Assembly: GCA_903873185.1 (NCBI GenBank)
Contig: CAIQNN010000032.1
Span: forward strand, 1-52,989
From: an uncultured Actinomycetes bacterium
GTDB lineage: Bacteria > Actinomycetota > Actinomycetes > Nanopelagicales > Nanopelagicaceae
DNA: 52,989 nt
Reading direction: 5' to 3'
In this document: positions 1-52,989 of the stretch, in pieces
Numbering within the stretch: the first letter of the stretch is position 1
Layout of the letters: each line of letters begins with the position of its first letter
Translations under genes and position numbers: made by a program
The notes under the pieces: model-generated
What the model was told of the DNA's origin: nothing
What the model saw: the letters and a program-made list of their open reading frames with translations, nothing else
Databases searched by the model: none

Positions 1-189
1 AGTTATCCATTAGGTGAACTCACTCATAACTACCGATTGCCCGGCCAGTATCAAATATCGCTTGCGATCTCTTGGGCTGGGAGTTGGAGCGCTCAAGGTT
101 CAAATTATCCCGTGATCGGCGATGCGATTGTTCAACACTTATCGAGCAGCATCCAAGTACTGCCGGCACCAACTTATTACAATCAGTAG
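1..189 (+). CDS. C-terminal fragment of an unidentified secreted or surface protein
   Basis: An open frame runs from base 1 to a TAG stop at 187-189 and gives 62 residues; the start lies upstream of the window. The fragment is rich in Tyr, Ser, Gln and Trp (for example LPGQYQISLAISWAGSWS) and ends in PAPTYYNQ. Alternating hydrophobic and polar residues around YQISLAISWAG suggest the last beta strands of an Ig-like or PKD-like extracellular domain. No catalytic motif is visible and I do not recognise the family. That it is a real coding end rests on its uninterrupted frame, its composition and the 73-base gap before the next gene. Confidence 0.55.
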   Translation, partial: SYPLGELTHNYRLPGQYQISLAISWAGSWSAQGSNYPVIGDAIVQHLSSSIQVLPAPTYYNQ

Positions 190-262
190 CCACAGGCTGA
201 TTCAATCCACAGAATTTATCTTCGCGTGGTTGCCCATCTTCTAAAGTCGCAACGCTTCTGGC

Positions 263-1255
263 ATGACTACTTTAACTTCACCTCATGATTTGTTATCAGC
301 AGTTCCATTTCTTATCGGCTACCATCCGGAAAATTCTTTGGTAGTTATTGCACTTGCGGGTGAGAGTGTGGACATGGCGATGCGAGTCGACTTTCCGCTC
401 GACCCCGATCCCGAGCAGATTGATGCGCTCGCCAATCACTTGGTAAAAGATTCTTGCGATGCTGCCCTACTGGTTTCATATTTACCAGCTGGTGTGAGCG
501 GCGCTGATTATGTCGTCGCGCCACTTTCTGAAGCGCTGGAAATGAGAGGTATATCCATTCGGGAATCGCTAGAAATCAAAGGAGAGCGTTGGCGATCCTT
601 ACTTTGCCAAGATAAAGAATGTTGTCCCAAAGCGGGCAGCGCCATGCCAGATATCTCAAGTTCTCGAGTTGCCGCTGAACAAGTCGCAGCAGGGCGAAGG
701 TTGCCTTTTCGTGATTTAGATTCGCTCAAAGCGGCACTTGCCGAAGGCAAACCTGACCCGCAATTAAAGAAACTCTTAAAACAGGTGCCAGATTTGGATT
801 ATCAAGATAGTGAGCTCCGCCTGAAACAACGCGAAGCAGCAGTAGCGACGATTGAACTGCTGAAAGAGTTTGAGATTCAGGGGTACTCCGAAAATAAAGC
901 TTTGATCGCTCTGGTCTTGGCTCGGCTTGAAGATCTGCAAGTTCGGGATTACGCAATGGGGATTACTACGAGTGAAAATATTGAGGCGTTGGGAAATATG
1001 TGGTTCTCGCTGCTGCGCATCGCACCCAAGCAATATGTGGCACCAGTCGCCACGTTGTACGCGGCAATCTGCTATGAAAATGGCGACGGCACTTTGGCTC
1101 AGCGGGCGCTAGATCGAGCCTTTGAGGCCGATTTAGCTTATCCGCTGGCAAAATTGCTACGCCGAGTCTTTGCCGCAGGTTGGCCGCCAGAGAGTTTCGC
1201 CCAAATGCGATCTGAACTCCACCCAAAGATCTGCGCTAGCCTCTTTGGCGAGTAA
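263..1255 (+). CDS. DUF4192 domain-containing protein
   Basis: A 330-residue soluble protein starting MTTLTSPHDLLSAVPFLIGY. The opening 'LLSAVPFLIGYHPENSLVVIAL' pattern (residues 8-29) is the signature of the actinobacterial DUF4192 family, whose function is unknown. There is no signal peptide or membrane segment. The middle (about 100-200) is charged and has several Cys (CQDKECCPKAG), and the C-terminal half is helical and repeat-like. It starts with ATG without a convincing Shine-Dalgarno sequence. It lies 9 bp upstream of alanine dehydrogenase on the same strand, so the two may be cotranscribed. No biochemical role can be inferred from the sequence. Confidence 0.85.
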   Translation: MTTLTSPHDLLSAVPFLIGYHPENSLVVIALAGESVDMAMRVDFPLDPDPEQIDALANHLVKDSCDAALLVSYLPAGVSGADYVVAPLSEALEMRGISIRESLEIKGERWRSLLCQDKECCPKAGSAMPDISSSRVAAEQVAAGRRLPFRDLDSLKAALAEGKPDPQLKKLLKQVPDLDYQDSELRLKQREAAVATIELLKEFEIQGYSENKALIALVLARLEDLQVRDYAMGITTSENIEALGNMWFSLLRIAPKQYVAPVATLYAAICYENGDGTLAQRALDRAFEADLAYPLAKLLRRVFAAGWPPESFAQMRSELHPKICASLFGE

Positions 1256-1264
1256 CATCGGCTT

Positions 1265-2347
1265 ATGATTATTGGCGTCCCAAAAGAGATTAAAAACAAT
1301 GAATTCCGTGTCTCAGCAACTCCTTCAGGGGTCCACGCTTTTGTTACACGTGGTCATACCGTATTAATTGAAACCGGCGCCGGGGTGGGTTCGGCGATCA
1401 CCGATTCCGAATTTGAAAAAGCGGGAGCGACCATAATCGCAACAGCTGACGAGGTCTGGCAGCGCGCGGATTTAATTATAAAAGTGAAGGAGCCGATCGC
1501 AGCTGAATATCACCGCATGCGAAAAGGACAAATACTTTTTACCTATCTACATTTAGCCGCTTCCCGAGAGTGCACGGATGCCATTATCAAGAGCGGAATT
1601 ACAGCAATCGCTTACGAGACCGTAGAAATAAATCGCTACCTCCCGCTGCTTGCACCTATGAGCGAAGTTGCCGGTCGAATGTCGATTCAAGTTGGTGCTG
1701 CAACGTTGCAGAAGAACGCGGGCGGCCGGGGAGTTTTGCTTGGCGGCGTGCCGGGTGTTAAACCAGCAAAGGTTGTTGTACTTGGTGGCGGTGTCGTTGG
1801 TGTAGCAGCGGCGACGATCGCTCACGGCATGCGAGCTGATGTGACTATTTTAGATTTGAATCTTGCTCGCCTCGGCGAGATCGATGCCCTCTTCGCCGGC
1901 CAGGTAACGACCCTCGCCTCATCTGCCTATGAAATTGAAAGCCAACTTTTATCAGCCGATCTTGTTATTGGAGCGGTACTAGTTCCAGGTGCGAAGGCAC
2001 CGAAATTGGTAACCGATGCTTTGGTTGCTCAGATGAAACCAGGGAGTGTCTTAGTAGATGTCGCGATCGATCAGGGCGGCTGCTTTGAAGGCTCTCGCGC
2101 CACGACTCATACCGATCCCACCTTCGCAGTTCACAATTCGCTCTACTACTGCGTGGCCAATATGCCAGGTGCGGTTCCGGCGACATCAACTTACGCCTTG
2201 GCAAATGCCACCATCCGCTACGCCTTGGCGCTGGCCGATAATGGCTGGGAGCAGGCCTTGGCGCTTGATCCAGCCCTTGGAGCTGGGCTAAATGTTCACG
2301 AGGGCAAGATTTACTACGAGGCAGTGGCTACCGCACACGGGCTATAA
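1265..2347 (+). CDS. ald: Alanine dehydrogenase
   Basis: NAD-dependent L-alanine dehydrogenase: alanine + NAD+ + water to pyruvate + ammonium + NADH, in the cytoplasm. The 360-residue length matches the family. The N-terminus is the typical [13 protein letters not shown]. Lys75 in KVKEP and His96 in YLHLAAS match the pyruvate-binding Lys and catalytic His. The Rossmann glycine motif GGGVVG lies at 174-179, and Asp269 in DVAIDQGG matches the conserved active-site Asp. It follows the DUF4192 gene by 9 bp and precedes glutamine synthetase, so this is a small nitrogen-handling neighbourhood. The start ATG has only a weak upstream purine run. It is distinguished from the NAD(P) transhydrogenase alpha subunit by its length and conserved His96. 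Confidence 0.95.
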
Positions 2348-2394
2348 CTCGCCTGGTTAACATATCCGTAACGCAGGATTGGCAGGATGAGGCC

Positions 2395-3699
2395 ATGAGC
2401 GACGAGATTTCACGCCAGGAAGAGTTCGTTCTTCGCACCCTCGAAGAGCGCAATATTCGATTTGTTCGACTTTGGTTTACCGATGTCTTGGGATTCTTGA
2501 AATCCGTAGCTATCGCCCCGGCCGAACTTGAAGGCGCTTTTGAAGAGGGAATTGGATTTGATGGTTCCGCTATCGAAGGCTTTGCTCGCGTAACTGAATC
2601 TGACATGTTGGCCAAGCCCGATGCATCCTCATTCGCAGTTTTGCCGTGGCGAACCGAAGCTCCAGGGGCAGCGCGAATGTTCTGCGATATTGCAATGCCA
2701 GATGGCACGCCGTCAGCGGCTGATCCGCGGAATGTTTTGAAGCGAACTTTGAACAAGGCAGCGGAGATGGGCTACACCTGTTACACCCATCCGGAACTAG
2801 AATTTTTTCTCTTCCAGGGAAATACCCCAGCAGGGCAACCACCAGTTCCCGTCGACTTTGGTGGTTATTTCGATCAGACCCCAGCCGCGGTCGGCCACGA
2901 TTTTCGTCGCCAAGCAATCACTATGTTAGAAGCGATGGGCGTATCAGTTGAATTCAGCCATCACGAAGCGGCGCCTGGCCAGCAAGAGATCGACCTTCGT
3001 TACGCCGATGCTCTGAGCACCGCCGACAACATCATGACCTTTCGCCATGTTGTGAAAGAAGTTGCACTGGATCAAGGCTTCTTAGCTTCGTTTATGCCAA
3101 AGCCATTTACTGATCATCCTGGCTCCGGAATGCACACCCACATCTCGCTCTTTGAAGGCGAAGAGAACGCCTTTTACGAAGCAGGCGCACCTCATCAACT
3201 TTCGATAACGGGACGAGCATTTATCGCCGGAATTCTTAAGCACGCCCGCGAATTCACCTTAATTACAAATCAATGGGTTAATTCCTACAAGCGCTTAGCT
3301 GGTGGCGATGAAGCTCCGGCCGCCGTTACTTGGGGAGCCAACAATCGCGCCGCCTTAGTTCGAATTCCGGCCTATAAGCCAAAGAAAGAGAATTCAACTC
3401 GGGTGGAAGTGCGCTCGCCAGATTCTGGCTGTAACCCTTATTTAGCCTTTGCTGTGATCATCGCCGCTGGTCTAAAGGGGGTCGAAGCGGGTTACGAATT
3501 GACTGACTCGGAGAACCCGCAATTGCTTCCTTCCAGCTTGGATGAGGCAATTACCGCTATGGAGGGCTCAGAATTGGTCCGCCAAACCTTAGGCGAGGAT
3601 GTCTTTGAGTATGTCCTTCGCAATAAGCGAGCTGAATGGAATGACTATCGCCGTCAGGTGAGCGCCTACGAGCTTTCGCGTTATTTGCCCGTTCTCTGA
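2395..3699 (+). CDS. glnA: Type I glutamine synthetase, GlnA2-like
   Basis: ATP-dependent ligation of ammonia to glutamate, or to a related gamma-glutamyl acceptor. The protein has 434 residues with the full set of GS-I motifs: GFDGSAI (54-60), HPELEFF with metal-binding Glu134 and Glu136, EAAPGQQEI (191-199), GSGMHTHIS with His247 and His249, NNRAALVRIP near 316 and RVEVRSPD near 336. The N-terminus, FVLRTLEERNIRFVRLWFTD, is that of mycobacterial GlnA2. The NLYDLP adenylylation segment is missing: the region after EAGYEL reads straight into NPQLLPSSLDEA. Control by tyrosine adenylylation is therefore unlikely. In Streptomyces a GlnA2 paralogue acts on polyamines, so the substrate is not certain. 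An AGGATGAGG ribosome site precedes the ATG. Confidence 0.93.
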   Translation: MSDEISRQEEFVLRTLEERNIRFVRLWFTDVLGFLKSVAIAPAELEGAFEEGIGFDGSAIEGFARVTESDMLAKPDASSFAVLPWRTEAPGAARMFCDIAMPDGTPSAADPRNVLKRTLNKAAEMGYTCYTHPELEFFLFQGNTPAGQPPVPVDFGGYFDQTPAAVGHDFRRQAITMLEAMGVSVEFSHHEAAPGQQEIDLRYADALSTADNIMTFRHVVKEVALDQGFLASFMPKPFTDHPGSGMHTHISLFEGEENAFYEAGAPHQLSITGRAFIAGILKHAREFTLITNQWVNSYKRLAGGDEAPAAVTWGANNRAALVRIPAYKPKKENSTRVEVRSPDSGCNPYLAFAVIIAAGLKGVEAGYELTDSENPQLLPSSLDEAITAMEGSELVRQTLGEDVFEYVLRNKRAEWNDYRRQVSAYELSRYLPVL

Positions 3700-3714
3700 T
3701 CCAGGGGCTACCCT
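3685..3714 (+). promoter_or_regulatory. Putative promoter of the leuA leader
   Basis: TTGCCC (3685-3690), an 18 bp spacer and TACCCT (3709-3714) fit a sigma-A-like promoter overlapping the end of glnA. The -10 box ends 6 bases before the GTG of the leader peptide at 3721, so transcription would begin at or next to that codon. The same 6-7 base spacing is seen at several other leaderless starts in this window. Confidence 0.5.
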
Positions 3715-3718
3715 TTCG

Positions 3719-5582
<1,864 letters not shown>

Positions 5583-5636
5583 TTTCCAACCTTCAATATC
5601 AAGCAAATCTGCGCCTCGTTCGTTACCGTTTAAGCC

Positions 5637-6368
5637 GTGGCCCTTTATCGTGATCAAGCGATCGTCCTGCGCACCCAGAAATTGGGCGAGGCCGATCGCA
5701 TCATCACACTTTTTACCAGGGATCACGGCCGACTTCGCGCCGTGGCCAAGGGAGTTCGTCGCACCAAGTCTCGTTTTGGTGCTCGACTAGAACCAACTAG
5801 CTATGTGGACCTGCAGCTTTACACCGGCAAAACCTTCGACATTGTTACTCAAGCAGAGAGCATCGAAAATTTCGGCGACTCACTTTCAAACGACTATCAA
5901 AACTGGACGATTGCATCTGCAATTCTGGAAGCAGCGGAAAGATTTACAGCTCAAGAACATGAGCCAGCGTTGCAACAATATTTATTAGTAGTGGGTGCGT
6001 TAAAAGCGCTAGCCCACAACACCTATGACTCGTCGTTAATCTTGGATGCTTACTTACTGCGCTCGTTATCGGTTGCCGGTTACGCCCCTTCATTGACCAA
6101 CTGTTCACGGTGCGACAAACCTGGACCACATAAATATTTTTCCTTGGTTGGCGGCGGATCAGTATGCGTAGATTGCAAACCTTCAGCTGCCGCCACTCCG
6201 CTGGTGGAGACGCTCCAACTAATGTCAGACCTACAAACGGGGGACTGGGAGGGCGCGATTCAAAGTGAACTTCGCAATCGACGTGAGGCTTCTGGCTTGA
6301 TTGCGGCCTACCTGCAGTGGCATCTTGAGCGTGGTTTACGAAGTCTGCCGTTAGTTGAGAGAATTTAA
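5637..6368 (+). CDS. recO: DNA repair protein RecO
   Basis: Recombination mediator that helps load RecA on SSB-coated gaps in the RecFOR pathway. It has 243 residues with an N-terminal OB-fold ([18 protein letters not shown], then [16 protein letters not shown]) and a C-terminal zinc site formed by Cys156, Cys159, Cys177 and Cys180 (NCSRCD and CVDC). The start is GTG at 5637; no strong ribosome site is seen, but the OB-fold begins straight after it. It lies 54 bp downstream of leuA and 1 bp before uppS. The recO-uppS pairing is common in Actinobacteria, which supports both calls. Confidence 0.93.
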
Positions 6369-6369
6369 C

Positions 6370-7134
6370 GTGGCCAAAAAAGTCATTGCCCCAACCGCCC
6401 ATCCTTCTGGCGCCACGCCGCCAAAATTGCCAGCTGCAGCGATACCGGCACATGTAGCTGTTGTGATGGATGGCAACGGTCGATGGGCTAAAGCTCGAGG
6501 CTTACCAAGAACCGCTGGTCATGAAGCCGGCGAAGCTTCGTTATTAGATCTCGTTCATGGCGCGATTGAGATCGGAGTTAAAGAGATTAGCGCCTACGCG
6601 TTTTCTACCGAGAACTGGCGTCGCTCACCCGAAGAAGTGAAGTTCCTAATGGGATTCAACCGCGATGTGATTAGGCGTCGTCGCGACGAGATGAATGATC
6701 TTGGGGTAAAGATTCAATGGGTTGGCAGAGCCCAGAAACTTTGGAGTTCGGTAATTAAAGAGTTGGAAATTGCGCAAGAAATGACAAAATCCAACAAAGT
6801 CCTCACGTTAAATATGTGCGTGAACTATGGCGGTCGCGCCGAGATTGTCGATGCAGTTCGAGAAATTTCAGTTGAGGTCAGCAAGCGAAAAATCAAGCCA
6901 GAACAGGTGACGGAAAAGCTCTTAGCAGCGCACCTCTACAGTCCAAAGATGCGCGATGTCGATCTATTTCTGCGTTCCTCTGGCGAGCAGCGAACCAGTA
7001 ACTTTCTGCCGTGGCAATCGGTTTATGCCGAGATGGTTTTTATGGATGTACTTTGGCCTGATGTAGATCGTCGGACACTTTGGAAAGCGATCGAAATTTA
7101 TGCCGAACGCGAACGTCGGTTTGGTAAGGCTTAA
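6370..7134 (+). CDS. uppS: Isoprenyl transferase (undecaprenyl / polyprenyl diphosphate synthase)
   Basis: Cis-prenyltransferase that extends an allylic diphosphate with isopentenyl diphosphate to make the polyprenyl carrier lipid for wall synthesis. The catalytic motif [12 protein letters not shown] is near residue 33, with Asp34 as the Mg-binding residue, followed by a conserved FSTENWRR segment. The C-terminal [16 protein letters not shown] matches the family's RxGGExRLSNFLLWQ. I chose GTG at 6370, one base after the recO stop, with GAGAG upstream. A TTG five codons earlier is possible but would lie inside recO. The resulting 254 residues fit the family. The chain length of the product cannot be read from the sequence. 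Confidence 0.93.
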
Positions 7135-7145
7135 GAATTGGGCAA

Positions 7146-8075
7146 TCAGCGCAGCAGGTAGAAAGCTTCAAGATCTTTCGCCGTCTTTTCTAGGAAATCT
7201 GCGGCGTAATGCAATGGGTCCCAGGATGCAAAGAGTGTGATGGCAAGTTCTTCGGAATTGGCCTGCTTTCTGATGGGAATTGGAATTAGACCATAACGGG
7301 GATCATCAGAACTTACACAAATCGCTTTATGAGCGGCGGCAAGTGCTTGCGAGGCGTGCGTCGATTGAGTTTCAAAAGCGATATCGCTGGACAAACCCGC
7401 TTGGGCGAAAGCGTCATCCATAATTCTGCGTACGTTGTGATTGTCATCGACGATGGCAATTGGATAACTGGAAATTTCCGCTAAGGAAACAAACTCATTT
7501 TTTGCCAAATCATGATTGCTGGGAACTTGCGCCCATATTGGTGCGGCACCAACGGTTCGAAAGCGCAGTCGAGCTGGAGGCGGGCTGGTACCAATCACAA
7601 TATCCGCCCGCCCCAGTTCCAATTCTTTATAGACCGCGTTCGGAAGACACTCTCTAATATTCGTAAGAAGACCAGCGGTTCCTGCTGCAGCGATGAATGG
7701 TGCAATTACATCGGCAACAGTTGTCGGTGGTCCGGCAATTGTGAATCGCAAACTGGTCGATGAAGTTAATGACTTCACTTTTATTTCAGCCTGGCTGGCG
7801 CGATTTAGTAAGTCTCGGGCGATTGGCACGAAAGCCACGCCGGCTGCGGTGGGGGTTAGACGCAAGCCATGATCAAATAGCGAAACCCCGAGTTGGCGTT
7901 CAAAGCGTTGTAATTGACGGGATAGGGAGGGCTGGCCAACATGAAGATCTTTTGCCGCAGCTGAGATCGAACCAAGCTCATAAATCTTCAAGAAGTAACC
8001 GACTAGGCGTAGATCCACATAGTTAGTATGCCCGATAGGCATACCAAAATGCACTACTTCTTCATAGACAGGCAT
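7146..8075 (-). CDS. LysR-family transcriptional regulator
   Basis: A 309-residue LysR protein. The winged HTH lies at about 20-80 (VGYFLKIYELGSISAAAKDL, then QPSLSRQLQRFERQLGVSLF) and a periplasmic-binding-like effector domain lies at about 108-300. It is divergent from a complete peptide-type ABC importer (8161-14576), and the usual LysR arrangement makes it the likely regulator of that operon. The start at 8075 is well supported: on the coding strand GGAGG lies 6 bases before the ATG. A second in-frame ATG eleven codons later lies in a repeat of the same GGTATGCC sequence. The effector is unknown. The gene ends 11 bp from the convergent uppS stop. Confidence 0.9.
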   Translation of the reverse strand: MPVYEEVVHFGMPIGHTNYVDLRLVGYFLKIYELGSISAAAKDLHVGQPSLSRQLQRFERQLGVSLFDHGLRLTPTAAGVAFVPIARDLLNRASQAEIKVKSLTSSTSLRFTIAGPPTTVADVIAPFIAAAGTAGLLTNIRECLPNAVYKELELGRADIVIGTSPPPARLRFRTVGAAPIWAQVPSNHDLAKNEFVSLAEISSYPIAIVDDNHNVRRIMDDAFAQAGLSSDIAFETQSTHASQALAAAHKAICVSSDDPRYGLIPIPIRKQANSEELAITLFASWDPLHYAADFLEKTAKDLEAFYLLR

Positions 8076-8077
8076 AC
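8026..8077. promoter_or_regulatory. LysR-type operator and repeated half-sites
   Basis: GTATGCC (8026-8032) and GGCATAC (8038-8044) form a perfect inverted repeat with 7 bp arms and a 5 bp spacer. It contains the T-N11-A pattern of LysR boxes. A further GGCATAC at 8071-8077 covers the start codon of the regulator. All three sites lie within or on the first codons of the LysR gene, so autorepression is likely. Activation of the divergent importer from about 80 bp away is possible. Confidence 0.55.
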
Positions 8078-8160
8078 CCCACCTCCATAAACTCGTGCCA
8101 ACGTAAGGCCCAAACTCCCATTGCGCCCTGCACCCTCGAACCAGTTAGGAAGGTTGTCGG

Positions 8161-9738
8161 ATGAGAACAATCGAAAATTTGAAGAGTTCCAAATCCAAAT
8201 TATTGGCAATTATTGCCAGCCTCGCTTTAGGTGCTACGGCACTTTTGGTTCCACAGGCTGCATCTGCTGCCACAGTATTAAAAGTTGCTACCTCTGCTGC
8301 AGTAACTACCTGGGATCCATTTCAGTCTTTCTCGACTGAGGCCTTTTATATGACAAATATTTACGAACCACTTCTTTGGAAGAACGCCGATGGGGATACC
8401 CCCGAGTATTCACCGGGGATTGCTTCTTCGTGGAGTTCATCTGCTGATGGAAAAACTTGGACCTTCAAGATTCGCTCAGGTGCAACTTTCCATGATGGCA
8501 CTGTTGTCGATGCGGCCGCAGTAAAGGCTAGTTTGGAACAGTCGAAAGCAAATGGTGGCGCCGGATTTATTTGGGATCCAGTAAAAACTTTTGCCGCACC
8601 TAGCGCAGATACGCTGGTGATGAATCTTTCCTACGCCGCCCCAATGGATCTAATCGCATCTTCGACTTACGGAGCATGGATCGTTAGTCCCAAGGCTTTG
8701 GCAGCTGTTCTAAAAGATGCTAAATACTTTGAGTCAGGCGTTGATGGCGGAACTGGCCCTTATGCAATTCAAAGCTATAAAGCGGGAAGTGAAGTTGTTC
8801 TCGCTACGTATGCAAAATATTGGGGAGCTAAACCTGCCTATGGAATCGTTGATACCCTCATAACTTCTGATGGAATCACAGCTCAGCAAATGATGACTTC
8901 AGGTCAAGTCGATTGGGCGACCAATATCCCATTAACCAGCATCCCTACTTTGAAAAAGAATTCGAAGTACTTGGTTAAGGTCTACAAGTCACCATTTAAC
9001 TATGTTGGCTATTTCAATACTTTGCGAGCTCCACTAAATAATCCTGCCGTTCGCAAGGCGTTGTCCATGGCGATCCCTTACGCAGATATCGTGAGTATTG
9101 GCGGACAAGGATTCGGTACCCAAGCTCGAGGTCCAGTACCAGCGGGTATCTACCCATATAGTTCGACCACACCTCAATACAAGAAGGCGTTAGCAACGGC
9201 AAAAACCTTATTGGCCCGAGCTGGAGTAAAGGATCTGCATATAAAGATCACATATGCGTCCGAGAACTCAGCGGAGGCTCGTTTTGTTCCGTTGATCCAA
9301 AGTTCCTTTGCTTCCATCGGAGTAACTGCTGATGTCCAGGCTATTCTCTTTAACCAACAGTGGTCCGCTGCGAAGAAGGATCCTGCCAATGCGCAAGACC
9401 TCTTTATCGTGAAGTACTGGCCTACTTATAGCGATGCTGGAGTAGACAATCTTTACTCGTTATTCCATAGCAGCGCCAAGCCATTCTTCAACTTGAGCTA
9501 CTGGAAGAATACGCAGTACGACTCACTAATTGATGATGCAATTGTCCTTAGTGGTTCCGATAAGGCTGGCGCACAAAAGCTTTACAGCCAGGCTATGCAG
9601 ATTCTGTACGATCAAGCGCCAGGCGTCTATCTGTATGACGAAGCCCAAGTCAGTGTTGTGCCAAAGAAACTTAGTATTCCTAAGTACAACATCAACTATC
9701 CGTTCTCGGCATTTTTTGCGGGGATCAAAGCTAATTAA
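8161..9738 (+). CDS. Extracellular solute-binding protein of a peptide-type ABC importer (SBP family 5)
   Basis: A 525-residue substrate-binding protein of the DppA/OppA class, which captures peptide-like ligands outside the membrane and hands them to the permeases. It has a Sec signal peptide: a basic start (about residues 1-13), a hydrophobic core (LLAIIASLALGATALLV) and a likely cut after ASA near residue 36. There is no lipobox Cys, unusual for a monoderm-type binding protein. Family features follow: TWDPFQS, ADGKTWTFKIRSGATFHDGT, GTGPYAI and the NPAVRKALSMAI segment. It is the first gene of the operon, with GGAAGG before the ATG. Ligand specificity cannot be predicted; the fused hydrolase at the end of the operon suggests an amide- or ester-bearing ligand. 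Confidence 0.92.
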   Translation: MRTIENLKSSKSKLLAIIASLALGATALLVPQAASAATVLKVATSAAVTTWDPFQSFSTEAFYMTNIYEPLLWKNADGDTPEYSPGIASSWSSSADGKTWTFKIRSGATFHDGTVVDAAAVKASLEQSKANGGAGFIWDPVKTFAAPSADTLVMNLSYAAPMDLIASSTYGAWIVSPKALAAVLKDAKYFESGVDGGTGPYAIQSYKAGSEVVLATYAKYWGAKPAYGIVDTLITSDGITAQQMMTSGQVDWATNIPLTSIPTLKKNSKYLVKVYKSPFNYVGYFNTLRAPLNNPAVRKALSMAIPYADIVSIGGQGFGTQARGPVPAGIYPYSSTTPQYKKALATAKTLLARAGVKDLHIKITYASENSAEARFVPLIQSSFASIGVTADVQAILFNQQWSAAKKDPANAQDLFIVKYWPTYSDAGVDNLYSLFHSSAKPFFNLSYWKNTQYDSLIDDAIVLSGSDKAGAQKLYSQAMQILYDQAPGVYLYDEAQVSVVPKKLSIPKYNINYPFSAFFAGIKAN

Positions 9739-9768
9739 CTTCTAGAGTTACACCCGAGTGGACAAGGT

Positions 9769-9811
9769 AGTTCAGCTGAACTGGTAATAAAAGCACTGGT
9801 TCAGCTGAACT
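9769..9811. repeat. Two identical palindromes between binding-protein and permease genes
   Basis: AGTTCAGCTGAACT (9769-9782) is a perfect 14 bp palindrome. GTTCAGCTGAAC (9799-9810, with a following T) repeats it 29 bp further on, centre to centre. Because each copy is palindromic, the two can also pair with each other into one long hairpin with a 16-base loop followed by TTT. This could be a paired operator, or an RNA processing or partial-termination element that keeps binding-protein message above permease message. Confidence 0.6.
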
Positions 9812-9839
9812 TTGTAACATTTAGCTTAGGAGATTCCTC

Positions 9840-10853
9840 TTGATTCGGTTGTTGTGGAAGCGGCTTACTTCGGCATCGCTGGTGCTGCTAGCAGCTAGTT
9901 TCTTCACCTTCATTTTGGCCCGCATTGTGCCCAGCGATCCGGCACTTGCCTACGTTGGCCCAAAATCAACGGCGGCAGACGAGGTCAGAATTCGAACGAT
10001 GTTGGGACTTGATCAACCAATACCAGTTCAATATTTTAAATATTTAAAGGACGTAATCTCCGGGAATTGGGGATATTCCTTGTCAACGAAACAACCAGTG
10101 CTTCATGAAATCGCAAACCGGTTGCCACCAACTATTGAATTGATTGCGGTTGCCGTCGGGTTTGCGATTATTTTCGGCCTAATCTTTGGAATGCTGGCTG
10201 CCAGATTTCCGCATTCTGTTGGTGCTGCGCTAATAAGAGTACTTTCGATAGCGGGAATTTCAGTTCCTGCATTCTGGCTCGGCTTGTTACTTCAGCTTCT
10301 CTTTGTGGGGCGTTTAGGTTGGTTTCCCGCAACCGGAGAATTTGATTTAGATATTAAATTTACCAATCCGATTCATCACATAACAGGGTTCCCATTATTC
10401 GATGCTGCGATAACGGGGAATTGGGTCGCAGTTACTAGCGGACTTCAACATATTGTTCTACCGGCGCTGACACTTGCGGCGTACAGCTTTGGCTTGATCG
10501 CAAGAATGTCCAGGGCAAATCTGCTTGAAGTTTTTTCGCAGGATTACATCAAGGTGGCCAGAGCTTATGGGGTGTCAGAACGGGTCGTTCTGTTTAAATT
10601 GGCGCTGAAGAACGCTATTCCACCCGTGATCACCGTGACCGGCTTATCAACTGCTTATTTGATAACCGGCACTTTCTTTGTCGAGCAAGTCTACAACTGG
10701 CCAGGAATCGGAGGCTTCGCCGCGAATGCTCTAATTAGCGTCGATTACCCGGCGATTATGGGGATCACTCTGCTGGGCGCTGCTGGATATTTAACGATCA
10801 ATTTTATAGTTGACCTAATTCTCACAAAAATCGATCCAAGGATCGAAGCCTGA
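9840..10853 (+). CDS. ABC importer permease, DppB/OppB type
   Basis: An integral membrane permease of 337 residues for the peptide-type importer. The N-terminal helix (RLTSASLVLLAASFFTFILA) is followed by the external loop typical of DppB (PSDPALAY, LGLDQPIPVQY, NWGYSL). The binding-protein-dependent transport domain follows, with the EAA coupling loop near residues 225-245 (SQDYIKVARAYGVSE). It starts with TTG at 9840 behind a TTAGGAG ribosome site. The stop overlaps the ATG of the next permease by one base, so the two are translationally coupled. The substrate is unknown. Confidence 0.92.
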   Translation: MIRLLWKRLTSASLVLLAASFFTFILARIVPSDPALAYVGPKSTAADEVRIRTMLGLDQPIPVQYFKYLKDVISGNWGYSLSTKQPVLHEIANRLPPTIELIAVAVGFAIIFGLIFGMLAARFPHSVGAALIRVLSIAGISVPAFWLGLLLQLLFVGRLGWFPATGEFDLDIKFTNPIHHITGFPLFDAAITGNWVAVTSGLQHIVLPALTLAAYSFGLIARMSRANLLEVFSQDYIKVARAYGVSERVVLFKLALKNAIPPVITVTGLSTAYLITGTFFVEQVYNWPGIGGFAANALISVDYPAIMGITLLGAAGYLTINFIVDLILTKIDPRIEA

Positions 10854-11719
10854 TGGATACCAAGGCGATGAAAATCAAAGTAGCGAAACTTTCGTGGTTA
10901 GTGGCAAATCCATATGCCATCGTCGCAAGTTCTATTCTTACGATCTTCTTAGCTTGTGCTGCCTTTAGTTCTTGGTTGGCGCCTTATCCAAAAGAAGGTG
11001 CCGGCGCGCCAAATGTTGCTCATACTCTGATCGGACCGAGCCGACTGCACTTACTTGGCACAGATGAACTTGGTCGTGACCTATTAAGTCGAATCATCTT
11101 CGGTGCCCGACCAGCGCTCTTAACATCTTTGACGGTGGTTGGAACGGCGGCGCTTGTAGGGACGCTTCTCGGTTTGATTGCTGGATTTCGAGGCGGTCTC
11201 ATCGACGCGGCGGTCATGCGCCTAAGCGAGCTCTTTCTCTCCTTCCCGCCTCTCCTACTTTCACTAGTAGCTGTTTCACTTCTCGGTCCAGGGCTGCGAA
11301 ATGCCTTGATCGCACTAATTGTTTCTTGGTGGCCTTGGTATGCACGATTGATCAGAAATGAATCCCGATCAATCAAGAGTCAACCATTTGTTGAGATCGC
11401 TCAAGCGATGGGCGTCTCTTCTTGGAAGATCATGACGCGTCACTTATTGCGAAACATAACTTCTTCACTAATTGTGCAGATCGCGGCCGATCTTGGAACC
11501 GTGATCCTTGCTGCCGGCTCTTTAGCCTTTATCGGCTTAGGAGCGCAGCCACCTTCCTCGGATTGGGGGCTCATGGTGGCGCAAGGGCGAACTGTTATTT
11601 TTGATCAATGGTGGATATCGACATTTGCCGGACTAGCCATTTTCATCGTTGTCCTCGCCTTCAATTTGTTGGGCGATGAACTTCGCGACTATTTGGATCC
11701 TAGGAAGCGGGCCAAATGA
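10853..11719 (+). CDS. ABC importer permease, DppC/OppC type
   Basis: The second integral membrane permease, 288 residues, with an N-terminal anchor helix (ANPYAIVASSILTIFLA), the family's HLLGTDELGRDLLSRIIFGAR segment and five further predicted helices. The EAA-type loop is FVEIAQAMGVSSWKIMTRHL, near 180-200. It would form a heterodimer with the upstream permease. It overlaps that gene by 1 bp and the following ATPase by 4 bp (ATGA), showing tight operon structure. DppC proteins are usually about 280-300 residues, so this one is complete. Confidence 0.93.
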   Translation: MDTKAMKIKVAKLSWLVANPYAIVASSILTIFLACAAFSSWLAPYPKEGAGAPNVAHTLIGPSRLHLLGTDELGRDLLSRIIFGARPALLTSLTVVGTAALVGTLLGLIAGFRGGLIDAAVMRLSELFLSFPPLLLSLVAVSLLGPGLRNALIALIVSWWPWYARLIRNESRSIKSQPFVEIAQAMGVSSWKIMTRHLLRNITSSLIVQIAADLGTVILAAGSLAFIGLGAQPPSSDWGLMVAQGRTVIFDQWWISTFAGLAIFIVVLAFNLLGDELRDYLDPRKRAK

Positions 11720-12663
11720 GCGCAGTTCTAACGGTCAAAAATCTGGCAGTAGATTTCTACGCTAAGGGAGCGATTGTTAACTCCCCACTTCGTGGAATCG
11801 ATTTTGATATTGATTCAGGCAAGACACTCGGGATCGTCGGTGAAACCGGCTGCGGAAAGACATTATCGGCGCTAGCGATCATGGGATTACTGCCAGAAAA
11901 TGCGGTTCAAACAGGGGAGATCTCTCTTTCTGGAGTTGGGAAACTGAGCAGCGCAAGTATGAAAAGCGTTCGAGGCAAAGAGATTTCGATGATCTTCCAA
12001 AATCCTCATTCTGCTTTAAATCCAACTTTTTCAATTAGAGATCAACTCAAATACGTGGCTCAATCTTGCGAGATTCAAAAAAGTGAAATCGAAAGCACCT
12101 CAAGGGAGGGGCTACATTCAGTCGGTCTTCGCGATGTGGATCGCATCCTGAATTCATACCCCCACGAACTTTCAGGTGGAATGCTTCAACGCTGCATGAT
12201 TGCGATGTCCCTATTATCAAAGCCAAAGTTGCTGATTGCCGATGAACCAACGACGGCTCTTGATGCCACCGTAGGGCGCCAGGTTTTGGACCTACTTCTC
12301 TCGCTTCAAGCCCAAAACGGGTTTGCCATGCTCTTCATCTCTCACGATGTTGGCGCGGTATCTCATGTTGCTGATCAGATTTCAGTTCTTTACGCCGGGA
12401 AAGTTGTAGAAAATGGTCCTTCCAGTTCACTTTTAGATTCTCCTCGGCATCCCTACACCCGCGGCTTATTTGGTGCGGTGCCGAGCGTGAAGGTGCCCAG
12501 AGGAGAATTGGTTGCCATCCCGGGGGCCGTCCCATTGGTCACTCTTGGAATTTCTGGTTGTGCCTTTTCTACGAGATGCACTTTGAGCGATGGCGCTTGC
12601 GACACGGTGCCACCCTCGGTTGAAGTGCATGGTCATCGAGTGGCTTGCTGGAAGGTGAGCTGA
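11716..12663 (+). CDS. ABC importer ATPase, DppD/OppD type
   Basis: First ATPase of the importer, 315 residues. Walker A GETGCGKT (about 46-53), Q-loop FQNPHSALNPTF, signature LSGGM with MLQRCMIAM (about 153-163), Walker B LLIADEPTTALD and the switch His in FISHDVG are all present. The C-terminal oligopeptide-transporter extension carries a four-Cys cluster (GCAFSTRC, GAC, ACW), as in DppD-type ATPases where an iron-sulfur cluster has been reported. The gene overlaps the permease by 4 bp, and its TGA overlaps the ATG of the fused ATPase-hydrolase. It should pair with the N-terminal half of that next protein to make the ATPase heterodimer. Confidence 0.93.
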   Translation: MSAVLTVKNLAVDFYAKGAIVNSPLRGIDFDIDSGKTLGIVGETGCGKTLSALAIMGLLPENAVQTGEISLSGVGKLSSASMKSVRGKEISMIFQNPHSALNPTFSIRDQLKYVAQSCEIQKSEIESTSREGLHSVGLRDVDRILNSYPHELSGGMLQRCMIAMSLLSKPKLLIADEPTTALDATVGRQVLDLLLSLQAQNGFAMLFISHDVGAVSHVADQISVLYAGKVVENGPSSSLLDSPRHPYTRGLFGAVPSVKVPRGELVAIPGAVPLVTLGISGCAFSTRCTLSDGACDTVPPSVEVHGHRVACWKVS

Positions 12664-14576
12664 TGAGCCGAGAAGTACTGAATCTAAAAGGTGTTACCAA
12701 AATATTTCCTGCCTCCAGGAGGAGCGGTGAAGGTTTTACTGCGGTGAGCGATGTTTCATTTTCGCTTATCGCTGGTGAGGTTTTTGGGTTGGTAGGGGAG
12801 TCTGGTTCAGGCAAGAGCACATTAGCCCGCTGTGCATTTGGTATCGCGCCAATTTCGAGTGGTCATGTTTCTATTCTCGGGCAAAAATTAGAGGATGTTT
12901 CAGCAAAGGATTTAAGACTCTTAAAAAGTGAGCTCGGCTTTGTTTTCCAAGATCCGATTGGTTCCTTGAATCCGAAATTGCGAGTCGCAGAAATAATTGC
13001 TGAGCCACTAGAACTTCGCAAGCTGCCCGCTGCCGAAATAGCAGCTCGAGTAAGTTATTTAATTGAGCGAGTTGGCCTGACTCAAAGCCACTTAGAGCGC
13101 AAGCGACATGAGCTATCCGGAGGTCAGTGCCAAAGAGTTGCCATTGCGAGAGCGCTGGCGACCAACCCAAAATTGATTCTTTTGGATGAACCAACTTCAT
13201 CGCTAGATTTATCAGTACAAGCGCAAATTCTTAACTTACTAGAAGAATTACGACGGGAATTTAATCTCACTTATCTGATAATTTCCCACAATTTGGATGT
13301 CATTTCGCATATGAGTGATCGCATGGCCGTCATGAAGGATGGCAAGATCGTTGAAATGGGTGGGACTCAAGAGTTATTGTCCAACCCAACTAACTCCTAT
13401 ACCAAAGAATTGATCAACTCTTACAGTGCTGACTTCGCTGTAAGCGCGAAGTTACCAAAGAATTTCAATTTGGATGCTTGGCAAGATGCCCCGCTGAATC
13501 GTTGGGCTTTTCAAAATGTTGAACTTTTTATACCGACACGAATAATTTCTGCGCATCCCGATGCTCGTCCTGTGGAGCATACGTTGGAAATTAAGAGCTA
13601 TCCGGAGGTAGCTGATCTGATTTCAGAACTTGCAACTGATGCGATTTTGGTAATGAACCGAGGGAAGATTCAATTCGAGGAATACCTTCATGGAATGAGT
13701 GCCGAATCGCCACACTTGCTTCAGTCGGTTTCCAAATCGATCCTTGGTGGTTTATATGCGAACTTATCGGCTAGTGGTCAGGTTGATTCCGATCTTCAAG
13801 TAAGCGATTACCTGCCCGAACTTTCGGCGAGCGGTTTTGGGGACGCTACGGTTCAAAACCTGCTTGATATGACGGCCGCAGTTAATTTCTCCGAGGATTA
13901 CCATGATCCCGCTTCAGAGATTGCTCAACTTGACCGCGCCGCGGGATGGCGAAACCCGGCTCCAGGAGCTGCGGTTCACATCAGAGAGTTTCTAGGCTCC
14001 GTGAAAAAGAGCGGGGAACATGGAACGCATTTCCAATATTGCTCGGCTAATACCGATCTATTGGCCTGGATTGCCGAGGAAGTTACAGGTGTTTCATACG
14101 AGAGCTTGATCTCTAAAGTTATTTGGCAACCCTTGAAAGCCATGAATGATGCGACGATTACGGTAGATGCCTTGGGTGCACCTCTGGCCAATGGTGGTAT
14201 TTCAACGACAGCTCGCGACTTAGCTCGATTTGGGGATGCGATACTCAATAACGGCGTGGTTGACGGGGTTCAAGTGATTCCGGCCAAGTGGATCGCGGCT
14301 ACTTTCGCTGGCGCCAGTCCTAGCGTTATCTCGCCCCAATATTTGCAGCAGTTACATCCTGGTGGCTCGTATCGAAATCAATGGTGGATAACAAATAGTG
14401 CCCGACACGAAATTTATGGTGTTGGGATTTATGGCCAATATTTATGGCTAGATCCAATTAGCCAGACGGTAATTGTTAAATTTTCTTCCCTGCCAGTTGC
14501 GACCGATGCCAATCATTCGGTGAAACACATGCAGTTATTTCGCCACATTTCATCGAGCTTCCCAAGGCTTAATTAG
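12663..14576 (+). CDS. Fusion of a DppF-type ABC ATPase with a beta-lactamase-fold serine hydrolase
   Basis: A 637-residue two-domain protein. Residues 1-255 are a complete ABC ATPase: Walker A GESGSGKST (45-53), Gln96, LSGGQ (151-155), Walker B LILLDEP (171-177) and His209. Residues about 315-637 form a class C beta-lactamase / NylB-like hydrolase: nucleophile Ser355 and Lys358 in QSVSK, the Tyr motif YCSAN (459-463), LANGGISTTARDL near 508 and GIYGQYLWLDP near 588. No signal peptide or membrane segment separates them, so the hydrolase should be cytoplasmic. The usual DppF C-terminal extension is lost. I chose ATG 12663, behind GGAAGGTGAG and overlapping the previous TGA, over TTG 12645. The expected role is import of an amide-, ester- or lactam-containing compound coupled to its hydrolysis; the substrate is unknown. 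Confidence 0.9.
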   Translation: MSREVLNLKGVTKIFPASRRSGEGFTAVSDVSFSLIAGEVFGLVGESGSGKSTLARCAFGIAPISSGHVSILGQKLEDVSAKDLRLLKSELGFVFQDPIGSLNPKLRVAEIIAEPLELRKLPAAEIAARVSYLIERVGLTQSHLERKRHELSGGQCQRVAIARALATNPKLILLDEPTSSLDLSVQAQILNLLEELRREFNLTYLIISHNLDVISHMSDRMAVMKDGKIVEMGGTQELLSNPTNSYTKELINSYSADFAVSAKLPKNFNLDAWQDAPLNRWAFQNVELFIPTRIISAHPDARPVEHTLEIKSYPEVADLISELATDAILVMNRGKIQFEEYLHGMSAESPHLLQSVSKSILGGLYANLSASGQVDSDLQVSDYLPELSASGFGDATVQNLLDMTAAVNFSEDYHDPASEIAQLDRAAGWRNPAPGAAVHIREFLGSVKKSGEHGTHFQYCSANTDLLAWIAEEVTGVSYESLISKVIWQPLKAMNDATITVDALGAPLANGGISTTARDLARFGDAILNNGVVDGVQVIPAKWIAATFAGASPSVISPQYLQQLHPGGSYRNQWWITNSARHEIYGVGIYGQYLWLDPISQTVIVKFSSLPVATDANHSVKHMQLFRHISSSFPRLN

Positions 14577-14938
14577 CAGTCGCTGCAAATTCCAAAGATC
14601 TCGGCGGTATGACCGATGTCGCGAAAACCATGCTCTTCGCCGGACTTCTGCGCCCACTTCTCAATTACTCCACCTTCAATCTCAACGGTCTTGCCACAGT
14701 TCTTGCAAACTAGGTGATGGTGGTGAGCATCGCCGCAGAGACGATATATCGCTTCGCCATCTTCACGACGGAGGAGATCTACGCTCTTGTCGGCTACCAA
14801 ACTTTGTAGCGCTCGATAAACGGTAGTTAAACCGATTGCTTCTTGATTTCGTTTTAGCACCATATGAAGCTCTTGAGCGCTGGCAAAGCCACCAACTCGT
14901 TCGAGCGCATGAAGAACTTTGGTTTCGGATTTACTCAT
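14573..14938 (-). CDS. zur: Fur-family repressor, probably Zur
   Basis: A 121-residue Fur-family DNA-binding protein. The winged HTH is at about 1-65 (TTVYRALQSL as recognition helix), and the dimer and metal domain follows. Structural zinc Cys pairs are CKNC (78-81) and CSDC (118-121). The CGDAHHHH run at 68-75 is typical of the sensing site in Zur proteins. It is translated with, and overlaps by 4 bp, the upstream ZIP metal transporter. The promoter of the pair carries a Zur-like box, so zinc-dependent autorepression is likely. Its 3' end overlaps that of the ABC-hydrolase gene by 4 bp. A manganese or iron sensor is less likely given the box. Confidence 0.85.
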   Translation of the reverse strand: MSKSETKVLHALERVGGFASAQELHMVLKRNQEAIGLTTVYRALQSLVADKSVDLLRREDGEAIYRLCGDAHHHHLVCKNCGKTVEIEGGVIEKWAQKSGEEHGFRDIGHTAEIFGICSDC

Positions 14939-15669
14939 AGCGTGTTAACGACCAAGAACATCGTGAGAACGCCGATCAAGGTAGCAACCATTGTCATTCG
15001 AGAAGGATGGCGCGAATGCGCTTCAGGCAAAATATGAGAGGTTGCGATGTAGATAATGAATCCCGAGAAGATCGCTAGATAAATCGCGAGCCAAGAGTTG
15101 CTGATGGAAATTTTGCTGCCCAATGCGGCGCCACTAATTCGCGCAATTGCATCAATAACTAATAGCGCTTTTACCGCGGAGCTCCATTTGCCGCCTTTGA
15201 TAAGCATGGCAACGGTATTGAGGCCATCGCTAAAGGCATGGACTATGAGTGCGATGAAGACGGCAATTCCAAAGGCGTTGCTGACCTGAAAGGCTAAGCC
15301 AAGCGCCATGCCATCTAGGAAAACGTGACCAGCCATGGCTAAGGCACCCAAGCCACCAGCGATATTGCCGTAGTGGGTGTGGTCGTGGTCGTAATCAGAA
15401 TCGACAGGTTCATGTGAACCGGCAAATTGTTCGAAGAAGTGCAACGTTAAGAAGCCGCCGACAAATGCGAGCGTCACCGCGGGGAGTTTTCCGACATAGA
15501 GGGTGGCATTGCGAAAAATTTCGGGGAGCAAATCAAAGGAGACGAGCCCAAGCATCAAACCCGCAGCCAGACCCAAGACCAAATGGAAGCGATCTTTGGA
15601 TTTGAGAGCCAGCGCGCCACCCAAAGTCGTTGCCAAGACTGTTACTGCGGCGAGGGCGATCGCGATCAT
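14935..15669 (-). CDS. ZIP-family metal (probably zinc) transporter
   Basis: A 244-residue membrane protein with about eight predicted helices. The ZIP metal path is visible in helices 4 and 5 (HVFLDGMALG and HAFSDGLNTV), and a His-rich cytoplasmic loop (DYDHDHTHYG) lies near 91-100. A later helix carries TSHILPEAHSRH. It would bring Zn(II) into the cell. It is the first gene of a two-gene unit with the Zur-like repressor. The message is probably leaderless: TACTTT lies 5 bases before the ATG and there is no ribosome site. Iron or manganese transport cannot be excluded from sequence alone. Confidence 0.88.
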   Translation of the reverse strand: MIAIALAAVTVLATTLGGALALKSKDRFHLVLGLAAGLMLGLVSFDLLPEIFRNATLYVGKLPAVTLAFVGGFLTLHFFEQFAGSHEPVDSDYDHDHTHYGNIAGGLGALAMAGHVFLDGMALGLAFQVSNAFGIAVFIALIVHAFSDGLNTVAMLIKGGKWSSAVKALLVIDAIARISGAALGSKISISNSWLAIYLAIFSGFIIYIATSHILPEAHSRHPSRMTMVATLIGVLTMFLVVNTL

Positions 15670-15674
15670 GGTTC

Positions 15675-15708
15675 AAAGTAGCAGAAATGGAAATGGTTGT
15701 CATTTTCA
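15675..15708 (-). promoter_or_regulatory. Promoter with overlapping Zur-type box
   Basis: Reading the minus strand, ATGACA (15703-15698), a 17 bp spacer and TACTTT (15680-15675) form a good promoter for the ZIP-zur unit. The imperfect palindrome TGGAAATG-N5-CATTTTCA (15688-15708; 7 of 8 arm positions match) covers the -35 box and half of the spacer. TGAAAATG half-sites of this form are typical of actinobacterial Zur boxes, so a zinc-loaded repressor bound here would block polymerase. Confidence 0.65.
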
Positions 15709-15733
15709 ATTTGGTCCTGAGTAGCCTTGGCTC

Positions 15734-16018
15734 ATGATTGCAATCGCCAGATTCCAGATTCCACAGAGCGAGGCCGCCGCCTTTTCAGGCGCAGCGAGCG
15801 CAGCGTTGGCAGCTTTGGCTGAGTGCGATGGCTTTAAATCAGGCGAAGTTGGGCAGAATACGGACGAGCCCGGCCTTTGGACGCTGGTCTCAATTTGGAA
15901 AGATGTGGGCTCTTATCGGCGCGCACTTAGTAATAATCAAGTAAAGATGCTCTCGATTCCGTTATTGGCTCGGGCGATCGATGAGCCCGGTGCATATATA
16001 AACGCGACAAGCGAGTAA
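15734..16018 (+). CDS. Small antibiotic biosynthesis monooxygenase (ABM) fold protein
   Basis: A 94-residue protein with the ferredoxin-like ABM fold: a first strand IAIARFQI, a helix rich in Ala, then LWTLVSIWKDVGSYRRALSN, which carries the conserved W-x(5-6)-Y-R-x-A/H-like segment of the family. Members include small monooxygenases, heme-degrading enzymes and stress proteins of unknown role, so the exact reaction is open. It is divergent from the ZIP-zur unit. TAGCCT (15722-15727) lies 6 bases before the ATG, and there is no ribosome site, so translation is probably leaderless. Confidence 0.75.
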   Translation: MIAIARFQIPQSEAAAFSGAASAALAALAECDGFKSGEVGQNTDEPGLWTLVSIWKDVGSYRRALSNNQVKMLSIPLLARAIDEPGAYINATSE

Positions 16019-16026
16019 AATTCCCT

Positions 16027-16045
16027 TTCTTGCGACCAGCAAGAA
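16027..16045 (+). other. Short hairpin upstream of glyS
   Basis: TTCTTGC (16027-16033) and GCAAGAA (16039-16045) form a perfect 7 bp stem with a 5-base loop between the ABM gene and glyS. No T-run follows, so it is not a typical intrinsic terminator. It may stabilise the end of the upstream message, or be chance. Confidence 0.3.
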
Positions 16046-16078
16046 TTAAGCCGACAGCCAGCCGGAAGCGAGAACAAA

Positions 16079-17458
16079 ATGGCCGCAGATCGTTTAGAAA
16101 CAATTGTTAGCCTTGCAAAGCGACGGGGTTTCGTCTACCCCTCTTCAGAAATTTATGGTGGTCTGCGGGCAGCCTGGGATTACGGCCCATTGGGCGTTGA
16201 ACTCAAGAACAATGTAAAGCGTCAATGGTGGCGCGCCATGGTTCAAGGTCGCGAAGATGTGGTCGGACTTGATTCGTGTGTAATTTTGTCCCGCGAAGTT
16301 TGGGAAGTATCTGGCCATGTTGAAACTTTTTCGGATCCCTTAACTGAGTGCACCGCTTGTCATAAGCGCTACCGCGCCGACCATCTCCAAGAAGCCTTCG
16401 AAGCCAAGAATGGGCGAGCTCCAGCTTCGATGGAAGAAGTTAATTGTCCTAACTGTGGCAATAAAGGAAAATTCACCAACCCAAGGCAATTCAGTGGCCT
16501 GCTCAAGACTTACTTGGGAGCTGTAGAAGACGAATCAGGTATGGCATACCTGCGGCCAGAAACCGCTCAAGGAATCTTCATTAACTTTGAAAATGTGGCA
16601 ACAACTTCTCGAAAGAAGCCACCTTTTGGAATTGGCCAAATTGGAAAGTCATTCCGAAATGAAATTACACCTGGAAACTTTATTTTTCGCACCAGAGAAT
16701 TTGAGCAGATGGAGATGGAGTTCTTTGTTGTGCCAGGCACAGATGAAGAGTGGCATCAATACTGGATCGATACTCGCTTGCAGTGGTACAAAGATTTGGG
16801 AATCAACCCAGATCGACTTCGACTATTCGAGCACCCGAAAGAGAAGCTCTCGCACTATTCGAAGCGAACCGTTGATATCGAATACCGATTCGAATTTAAC
16901 GGAATCGAATGGGGCGAGCTCGAAGGTATTGCTAGCCGTACTGATTTCGACCTCAAGGCTCACAGCGCCGCCTCCGGAAAAGATTTATCTTGGTTTGATC
17001 AAGAGAAGAATGAACGATGGGTGCCGTTTGTAATCGAGCCTGCTGCTGGCGTTGACCGAGCCGCGCTCACATTTATGATGGATGCTTACACCGAAGATGA
17101 AGCGCCAAATGCCAAGGGCGAGATGGAAAAACGAGCAGTGATGAAGCTGGATTATCGTTTAGCTCCAATCAAGGTTGCCGTTCTTCCGCTTTCTAGAAAT
17201 GCAGATCTATCGCCAAAGGCCAGGGATCTAGCAGCTGCGCTGCGCCAAAATTGGAGCGTTGACTTCGACGACGCCGGAGCAATCGGTCGCCGTTATCGTC
17301 GCCAAGATGAAATTGGTACGCCATATTGCATCACCATTGACTTCGAAACTCTCGAAGATAATGCCGTGACGATTCGCGATCGCGACACCATGGCGCAAGA
17401 GCGCATAAGTATCGATCAGGTAACCGCCTGGTTGGCACCACGGTTGTTGGGGTGCTAA
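16079..17458 (+). CDS. glyS: Glycyl-tRNA synthetase (homodimeric type)
   Basis: Charges tRNA-Gly with glycine. The 459-residue class II enzyme is of the homodimeric (alpha2) type. It shows [12 protein letters not shown] near the N-terminus, motif 2 residues around [21 protein letters not shown], the RPETAQGIF substrate segment, motif 3 ([11 protein letters not shown]) and a C-terminal anticodon-binding domain (about 360-459). Cys pairs CTACHK and CPNCGNKG lie in the insertion between motifs 1 and 2. GGAAGCGAG precedes the ATG. It is followed by, and overlaps 7 bp with, a dihydrouridine synthase gene; in some Actinobacteria the two are neighbours. Confidence 0.96.
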
Positions 17459-18624
17459 CAGCTCCTACTTTTAAACCACTTCGTCTTCCCATTGCAAATG
17501 GGGGCTTTGAAAATGACGAAGTGGTTCTTTCGGCACCTGTCGTCTTGGCGCCAATGGCGGGCATAACTAATTCTGCCTTTCGTACGCTATGCCGGGAGCA
17601 GGGGGCGGGACTATTTGTCTCCGAGATGGTTACCGCCAGAGCGCTAATTGAGCGACATCCAGAAACGATGCGTTTAATTACTCCAGGAGTTGGGGAAACC
17701 CCGCGCTCGGTCCAGTTGTATGCAGTTGACCCGACAGTGGTGGGTTTGGCAGTAACTCTTCTAATGAAAGAAAATTTGGCCGATCATATTGATCTTAATT
17801 TTGGTTGCCCCGTTCCAAAAGTTACCAGGCGCGGGGGTGGTGCGGCGCTGCCTTACAAGCGAAAGCTATTTGAAAATATTGTTGGTTCCGCGGTTAAAGC
17901 TGCAGCTCCATATGGCGTTCCGGTCACGGTAAAGATGCGAATCGGAATTGATTCGGATCATTTAACCTATCTAGAAGCGGCAAAATCAGCGGCAAATCAA
18001 GGGGTCGCCTGGGTGGCACTTCATGCCCGAACTGCGGCACAAATGTACGAAGGCAAAGCCGATTGGTCGGCAATCACGAACTTAGTTGAACATTTAAAAC
18101 CAACCGGCGTGCCAGTTCTTGGAAATGGCGATATTTGGAGCGGAGCCGATGGCGCACGAATGATGGCCGAAACAGGTTGTGACGGCGTTGTGGTTGGCCG
18201 CGGTTGTTTGGGCCGGCCATGGTTATTTGCGGATTTAGTTCAAGCCTTTGAGGCAAGTGCTGCGCGATCTGAACCCACGCTCTTCCAAGTTCGAGAGATT
18301 ATTTCTAGACACGGTCAACTATTAGTTGATTTCTTTGAGAGTGAAGGTCGGGCGATGCGCGATCTTCGAAAACATATGGCTTGGTACCTCAAAGGCTTCT
18401 CGGTTGCGCGTGAACTTCGCTCCAGATTCGGAATGGTAGTAAGCCTGAGCGAGTTAGATTATTTGCTTTCCCAATTGGAAGATCAGCAATATCCGGCGGC
18501 AATTGGTGATGCACCTCGAGGTCGCACCAGCCACGGTCGTCCAGTCTCCCTTCCTGATGGCTGGCTAAATGATCCGGACGAGATTGCAACTATCACAATC
18601 GATGATTCGGTTTCTGGTGGTTAA
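17452..18624 (+). CDS. dus: tRNA-dihydrouridine synthase
   Basis: FMN-dependent enzyme that reduces uridine to dihydrouridine in tRNA D-loops. The 390-residue protein has [11 protein letters not shown] at 34-44, the catalytic Cys119 in [27 protein letters not shown], the LHARTA-Q-YEGKADW segment and [14 protein letters not shown], all characteristic of the DusB-like group. The start is GTG at 17452, overlapping the end of glyS, with a GGGG stretch before it. The C-terminal helical tRNA-binding region is present. Which uridines it modifies cannot be told. Confidence 0.94.
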
Positions 18625-18626
18625 CA

Positions 18627-19253
18627 ATGTTTATCTTTAAAATAGTTCGAAGAGCGATTTCCGCGCTGTTGCTTCTCATAGTCATCATCCCGCTCTTCGT
18701 CGCCTTTCAAATTTGGTCCACCGCAAATTCGGCCACCCCAAAGAAGAGCGATGTAATAGTTGTTTTAGGCGCCGCACAATTCAATGGAAAACCAACGCCG
18801 GTGTTGCAAGCCCGCATCGATCAAGCTTTCAAAGTATATAAAGGCGGGGATGCCACTCAAATAATTTCCGTCGGCGGCGGTGCACCTGGTGATGCGACTA
18901 CCGAGGCAATGAGCAGTTATCGCTCTTTGATGACAAAGAAAGTTCCGAAATCTCATTTGATCGAAATCCCAGTCGGTCGAGATACTTTAAGTAGTACGGT
19001 TGCATACGTCGCGACAATGAAGGTTCATGGCTGGAAGAGCGCAATCATTGTTACCGATCCTTTTCACTGCTACCGCGCTATGGCAATGGCACAAGACCTT
19101 GGGGTAAGTACCAGTTGCGCGCCCGCAAAATCAACTTCTGGGTTGCTGAGCGGTACGGGAATTCGCTACTTAATCCGCGAAACTGGGGCATATCTGGCCT
19201 ACAAGACCGCCGATCGTATTGGTATTCACCTATCCGATCACTTAAAGAATTAG
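18627..19253 (+). CDS. YdcF/SanA-type DUF218 membrane-anchored protein
   Basis: A 208-residue protein with one N-terminal transmembrane helix (about residues 8-30, ISALLLLIVIIPLFVAFQIW) and an extracytoplasmic DUF218 domain. Typical pieces are DVIVVLGAAQFNGKPTPVLQ, ISVGGGAPGDATTEA and IIVTDPFHCYRAMAMAQ. Related proteins (SanA, ElyC, YdcF) are linked to envelope integrity, but their reaction is unresolved. It starts 2 bp after the dus stop and 12 bp before the dGTPase gene, so it belongs to a same-strand run. The biochemical role is unknown. Confidence 0.85.
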   Translation: MFIFKIVRRAISALLLLIVIIPLFVAFQIWSTANSATPKKSDVIVVLGAAQFNGKPTPVLQARIDQAFKVYKGGDATQIISVGGGAPGDATTEAMSSYRSLMTKKVPKSHLIEIPVGRDTLSSTVAYVATMKVHGWKSAIIVTDPFHCYRAMAMAQDLGVSTSCAPAKSTSGLLSGTGIRYLIRETGAYLAYKTADRIGIHLSDHLKN

Positions 19254-19265
19254 ACTTCGGAAACT

Positions 19266-20501
19266 ATGGTCCTTCGCGCAGCACATGAACGTCCCGGATA
19301 CTCGGAATTCGATCGCGAGCGATTTTTATCTGAACCCGCCAAACGACCTGGTCGGACTGAGTTCGCCCGTGACCGGGCTCGGATCATTCACTCCTTTGCG
19401 TTGCGCCGATTAGCCGCCAAGACTCAAGTAGCAGTCCCTTGGGCAGCCGATTTCCCACGGACTCGGTTATCCCACTCTCTGGAGTGTGCCCAGGTGGGAC
19501 GGGAGTTGGGGGAGTCACTCGGTGCTGATCCAGATTTGATGGAAGGCGCCTGCCTCGCACACGACATCGGCCACCCGCCCTTTGGTCACAATGGCGAAGA
19601 TGCCTTGAACCAAATCGCTCAGGAGTGCGGCGGTTTTGAAGGTAACGCGCAAAGTTTTCGATTATTAGTTCGCCTTGAAGCAAAAACGGTAACGCCAGAA
19701 GGAAGATCGGTGGGTCTGAATTTAACGCGCTCCTCGTTAGATGCTGCGACAAAATATCCATGGTCCAGATCAACCAACTCCAGAAAATTTGGGGTCTACG
19801 ACGATGATCAAGAAATTTTCGATTGGGTGCGAATTCATGCGCCAGAAGGCAAAACTGCCATTGAAGCCCAGATTATGGATTGGTCGGATGATGTTGCATA
19901 TTCAGTTCATGACTTTGAAGATGCTTTGGTTTCCGGTCAAGTCAAACTGCATTATTTGAGTAACGATCTTTCCGAGATATTTTCGGTCGCCAAAAATTCT
20001 TACCTGCCAGATATCACAGCAGACGAAGCCAGCCAGGCCTTAAACCAACTACAGGCGCTGTCATGTTGGCCAGCCGAATATGATGGTAGCCACCGCCATC
20101 TTGCAGGACTGAAGGATTTAGCCAGTCAGCTGATAGGTCGTTTTGCCTTAGCTGCGGAACGTGCAACAAGAGAGCGATACGGCGATGGCGATTTAACTAG
20201 ATATAGCGCTGATCTGATTGTGCCTCGCGAGCAACGAGTCGAAGTTGCAGTTTTAAAAGCGATTTCAGGTTTCTATGTAATAAATGCCGAAACTTCCCAG
20301 AAGCGTTATTCCGATCAGCAAACCCTAATTCAAGAATTAGTTGCCGCGGTTTTAAAGAACGCACCCAAAACTCTGGAGTCATTCTTTTTAGCTGATTGGG
20401 AAGCGGCAAAAACTGATGCGGCACGTTTAAGAGTGGTAATCGATCAAGTTGCCTCATTAACCGATCCGGGCGCTTACGCCCTTCACTCCCATCTGAAATA
20501 G
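19266..20501 (+). CDS. dgt: Deoxyguanosinetriphosphate triphosphohydrolase-like protein (HD domain)
   Basis: HD-superfamily nucleotide hydrolase expected to remove triphosphate from dNTPs. In 411 residues, metal ligands are seen at His70 (RTRLSHSLE), His99-Asp100 (LAHDIGHPPFGH) and an Asp in the DWSDDVAYSVHDFED segment near 200-214. The opening FLSEPAKRPGRTEFARDRARI matches the actinobacterial Dgt-like group. It lies immediately upstream of dnaG (9 bp), an arrangement common in Actinobacteria. The preferred dNTP is not predictable. TAGACT upstream might be a promoter box, but its spacing is longer than at the other leaderless starts here. Confidence 0.93.
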   Translation: MVLRAAHERPGYSEFDRERFLSEPAKRPGRTEFARDRARIIHSFALRRLAAKTQVAVPWAADFPRTRLSHSLECAQVGRELGESLGADPDLMEGACLAHDIGHPPFGHNGEDALNQIAQECGGFEGNAQSFRLLVRLEAKTVTPEGRSVGLNLTRSSLDAATKYPWSRSTNSRKFGVYDDDQEIFDWVRIHAPEGKTAIEAQIMDWSDDVAYSVHDFEDALVSGQVKLHYLSNDLSEIFSVAKNSYLPDITADEASQALNQLQALSCWPAEYDGSHRHLAGLKDLASQLIGRFALAAERATRERYGDGDLTRYSADLIVPREQRVEVAVLKAISGFYVINAETSQKRYSDQQTLIQELVAAVLKNAPKTLESFFLADWEAAKTDAARLRVVIDQVASLTDPGAYALHSHLK

Positions 20502-20510
20502 GGTAGCGAT

Positions 20511-22331
20511 ATGTCAGGGAGAATTAGGGACGAGGATGTAATTTACGTCCGAGATCACAGCGCCATCGACGAAGTCGTCGGCGACTATGTCCAACTCAAG
20601 AGCGCCGGCGGTGGTCAGAAGAGAGGCCTCTGTCCATTTCACGATGAGAAAAGTCCCTCATTCCACGTAACTCCCAGCAAGGGCTATTTTCACTGCTTTG
20701 GTTGCCAACAAGGTGGTGATGTCATTGCTTTCATTATGAAATTAGAGCATTTAACTTTTACCGAGACCGTAGAACGTTTGGCTGAGCGGATTGGCTATAC
20801 CTTGCGTTATGACGGAACTGGAAATGGGCCATCGACTGGTGTAAATCGCTCCAGATTAGTCGTGGCCAACGCTGCTGCCGCCATTTTCTATCGGGCGGCG
20901 CTGCTGCTTCCTGGACCAGCTCAGGTTGGGCGCGACTTTCTCGCTAAGCGAGGTTTTGATAAAGCCGCCGCCGATACTTTCGGAGTCGGATATGCCCCTG
21001 ATGAATGGGATGCGCTGTATAAAACTCTGCGAGCCCAAGGATTTACTGATCTTGAACTTTCAACTGCCGGTCTTTCTAAAGAAGGTACAAAAGGTCCGAT
21101 AGATCGTTTTCGCAACCGATTGGTTTGGCCGATCAAAGATATTACTGGTGATGTCGTAGGTTTTGGTGCGCGTAAGTTAGCGGCTGATGATGTTGATCAA
21201 GGTCCAAAATATTTAAATACGGCCGAGACGCCACTTTACAAAAAGAGCCAAATTCTTTACGGCTTAGATTTAGCAAAGAAAGAGATTGCCAAGAAACGAC
21301 AAGTTGTAATCGTCGAAGGTTATACCGATGTAATGGCGGCGCACTTAGCCGGAATTACAACGGCAGTAGCAACCTGCGGAACCGCGTTTGGCGATGACCA
21401 CATTCGAATCATTCGGCGCCTCTTGATGGATGATGACTCATTCCGCGGCGAAGTTATCTTCACCTTCGATGGCGATGCTGCTGGCCAGAAGGCCGCACTT
21501 CGCGCCTTTGATGATGATCAGAAGTTTGTTGCACAAACCTTTGTTGCGGTGGAACCAAATGGAATGGATCCATGTGAACTTCGCCAAAGTAAAGGTGATG
21601 AGGCGGTTCGAGATCTGATCGCTCGGCGCGTTCCACTTTTCGAATTCGCGATGAAGTCGGTAATAAGCCAATACGACATTGCAACTGCCGAAGGTCGCGT
21701 CTCGGCGCTCAACCAAGTGGTTCCGTTGATTGGAAAAATCAGGGATGCCTCGTTGCGACCGGAATATATGAGATTGGTTGCAGGATGGTTGGGCTTGGAG
21801 ACCGATACCGTGGCTAGCGCCATCAGACGCGTCGGCACATCTGCCCCCGCGGGCGCAGGTTCAAAACCTACGGTCAATTTGAGCGATCCGGTTTTGGCGC
21901 TGGAGCGAGAAGTCTTGAAGATTCGACTTCAAATGCCGGCGATGGCAGGAGCTTGGCAGGAGCTCGAGCCGAATGCCTTTACCTGGGCTCCTTACTTGGC
22001 CCTGCGACAGCAGATCGATCAACTTCCGGATATGGATATTCCAAATTTGTTGGAGCGGACCGAGATCGCCGAAGTGCGAGCCTTAATAACCGAATTGACG
22101 GTTGAGCCGATTCGGACCGATCGAGAGGTCTCGGAACGCTATATAACGAGCATCTTTGCCCGCCTTCGCGAGGTTGCCCTAACCAGGGCGATCGCCGAGA
22201 TTAAATCCAATTTGCAACGGCTAAATCCAGTGGAAAATGAGGCGGAATATAACGCTACTTTCGCTGAATTGGTGGCCAAGGAGGCAATTCGTCGAAGTCA
22301 AAAGGAGCTGGCCCTGGGGGAGATAACCTAG
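20511..22331 (+). CDS. dnaG: DNA primase
   Basis: Makes RNA primers for replication together with the replicative helicase. The 606-residue protein has an N-terminal CHC2 zinc finger (Cys41, His44, Cys62, Cys65), a catalytic TOPRIM domain with VVIVEGYTDVMAAHLAG (around 264-280) and TFDGDAAGQKAALRAF, and a C-terminal helicase-interaction region. The length is normal for actinobacterial DnaG. It follows the dGTPase-like gene closely and precedes tRNA-Asn. No internal promoter is evident, so it is probably read with its neighbours. Confidence 0.97.
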   Translation: MSGRIRDEDVIYVRDHSAIDEVVGDYVQLKSAGGGQKRGLCPFHDEKSPSFHVTPSKGYFHCFGCQQGGDVIAFIMKLEHLTFTETVERLAERIGYTLRYDGTGNGPSTGVNRSRLVVANAAAAIFYRAALLLPGPAQVGRDFLAKRGFDKAAADTFGVGYAPDEWDALYKTLRAQGFTDLELSTAGLSKEGTKGPIDRFRNRLVWPIKDITGDVVGFGARKLAADDVDQGPKYLNTAETPLYKKSQILYGLDLAKKEIAKKRQVVIVEGYTDVMAAHLAGITTAVATCGTAFGDDHIRIIRRLLMDDDSFRGEVIFTFDGDAAGQKAALRAFDDDQKFVAQTFVAVEPNGMDPCELRQSKGDEAVRDLIARRVPLFEFAMKSVISQYDIATAEGRVSALNQVVPLIGKIRDASLRPEYMRLVAGWLGLETDTVASAIRRVGTSAPAGAGSKPTVNLSDPVLALEREVLKIRLQMPAMAGAWQELEPNAFTWAPYLALRQQIDQLPDMDIPNLLERTEIAEVRALITELTVEPIRTDREVSERYITSIFARLREVALTRAIAEIKSNLQRLNPVENEAEYNATFAELVAKEAIRRSQKELALGEIT

Positions 22332-22383
22332 TTTTTTCTTTGATCGCCGTTTGGGCTAGAGTTCGCATCTGCCTGATAGATAA

Positions 22384-22456
22384 TCCCTGATAGCTCAATT
22401 GGCAGAGCAGCCGACTGTTAATCGGCAGGTTCTTGGTTCGAGTCCAAGTCAGGGAG
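22384..22456 (+). tRNA. tRNA-Asn (anticodon GTT)
   Basis: A 73-base cloverleaf. The acceptor stem is TCCCTGA with TCAGGGA, the discriminator is G, the D-arm is GCTCAATTGGCAGAGC, the anticodon arm is CCGAC-TGTTAAT-CGG with anticodon GTT, and the T-arm is CTTGGTTCGAGTCCAAG. The CCA end is not encoded. It stands alone between dnaG and the DoxX-Rieske gene. Confidence 0.95.
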
Positions 22457-22503
22457 CTTTAACCTAAACCAGAATAAGTAGCTCGACCATTAGGGAGCGC
22501 CCG

Positions 22504-23400
22504 TTGGCCCAATCGATCATTTCCAAGTCCTGGAAAAACCAACCTTTGACTACCTCCCTCCTTCGAGCCTGGTTGGGAGTTACATGGATCTACGCGGGCT
22601 GGAATAAAGCCACCGATCCCGGCTTCCTCTCAAATGGCTCAACGCATTACATCGGCGCTCAATTAACTGGATATCTTGGTCATTCGCCAATCTCCTTTTT
22701 ACTACGTCGCATGATCGAACATGCCACGCTCGTAGGTTGGTTTGTAATGATCTCAGAGTTCGCTATTGGGTTCGCCGTCCTAAGCGGGATCGCTTTGACT
22801 CTGGCAGCTGTAGGTGGGGCCGGCATGTCCGCAATGCTCTGGTTATCTTCCTCGTGGAGCGTAAAGCCCTATTTCCTTGGTAGTGATACCGCCTACTTGA
22901 TTCTTTGGTTAGCGCTGATCTTCTCGATTCACCAAAAGAGCGTTCGAGCCTCGGGACGAAGCGTTGCAGTTCGGCAACGTGTAATTCCAGATTTAGCTGA
23001 TCGCCGCCAAGTAATGCAATTATTTGCGGTAGGTGCTGCGGCAGTTATTGCTTCCCTTGGCGGGGGCCTGCTAAAGAAAAAAGTAGCCGCGCCGGCAGTT
23101 GGAAGTGCGATCGTTCAACTCAGCGCTTTCCCAGTTGGGGCCACCATGAACTTTCAAGCAAATGATGGCGGACCTGCAATCCTCTTTCGAACCAAGGCCG
23201 GAGTCTTCGCTTATTCTGCGCTCTGCACACACCAAGGTTGCACCGTGGCTTACTCTCCAGCCGATCACTTAATTATGTGTCCATGCCATGGCGCTCAGTA
23301 CGATCCCAATCAGGCAGCGGCAGTTGTTGCTGGCCCAGCGCCGACACCGCTACCGGCTATCAAAGTTGCAATCTCTGGAAATAAGATCGTTCAGGTTTAA
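22504..23400 (+). CDS. DoxX-like membrane domain fused to a Rieske [2Fe-2S] domain
   Basis: A 298-residue fusion. Residues about 15-145 form a four-helix DoxX/DoxD-like membrane domain (LLRAWLGVTWIYAGWNKATD; VMISEFAIGFAVLSG). A twin-arginine DRRQVMQLF segment (166-174) leads into a further helix. Residues 195-298 are a Rieske domain with iron ligands Cys241-His243 (CTHQGC) and Cys259-His262 (CPCHG), plus the Cys246 and Cys261 disulfide pair. DoxD-like proteins are linked to thiosulfate:quinone oxidoreduction, so electron transfer between an external donor and quinone is plausible but unproven. The start is TTG with AGGGAG 6 bases upstream. The RR motif suggests Tat export of the Rieske domain. 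Confidence 0.88.
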   Translation: MAQSIISKSWKNQPLTTSLLRAWLGVTWIYAGWNKATDPGFLSNGSTHYIGAQLTGYLGHSPISFLLRRMIEHATLVGWFVMISEFAIGFAVLSGIALTLAAVGGAGMSAMLWLSSSWSVKPYFLGSDTAYLILWLALIFSIHQKSVRASGRSVAVRQRVIPDLADRRQVMQLFAVGAAAVIASLGGGLLKKKVAAPAVGSAIVQLSAFPVGATMNFQANDGGPAILFRTKAGVFAYSALCTHQGCTVAYSPADHLIMCPCHGAQYDPNQAAAVVAGPAPTPLPAIKVAISGNKIVQV

Positions 23401-23460
23401 GTTGCAACTAGACATCAGGTCGTAACAACTCTGTAATCGCCCACGTGTATCCTGCTTCCT

Positions 23461-23700
23461 ATGGCACTCTTTAAAGTTCAAATCGCGCTTCCTGATCGCC
23501 CTGGCTCGCTGGGTGCGGTCGCTTCTGCAATTGGTTTCGCCGGCGGTGATATCCGAAGTTTGGTAGTACTTCGAAGCGAAGAGGGTCGCGGTATCGACGA
23601 CATTACTGTTGCAGTTCCCGGATCTGACCCAACTGATTTGCTCGATGTGCTGAGCGCGATCGGCGGAGTTGAAGTTATCTCGGTAACGCCCGTTCTGTAA
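23461..23700 (+). CDS. ACT-domain protein, 79 residues
   Basis: A stand-alone ACT domain: the first strand and turn FKVQIALPDRPGSLGAVASAIG is the classic ligand-binding DRPG-x-L motif, followed by GGDIRSLVVLR and a last strand VEVISVTPV. Such domains sense amino acids, but no fused enzyme or partner is visible, so the target is unknown. TATCCT (23448-23453) lies 7 bases before the ATG, and there is no ribosome site, pointing to a leaderless message. Its last 26 bp overlap the convergent galK end. Confidence 0.85.
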   Translation: MALFKVQIALPDRPGSLGAVASAIGFAGGDIRSLVVLRSEEGRGIDDITVAVPGSDPTDLLDVLSAIGGVEVISVTPVL

Positions 23701-24829
23701 TGTGAGCGCCCTCGCTCGGTAGCGAGGTGAAAAACCTTGGGGCTTTAAAGCCAGCTTTCTTAAAGGCACCACTTATAGCGGCCGTTATTGTCGCGGTGTC
23801 ATCCTTGCTAATTAAGGCGATTGCACTTCCGCCAAAACCGCCGCCTACCATCCGCGCGCCGATCGCACCGTTAGCTATAGCGGTATCAACTGCGCAATCA
23901 AGCTCGAGGCAAGAAACGGTGTAATCATCTCGAAGTGAGGCGTGCGAGGCGTTTAAGAGTCGACCTAATTCGGCGAAATCTCGGGCTTCAAGAGCAGTGA
24001 CGGCTGAGAGAACGCGCGCCATTTCGGTAACTGCATGTCGAGCTCGGATGAATGTTACTGGATCTAATTCTGCTTGCCGATTTAAAAGCTCTGTTACTGA
24101 GATATCGCGAAGCGAAGAGATTCCAAGCTCGGCCACCGCGCGCTCGCAGGATGCGCGGCGCTCGGCATAGCCGCCATCTACCAATGAATGGTGAGCTTGA
24201 GTATCGATAATTAGAAGTTCCAGATTTTCCGGGGCAATATCGAATGGAATATTTTTACTGCTCAGGTCACGACAATCGAGTAGCAATGCCGAACCCGCTC
24301 GACCCATAAGTGAAATTGATTGATCCATAATGCCGCAGGGAACTCCGACAAAAATATTCTCGGCTCTTTGTGTGAGTCTGGCTAAATCCGCTAGCCCGAT
24401 TCGCAAATCAAATAACTCGTTGATCCCGGTGGCAATCGAACATTCCAACGCGGCGCTGGAAGAGAGACCGGCCCCAAGTGGAACTCGACCGTCTACCAAA
24501 ATATCTAACCCAGATAGCTTGTGAAGCTCGGAGAAGACCCAAACGACTCCAAGTGGATATCGGGTCCATGGTTCGCCAGTTAAAGGGCTAAGACTTTCAA
24601 GAGTGAACTCAAATATCTCGTGTGAACGTTGTAGCGATGCGATTCGGATAACTTCATCTGTTCTGCGGCGAAGGGCAACCGTAGTCACATCTTTGATTGC
24701 GAACGGGAGTACAAAACCATCGCTGTAATCTATGTGCTCGCCAATTAAATTGACCCGACCTGGTGCCTGAGCAACAATTTCAGGCGCCGTTCCAAACAAA
24801 TCCTGGAAGCGATTTTGAATCTCACTCAT
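23675..24829 (-). CDS. galK: Galactokinase
   Basis: ATP-dependent phosphorylation of alpha-D-galactose to galactose-1-phosphate, first kinase step of the Leloir pathway. The 384-residue GHMP kinase has the galactokinase signature PGRVNLIGEHIDYSDG (about 24-39), the ATP loop PLGAGLSSSAALE (about 116-128) and motif 3 GARMVGGGFGGSAIAL near 331. It is the last gene of the lacZ-galT-galE-galK run and overlaps galE by 4 bp. Its 3' end overlaps the ACT gene by 26 bp on the other strand, with no terminator visible between them. Confidence 0.96.
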   Translation of the reverse strand: MSEIQNRFQDLFGTAPEIVAQAPGRVNLIGEHIDYSDGFVLPFAIKDVTTVALRRRTDEVIRIASLQRSHEIFEFTLESLSPLTGEPWTRYPLGVVWVFSELHKLSGLDILVDGRVPLGAGLSSSAALECSIATGINELFDLRIGLADLARLTQRAENIFVGVPCGIMDQSISLMGRAGSALLLDCRDLSSKNIPFDIAPENLELLIIDTQAHHSLVDGGYAERRASCERAVAELGISSLRDISVTELLNRQAELDPVTFIRARHAVTEMARVLSAVTALEARDFAELGRLLNASHASLRDDYTVSCLELDCAVDTAIANGAIGARMVGGGFGGSAIALISKDDTATITAAISGAFKKAGFKAPRFFTSLPSEGAHITERALPR

Positions 24830-25779
24830 TGAAAGGAGGCCAAAGCGTCGCCGACCATACTTTGCAAGTCACGTTCTGGCTTCCAGGAAAGCAACTTTCC
24901 CGCCTTGGTGATATCTGCGATCAGCACGGCCGGATCACCTGCCCGGCGTGGCGCCATTTCGTAAGGGACTGGTCGACCGAGCGCACTTTCAGCTGCTGCA
25001 ATTACCTCTTTGACGGTATATCCGCCACCGCTGCCCAAGTTAATGATTTCGTGGCTGCCAGCAATCGCGGCCGAAAGGGCACTTATATGTGCACCAATTA
25101 AATCGACAACATGTACATAGTCTCGAACGCAGGTTCCATCTTTTGTTGGCCAGTCCTCGCCAAATACTTTAAGTGGGTTGGCCGCAGTAGCGCGAAGGAC
25201 ATTGGGGATTAGGTGCGTCTCCGGGTTGTGACGCTCGGCGAGCCAACCTCGTTGAGATTTGAAGGCGCCAGCGACGTTGAAATATCTAAGACTGATCGCC
25301 GCCAAGCCGTATGCCTTAGCTTGAGCGCTGATCATGTAATCGACGGCCAACTTAGAGGCGCCATAAGGGTTTGTTGGATCAGTCACCGCTGATTCGGCAA
25401 TAGGGATCTCTTTGGGTTCCCCGTAAGTAGCGGCCGTTGATGAAAAGACCAAGGTTGGAATTGCAGCTGCGCGCATGGCATCTAGCAAAATTCGAGTTCC
25501 GGAAACATTGGTCTCCCAATAAATATCTGGTTTCACAACTGATTCACCAACTAAAGATTTTGCGCCAAAATGAAGAACGGCATCGCAACCCGAAAGCGAA
25601 GTCGCAACGGCGTTGGCGTCGAGTAGTGATTCCTTGAAGAAGGTCGCTCTTGGATCGACAGTGTCGGCATATCCCGTGCTGCAATCATCAAGAATATTTA
25701 CTTCGTGACCTTGGTCCAACAGCATTGCCGCCGCAGTGCCACCCACATATCCAGCTCCGCCAGTAACAAGAACTTTCAT
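24826..25779 (-). CDS. galE: UDP-glucose 4-epimerase
   Basis: NAD-dependent interconversion of UDP-galactose and UDP-glucose. I start it at the ATG at 25779, which gives 317 residues and places MKVLVTGGAGYVGG, the nucleotide-binding motif, at the N-terminus. This ATG overlaps the galT stop as TAATG. An upstream in-frame extension would lie wholly inside galT and looks non-coding. The SDR catalytic residues are Thr115 in SSTAATYG and Tyr139-x3-Lys143 in YGASK. At 317 residues it is slightly short for a GalE but complete. Confidence 0.95.
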   Translation of the reverse strand: MKVLVTGGAGYVGGTAAAMLLDQGHEVNILDDCSTGYADTVDPRATFFKESLLDANAVATSLSGCDAVLHFGAKSLVGESVVKPDIYWETNVSGTRILLDAMRAAAIPTLVFSSTAATYGEPKEIPIAESAVTDPTNPYGASKLAVDYMISAQAKAYGLAAISLRYFNVAGAFKSQRGWLAERHNPETHLIPNVLRATAANPLKVFGEDWPTKDGTCVRDYVHVVDLIGAHISALSAAIAGSHEIINLGSGGGYTVKEVIAAAESALGRPVPYEMAPRRAGDPAVLIADITKAGKLLSWKPERDLQSMVGDALASFQ

Positions 25780-26897
25780 TAGATCTTCACTTCTCTTAGT
25801 TGGGCTGCCGATTGCTCTGGCTTCATATCCATGATGAAGACACCCATAGCCGACTCTGAACCTGCCAAGTATTTCAATTTCCCGGGCGCCCGCCGAATAC
25901 TGGTTATCTGCCAATGCAATCTGAGGAGATCGCGACCGGCGCGTACTGGAGCCTGATGCCACGCGGCAATGTAGGCCATTGGGATTCCGAAGACGCCATC
26001 AAGGCGCATGAGGACTTCTTTTGCGACGTCAGGGAAGGCATCGGCAGCAGCTTCCGAAAGTGCTGCTAAATCTGGCACGCCAACTTTTGGCGCTACGTGA
26101 ATTTCAAAGGGATAGCGAGCCGCAAATGGCACGTATGCAATCCAATGATCATTTTGAGCAATTATGCGAATTTCCGCTTGGAGCTCACGTGCGATTAAAT
26201 CATCGAGCAAGACGCGGTTATATTTTGCAAAATAATCGGTCGCAGTTTTCAGCATCTTTTCGGTACGAGGGGTTAAATAGGAGTACCCGTAAATCTGACC
26301 ATGTGGGTGTGCCAAAGTCACACCGATTTCTTCCCCGCGGTTTTCAAACGGAAAAACTTGCTCGATGAAAGGCAGTTTGGAGAGTTCGCGGGTTCGATCT
26401 TGCCAGGCGCTCATAACCGTGCGGATTTGGGCGGTGGTTAGTTCGCCAAAAGAGGTTCCGTGGTCGGCGGTGAAGCAAACAACTTCACAGATGCCTGCTG
26501 AATCAGGAATCTCAGTTTCAATTCCAGCCATTGCTGGAAGTTGCCACTCACCTTCAGGACGCTTAAGCGATGGGAACCGATTATCAAAGACTACGACCTC
26601 ATAATCGGAATCAGGGATTTCCGACAATAGTTCGCCTTTGCTCGGGCAGAGCGGGCAAAGTTCTTTTGGTGGCAAAAAGATTCGACCTTGACGATGTGCC
26701 GCCAGAACCACCCATTCGTTAGTGAGCAGGTCCAAACGCATTTCGCCGATACCGGGTTGATCGTCGGCCGGGCGTAGATCTTTGGCACTCCGATTTCGCG
26801 CAGTTGCATCGTAGTAACGAATCTTTCGACCATCGGCCATCACGAGTTCGCTGCGAACCGCGCCTGACGGCAACTTCAACGTATTTTCCTGGGTCAC
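25779..26897 (-). CDS. galT: Galactose-1-phosphate uridylyltransferase
   Basis: Exchanges the UMP group of UDP-glucose onto galactose-1-phosphate. The 372-residue HIT-superfamily enzyme has the active-site HPHGQ at 197-201 and a zinc-type CPLC (81-84) as in E. coli GalT, plus DNRFPSL and ENRGEEIG segments. The start is GTG at 26897. TAAGAT lies 8 bases upstream on the coding strand, so a secondary promoter here is possible. It follows lacZ by 51 bp and is coupled to galE by a 1-base overlap. In that 51 bp gap a short ACTCA-N2-TGAGT inverted repeat occurs. Confidence 0.95.
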   Translation of the reverse strand: MTQENTLKLPSGAVRSELVMADGRKIRYYDATARNRSAKDLRPADDQPGIGEMRLDLLTNEWVVLAAHRQGRIFLPPKELCPLCPSKGELLSEIPDSDYEVVVFDNRFPSLKRPEGEWQLPAMAGIETEIPDSAGICEVVCFTADHGTSFGELTTAQIRTVMSAWQDRTRELSKLPFIEQVFPFENRGEEIGVTLAHPHGQIYGYSYLTPRTEKMLKTATDYFAKYNRVLLDDLIARELQAEIRIIAQNDHWIAYVPFAARYPFEIHVAPKVGVPDLAALSEAAADAFPDVAKEVLMRLDGVFGIPMAYIAAWHQAPVRAGRDLLRLHWQITSIRRAPGKLKYLAGSESAMGVFIMDMKPEQSAAQLREVKI

Positions 26898-26948
26898 GAG
26901 CGCAAATCTTATCGGGGTTGACTCAGATGAGTATCTTTTCCTGGCTGA

Positions 26949-29900
26949 CTATTCCGCGAGGAATGTCCAGCTCCAGGTGAAGGTTCCGGGTTTAATCAGG
27001 TACTTCGCGATCGTATCTGGGCCGCACGAAGCGGTACCAACGCCGCGATGTGCCGCATCTAGCGTGACCACTACATTTCCTGAGGGAGCCAGCTCCACGT
27101 CATGAGTCGCCGCCGCGATATCTAAGGCGCGGTGCGGAGTGACCGATACTTGCGAGGGCTTTCCCAAGAGAATGCGCACACGCTCGCCTTCGGTACCGGA
27201 AAGTTGGATCCAACGAACCCCGTTATGACCGCCATTTTCTTGGGGCCGAACGTATGGCACGTACTGCGCCCAAACCGTTGAACGCCAGCGCGAGACTTTT
27301 CCAAGTTTTCGATCTGGGTAGCTCTCTTGTGGTCCAACGCCAAAGAATTCCAAATCAGTGAGGGCACCATCCAACTCAAAGACGGTTCCGACGCGCGCAA
27401 CATCATCAAGGATTTTTGGAAGAGTTAAGGTCTCCGTCACTCGAATGCCACTGACTACTTGTTCAACTGTTTGCGAGTGTTTAAGCGCGATACCAGCGGA
27501 TGTAGTCCAAGTTGATTTAATGGTTGTGGCCTTAGCGCCACGGGTTACCTTTATTAAATCGCGGGCGAGATTATCTAATCCCCAGCGATACCACTTGGTT
27601 GCCATATGACCGATGCGATCGTTATCAGTTGGCGCTCGGAAAAGCGTTAGCGCCGGTGCGCTCACACCGTAAGGCAGTGCAATCTCGCCATTATCATCGA
27701 TGATATCTCTGAGTTGGTTGACCTTTGAAATCTTTTGCTTGGGCAATGATTTAGAAGGCAAGGCAAACTGCGCCCAACCAATCTCCGCATTTGCTGGAGC
27801 CCACTCGGTTGAAGATTTCTTCAAAACCGTAAACGTTATGAAACGCTCACCCAATGATGAGATGTTCTTGAGGTGCTTGGATTTAATACTGAAGCTAGAA
27901 CTCTTTCGGGCCGCGACTGCTGGAACTGAAACCTTGCCGGAATCTATGACCGCTCCATCAGATGAAATTTCCCAGCGAATCGCGTAATTTGAAGTATCGA
28001 TAAAGAAGTTCTTATTGAACACCGTGAACTTGCCTGCTGGTATCGAAGTCACTGCAAAGGAGAGCGGGGCGGCAATTGCCTTGAATTCTGACATCGCCGG
28101 TTTTGGGGTGCGGTCAGGAAAGACCATTCCATCGCAACAGAAGTTGCCATCATGTTTTGCTTCTCCGAAGTCGCCACCGTATGCGGAACGGGTACGCCCA
28201 TCTGCAAGGTGTTGTTCAATGCCGTGATCCCAAAACTCCCAAATAAAGCCACCTTGAAGCCCAGGAAGGGCATGGATCGCCTCCCAGTATTCCGCCAGGG
28301 TGCCGTTGCTATTTCCCATCGCGTGCGAGTACTCGCACATAATGAGTGGGCGATCAAGGAGAGGAGATTTTGCGTATGAAGTAATCGCGGCGATAGATGG
28401 ATACATAGGACAGACAACATCGGTAACTGAATGTCCCTTGGTCCAATTTCCACGAATTGCCCCTTCGTAATGAAGCGGCCTGGAGGCATCGAATTTTCGA
28501 ACGAAAGCCGCCGCGGCTTCATGGTTTAAACCATGTCCGGATTCATTTCCTAGGGACCAAAGGATCACGCTGGGATGGTGAATATCGCGTTCTGCCATTC
28601 GAGCGATTCGATCCACGAAAGCCGTTAAATAACGTTGGTCATTGCAAATACTGTCTTGAAAGGCATGGGACTCAATATTTGCCTCGCCAATTACATAGAA
28701 ACCGAGTTCATCACATAGCTCAATTAACGCCGGATCATTTGGATAGTGCGAAGTTCGAACCGCATTAAAATTGAATTTCTTAAGTTCTAGCAAATCATTC
28801 TTCATATCTTGACGTGAAAGTACTCGGCCAGTCTTTGGATGGAAATCGTGGCGGTTGACGCCATAGAGAATGATCGGCGCGCCGTTTACGAGAAGATCAT
28901 GGCCAACGATCCGAACATCTCTAAACCCAATCTTCTGCTCAAAGCGCTCAACAACTTCACCTGCTGGGTTACTTAATTCGATCGTCAACGAATATAGGGC
29001 GGGACTTTCGGCAGACCAAGCCTTTATATTTGGGAAAGTTAGGTCAAAACCAATGAAATCGATGGTTGGCGGCTCGAGCTCCTTCAAAGTCGAGAGCACG
29101 TCACTTGGAATCTTTCCGCTCCAATATTCGCCATGAAAGTAGTTGCTGCCGACGCGTCGATGTTCTTCGGAAATCTCGGTCCAGTTAGGTCGGAAGTGAC
29201 TAGTAAGCACCTTTGATGCTTGAGCTCCCGATTTCTTTGGTACCCCACCCAATGAAACGGTGAACTTCCAGCCAGCTAGTTCTTGATCTTTGATCGATCC
29301 CAGATAGGCGCGAATGTTTAGCTTTCCTGTGGTGCCATTCTTTTCCAGCCCAGGTGTCGCATAAAAGCGCGAAAGGAAAACATCTGGAGTGGTGAAAATC
29401 TTTACCGAGCGAGTGATGCCACCGTGCCACCATTGATCTTGGTCTTCGATGAATGAGACATCTGACCACTTAACAATCTTGATTTGAAGGTTATTTTTTC
29501 TAGCCAGCAGATAATCCGTAATGTCGAAATCTGCCGCCAACCTTGAGTCTTTGGCGACGCCAACTTCTTTTCCATTAACGGAGAGAATGGCTACGGATTC
29601 AAAACCGCCAATCTGAAGAACCACACGCTTGCCCACCCAACCTTCGGGCAGATCGAAATCTCGCTCATAAATTCCAGTGGGGTTTAGCGCTGGAACTGCT
29701 GGTGGCAATTGTTCAAAAGGCATCTGCACGTTGGTGTAAATCGGTTTGTCCCAATAAATCGAAGATTCCGGCTGCATCGTCCAAAGTCCAGGAACCGGAA
29801 TTTCACCCCAATTGTTGGTAGGGGTTTCATCGGGGGAGCGAAGCAACTGAAAGCGCCATTGACCATCAAGAGTGAAACTCTCCTCATGCTCAAGATTTAG

Positions 29901-29951
29901 CATCGGCAAGCGATTTACGGCGGTAGTTTCGGGGCTATTCCAGTACTTCAA
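26949..29951 (-). CDS. lacZ: Beta-galactosidase, GH2 family
   Basis: Hydrolyses terminal beta-galactosides. The 1000-residue protein has the five-domain LacZ plan: a sugar-binding jelly roll (about 30-190), Ig-like domains, a TIM barrel and a C-terminal beta-galactosidase small-chain domain (about 730-1000). Acid/base Glu470 is in LGNESGHG and nucleophile Glu540 is in IMCEYSHAMGNSNG. VNRHDFHP near 365 is also conserved. No signal peptide is seen, so it is cytoplasmic. The start is TTG at 29951 with GGAG 7 bases upstream. It is first of the galT-galE-galK run and divergent from the GH36 gene. Confidence 0.95.
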   Translation of the reverse strand: MKYWNSPETTAVNRLPMLNLEHEESFTLDGQWRFQLLRSPDETPTNNWGEIPVPGLWTMQPESSIYWDKPIYTNVQMPFEQLPPAVPALNPTGIYERDFDLPEGWVGKRVVLQIGGFESVAILSVNGKEVGVAKDSRLAADFDITDYLLARKNNLQIKIVKWSDVSFIEDQDQWWHGGITRSVKIFTTPDVFLSRFYATPGLEKNGTTGKLNIRAYLGSIKDQELAGWKFTVSLGGVPKKSGAQASKVLTSHFRPNWTEISEEHRRVGSNYFHGEYWSGKIPSDVLSTLKELEPPTIDFIGFDLTFPNIKAWSAESPALYSLTIELSNPAGEVVERFEQKIGFRDVRIVGHDLLVNGAPIILYGVNRHDFHPKTGRVLSRQDMKNDLLELKKFNFNAVRTSHYPNDPALIELCDELGFYVIGEANIESHAFQDSICNDQRYLTAFVDRIARMAERDIHHPSVILWSLGNESGHGLNHEAAAAFVRKFDASRPLHYEGAIRGNWTKGHSVTDVVCPMYPSIAAITSYAKSPLLDRPLIMCEYSHAMGNSNGTLAEYWEAIHALPGLQGGFIWEFWDHGIEQHLADGRTRSAYGGDFGEAKHDGNFCCDGMVFPDRTPKPAMSEFKAIAAPLSFAVTSIPAGKFTVFNKNFFIDTSNYAIRWEISSDGAVIDSGKVSVPAVAARKSSSFSIKSKHLKNISSLGERFITFTVLKKSSTEWAPANAEIGWAQFALPSKSLPKQKISKVNQLRDIIDDNGEIALPYGVSAPALTLFRAPTDNDRIGHMATKWYRWGLDNLARDLIKVTRGAKATTIKSTWTTSAGIALKHSQTVEQVVSGIRVTETLTLPKILDDVARVGTVFELDGALTDLEFFGVGPQESYPDRKLGKVSRWRSTVWAQYVPYVRPQENGGHNGVRWIQLSGTEGERVRILLGKPSQVSVTPHRALDIAAATHDVELAPSGNVVVTLDAAHRGVGTASCGPDTIAKYLIKPGTFTWSWTFLAE

Positions 29952-29996
29952 TTAAGTCTCCACTCGTGACGGTTACCTTCCGAACTCTAGTGAAAA

Positions 29997-30020
29997 TAGA
30001 ATTAGAAAGGAAAGTTTCCT
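29997..30020 (+). promoter_or_regulatory. Promoter box and operator-like palindrome of the galactoside locus
   Basis: TAGAAT (29997-30002) fits a -10 box for the GH36 gene. Starting about 6 bases downstream, AGGAAA-G-TTTCCT (30008-30020) is a perfect inverted repeat with 6 bp arms, placed on the expected transcription start. A repressor bound there would block the alpha-galactosidase gene. The divergent lacZ start is only 57 bp away. No regulator gene is adjacent. Confidence 0.4.
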
Positions 30021-30065
30021 AGTAACCTCGCGGGTGGTTATTGGGCAAAAAGAGGGAGAAATTTC

Positions 30066-32186
30066 ATGAGCGAACGAACCGTTATTCAACTTCGGTCGGA
30101 TAATTCGACCGTTGTCTTTGAAGTTAACGATAAAGTTTTATCAATTTTATATTGGGGTAGAGATTTACTCCTCCTTGGTTCCGCAGGCGATCAAAGCGCG
30201 GCGCTAACCAACTCCGTTGCCCACAGCAGTTTGGACATCCCGCCAACTCCAGGAGTGCTTCGGGAATACTCTCGTGGCTTCCAGGGGCATCCGGCGCTTT
30301 CTGGTCACCGAAATGGCAAAGCATGGTCCACCCAGTTTTCACTGGTCGACTATTCACATCAAGGGAACGTACTGATTGCTCAACTAAGTGACGATGCCGC
30401 CCAACTTTCGTTGGAACTTGCCTATCGCTTAACTGCCGAGGGAATTTTGAAGGTCGATGCCATTCTTACCAATCTCGGCTCAGCCGAATATTCAGTGGAC
30501 CAATTCGTTTATTGGATGCCGCTTCCAGATCGTGCCAAGGAAGTTTTGGATTTCACTGGCCGCTGGTCTCATGAGCGCCACCCCCAACGCCACCCGATCG
30601 TTGCTGGTCTAACAACTCGTGAAATACGTGAAGGTCGCTCAGGGCACGATTACACAATCGCTCAAATAGCAATGACGCCAAATTCTAATTTTGCTAGTGG
30701 CGAAAACTGGGCGCTCAGCATGGCCTGGAGTGGAAACTCCGTACATCATGTCGAGCGATTAGCTGATGGCGTCCAATCAATAGGCGCCGGTGAACTATTG
30801 ATGCCTGGCGAAATCATTCTGGCTCCGGGCGAGAGCTATCAAGTGCCAGGCGTGATCGCAAATTACAGCAATCATGGTCTCGACGGTCTGAGCAGCAACT
30901 ATCACTCGTGGCTTCGGGCTCGACCATCACACCCAACAAATGTTCGGCCCCGACCGTTGACCCTAAATGTCTGGGAAGCGGTTTATTTCGCCCATGATGA
31001 AGCGACAATTCGCCAGATCACCGATGTGGCAGCTGAAATTGGCGTAGAGCGCATGGTTTTGGATGATGGTTGGTTCCATGATCGCCGAAATGATTTCGCG
31101 GGCCTTGGAGACTGGGTGGTTGACCCAGCGGTTTGGCCAAAGGGCCTCAGTTCGATTGTTAAATATATTAACGACAAGGGAATTGAATTTGGACTCTGGT
31201 TCGAAGGTGAGATGGTAAATCCAGATTCGGATTTGTATCGTGCCCATCCAGAATGGATTCTCCACGAAGCTGATCGAGTGCCGCCATTACAGCGCCACCA
31301 ACTAGTTCTTGATCTAACGCATGAAGGCGCGTATGACCACATACTGGGCCAGGTCGATGCAATTCTTTCCGAGTACAACATTGCTTACATCAAGTGGGAT
31401 CACAATCGTACTTTGGTAGATGCCGGCCATCTTGGACAAGCTGCGATTCACAACCAAACAGCTGCGATTTATCGCCTCTTCGCAGAATTAAAACGTCGCC
31501 ACCCAAAGTTGGAAATTGAAAGTTGTGCTTCAGGTGGTGCTCGCGTTGATTTGGGTATCGTCGATCTCGTCGATCGATTCTGGACCAGCGACAACAACGA
31601 TGCGCTGGAGCGTCAGACCATTCAGCGCTGGACTGGTTTAGTTATTCCACCAGAGATGCTTGGAACCCATATCGGTCCGACGCATGGCCATCAAACTGCG
31701 CGAACACATGAGATTAGCTTCCGTGCCGTTAATGCCATCTTCGGTCACGCCGGAATTGAATGGAATGTCACTGAAGCAAGTCCAGAAGAGTTGGAAATTT
31801 TAAAAAAGTGGGCCGCCCTCTATAAAGCAAAGCGCGGCTTGCTTCACTCTGGTCGCTCCATTCGAGTCGATCATCCAGATTCCAACGCTTTCTTATATGG
31901 CGTAGTTGCCCAAGATAAGAGCGAGGCGCTCTTTGCCTATGTTCAACATCGGATGAACGAATCCACCTTTCCGGCAATGGCGCTGCTACCAGGGCTCGAG
32001 CCAGAATCACTGTATGAGGTAAAGGTATTGAACGAGGTTGGCAAACCTCGCGCCCTACAAATTAAGAACCCACCTTGGCTCAAAGGGGTAAAACTGAGTG
32101 GTGCGGCACTAGCAAATATTGGAGTTAGGCCGCCAATTTTGGCTCCAGAAAACGCCATCTTGATTTCCGTGGTGAAAGCTTCCTAA
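30066..32186 (+). CDS. Alpha-galactosidase, GH36 family
   Basis: Releases alpha-linked galactose from melibiose or raffinose-type sugars. The 706-residue protein has an N-terminal beta-supersandwich (about 1-290), a TIM barrel (about 300-620) and a C-terminal beta domain. The catalytic nucleophile is Asp445 in YIKWDHNR and the acid/base is Asp509 in FWTSDNND; MVLDDGWFHDRRND (330-343) and ESCASGGARVD are also conserved. There is no signal peptide, so it is cytoplasmic and needs an importer not present here. GAGGGAG precedes the ATG. Its end overlaps the convergent lysozyme gene by 4 bp. Confidence 0.94.
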   Translation: MSERTVIQLRSDNSTVVFEVNDKVLSILYWGRDLLLLGSAGDQSAALTNSVAHSSLDIPPTPGVLREYSRGFQGHPALSGHRNGKAWSTQFSLVDYSHQGNVLIAQLSDDAAQLSLELAYRLTAEGILKVDAILTNLGSAEYSVDQFVYWMPLPDRAKEVLDFTGRWSHERHPQRHPIVAGLTTREIREGRSGHDYTIAQIAMTPNSNFASGENWALSMAWSGNSVHHVERLADGVQSIGAGELLMPGEIILAPGESYQVPGVIANYSNHGLDGLSSNYHSWLRARPSHPTNVRPRPLTLNVWEAVYFAHDEATIRQITDVAAEIGVERMVLDDGWFHDRRNDFAGLGDWVVDPAVWPKGLSSIVKYINDKGIEFGLWFEGEMVNPDSDLYRAHPEWILHEADRVPPLQRHQLVLDLTHEGAYDHILGQVDAILSEYNIAYIKWDHNRTLVDAGHLGQAAIHNQTAAIYRLFAELKRRHPKLEIESCASGGARVDLGIVDLVDRFWTSDNNDALERQTIQRWTGLVIPPEMLGTHIGPTHGHQTARTHEISFRAVNAIFGHAGIEWNVTEASPEELEILKKWAALYKAKRGLLHSGRSIRVDHPDSNAFLYGVVAQDKSEALFAYVQHRMNESTFPAMALLPGLEPESLYEVKVLNEVGKPRALQIKNPPWLKGVKLSGAALANIGVRPPILAPENAILISVVKAS

Positions 32187-33520
32187 ATTCGAATTTGACC
32201 TTTGCATGCATCCACTGGGATGGGTGTTGGTTTGATCGTTGGAGTTGGCTTGATCGTTGGAGTTGGCTTCGGTGTAGGAGATCCCGTTGTTGTGGGGGTT
32301 GGCGAAGGAGTCGGACCCGGCGCAACATCGAATTCGATGGGCTGACTTGTCACAGCGTGCACGCCGGTTGGGTCTACGAATTCGACTAATCCCAAATAAT
32401 GGCCGGCTACCAACTTCGAAGCAAAGATGGTCCATCGACCAGTTGCAGAGCGAACTATGCGTTGCGTACCGCTAGTTATTAATGAATCCAACGATCGAAA
32501 GTCCACCGTCCCTGTAACGACCGGGGTTCCATCAGGACGCAATACATCCACGACTATCTGCGCAGGGTCTTTGGTAGTCGTCGCCGCCACGGAAACAATC
32601 TTCATATTTGTCGGCTCATTGCTCGGGAGGAAATCGGCCTGCGTTGGTTGCCAGGTTCCTCTCGTAAAAGCGTAGAAGCTGGTTGAAGAGCCAGAAAATA
32701 CATTGAGGTCAACCCGATCGGTTGCAATTCCGTACTTGGATCCGATGCCACACGAGGTGTACTGCCAAAATTGCCATTGAGTAGTGCAGTTGGCCAAGGT
32801 CCATGAATGGGCATAGCAACCAGAAACTTTTAATCCTACTTTTGCCACCGAAGTTGCTGGATTTAATTTATATTGCGCGACCCAGAGCGGATACTGTGCC
32901 AACGCGGTCGATCGATCCATTGCATTCTCAAGAAATTGCGGATACGAGTAGAGAAATGGTTTACGACCAGTCCGACTCGCGACTTCATCCAGCCAAGCCT
33001 GCGCCCAAATAGTTACAAACTTTTTATTTATAAATTTAGTACAAGTTCCCGATGCATCTTTGCGAACGCAGTTATTTTCAAGGTCAAGCGAAAGCGGGAG
33101 GTCCCTTGTCGTATAGCCGCCGATTGAGGCCAACCGCCAAATAACTTTCTGGGCTTGTGCCTTTGCATCATTTACTATGAAAACCGGATCGGTGCTGTCC
33201 GGCAGAGTCGCGTAATGGTAAAAACCGGTATAAATCCCGGCAGCTTGGGCGGCAGTGCGATCGATCTTTAGATACTTGAAGGCTGTGGCGTCGGCGGCAT
33301 CAATGGAATCCGAACCCTTAATGATTGCAAATCGAATTCCAGCTTTATACATCTTCTTAAAATCAATTGGCTTTCCATTGGGATGTTGCCATCGACTGAT
33401 ATCAACGCCATGAATTAGTGAGCCGGGTCCGGCGGCCACGATCTTGGCGGGAGTGACGGCAAAAGACTGATCGGTTATCAGCGTAAGAAGTAAAAGAAAG
33501 ACAATCCCAATTCGTTTCAT
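32183..33520 (-). CDS. Secreted GH25 muramidase (lysozyme) with Ig-like domain and Pro/Thr-rich tail
   Basis: A 445-residue exported wall hydrolase expected to cut the MurNAc-GlcNAc bond of peptidoglycan. A signal peptide is seen (RIGIVFLLLLTLITDQSFA, cut near residue 21). The GH25 domain at about 35-265 carries HGVDISRWQ with Asp40 and SLDLENN with Asp146 and Glu148. A beta-rich domain follows (about 290-400), then a low-complexity tail with PTPTIKPTP repeats and a final DACKGQIRI. The tail may span the wall or serve as a linker. The gene is second in a unit with the small DnaX-like gene (4 bp overlap) behind the paired palindromes at 33793-33827. Confidence 0.88.
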   Translation of the reverse strand: MKRIGIVFLLLLTLITDQSFAVTPAKIVAAGPGSLIHGVDISRWQHPNGKPIDFKKMYKAGIRFAIIKGSDSIDAADATAFKYLKIDRTAAQAAGIYTGFYHYATLPDSTDPVFIVNDAKAQAQKVIWRLASIGGYTTRDLPLSLDLENNCVRKDASGTCTKFINKKFVTIWAQAWLDEVASRTGRKPFLYSYPQFLENAMDRSTALAQYPLWVAQYKLNPATSVAKVGLKVSGCYAHSWTLANCTTQWQFWQYTSCGIGSKYGIATDRVDLNVFSGSSTSFYAFTRGTWQPTQADFLPSNEPTNMKIVSVAATTTKDPAQIVVDVLRPDGTPVVTGTVDFRSLDSLITSGTQRIVRSATGRWTIFASKLVAGHYLGLVEFVDPTGVHAVTSQPIEFDVAPGPTPSPTPTTTGSPTPKPTPTIKPTPTIKPTPIPVDACKGQIRI

Positions 33521-33786
33521 CGCTCTTCGATTTCTAAAACTATTCCACTTACTTTGAAAATACTGGCCCTTAGCTCAGTTAGATGTTTGGGATTGCGAGC
33601 TAGGGCAAAATCGTGGTCCCCGCTCAATTTTTGACTATCGGCAAAACTGATTGTTAACTTCCCATCATTTAGGGCAACGAGACGGGCATCAAAGAAAGCC
33701 AGCCATGCGATTCGATTTACCGAGAGCAGATCATCCAAGATCGCATTCCAACTCGTTTTTAGGGCGATGAAATCGGTCTCGGTCAC
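33517..33786 (-). CDS. Small stand-alone protein resembling the C-terminal domain of DnaX (gamma/tau)
   Basis: An 89-residue protein starting VTETDFIALKTSWNAILDDL. The pattern W-x2-I-L, then AWLAFFDARLVAL, DGKLTISFAD and DFALARNPKHLTELR resembles domain III of the DNA polymerase III gamma/tau subunit, here without its ATPase. I prefer GTG 33786 to GTG 33816: TACCTT lies exactly 6 bases before it (leaderless), and the added ten residues (LRLIRYLL) look non-coding. It overlaps the muramidase gene by 4 bp. Its role, and why it is paired with a lysozyme, are unknown. The DnaX resemblance is read by eye and is tentative. Confidence 0.6.
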   Translation of the reverse strand: MTETDFIALKTSWNAILDDLLSVNRIAWLAFFDARLVALNDGKLTISFADSQKLSGDHDFALARNPKHLTELRASIFKVSGIVLEIEER

Positions 33787-33791
33787 ATATA

Positions 33792-33828
33792 GAAGGTACC
33801 TTATAAGCCTGAGCACTAAGGAACCTTC
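33792..33828. promoter_or_regulatory. Paired AAGGNNCCTT palindromes over the lysozyme-unit promoter
   Basis: AAGGTACCTT (33793-33802, a perfect palindrome) and AAGGAACCTT (33818-33827) are 25 bp apart. With flanking bases they form 11 bp inverted arms, one mismatch, spacer 15 (33792-33802 and 33818-33828). The first copy covers the TACCTT -10 box of the minus-strand unit and the second lies where its -35 should be, as expected of a repressor operator. Confidence 0.5.
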
Positions 33829-33894
33829 GCCAATTCTTCCCTACCGATTCCTCAGAAACAGTGGTAGCGTGCTAGAAAAGAACTGGAGAGTTCC

Positions 33895-34320
33895 ATGTCG
33901 GCTTGGATGTGGTTTGCGTTAGCTGGCAGCTGTGTTCTTGCCGAAATACTCACGACGGCACTGCTCTTTGCCTCCTTTGCCTTAGCCGCACTTGCCGCTG
34001 GAATCACAAATCTTTTGTTTGGTGACACTTTTGCGCAGTGGCTAGTCCTAGTGGTGGTAGCAGTCATCAGTTTGGGTCTCCTGCGCCCCTTCGCCTCAAA
34101 ATTTATTTTCCAGAAAACTCCACAAAATGACACGGGAATCGAAGCGCTGATTTCGAAAACTGGTGTAGTCGTTGCGCAAATAACTCCAGATTCGGGCACC
34201 ATAAAACTGAAAAATGAGATCTGGACGGCGCGTTGCGATTCCGGGGTAATCGAAGCTGGAGTTGCGGTTCTGGTCTTAAGAATTGAAGGCGCGGTGGCCA
34301 TCGTGGCTGCCGTAAATTAG
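33895..34320 (+). CDS. NfeD-like membrane protein
   Basis: A 141-residue protein with two or three N-terminal transmembrane helices (about 5-68) and a C-terminal OB-fold domain (about 85-141, ISKTGVVVAQITPDSGTIKL and GAVAIVAAV) typical of short NfeD proteins. In the family these partner with SPFH/stomatin proteins and help organise membrane domains. Here an SPFH gene follows 26 bp later on the same strand, the classic NfeD-stomatin pair. GGAGAG precedes the ATG. Confidence 0.9.
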   Translation: MSAWMWFALAGSCVLAEILTTALLFASFALAALAAGITNLLFGDTFAQWLVLVVVAVISLGLLRPFASKFIFQKTPQNDTGIEALISKTGVVVAQITPDSGTIKLKNEIWTARCDSGVIEAGVAVLVLRIEGAVAIVAAVN

Positions 34321-34346
34321 AAATATAGCTACATAGAGGAGAGTTG

Positions 34347-35219
34347 ATGTATACATCGGCGGTATTCGCGATTTTGGTGGTCATAGCAATCGTGATCGTG
34401 GCGCTAGCAATCAAAATTATTCCCCAAGCAAATGCCGGCGTTGTGGAACGCCTCGGAAAATATCACCGAACTTTAGAACCTGGCCTTAATTTGATTTTTC
34501 CAGGAATCGACAAACTTCGTCCACTTGTTGATCTGCGTGAGAAAGTTGTCTCTTTCCCGCCACAGCCCGTGATCACTGAAGATAATTTGGTTGTAAATAT
34601 CGATACGGTAATTTATTTTCAAGTTACCAATGCCAAGTCTGCAACCTATGAAATCGAAAATTACATTCAAGGTATTGAACAGCTTGTTGTTACCACGCTC
34701 CGAAACTCTGTCGGTGGCCTAGATTTAGAGAAAGCGCTGACTTCCAGAGATCACATTAACGCCGTGCTACGTGGCGTTTTAGATGAAGCGACAAGCAAAT
34801 GGGGAGTACGCGTCAATCGTGTGGAAATTAAGGCCATCGAGCCACCTCCAAGTGTCCAAGAGTCAATGGAGAAGCAGATGCGTGCCGACCGCGACAAGCG
34901 TGCCGCAATTCTTACCGCTGAAGGTGAGAAGCAAAGTCAAATCTTAAGCGCCGAAGGAGCACGCCAAGCCGATATTCTTCGGGCCGAAGGCGAGGCGCAA
35001 GCCGCTGTTATCCGTGCCGAAGGTGAAGCCACTGCGATCGCTAAAGTATTTAGCGCCATTCATGCGGCGAATCCCGATGAGAAGGTTTTGGCTTATAAGT
35101 ACTTGGAGCAGCTACCAGCGATTGCTAACGGAACTGCTAGCAAGATATGGGTGATACCAGCTGAGTTATCCGGTGCAGCCGCTTCCATCATGAAGGCATT
35201 TAGAGCGCCAACTGATTAA
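34347..35219 (+). CDS. SPFH / band 7 (stomatin-like) membrane protein
   Basis: A 290-residue protein with one N-terminal transmembrane helix (about 5-25), an SPFH domain (QANAGVVERLGKYHRTLEPGLN through about 190) and an alanine/glutamate-rich coiled-coil with repeated AEGE units (about 190-235), a QmcA/stomatin pattern. It should form a membrane-bound oligomer with the NfeD partner upstream. I start at ATG 34347, behind GAGGAGAG, rather than at the TTG one codon earlier. No catalytic residues are expected. Confidence 0.92.
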   Translation: MYTSAVFAILVVIAIVIVALAIKIIPQANAGVVERLGKYHRTLEPGLNLIFPGIDKLRPLVDLREKVVSFPPQPVITEDNLVVNIDTVIYFQVTNAKSATYEIENYIQGIEQLVVTTLRNSVGGLDLEKALTSRDHINAVLRGVLDEATSKWGVRVNRVEIKAIEPPPSVQESMEKQMRADRDKRAAILTAEGEKQSQILSAEGARQADILRAEGEAQAAVIRAEGEATAIAKVFSAIHAANPDEKVLAYKYLEQLPAIANGTASKIWVIPAELSGAAASIMKAFRAPTD

Positions 35220-35234
35220 TAAGGTGACTTTGAG

Positions 35235-35308
35235 TGGGGCGAGTCGGGCTCGAACCGACGACGACGGAATTATGAGTTCCGGGCTCTAACCAACTGAGCT
35301 ACCGCCCC
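35235..35308 (-). tRNA. tRNA with CAT anticodon, probably elongator tRNA-Met
   Basis: A 74-base cloverleaf on the minus strand. The acceptor is GGGGCGG with TCGCCCC (one G-T pair), the discriminator is A, the D-arm is GCTCAGTTGGTTAGAGC, the anticodon arm is CGGAA-CTCATAA-TTCCG and the T-arm is GTCGGTTCGAGCCCGAC. Anticodon CAT is shared by elongator Met, initiator Met and lysidine-modified Ile2. The D-arm and paired first base argue against the initiator; Ile2 cannot be fully excluded. Confidence 0.9.
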
Positions 35309-35334
35309 CGATGGGCGAGTCTATGCTAACTGCC

Positions 35335-35937
35335 ATGATGAGACGAACCTCCATGCTCTGTGCGCTCGTAACCGGCATGGGATTTATTTTCCTTTCGGCT
35401 CCCGCCCAAGCGGCGCCAAATTACTTCTTTCCGATATCGGGCTGCAAAGTTGTATACGGTCGATATCACCACAACTATCCAGCAACCGACATTTTGACCC
35501 AAAAAGGCTGCAAATTCGTGGCACCATTTTCTGGGATTGTCGATGAGGTAAATCGAGTAGATCGTTTCACCTGGAAGACCAACCTTGGCGCCGATCGCGG
35601 TGGGCTTTCAATCTCTGTCGTTGGTGATGATGGCGTGCGCTACTACGGCTCGCACTTATCGAAGATACCAACGACCATGGTGCCCGGGGTGCGAGTTAGC
35701 GCTGGCGAGGTAATTGGTTACGTTGGAAATAGTGGCGATGCAAAAGGCTTAGCTACACATTTGCATTTTGGAATTTCCTGGGCAACTCCGAAAGGAACTT
35801 GGTGGGTTCGACGTGGTGAGTTATATCCGTGGAAATTCTTGGATGCGTGGCGGCTCGGTAAAGATCTCTCGCCGGCAAATTCAGTGGCGACCCTGGAAAA
35901 GAAGATTGGCACTGTCCCCAAGATTCCCAGTTATTAA
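35335..35937 (+). CDS. Secreted M23-family peptidase
   Basis: A 200-residue exported LytM-type metallopeptidase, expected to cut peptidoglycan cross-bridges. A signal peptide is seen (MRRTSMLCALVTGMGFIFLS, cut after AQA). The zinc motifs are a His/Asp pair in HHNYPATD and HLH in THLHFG near residue 145, with GGLSISVVGDDGVRYYGSHLS between. It is a bare catalytic domain without binding repeats. I start at ATG 35335 because TATGCT (35322-35327) ends 7 bases before it, as at other leaderless starts here; an upstream ATG at 35311 is possible. A strong terminator follows. Confidence 0.85.
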   Translation: MMRRTSMLCALVTGMGFIFLSAPAQAAPNYFFPISGCKVVYGRYHHNYPATDILTQKGCKFVAPFSGIVDEVNRVDRFTWKTNLGADRGGLSISVVGDDGVRYYGSHLSKIPTTMVPGVRVSAGEVIGYVGNSGDAKGLATHLHFGISWATPKGTWWVRRGELYPWKFLDAWRLGKDLSPANSVATLEKKIGTVPKIPSY

Positions 35938-35951
35938 AGATTTTGAGCATG

Positions 35952-35985
35952 AAAAAAGCGGGCCAGCGAACTGGCCCGCTTTTTT
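35952..35985. terminator. Bidirectional intrinsic terminator
   Basis: A perfect 15 bp stem with six A's on the left arm, then GCGGGCCAG, a CGAA loop, CTGGCCCGC, and six T's on the right arm. It stops both the M23 peptidase message and, from the other strand, the cold shock gene at 36000. It is the only textbook intrinsic terminator I found in the window. Confidence 0.93.
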
Positions 35986-35999
35986 ACTGTTAAAGGTGA

Positions 36000-36203
36000 T
36001 TAGGCAGGATTAACTGCGTCAGCCTGAGGACCCTTTGGACCCTGAACTACTTCAAAAGTTACGGCTTGACCCTCTTCGAGAGACTTGTAACCGTTGCCTT
36101 GAATAGCTGAGTAGTGAACGAAAACATCTTGTCCGCCACCATCTACAGCAATGAAACCAAAGCCTTTTTCAGAGTTGAACCACTTAACTGTACCTGTTGC
36201 CAT
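36000..36203 (-). CDS. Cold shock protein
   Basis: A 67-residue single cold shock domain that binds single-stranded RNA/DNA. RNP1 KGFGFI (about 14-19) and RNP2 VFVHYS (about 28-33) are both intact, and the N-terminus [17 protein letters not shown] is canonical. The length is standard. GAAGGA on the coding strand lies before the ATG but may be partly paired in the 5' leader. A shared terminator lies 15 bp after the stop. It is probably constitutive or cold-induced through the leader. Confidence 0.95.
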
Positions 36204-36347
36204 TGAGCTTTATCCTTCGGTATTTGTGTGACACCTGGGCATTCCCCAAGCGCCGGTCTTCTTCTGTACAGCGATACCGAACAAAGCTCCCAGTGATGGG
36301 TGTGCGAGAAACGGGTACTGCCAAGCGTCGGACTAGCCCAAAGTATA
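36204..36347 (-). promoter_or_regulatory. Promoter and foldable 5' leader of the cold shock gene
   Basis: On the minus strand, TATACT (36347-36342) is a good -10 box, placing the start near 36335 and giving a leader of about 130 bases. In it, TTCGGTAT (36281-36274) can pair perfectly with ATACCGAA (36223-36216). The second partner contains the first half of the GAAGGA ribosome site (36218-36213), so the fold would limit translation. Smaller ACC/GGT and GGC/GCC pairings lie inside. Temperature control of the kind known for cspA leaders is possible. Confidence 0.5.
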
Positions 36348-36456
36348 GCCGTGTGGGAGGTAAATCACTAAAAAGTTGTGGAGAACTTTTAGCTGCCTCA
36401 CGCTCATTTCTAGCCCCACTAGCCAAAAGAGCGCACTTTGGAGGAGAATTACAACC
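36348..36456. other. Intergenic stretch before DUF3145, with an A/T-rich hairpin
   Basis: This is part of the 374 bp gap between the cold shock and DUF3145 genes. It holds AAAAGTT (36371-36377) and AACTTTT (36384-36390), a 7 bp A/T-rich inverted repeat with a 6-base loop. This could be a weak hairpin or an operator. The two longer frames crossing the gap have no family features and appear non-coding. Confidence 0.4.
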
Positions 36457-36486
36457 ATGAAGTTCGCTTCGGCGAATTTGAGTTGA
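36457..36486 (+). CDS. Possible nine-residue micro-ORF upstream of DUF3145
   Basis: ATG at 36457 opens MKFASANLS and ends at TGA 36484-36486. It has one of the best ribosome sites in the window (GGAGGAG, about 10 bases upstream), although nothing long follows. It lies 91 bp before the DUF3145 start on the same strand. It could be a leader peptide or a translated decoy; no run of one amino acid points to attenuation. Confidence 0.3.
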   Translation: MKFASANLS

Positions 36487-36577
36487 TTTCGTGGCTTCGA
36501 TTTTAAGTGCCAGCGCAGGTGTTGATGGACCGGGGAAGGTCGCATCACCGCTAACTGCACCTTGAAGGAGTTTCACG

Positions 36578-37093
36578 ATGAATCTGCCTGCCACCGCTAC
36601 CAGCGCTGAACTTTCAGGAGATCTTCGGATCTATTCCGCGCCCCGGGCGTTGGTTCGCCATATCCAATGGTCGCTCAATCAAATATTTGGCTACCCAATT
36701 GAACTTGAGTGGACCCAACAGCGGATGGTCGCTGGTTCCGTCGCAACTGAATATCAATGGCGAACTAATTCTGCAGTTGCCTCCAAAATAGCTAGTACGT
36801 TAAAAAGTTGGCACTATCTAAGATTTGAAGTTCGTGAGTTTCCAACTCCTGGTGGGGAAGGTGTGTTGTATCGATGCACTCCCGACCTTGGATTGCATCA
36901 AGCTGTGACCGGCGCCACAGGAGACATCATGATTCATGAGAATCGAATTATGACTTCACTTAATTCTCATCGTTCTTACGAGAGTTTACGCGAATCGCTA
37001 GAAGTCACACTGGGAATTGCATGGGATAAAGAATTAGAGGGGTACCGCCTCGGTACTTTGGACTCAGAGTTGGACAAGCGCATTAGTATTTAA
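36578..37093 (+). CDS. DUF3145 domain-containing protein
   Basis: A 171-residue soluble protein of the actinobacterial DUF3145 family, function unknown. Recognisable pieces are IYSAPRALVRHIQWSLNQIFG (about 18-38), LEWTQQ, the AEYQW-like TEYQWRTNS, SWHYLRFEVREFPTPGGEG, then CTPDLGLHQ and a C-terminal LGIAWDKELEGYRLG. In Streptomyces this gene lies beside fabF as far as I recall; here the fabF cluster is one gene away, which supports the call. GAAGGAG precedes the ATG. Confidence 0.88.
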   Translation: MNLPATATSAELSGDLRIYSAPRALVRHIQWSLNQIFGYPIELEWTQQRMVAGSVATEYQWRTNSAVASKIASTLKSWHYLRFEVREFPTPGGEGVLYRCTPDLGLHQAVTGATGDIMIHENRIMTSLNSHRSYESLRESLEVTLGIAWDKELEGYRLGTLDSELDKRISI

Positions 37094-37095
37094 CT

Positions 37096-37851
37096 ATGAG
37101 CGAAAATAATTTTAGAGAAAAAGTGATGCGATTTCGATCGATCGGAACAATTGCAAGTGCTTTGGTTCTTGCACTTGGAATCGGATACGGACTTAGTTTG
37201 GTCGGCAGTGGTCTCTCGGCGCGTGCTGGAAATGCAATCACAGTAACCGGATCGGCCAGAGTAAACGCGACCGCTGATAATGCGGTTTGGACTTTGAACG
37301 CTCAAGAGACTGCCACAAGTGCCAGCTCAGCTGTCAAAAAAGTTGAAGCCGGCGTCACTCAGTTATCAGACTATTTAACCACGGGCGGAATTCCAGCCAC
37401 AGGTATTGAAGTTGGAGCGATAAGTACCTCAACCAATGATGAATACATAAATGGAAATGCCACCGGCCGAATTCTCTCTTATCGCGCCACTCAAACAGTG
37501 ATAGTTCGCGCGAAGGATGTGAAGTTGGTTCAATCTCTTTCAAACGGAATCGGAAAGTTATTGCAAACTGGAATCAATGTTAATAATTACGGACCGGCAT
37601 ACTATGTCTCGAATTTGGCAAGCCTTCGACCTCAGCTTCTCAGCGATGCTATGAAGGATGCAAAGATTCGCGCCGAAGCAATTACTAAATCGGTTGGCGG
37701 GAAAATCGGCGCCGTATTGGCAGTGCGAAGTGGCCCAATTCAGGTGACCACACCAGATTCAGTTGATACTTCTTCGGGTGGTTACTACGACACCTCAACG
37801 ATTGCCAAAACCGTAACTGCAACAGTCTCGGTCGATTTTAAAGCTAACTAA
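37096..37851 (+). CDS. SIMPL (DUF541) domain membrane-anchored or secreted protein
   Basis: A 251-residue protein with one N-terminal hydrophobic helix (about 16-40, TIASALVLALGIGYGLSLVG) and an extracytoplasmic SIMPL domain. Typical pieces are ITVTGSARVNATADNAVW, GIPATGIEVGAISTSTN, YRATQTVIVRAKD and DAKIRAEAITKSVGGKIGAV. The function of bacterial SIMPL proteins is largely unknown. It begins 2 bp after DUF3145. Its ribosome site is weak, and a second ATG at 37126 is an alternative start. It ends 3 bp from the convergent fabF. Confidence 0.86.
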   Translation: MSENNFREKVMRFRSIGTIASALVLALGIGYGLSLVGSGLSARAGNAITVTGSARVNATADNAVWTLNAQETATSASSAVKKVEAGVTQLSDYLTTGGIPATGIEVGAISTSTNDEYINGNATGRILSYRATQTVIVRAKDVKLVQSLSNGIGKLLQTGINVNNYGPAYYVSNLASLRPQLLSDAMKDAKIRAEAITKSVGGKIGAVLAVRSGPIQVTTPDSVDTSSGGYYDTSTIAKTVTATVSVDFKAN

Positions 37852-37854
37852 TAA

Positions 37855-39093
37855 CTATTGGTAGGACTTAAATACCAATACAACGTTATGGCCACCAAAG
37901 CCAAACGAGTCATTTAGTGCTGCAATCGGACCGTCTGGAAGTTTGCGCGCCACGTCGCGAACTACATCTACCGTAACCGCCTCATCGAGTTCTTCGATGT
38001 TAATCGTTGGTGGGGCAATGCGGTTATAGAGGGCAAGCACGACGAAGATTGATTCGATAGCGCCAGCGCCGCCGAGCAAATGCCCGGTCATTGATTTCGT
38101 TGCAGAAACTGCAACATGGGAAATGTGCTCACCAAGTGCCGCGCTTAGGGCATTTGCCTCGGCAACATCGCCCGCGGGTGTCGAAGTTGCGTGGGCATTC
38201 AAGTGCACGATTTCCGAAAGTGAAACGCCACTGTCTTCGAGTGCAAATTTAACCGCTCTGGTAACACCGGTACCTTCTGGATCTGGGGCGGCAATGTGAT
38301 ACCCGTCCGAGGTTAAGCCTTGCCCAACAATCTCAGCATAAATCTTGGCGCCGCGAGCTAAAGCGTGTTCCAGTTCTTCAAGAACAAGTACGCCGCCGCC
38401 TTCACCAAGTACAAAACCGTCGCGATTCTTGTCATAGGGACGAGATGCTTTTGCGGGTTCATCATTTCTGGTCGATAGCGCTTTCATTGAAGCAAAGCCC
38501 GCCATCGGAAGAGCATGAATAGCAGCTTCAACGCCACCAGTTACCACCATATCGGCGCGATTATTTCGAATCATCTCCATGGCGTAGCCGACCGCCTCGG
38601 CGCCAGATGCGCAGGCGCTTACTGGAGTATGGACACCAGCTTTTGCCTGTAATTCCAATCCAACATTTGCCGAAGGGCCATTGGGCATCAGCATCGGCAC
38701 CGTATGTGGGCTAACCGAGCGCGAACCTTTGGTGCGCAATATGTCGTACTGATCGAGCAAAGTTATTACGCCACCGATTCCGGAAGCGACTACGACGCCA
38801 AGGCGCTCTTTATCTACTTCAGGAGTGCCGGCATCTTTCCAAGCTTCGCGAGCGGCGATTAGCGCGAATTGCTCCGAGCGATCAAGGCGGCGCATTTCTA
38901 CGCGCTCCATTACTTCGCTCGGTTCGACAGCGACGCGCGCAGCAAAGGTAACTGACATTTCAGCGGCCCATTCATCTTCCAATGAACGAACTCCGCTCTT
39001 GCCAGCTATGAGAGCATCCCAAGTCGATGGAACATCTCCGCCCAAGGGAGTTGTTGCCCCGAGGCCCGTTACAACTACGCGTCGTCTGGTCAT
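37855..39093 (-). CDS. fabF: Beta-ketoacyl-ACP synthase II
   Basis: Elongating condensing enzyme of type II fatty acid synthesis. In 412 residues the catalytic triad is visible: Cys161 in PVSACASGAEAVG, His301 in NAHATSTPAGD and His338 in TKSMTGHLLGGAGAIE, with Lys333. The end (GGHNVVLVFK) has the usual Phe-Gly-Gly-His motif. It is the last gene of fabD-fabH-acpP-fabF, 19 bp after acpP. It could also be called KasA/KasB-like; no mycolate-specific feature is seen. Confidence 0.96.
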   Translation of the reverse strand: MTRRRVVVTGLGATTPLGGDVPSTWDALIAGKSGVRSLEDEWAAEMSVTFAARVAVEPSEVMERVEMRRLDRSEQFALIAAREAWKDAGTPEVDKERLGVVVASGIGGVITLLDQYDILRTKGSRSVSPHTVPMLMPNGPSANVGLELQAKAGVHTPVSACASGAEAVGYAMEMIRNNRADMVVTGGVEAAIHALPMAGFASMKALSTRNDEPAKASRPYDKNRDGFVLGEGGGVLVLEELEHALARGAKIYAEIVGQGLTSDGYHIAAPDPEGTGVTRAVKFALEDSGVSLSEIVHLNAHATSTPAGDVAEANALSAALGEHISHVAVSATKSMTGHLLGGAGAIESIFVVLALYNRIAPPTINIEELDEAVTVDVVRDVARKLPDGPIAALNDSFGFGGHNVVLVFKSYQ

Positions 39094-39112
39094 AAATTTA
39101 ACCCGAGGTTAA

Positions 39113-39361
39113 TTACTTAGATGCGTTAACGATGAAGTTAACAGCGTCGCCAACGGTTGCCATGTTGGTAACTTCTTCATCAGGAATCTTGACGCCAAAA
39201 CGCTCTTCGGCAGCAACTACAACCTCAACCATGCTTAGGGAATCGACATCTAGATCTTCGGTGAACTTCTTCTCCATTGCGATGTCATCGGCCGAGATGC
39301 CAGCAACTTCAACAACGATCTCTTTGATTCCTTCTAAAACTGCCTCTTGAGTTAGTGCCAT
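39113..39361 (-). CDS. acpP: Acyl carrier protein
   Basis: An 82-residue acidic carrier protein. The phosphopantetheine attachment Ser41 lies in DLDVDSLSMVEVV. Four-helix composition and length are normal. AAGAGGAAAAG lies upstream of the ATG. It sits between fabH (91 bp upstream) and fabF (19 bp downstream), so it is the carrier for this fatty acid synthesis cluster. Confidence 0.96.
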   Translation of the reverse strand: MALTQEAVLEGIKEIVVEVAGISADDIAMEKKFTEDLDVDSLSMVEVVVAAEERFGVKIPDEEVTNMATVGDAVNFIVNASK

Positions 39362-39452
39362 ATTCTTTTCCTCTTTCTGCTATTTATCTTCTATTAGGTC
39401 ATCTTGGAAACTCTTATTGTGTCTGGCGAATTTTAACCACCCAAACTCGCTT

Positions 39453-40475
39453 CTACTGGCTAGTAAGCGGGGGTAGTTCTACTACTTGTCCCGCATAGAC
39501 CAATCCGGCGCCAAATCCAATCAGGAGAGCGGTTTTTCCGTGTAATTCTGGGTTCGAAGCTAGCAATGCATCCATTGCAAGCGGAATTGATGCCGCAGAA
39601 GTATTTCCAGTGGTTTTGATATCCCGAGCGATTACCACGCTATCTGGCAATTTCATGGACCGCGCTAGTGAGTCAATGATCCGCTCATTTGCTTGGTGAG
39701 GGATGAAAGCGGCTAGCGTCTCTGGGGTTAACCCGGCCGCCGCGATTGCTTTCAGTCCAACCGGCGCCATTTCGTAAACTGCCCAGCGAAATACCGTTTG
39801 TCCTTGTTGAGATATATCAGGCCAAGTAGCGTCAACTCTGCTCTGGTTACCTTTGAACTCAATCCAAGATGGTTGCATTTGAATGGCATCGCGCGAATCT
39901 GCTGCCGAGCCCCAAACTGTTGGACCGATACCGGCTCCTTCAGAAGGACCAATGACTACCGCACCAGCGCCATCGGCGAAGATAAAGGCCGTTGCGCGAT
40001 CATCGGGATTAGTAAAATCTGAAAGTTTTTCGCCACCAATTACCAAGACATATTTAGCAGTCTTGTTCTTTACTAAATCATTTGCCAGAGCGATGCCGTA
40101 GCAAAAACCGGCACAGGCTGCCGAAATATCAAAAGCCGCTGCTTTTGGATTTCCGAGTCGAACTATTAATTCCGTCGCCGCGCTGGGAGCCTGGTATGGA
40201 TATGTAATGGTGGCGAAAATAACGGCTGACACTTGTTCCATCGTTATTCCGGCGCGCTTAAGCGCAATATTCGCTGCAGCTTCGGCCATATCGATCAGAG
40301 ATTCGTCTGGGCCTGCGATGTGTCTGGTTTCGATACCAGTGCGTTGGCGAATCCATTCGTCCGTGGATTCGATGCGATCGACGATTTCAGAATTGGGAAC
40401 TACCCGAGCGGGGCGATAGGCACCGACAGAGAGGATGCGGGAATTTTGAACGGAACTTTCAAATTGAAGAGACAT
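39453..40475 (-). CDS. fabH: Beta-ketoacyl-ACP synthase III
   Basis: Initiating condensing enzyme joining an acyl-CoA primer to malonyl-ACP. The 340-residue protein has catalytic Cys121 in DISAACAGFCYG, His260 in IPHQANERI and Asn291 in TTGNTSAASIPLA. WIRQRTGIETR near 41 is the usual CoA-site region. The ATG overlaps the fabD stop (TAATG), showing coupling. Straight or branched primer choice cannot be told. Confidence 0.96.
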   Translation of the reverse strand: MSLQFESSVQNSRILSVGAYRPARVVPNSEIVDRIESTDEWIRQRTGIETRHIAGPDESLIDMAEAAANIALKRAGITMEQVSAVIFATITYPYQAPSAATELIVRLGNPKAAAFDISAACAGFCYGIALANDLVKNKTAKYVLVIGGEKLSDFTNPDDRATAFIFADGAGAVVIGPSEGAGIGPTVWGSAADSRDAIQMQPSWIEFKGNQSRVDATWPDISQQGQTVFRWAVYEMAPVGLKAIAAAGLTPETLAAFIPHQANERIIDSLARSMKLPDSVVIARDIKTTGNTSAASIPLAMDALLASNPELHGKTALLIGFGAGLVYAGQVVELPPLTSQ

Positions 40476-41398
40476 TAATTCGCTCCATGTTTTGCTATAA
40501 ATTCTTGGGCGGCGGCTAAATCTTCTGGGTTCTTCAAGGCAAAGGTTTCAATATTAGGGGTAGCGCGTTTTAGTAATCCGACCAGCGTGCCCGCAGGAGG
40601 AACTTCTAGTACGCCGGTGATCCCCATATCCGAGAGCGTAGTCATACAAAGGTCCCAGCGAACTGGTCCGGCAACTTGGCCAACTATTCGCGCCACGATA
40701 TCTGCGCCACTTGAAACAACCTGTCCATCTTTATTAGATAAAACCTTAATTTTTGGATCAGTGGGGTGAATCTCTGCGGCCAAAGCGGCCAAAACCGGCA
40801 CTGCGGGAGCCATAACGGCGGTGTGAAAGGCGCCTGAGACTGCGAGAGGCCTCACGCGAGATCCAGTTGGAGCGTTCTCAAGCAACTGCGCGATTGCTTC
40901 CAGTGAGCCAGCGGCGACGATCTGGCCAGCGCCATTCTCGTTGGCTGCTACTAAATTCAAAGTCGCAAGGTGAGCCAGTACAACATCGCGTTCGCCGCCT
41001 AGTACCGCGGCCATTCCAGAGTTGCTACCCGTGGCAGCTTGGGACATTGCAGCGCCACGCGCTCGTACTAATTTCATTGCGCTTTCATTATTTATTACAC
41101 CAGCCAAAGCTGCGGTGGTTATTTCCCCAACTGAATGTCCAGCCACGGCGGTTACCGATGATTGTTCGTTTGGAAAGAGGGCGGCATAGGCAATTAATCC
41201 GGCAGCTACTAAAAGTGGCTGCGCATTTGAAGTTTCTTTAATTTCTTCGGCATCAGCAGTTGTTCCAAGGTGACGCAAATCCAGGTCAATTAATTGCGAC
41301 CATTTCTCAAGTAGCAAACTCGTTTCGCCAACTTCCAACCAAGGTAGGAGAAAGCCTGGAGTTTGAGAGCCTTGACCAGGCGCCACGATTGCTAGCAC
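40475..41398 (-). CDS. fabD: Malonyl-CoA:ACP transacylase
   Basis: Loads malonyl groups onto ACP. In 307 residues the active Ser89 is in AGHSVGEI and His192 is in SGAFHTAVMAP; the N-terminal PGQGSQTPGF loop is canonical. The start is GTG at 41398. TATCCT (41410-41405) lies exactly 6 bases before it on the coding strand, with no ribosome site, so the cluster's message is probably leaderless. It is the first gene of fabD-fabH-acpP-fabF, 39 bp downstream of glgX. Confidence 0.95.
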   Translation of the reverse strand: MLAIVAPGQGSQTPGFLLPWLEVGETSLLLEKWSQLIDLDLRHLGTTADAEEIKETSNAQPLLVAAGLIAYAALFPNEQSSVTAVAGHSVGEITTAALAGVINNESAMKLVRARGAAMSQAATGSNSGMAAVLGGERDVVLAHLATLNLVAANENGAGQIVAAGSLEAIAQLLENAPTGSRVRPLAVSGAFHTAVMAPAVPVLAALAAEIHPTDPKIKVLSNKDGQVVSSGADIVARIVGQVAGPVRWDLCMTTLSDMGITGVLEVPPAGTLVGLLKRATPNIETFALKNPEDLAAAQEFIAKHGAN

Positions 41399-41404
41399 TT
41401 CGAA

Positions 41405-41410
41405 AGGATA
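41405..41410 (-). promoter_or_regulatory. -10 box of the fatty acid synthesis cluster
   Basis: TATCCT on the minus strand, 6 bases before the fabD GTG; transcription would start at or next to the start codon. No clear -35 is seen at 17 bp. Confidence 0.5.
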
Positions 41411-41437
41411 AGCGAGGAGAACGGTTACTACCGAGTA

Positions 41438-43549
41438 TTAGCTTCGATTTACCAACCAAATTTGTACGCCATGAGCGTCCAGAATTGTCGACTCGAGCGG
41501 TTGTGCGATCCTCGGCTCAAATTCTGAGGTCATATGTGCGGAATCGAAAATGGAACGATAAAGCGCACCCCATTTTTTAGCCGGAAGGGTAAAGGTATTT
41601 TCATGGGTCGAGGCATTCAATAATATGAGCAGGGCTTGATTGGCCGATGCCTCAACATACATGCTCAAGTAACTGCGATCGCCTTGATGCCAATTTTCGT
41701 CATTCATCTCTTCACCGTTACGACGAAACCAGGCTAGATCTTTGCGGCTAGTTCCCAAGTCCAACTGACCGGTAAAAAATTCGCGAACAATATCTACTAG
41801 ATAGCGCTTGCGAATTGAAATTAAATTTTTGGTAGCGGCCAATAAGTCCTGTTGAATTTCATTTGGCGACCAATTAAGCGCCCAGCCGCCGTTAAATGCT
41901 TGCGGACTTAAAACGTCGCCATTGCTCGGCAATGAGTATGCATTGTTGGAACCATTTTGACTGCGGCCCACTTCGTCACCCATATTGATCATCGGAACAC
42001 CAGATGAAAGAAAGAGCGAAGCCAGTAGCGACTTTTGTAGTCGGGTTCGAAGTTGAATGATATTTGGGTTTTTGCTTAACCCTTCTTCGCCTAAGTTCCA
42101 AGAGCGATTTGAGGTACTGCCATCACGGTTACCTTCTTGATTTGGTTCGTTGTGCTTGTCTTGATAGCTAACCAAATCCTGAAGTGTGAAGCCATCATGT
42201 GCCGTGATGAAGTTGATCGAAGAAGTTGGACCGCGAAAATAGAAGATGTCGTGAGAGCCACTTAATCGGGAAGCTAAATCCCCAACGCCTTCACTGAATC
42301 CGCGAGCTGGATCACCAAGCCAGAATTGTCGCAAGGAGTCGCGATAGTGATCATTCCATTCGCGCCATGGGTGAGGAAAATCTCCGAGCGCGTAACCTGC
42401 AGTATCCCAAGGTTCGGCAATGAGCTTTCGCTCGCGAAGAATTGGATCACTTGCAATTGCAGAGATAAGCGGACCCGTTGTGTCGATGCCGTATTCATTG
42501 CGAGCTAAAGCGGAGGCCAAGTCGAAGCGAAAGCCATCTACTCCAATAACTTCGGTCCACCAGTGCAACGAGTCAATAATCATGCGAACTACGAATGGGC
42601 GACGAGCATCAACGGTATTGCCGCAGCCAGTTACATCGTCATAAATATCGCCCTTAACCCGGCGATAAAAAGTTTTGCTGTCAATACCTCGGAAGGAGAG
42701 CGTCGGTCCACCGTGGCCGCCTTCGGCGGTGTGGTTATAAACCACATCGAGAATGACTTCGATTCCGGCGTGATGTAGCGCCGCAACAGCATCGCGAAGT
42801 TCGGAGATCGGGTCTGAAGTGGCGGCATAATCTCGGTGAGGTGCCGAAAACGCCAAAGCGTTGTAGCCCCAATAATTTTCGCGCCCGCGATTTTGGATTC
42901 CAGGTTCAGTCACGTAATGATGAATTGGAAGCAATTCGAGCGCGGTGATACCAAGTTCCTTGAGATATGCGATCGTGCTTGGGTGCCCGAGCGCCTTATA
43001 AGTGCCGCGCTCGTTTTCTGGAATTGCAGGATTAAATTCGGTTAGCCCGCGTACATGAGCTTCATAAATAATCGTTCTGGCCCAGGGCGTATTAAGTCTG
43101 GGGAATTGTGTTCGATGATGGCCAGTAACAACCGAAAGCGGAACGAAGGCAGCATCATCCCGGTCATCGCGAATGGTTAAATCGCCAATACCGGATTTAT
43201 CCAATGCGCGGTGGCCGTAAATTTCTGGGGCGTAGGTCAAGTCTCCAGATAACTGATGGGCATAGGGATCTATTAGAAGTTTGTTGGAGTTAAATCGCCA
43301 GCCTTCATCGGGGCGCCACGGCCCATAAACCCGAAAGCCATAACGTTGGCCAGCCCGAACGCCTGCAAGGTAGCCATGAAAAATCGGGCCATCGCGATGG
43401 CTCAATGCAAAGCGGGTCTCCATGTCTTTACCGTTAACTTCATTAAAAAGGCAGACTTCCACTGCATCAGCCGCCGCAGCCCAGATGGCGAAATTTGCGC
43501 CCCCTTCAGTCAGGGTCGCGCCTAAATAGCGCGGATCGGCAGGTTTCAC
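41438..43549 (-). CDS. glgX: Glycogen debranching enzyme GlgX (GH13_11)
   Basis: Isoamylase-type hydrolysis of alpha-1,6 branches in glycogen or limit dextrin. The 703-residue protein has an N-terminal CBM48 (about 8-115), a GH13 barrel with VILDVVYNHTAEG (265-277), DGFRFDLA with nucleophile Asp343, LIAEPWD with acid/base Glu379 and ITAHDGFT, then a C-terminal beta domain. The start is GTG at 43549 with AAGG upstream, 9 bp after the SGNH gene. It belongs to a same-strand run with two glycosyltransferases and the SGNH hydrolase. Confidence 0.95.
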   Translation of the reverse strand: MKPADPRYLGATLTEGGANFAIWAAAADAVEVCLFNEVNGKDMETRFALSHRDGPIFHGYLAGVRAGQRYGFRVYGPWRPDEGWRFNSNKLLIDPYAHQLSGDLTYAPEIYGHRALDKSGIGDLTIRDDRDDAAFVPLSVVTGHHRTQFPRLNTPWARTIIYEAHVRGLTEFNPAIPENERGTYKALGHPSTIAYLKELGITALELLPIHHYVTEPGIQNRGRENYWGYNALAFSAPHRDYAATSDPISELRDAVAALHHAGIEVILDVVYNHTAEGGHGGPTLSFRGIDSKTFYRRVKGDIYDDVTGCGNTVDARRPFVVRMIIDSLHWWTEVIGVDGFRFDLASALARNEYGIDTTGPLISAIASDPILRERKLIAEPWDTAGYALGDFPHPWREWNDHYRDSLRQFWLGDPARGFSEGVGDLASRLSGSHDIFYFRGPTSSINFITAHDGFTLQDLVSYQDKHNEPNQEGNRDGSTSNRSWNLGEEGLSKNPNIIQLRTRLQKSLLASLFLSSGVPMINMGDEVGRSQNGSNNAYSLPSNGDVLSPQAFNGGWALNWSPNEIQQDLLAATKNLISIRKRYLVDIVREFFTGQLDLGTSRKDLAWFRRNGEEMNDENWHQGDRSYLSMYVEASANQALLILLNASTHENTFTLPAKKWGALYRSIFDSAHMTSEFEPRIAQPLESTILDAHGVQIWLVNRS

Positions 43550-43558
43550 CCCTGCACC

Positions 43559-44368
43559 TTAGTCGACCTTTATTAAATCCTTTGGCAAGGCGGGTTTCAA
43601 CTGATTTAACACGATCGAACCAGCCTCTAGCAGCATGAGTAAGAGCATGGCTGGGAGAAGATCGAGGCTGCGTTTTAGAAACCAAGGTAGACCATTTCTG
43701 ACCAACCAAATTAGTCGTTTGGATCGGGCTTCCGCTGGTTGGTCAACGAGTTCTGGGAGAGTCACGGACCAACCGCGGCCTTGCAGCTGCTGGCAGATCT
43801 CTCGAGCCAAGATTTGATGACCAAGTGGCCCCGGATGCATCCGATCGATATGCCAATTCTTCTTGTTGTGAACATCTGCGATGGAGCGAGTCGAAATAAT
43901 AATGACATCGAATTCTCGCTCAATTTTCCGATAAACGGCATTAACGGCATCCACGCGACGCTTCAACACCCGACGGAGCAAAGTCGGAAGTCTGAGCAAT
44001 TGATTCGGATCATGCAACTCGACCATGACGATCTCTGCGCCTCTACTCAATAACTCCCGACAAGTGCTGGAAAGGTTTTGATAGAGCTTCTCTGGATGAA
44101 AGCCATTTCGTAGTAGGTCATTGCCACCAACGATCACCGCGCAAATATCGGGCTCATCCCCAATTGCTCTTGGCAGTTGAACTTGGAGAACCTCATCCGA
44201 TTGTGCGCCTGGCCTGGAGTAGTTCTCGTACCGACATTGATCTAGAAAATTCTGTGCCACATACCAAGCCCAACCACGTGGCTTTGCCTCATTATCTAAA
44301 TCGCCTATTCCGTAGGCAGCGCTATCTCCAATAACGGAAAAATGCAGAACTCCGACCTCGGTCTTCAT
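43559..44368 (-). CDS. SGNH/GDSL-family hydrolase with C-terminal hydrophobic segment
   Basis: A 269-residue serine esterase-type protein. Block I is GDSAAYG with Ser16, block III is GGNDLL with Asn83, and block V is DRMHPGPLGH with Asp175 and His178. A C-terminal hydrophobic stretch (about 232-253, LDLLPAMLLLMLLEAGSIVL) may be a membrane anchor. There is no signal peptide, so the active site may face the cytoplasm. It begins directly after the GT4 gene stop (no gap) and may act on a lipid or acylated glycan made by its neighbours. The substrate is unknown. Confidence 0.86.
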   Translation of the reverse strand: MKTEVGVLHFSVIGDSAAYGIGDLDNEAKPRGWAWYVAQNFLDQCRYENYSRPGAQSDEVLQVQLPRAIGDEPDICAVIVGGNDLLRNGFHPEKLYQNLSSTCRELLSRGAEIVMVELHDPNQLLRLPTLLRRVLKRRVDAVNAVYRKIEREFDVIIISTRSIADVHNKKNWHIDRMHPGPLGHQILAREICQQLQGRGWSVTLPELVDQPAEARSKRLIWLVRNGLPWFLKRSLDLLPAMLLLMLLEAGSIVLNQLKPALPKDLIKVD

Positions 44369-45538
44369 TTATGCGGCTGTCAGTCTTCTCTTAGTAGCTG
44401 CGGTCGGAGCTAGTTGGCCGACCTCGGCTATTCCATGAAGTCGGAGCATCGCTTGAACCGAATTTGTCCAAGGCAGATCTTCGGCTGCCCTTCGCGCGCT
44501 CTCACGAGCTCGTGGTTGGTTTAGTAGGAATTGAATTGCGTCGGCAAAGGCTTGGCCATTATCTGCCGCAACTGCGCCAGCAGGGTCAATTTCCGTTGCA
44601 CGTAGAAATTCGCCGACTGCGCTGCTCTTTGACGCCACAACTGGAGTCCCGCTGGCTAGTGATTCAAGTGCTGACAAACAAAATGTTTCCAGCGGCCCCG
44701 GAGCCAGCGTTACATCAGCGCAACTCAGTATGGCTGCCACTTGTTTGCGATCAGCGATATAGCCCAAGTAATCGACGGGAAGGCCGATAGCTTGTTGACG
44801 CAATTTGTGCCACATCGGACCCGTCCCAATCACAACCAACCTAGCGCTAATTCCACGTGCGACAAGTTCTTTAAGAGCTTCAATTGCGCGCTGAGGTTCC
44901 TTTTCGGGAGAGAGTCGGCTGCAATGAACAATCAGACATTTCGCGCCTTTTAGTAAATCTCCTCGAAGTTCATCGCATCGATTACTTGGAAGGAAATTCT
45001 GCAAATCTACGCCCAAAGGAACTTTAACTAAATTTGAAACTTTGATGTCTTGGAATTCCTTAGCAGCGAAATCAGTAGTTGCAATAACTTGATCGAAGCA
45101 ATTGGCTAGTTTGGCATTGTGCCAATTGACCAGCGCTCGCTTTGGAAAAATGCTCGGAAGAAATCGGTCCGCTAACCCCCTTAGAGTTTCGTGCGAGAAA
45201 ACTACTGTCGGAATTGAACGTTCCCGAGCCCATCGACCAAGCGAAAGCAGGGTAAAGCGGTCGGAAATCTCCAGTCGATCGGGGGATAACCTGGCAATCT
45301 CTGCCTTCAAAAACTTATTGCTTTTGATCAATTGATAACCACCACTGCCAGGGAGGATATAACTGGGAAGGGAAACTTTTTGCCCATATTGAGTTTCTTC
45401 GACCCGATATCGAGTTCCTGGAACCAGATAAATGAATTCATGGCCATTTTTTAGGTAACCGCGACCTAACTCATGAAGAGTTGTTTTGATGCCGCCGGAG
45501 TTAGGGCCGTAGAAATTTGCGATATGGACAATTCTCAT
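44369..45538 (-). CDS. GT4-family glycosyltransferase
   Basis: A 389-residue GT-B glycosyltransferase. The N-terminus MRIVHIANFYGPNSGGIKTTLHELG is typical, and the nucleotide-sugar side has HCSRLSPEKEPQRAIEAL, the C-terminal PGPLETFCLSALESLASGTPVV motif with the E-x7-E pair, and VVASKSSAVGEFL. I start at ATG 45538, which overlaps the previous gene's stop as ATGA; an upstream in-frame extension lies inside that gene. The donor and acceptor are unknown. The nearby gene resembles mannosyltransferases, so a glycolipid or surface glycan role is likely. Confidence 0.9.
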   Translation of the reverse strand: MRIVHIANFYGPNSGGIKTTLHELGRGYLKNGHEFIYLVPGTRYRVEETQYGQKVSLPSYILPGSGGYQLIKSNKFLKAEIARLSPDRLEISDRFTLLSLGRWARERSIPTVVFSHETLRGLADRFLPSIFPKRALVNWHNAKLANCFDQVIATTDFAAKEFQDIKVSNLVKVPLGVDLQNFLPSNRCDELRGDLLKGAKCLIVHCSRLSPEKEPQRAIEALKELVARGISARLVVIGTGPMWHKLRQQAIGLPVDYLGYIADRKQVAAILSCADVTLAPGPLETFCLSALESLASGTPVVASKSSAVGEFLRATEIDPAGAVAADNGQAFADAIQFLLNQPRARESARRAAEDLPWTNSVQAMLRLHGIAEVGQLAPTAATKRRLTAA

Positions 45539-46710
45539 GCGGCGCTCCCGGTTACAAGATTCAGTTGCGGTTTTATTGGAGTTACTAGTTCTTGGTAGTG
45601 CCTCATCAATTGATGATTCACGCGGCTCCAAGTTCGTTCTACGACGGAGTCTCTGGAGATCTCTGAAACGAATTCTCGATCATTGCGCAATCTAAAGTGG
45701 GTAACCGCACTCTGTAACTCGTAAGGATTCGAAGTATCAATTATGTATCCAGTCGTTCCGTGCGTTACTAGATCCGCTGGGCCGCCAGTCTTTGGCACCA
45801 CACAAGGAGTACCGGATGCAAGTGCTTCTTGTACTGCTTGGCAGAAAGTTTCATTAGGTCCTGGATGAATAAAGAGATCCAAGGTGGCGTAAATGCTCGC
45901 CAACTCTTCTCCCGATTGAAACCCAGTGAAAATCGCGTTTGGTAATTCGCGTTCCAATTTCGCTCGCGCTGGGCCTTCGCCTGTGATTACCAATTGAATC
46001 AATGGATCTAGATCCAAAATTTGAAGATCTGAGATGCGCTTTTCATTTGCGAGTCTTCCCACATAACCCACAACAATCTTTTCGCCACGGTTAGTGCTTG
46101 CCTCAGCGTTCTGAAATTTGAGCCATTGTTTGTAAAGATTTTCATCCCGCTTGAGTGGAGTAAATAGCTTGGTGTTCACTCCTCGGCGCCAGAGATGGAC
46201 ATTTTCCACGCCCTGGGATACCAGTTCATTCTTAGCTGAGGAAGAGGGCGCCAATGTGCGGTTCGTATTTGAGTGAATCTTGCTTACAATTTTTCGCAAC
46301 CCAGAGTGGGCCATCGTCATCCCGTAATGCGTTGCGAAACCAGCTAGATCGGTTTGGTAAACGGAGAGCGTCGGGATGTTCAGGCGCTTTGCGATTCGGG
46401 CGCTGTAGCCGCCAAGGACGAAGGGACTCGCTAAATGCAAAATATCCGGCGCAAAACCATCGATCAAAAATTCCAATTTCCTTCTTGGCACCGCGACCGG
46501 TAGGCCAATAGGCAAGATAGATTGAAGTGGTAGTGATGGAACTCGCTTGATACGGTGGCCGAAGTACTCAGACGGACCACCGGCACTTTCTGGGGCGATT
46601 ACAAGCGCCTGATGCCCTTCTTCGGCTAGGAACTCTAAGATTCGAAGGACGGAGTTAGTGACCCCGTTGACCTGAGGTAAGAATGATTCGGTAACAATTC
46701 CGATTCTCAT
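45535..46710 (-). CDS. GT4 glycosyltransferase, MgtA/PimB-like mannosyltransferase
   Basis: A 391-residue GT-B enzyme. MRIGIVTESFLPQVNGVTNSVLR, HRIKRVPSLPL, YQTDLAGFATHYG, LWRRGVNTKLFTPLKR, VGYVGRLANEKRI and HPGPNETFCQAVQEALASGTPCV form the pattern of actinobacterial GDP-mannose-dependent transferases (MgtA/PimB type) that build glycolipids. It is first of a run with a second GT4, an SGNH hydrolase and glgX. The donor is inferred from resemblance only. Confidence 0.88.
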   Translation of the reverse strand: MRIGIVTESFLPQVNGVTNSVLRILEFLAEEGHQALVIAPESAGGPSEYFGHRIKRVPSLPLQSILPIGLPVAVPRRKLEFLIDGFAPDILHLASPFVLGGYSARIAKRLNIPTLSVYQTDLAGFATHYGMTMAHSGLRKIVSKIHSNTNRTLAPSSSAKNELVSQGVENVHLWRRGVNTKLFTPLKRDENLYKQWLKFQNAEASTNRGEKIVVGYVGRLANEKRISDLQILDLDPLIQLVITGEGPARAKLERELPNAIFTGFQSGEELASIYATLDLFIHPGPNETFCQAVQEALASGTPCVVPKTGGPADLVTHGTTGYIIDTSNPYELQSAVTHFRLRNDREFVSEISRDSVVERTWSRVNHQLMRHYQELVTPIKPQLNLVTGSAA

Positions 46711-46824
46711 GGTTGAAGAGTGAGATGAGGAGAAAGCCTAAACTTGGTATTGAGGTTAAGTGTTGTTTAAGGCAAGGTGAAGAGTTGGGCAGACTCGCCC
46801 AGGTATTTAACCTTGGATTTTTTA

Positions 46825-46840
46825 GTTACTGGTCAGTAAC
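46825..46840. promoter_or_regulatory. Perfect palindromic operator upstream of etfBA
   Basis: GTTACTG (46825-46831), GT, CAGTAAC (46834-46840) is a perfect 16 bp inverted repeat 20 bases before the etfB start. It lies between TTGGAT (46813-46818) and TAACAT (46837-46842), a possible promoter with 18 bp spacing. The form suits a TetR-family repressor, as often found on fatty acid or branched-chain catabolic genes; no regulator is adjacent. I see nothing else in the 150 bp gap. Confidence 0.6.
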
Positions 46841-46860
46841 ATAAGCGGCATGGAGAGATT

Positions 46861-47670
46861 ATGAAGATTGCGGTCTGCGTAAAGCAGGTGCCCGATTCTT
46901 GGGCCGAGAAGAAGATGGCGGGTGGCGTTCTAGATCGCGCTGGCGTCGATGCGGTTTTAAATGATTTAGATGAATATGCCATCGAGGCCGCCCTGGCGCT
47001 GGTTGAGGCGAATTCGCCTACTGGAGCAACGGGCGAAGGCAGCGGGCATTCGATCACCTTGATTTCCATGGGACCAGAACGAGCGAGTGAATCGATTCGC
47101 AAAGGGCTCTCAATGGGAGCTGACGATGCAATCTTGATCACCGATCCAGCACTGGGCGGGTCAGATTCGTTGGCCACTTCATTAGTACTTGCCCAAGTGC
47201 TTTCTGCTGGGGGTTATGACTTAATTTTCTGTGGCACCGAATCAACCGATGCTCGCATGAGCGTTATCCCAGCGATGTTGGCCGAGCGACTTCAAATTTC
47301 GCAGCTGACCTTTGCGGGCGCAGTTAGCGTTGATACCACTAGCGCCACCGCCAAGATTTCTCGCGTTACCGATTCTGGAATCGAAGAGATGAGCGCGGCT
47401 TTCCCAGCAGTCATTAGCGTTATTGAAAAAATAAATGAGCCGCGCTACCCATCTTTTAAAGGCATCATGGCGGCGAAGAAAAAAATTATTGAGAGCAAGA
47501 GTTTGTCTGATATTGGATTGTCAACTTCCGATGTCGGTAGCGACGCAGCCCTAAGTTCGGTTGAAGATGCGCAAGCGCGGCCACCGCGCTCAGCCGGAAT
47601 AAAACTGGTTGACGAAGGTAACGCTGGTACCGCTTTAGCTGAATTCCTGGCAGAGAAGAGAGTTATATGA
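46861..47670 (+). CDS. etfB: Electron transfer flavoprotein, beta subunit
   Basis: The 269-residue small subunit of ETF, which takes electrons from acyl-CoA dehydrogenases. The N-terminus KIAVCVKQVPDSWAEKKM, VLNDLDEYAIEAAL and the conserved LISMGPERASESIRKGLSMGADDAILI with the following CGTESTDA segment are typical. GGAGAG precedes the ATG. It overlaps etfA by 4 bp. No acyl-CoA dehydrogenase gene is in the window. Confidence 0.95.
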   Translation: MKIAVCVKQVPDSWAEKKMAGGVLDRAGVDAVLNDLDEYAIEAALALVEANSPTGATGEGSGHSITLISMGPERASESIRKGLSMGADDAILITDPALGGSDSLATSLVLAQVLSAGGYDLIFCGTESTDARMSVIPAMLAERLQISQLTFAGAVSVDTTSATAKISRVTDSGIEEMSAAFPAVISVIEKINEPRYPSFKGIMAAKKKIIESKSLSDIGLSTSDVGSDAALSSVEDAQARPPRSAGIKLVDEGNAGTALAEFLAEKRVI

Positions 47671-48623
47671 GTAAAGTATTTATTCTCGCTGAGGTCACTA
47701 ACGGTCACATTGCTAAATCCACCGGCGAGCTCGCTACTTTTGCAAAAAGAATTGGCTCTGTAACGGCGATCGTTCTCAATGGGAAAGATGCCGCCTTAGA
47801 AGCAGAGCTAGCTAATTATTCGATCGACGAAGTTCGCTTCCTCTCGGGGGTTGATTTCAATTCGTATTCGGCTGCTGCAAGTGCGAGTGCGATCTCGGCA
47901 TTGATAACCGCTGAGGGACCTACCGCATTGCTAATTTCATCAACGGCCCAAGGGAAAGAGATTGCGGCTCGAGTATCCGTTCGCACTAAATCGGGAATCA
48001 TCACTGATGCTATTGATCTAGATTCCAATTTAATTGCAACGCAATCAGTATTCGGTGGTTCAACAACCGTTCATTCAAAAGTGAATAGTCCATGTGCCGT
48101 TGTAACCCTGCGTCCGAATTCGATCGAAGTTGTTTCAGTTGCTTCGACATTCACAGTTCTTGAAAGTTCCGTCACCGAGGCCGAACTAGGTGCAAATTCC
48201 ACTCGAGATCGAGTTCTTTCCGTTGCCGCCGCTGTGAGCGGTGGCCGTCCGGAGTTAACAGAGGCAAAAATTATTGTCTCGGGCGGTCGCGGAACCAACG
48301 GAGACTTCGGAGCAGTTGAAGCGATTGCCGATGCTCTTGGGGCCGCTGTAGGTGCCTCCCGAGCAGCCACTGATGCCGGTTGGTACCCACATTCACATCA
48401 AGTTGGCCAGACCGGAAAGACGGTTAGCCCTTCGGTATATATGGCTTGTGGTATCTCGGGTGCAATTCAGCACCGAGCCGGAATGCAGACCAGCAAACTG
48501 ATCGTCGCAATAAACAAGGATCCCGATGCCCCAATCTTTGATATTGCTGATTTTGGTGTCGTTGGCGATCTATTTAACGTTCTTCCTCAGGCAACTGCGG
48601 CCATTTTGGCTAAAAAGGCTTAA
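47667..48623 (+). CDS. etfA: Electron transfer flavoprotein, alpha subunit
   Basis: The 318-residue FAD-binding partner of EtfB. The C-terminal FAD domain shows SGGRGTNGDFGAVEAIADAL, VGASRAATDAGW, QVGQTGKTVSPSVYMACGISG, IQHRAGMQTSKLIVAINKDP and IFDIADFGVVGDLF, all family motifs. It is coupled to etfB by ATGA. The ETF normally hands electrons to a quinone reductase, which is not seen here. Confidence 0.95.
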   Translation: MSKVFILAEVTNGHIAKSTGELATFAKRIGSVTAIVLNGKDAALEAELANYSIDEVRFLSGVDFNSYSAAASASAISALITAEGPTALLISSTAQGKEIAARVSVRTKSGIITDAIDLDSNLIATQSVFGGSTTVHSKVNSPCAVVTLRPNSIEVVSVASTFTVLESSVTEAELGANSTRDRVLSVAAAVSGGRPELTEAKIIVSGGRGTNGDFGAVEAIADALGAAVGASRAATDAGWYPHSHQVGQTGKTVSPSVYMACGISGAIQHRAGMQTSKLIVAINKDPDAPIFDIADFGVVGDLFNVLPQATAAILAKKA

Positions 48624-48649
48624 TCGGCTTAAACCTTTAGACTTAAGGC

Positions 48650-49813
48650 ATGAGTATCTACTTCGATCATGCGGCGACAACGCCACTTTCGGAGGCAGCA
48701 GCCGCTGCCTTGATTGAACAGATGCGCAAACTCGGAAATGCCTCGAGCCTTCACACTCCCGGTCGTTCGGTTCGCAAAGATGTTGAAGAAGCCAGAGAGC
48801 TAATTGGCCAATTAGTTGGCGCCGCCCCAAGCGAGATAGTTTTTACCGGTTCCGGAACCGAAGCAAATAACTTGGCGATTAAAGGTTTCTACTGGAAAGC
48901 CCGAGATTTAAATCCGCGCTGCAAGGTCATCGTAATTTCGGAATTTGAACATCATGCAATTTTGGATCCGGTGGAATGGTTAGAAGAGCATGAAGGCGCC
49001 GAAATTATTCGAATTCCAATTACAGCAACCGGTTTTGTAGATCTTAATTTCCTATCCGAGGTCGTAGCTACTCGCGGTGATGAGATTGCTGTTATCGCCG
49101 TCATGCATTCCAATAATGAAATTGGAACCATTCAGCCAATCGCAGAAATCGTTAAAATCGCTGGCGACATTCCGGTCCACTCCGACGCAGTACAAAGTTT
49201 TGGAAAAGTTGATTTTAATTTTGCCGAACTTGGGTTAACTTCGGCGACCATCAGTGCCCACAAAATTGGGGGACCGCTTGGGGTGGCTGCTCTTGTTCTT
49301 CGTCGCGGCTTAGATGTGACTCCGATCCTTCATGGCGGCGGTCAAGAGCGCGATATTCGAAGCGGGACGCTAAATGCGCCGGCGATCGTCTCGTTTGCAG
49401 CCGCTGCCAAGAATACGATTGGCTCGATGGCTGCGAACGATCAGAAAGTGCGAGCGCTAAAGGCGGAATTGATCGCGGCACTGACAACAGAGATTCCAGA
49501 TATTCGAGTCAACGGCGCACAGTCTCCCTCACTGCCTGGAATTGTTAACCTGACCTTTCCCGGAACCGAAAGTGACGGTCTGCTCTTGCTATTGGATGCC
49601 GAAGGGATTGCCTGCTCAACTGGCTCAGCCTGTAGCGCTGGAGTGCCCAGACCTAGCCACGTCCTGTTGGCCATGGGTATTTCGGAGCGAGATGCCCGTT
49701 CTTCGCTGCGCTTCTCGCTGGGAATCAGTAATACGTCAGCCGAGATTGCTAAGTTGGCCAGTGTGATTTCTGCTGTAGTTGACCGGGCCCGAGCAGCATT
49801 GGCTCGAACATGA
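48650..49813 (+). CDS. Cysteine desulfurase
   Basis: PLP enzyme that takes sulfur from cysteine as a persulfide. In 387 residues, His101 ([10 protein letters not shown]), PLP-binding Lys205 (SAHKIGG) and catalytic Cys328 (GSACSAG) are all present, with the N-terminal YFDHAATTP. It is IscS/NifS-like. It directly precedes mnmA with a 4 bp overlap, so it should feed sulfur to tRNA thiolation. TAGACT (48638-48643) lies 6 bases before the ATG, suggesting a leaderless message separate from etfBA. Confidence 0.95.
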
Positions 49814-50886
49814 AGTTGATCGCCGCCATGAGCGGCGGCGTTGACTCTGCGGTTGCGGCTGCCCGCGCCGTTGATTTGGGCCACGAGGTGGTCGGTGTGC
49901 ACTTGGCGCTCTCTAGCAATCCGCAGAAGTACCGATCCGGTGCTCGCGGTTGTTGCACCATAGAAGATTCTCACGATGCTCGTCGAGCCGCTGACGTAAT
50001 TGGAATTCCGTTTTACATCTGGGATATGGCCGAAGAGTTTCATGAAGGTGTAGTTGAGAACTTCATCGCCGAGTATTCAATTGGCAGAACGCCAAATCCA
50101 TGTCTGCGTTGCAACGAGAAGATCAAATTTGCTGCAGTCCTCGATCGGGCCAGAGCGCTTGGCTTCGACGGCGTGGTAACTGGTCATTACGCGCAGATGA
50201 AGGAGAGCTCGCAGGGGCGGCTAATGTATCGAGCCGCAGACCCGGCCAAAGATCAGTCGTATGTCTTGGCGGTGTTAAACACTGAGCAATTAGCGGGAGC
50301 TCACTTTCCGTTGGGGGATACGGTTAAATCTGACACCCGCAAAGAGGCAAAGAGCCGCGGACTTTATGTAGCTAATAAACCAGATAGTCACGACATTTGC
50401 TTTGTCCCATCCGGGGACAATGCTGGCTGGTTGCGCGAGCGGTTGGGCAGCGAGAGTGGACCGATTGTCGATGAGGCTGGGGTTAAATTAGGCGAGCACC
50501 AAGGGGCCTACACCTACACGATCGGACAACGCCGCGGACTCGGAATCACAATCCCAGCTGCCGGTGGCGAGCCTCGGTATGTTTTAAAAATCGAACCGAA
50601 GACCAACACCGTCGTAGTCGGCGATCATGAAGCGTTGGCAGTTAACAAAATTACGGGTGAGAAAGTTATTTGGTGTGGACCGGTACCGGCTGGTTTTGAA
50701 GTACATCGTGGCTTCGCTCAAGTTAGAGCTCATGGGACGCCGCTGGAATGTTCTTACCAACATGATGGCGAAACGATTGTGGTCTGCCTCGATCAGCCGC
50801 TTTATGGCCTTGCAACTGGCCAGGGCTTAGTTATTTACGATGATGATCGGGTTGTTGGTTCTGCCACCGTTAGCGCCACCGAGTAA
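49810..50886 (+). CDS. mnmA: tRNA 2-thiouridylase MnmA
   Basis: Thiolates U34 of tRNA-Glu, -Gln and -Lys. The 358-residue protein has the PP-loop [13 protein letters not shown] (6-18), catalytic Cys98 (PNPCLRCN) and Cys197 ([10 protein letters not shown]), plus the [10 protein letters not shown] segment. It overlaps the cysteine desulfurase by 4 bp, its natural sulfur donor. The length is normal. Confidence 0.96.
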
Positions 50887-52952
<2,066 letters not shown>

Positions 52953-52989
52953 AAGGTAGTTCGGTACTACTGGCTCGGGTTAAACTCGG

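Follow-up and report, generated by a model that had tools for sequence, protein, structure and literature searches.

The last gene of an importer operon in a stretch of 52,989 nucleotides from an uncultured member of the Nanopelagicaceae (hereafter the window) raises the question of whether an importer ATPase and a serine hydrolase are made there as a single chain, and what such a chain would do for the cell. The operon (8161-14576) comprises five genes in the order solute-binding protein (SBP), permease, permease, DppD, and fusion, with a divergent LysR gene in front (Table 1). The Dpp/Opp/Nik-type gene set is complete, since one family 5 SBP, two BPD permeases, and two ATPases lie in one operon, and the stop codon of DppD overlaps the start codon of the fusion gene in TGATG. 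The NBD motifs of DppD (GETGCGKT, LSGGM, ADE, and SHD) are intact, and its C-terminal region (window 12559-12648) contains C282, C288, C295, and C311, which we take to resemble the cysteine cluster of the Dpp/Opp ATPases. In the gap between LysR and SBP (window 8050-8165), the block AGACAGGCATA is kept in the same gap of L049-L059, and an ATGC-N7-GCAT palindrome of the T-N11-A type, present there in several loci, is a candidate LysR operator.

Table 1. Features of the importer operon and of the fusion gene in the window.
Feature	Position	Strand	Basis or remark
LysR-family regulator, divergent from operon	7146..8075	-	PF00126, PF03466
Family 5 SBP, Sec-type signal peptide	8161..9738	+	PF00496, E 1.2e-65
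DppB-type permease	9840..10853	+	PF00528, PF19300
DppC/NikC-type permease	10853..11719	+	PF00528; NCBIfam Opp2C/NikC-like
DppD-type ATPase partner	11716..12663	+	PF00005, PF08352; oligo_HPY and C-terminal cysteines present
Fusion gene	12663-14576	+	single uninterrupted ORF, 637 aa, ATPase + hydrolase
Fused DppF/NikE-type ATPase domain, residues 1-255	12663..13427	+	domain matches, ATPase tree, model
Linker, ~residues 256-269, short, variable	13428..13469	+	alignment; low model confidence at 256-261
NylB-type serine hydrolase domain, residues 270-637 plus stop	13470..14576	+	S355/K358/Y459, D424/N510 present

In Pfam, the fusion protein matches PF00005 at residues 29-179 (E 2.6e-32) and PF00144 at residues 325-612 (E 8.6e-33), which bears out the preliminary description of a complete importer ATPase and a complete NylB-like hydrolase in one chain. 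Every NBD motif is intact in the ATPase half, including Walker A (GESGSGKST, residues 45-53), LSGGQ (151-155), Walker B, and H209, and the hydrolase half carries SVSK (355-358), Y459, and GIYGQ (588-592); the Walker A, LSGGQ, H209, S355, K358, Y459, and GIYGQ positions are those originally assigned. The N-terminus of the hydrolase half corresponds to the N-terminal stretch of NylB (LDSWQ-P-NRWAF), so that this half represents the whole enzyme rather than a fragment. Neither a signal peptide nor a membrane helix is evident in the fusion protein (best 19-residue hydropathy, 1.45), in line with the export signal having been reported as missing. That the hydrolase might also be translated on its own was considered and rejected, as no start codon accompanied by a ribosome site is conserved within the linker of the fusion loci; the fusion is therefore most likely made as one chain. 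In the AlphaFold2 model (11 fusion sequences; mean pLDDT 83), both domains are well formed and the linker is weak, and the relative placement of the domains is not fixed by the model (pTM 0.58). The best Foldseek matches of the hydrolase half are NylB chains, DppF/OppF chains are matched by the ATPase half, and none of the PDB chains among the matches listed spans both domains.

The best PDB sequence match of the hydrolase half is also NylB, the 6-aminohexanoate-dimer hydrolase that cuts nylon oligomers (PDB 1WYB/1WYC; PF00144), with residues 270-616 aligned to 23-371 of the chain (E 1.4e-84) at 42% identity over 341 columns, which amounts to a whole-length match. The NylB residues S112, K115, Y170, D181, R187, Y215, N266, W331, I345, and Q348 (1WYC numbering) are all matched in the window. 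S355, K358, and Y459 correspond to Ser112, Lys115, and Tyr215, forming the Ser-Lys-Tyr set, and Y413, D424, N510, and I589 correspond to Tyr170, Asp181, Asn266, and Ile345 of the high-activity form. The substitutions G181D and H266N are linked to raised amide activity. Both are substitutions in the engineered nylon enzyme NylB-DNY, and NylB acts in an exo-type manner, cutting linear oligomers at the N-terminus (PMC11809917); Ser112, Lys115, Asp181, Tyr215, and Ile345 are listed as reaction sites of NylB in a review (PMC11052090). Given the retained NylB residues and this exo-type action, the enzyme would be expected to cut an amide bond in a small, linear molecule that bears a free amine, and ester cleavage is possible. 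NylB-type enzymes are promiscuous, esterase activity included, so that the bond cleaved by the fusion hydrolase is uncertain. The AmpC signature consists of Y-x-N as the second motif and K-T-G as the third; both are absent from the window protein, which, like NylB, has Y459-C-S-A-N and GIYGQ at these places. Of the initial label, class C beta-lactamase/NylB-like, the NylB amidase group stands and the classic class C assignment does not.

The full-length fusion occurs in 12 of the 296 genomes of the window's family, the window included, and by label these genomes fall into five genera. When 395 genomes of the class and 396 of the phylum were sampled with the hydrolase profile, fusions came up only in members of the window's own family, and the named loci of other groups contained none; the domain architecture, proposed for a search across the Actinobacteria, thus recurs within the family and is missing from the sampled genomes beyond it. 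The fusions are 55-58% identical to the window protein over the full length. The fusion is the last operon gene in all 12 genomes, DppD precedes it in 11 of the 11 other loci, and the permeases, SBP, and LysR follow upstream in the same order wherever the contigs reach that far. Close pairs of fusions give dN/dS values of about 0.03-0.05 for the ATPase half and 0.07-0.13 for the hydrolase half, indicating that the fusion is under purifying selection. The NylB catalytic and substrate-site set is complete in 11 of the 12 fusions, and Asp181 and Asn266 are absent from more distant relatives in the family. The trio S355/K358/Y459, on which the preliminary description relied, is accordingly retained in all fusions but one, in which the lysine is lost. 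In that fusion (L056:1059-2978, G165), SVSM replaces SVSK, changing the catalytic Lys to Met with the remaining active site intact, and the protein may be inactive or regulatory, or the change may be a base error of the MAG. At L051 (G102, contig C69), the operon region is 81-85% identical to that of G281, compared with 67-72% for other genes of the two genera, and this contig may be mis-binned or recently transferred. Another MAG (L087, CAMBDL010000007.1) was deposited as Streptomyces griseus; by sequence it belongs to the window's small-genome family, and the deposited name is likely wrong.

Outside the family, an unfused orthologous operon is present in Arthrobacter sp. HY1533 (L127), a Cryobacterium MAG (L100), and the complete genome G644 (L201). 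The gene order is the same, namely LysR, SBP, two permeases, DppD, a short ATPase, and NylB, but the last two are adjacent separate genes. Compared with the window, the SBPs are 74-77% identical in the fusion loci and 55-60% in the unfused operons, and LysR occupies the same place in the far-reaching fusion loci and in the three unfused operons. The ATPase tree places the three ATPases of the unfused operons as sister to the fused ones (support 90/85). The hydrolase tree unites the fusions with four standalone enzymes in one clade (100/100), which sits inside the NylB clade together with the three operon enzymes and Arthrobacter/Leucobacter enzymes; two of the latter, when checked, were 72% and 84% identical to NylB. 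Adjacent genes in the unfused operons and sister ATPases are most simply explained by an operon that already held importer and hydrolase genes, two neighbours of which were then joined into the fusion. Separate genes, raised earlier as a sign of a false junction, do exist, as the unfused sister state in orthologous operons of other families, and no break in the linker was seen.

The oligo_HPY extension is present on DppD and absent from the fused ATPase and from its unfused orthologues, the latter ending 21-23 residues past the aligned ATPase region. Since the unfused ATPases stop just as early, the loss of oligo_HPY most likely predates the fusion, and the original idea that the hydrolase replaces the C-terminal extension of DppF was rejected. 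NikE-type ATPases likewise are not known to carry oligo_HPY. No extra catabolic gene that would point to the substrate was found conserved beside the operons; the next-door genes, a flavin oxidoreductase in Arthrobacter HY1533 and a class III aminotransferase in G644, are not shared.

The four standalone hydrolases of the fusion clade belong to genomes of another genus (L060:7239-8366, L061:5695-6813, L062:11843-12970, and L063:7989-9116). They occupy the chromosomal slot of the window operon, recO-uppS-[ ]-fur-zip-glyS, with the hydrolase start overlapping the uppS stop and no transporter beside the gene. In genomes of the same genus, the uppS-fur slot is empty (G002) or holds an unrelated gene (G001). 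The separation of the fusion clade from the standalone enzymes has a support of 62/82, and trees with the standalone enzymes nested give AU p values of 0.26 and 0.39; these hydrolases may thus descend from the fusion as remnants, represent its ancestral state, or form a separate branch. Their presence in four genomes with no transporter beside the gene argues that the enzyme is useful on its own.

The probable function of the operon is that of an importer with a tethered NylB-type amidase, in which a small amide- or peptide-like cargo would be imported and then cleaved in the cytosol on the transporter. The SBP would capture such a compound, the DppD/DppF-type motor would drive it through the two permeases, and the amidase, tethered at the cytosolic face by the short linker, would cleave it by Ser-Lys-Tyr acyl-enzyme chemistry, yielding a product usable by the cell. 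The direction of import and the class of cargo are those suggested by the importer family, and amide hydrolysis is predicted from the NylB residues of the hydrolase half. The tether would presumably be of benefit by raising local capture or fixing the stoichiometry. Against this function count the promiscuity of NylB-type enzymes, the Met of the L056 fusion, the four standalone hydrolases, and the loose relative placement of the two domains in the model. The proposal that entry is physically tied to hydrolysis holds at the gene level, where a conserved single chain ends a complete importer operon.

It is quite possible that the fusion is near-neutral, and that the hydrolase is simply a co-expressed catabolic enzyme with a fixed stoichiometry, with neither channelling nor allosteric coupling. 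The unfused operons of the same content presumably work, the linker is short, variable, and of low model confidence, and IrtAB deprived of its fused enzyme domain keeps a comparable ATPase activity (PMC10246721). Such neutrality sits poorly with a fusion that is intact in 12 of 12 carriers, including divergent ones (55% identity), and with the absence of any re-split version of the operon among the 296 family genomes. A closer coupling, with the amidase at the importer exit receiving the cargo and cleaving it before it can diffuse or leak back, and with hydrolysis possibly coupled to the ATP cycle, is doubtful. If true, such an import-and-cleave machine would be a natural setting for the NylB fold, the ancestral role of which is debated.

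An improbable alternative is that the hydrolase domain serves mainly as a sensor of substrate or product that regulates the transporter. Its position is that at which other importer ATPases bear regulatory domains, as known from the family, and the L056 fusion is without the catalytic Lys, but the complete NylB set in 11 of 12 fusions, together with the occurrence of the same hydrolase gene unfused beside the ATPase and alone, favours an enzyme. Very little probability attaches to the import of a toxic cargo (for instance, a beta-lactam or a peptide antibiotic) for inactivation or activation rather than as food: PF00144 does include beta-lactamases, but the nearest relatives are NylB amidases and not AmpC, importing an antibiotic for destruction would be costly, and the genes beside those of the NylB clade (nucleobase permease and amidohydrolase) look catabolic. 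It is hardly credible that the ATPase domain serves the enzyme rather than the transporter, like PhnK on C-P lyase. PhnK chains do appear when the ATPase half is compared with solved structures, yet the gene closes an operon that also encodes SBP, two permeases, and DppD, and its ATPase groups with those of transporters from operons of this type. A mistake in assembly or sequencing, conceivable for a window from a 65-contig assembly, is refuted, as is chance read-through, by the same full-length fusion in 11 other family assemblies from several sampling projects, the independent check that had been proposed for the single chain.

The tethered importer and amidase can be compared with several known systems. 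Like the window hydrolase, NylB has no signal peptide, but it is a free enzyme. E. coli DppBCDF (8Z1V) and OppBCDF (8Z21) and M. tuberculosis OppABCD (8J5Q) share the SBP, two permeases, and two ATPases, and the fused ATPase matches DppF/OppF chains, whereas the DppF-like ATPase of the window has no oligo_HPY and bears an enzyme. The closest working precedent is the mycobacterial IrtAB, in which a cytosolic enzyme domain fused to the importer acts on the arriving siderophore (PMC10246721); IrtAB differs in its exporter fold and in having an FAD-binding domain for siderophore reduction at the N-terminal end of IrtA, and the proteins are unrelated. At the operon level, the nearest precedent is E. 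coli ddpXABCDF (PMC8743547), in which a Dpp-type importer is encoded together with a hydrolase that acts on its cargo, but as separate polypeptides, with DdpX being a zinc dipeptidase (D-Ala-D-Ala). In the open literature, with most subscription journals outside the search, no ATPase/beta-lactamase-fold fusion and no Dpp-type importer ATPase bearing a hydrolase for its cargo were found described. An importer with a cargo-processing enzyme is thus already known, and the Dpp-type ATPase and NylB-type hydrolase in a single, conserved chain are a new variation. The fusion provides a concrete model for import-coupled catabolism in small-genome bacteria. Furthermore, close relatives of NylB, the textbook nylon enzyme, here share operons with uptake systems, so that the role of NylB-type enzymes before nylon becomes directly testable through the ligand of the operon's SBP.

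NylB-type genes also lie beside uptake genes elsewhere. In Arthrobacter and Microbacteriaceae (L101, L108, L112, L120, and L124), a NylB orthologue directly follows an NCS1 nucleobase-type permease, with an amidohydrolase gene after it in L108, a neighbourhood that hints at what NylB-type enzymes do in nature. An amino-acid permease gene is located beside a NylB-type gene in Microbacterium. In the window's family, a distant NylB-like gene with Asp181 and Asn266 replaced directly follows a Pot-type ABC operon (L066, L067, and L068) containing an ATPase, two permeases, and an SBP_bac_8-type binding protein. NylB-like genes are also adjacent to a Pot-type binding-protein gene in Mesorhizobium and to an ABC ATPase, judged from sequence to be of the amino-acid type, on a Paraburkholderia plasmid. 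On Rhizobiaceae plasmids, a Dpp-type importer and LysR are accompanied by a different PF00144-like hydrolase (~25% identical). From this recurrence, the pairing of import with a PF00144-type hydrolase seems to have arisen repeatedly, the single chain being the special feature here. In L220:4336-11952 (A. fabrum C58 plasmid At) and L221, the Dpp-type operon ends in the different serine hydrolase, with LysR; this pairing of importer and hydrolase is an independent one, and tannase/feruloyl-esterase genes lie close by.
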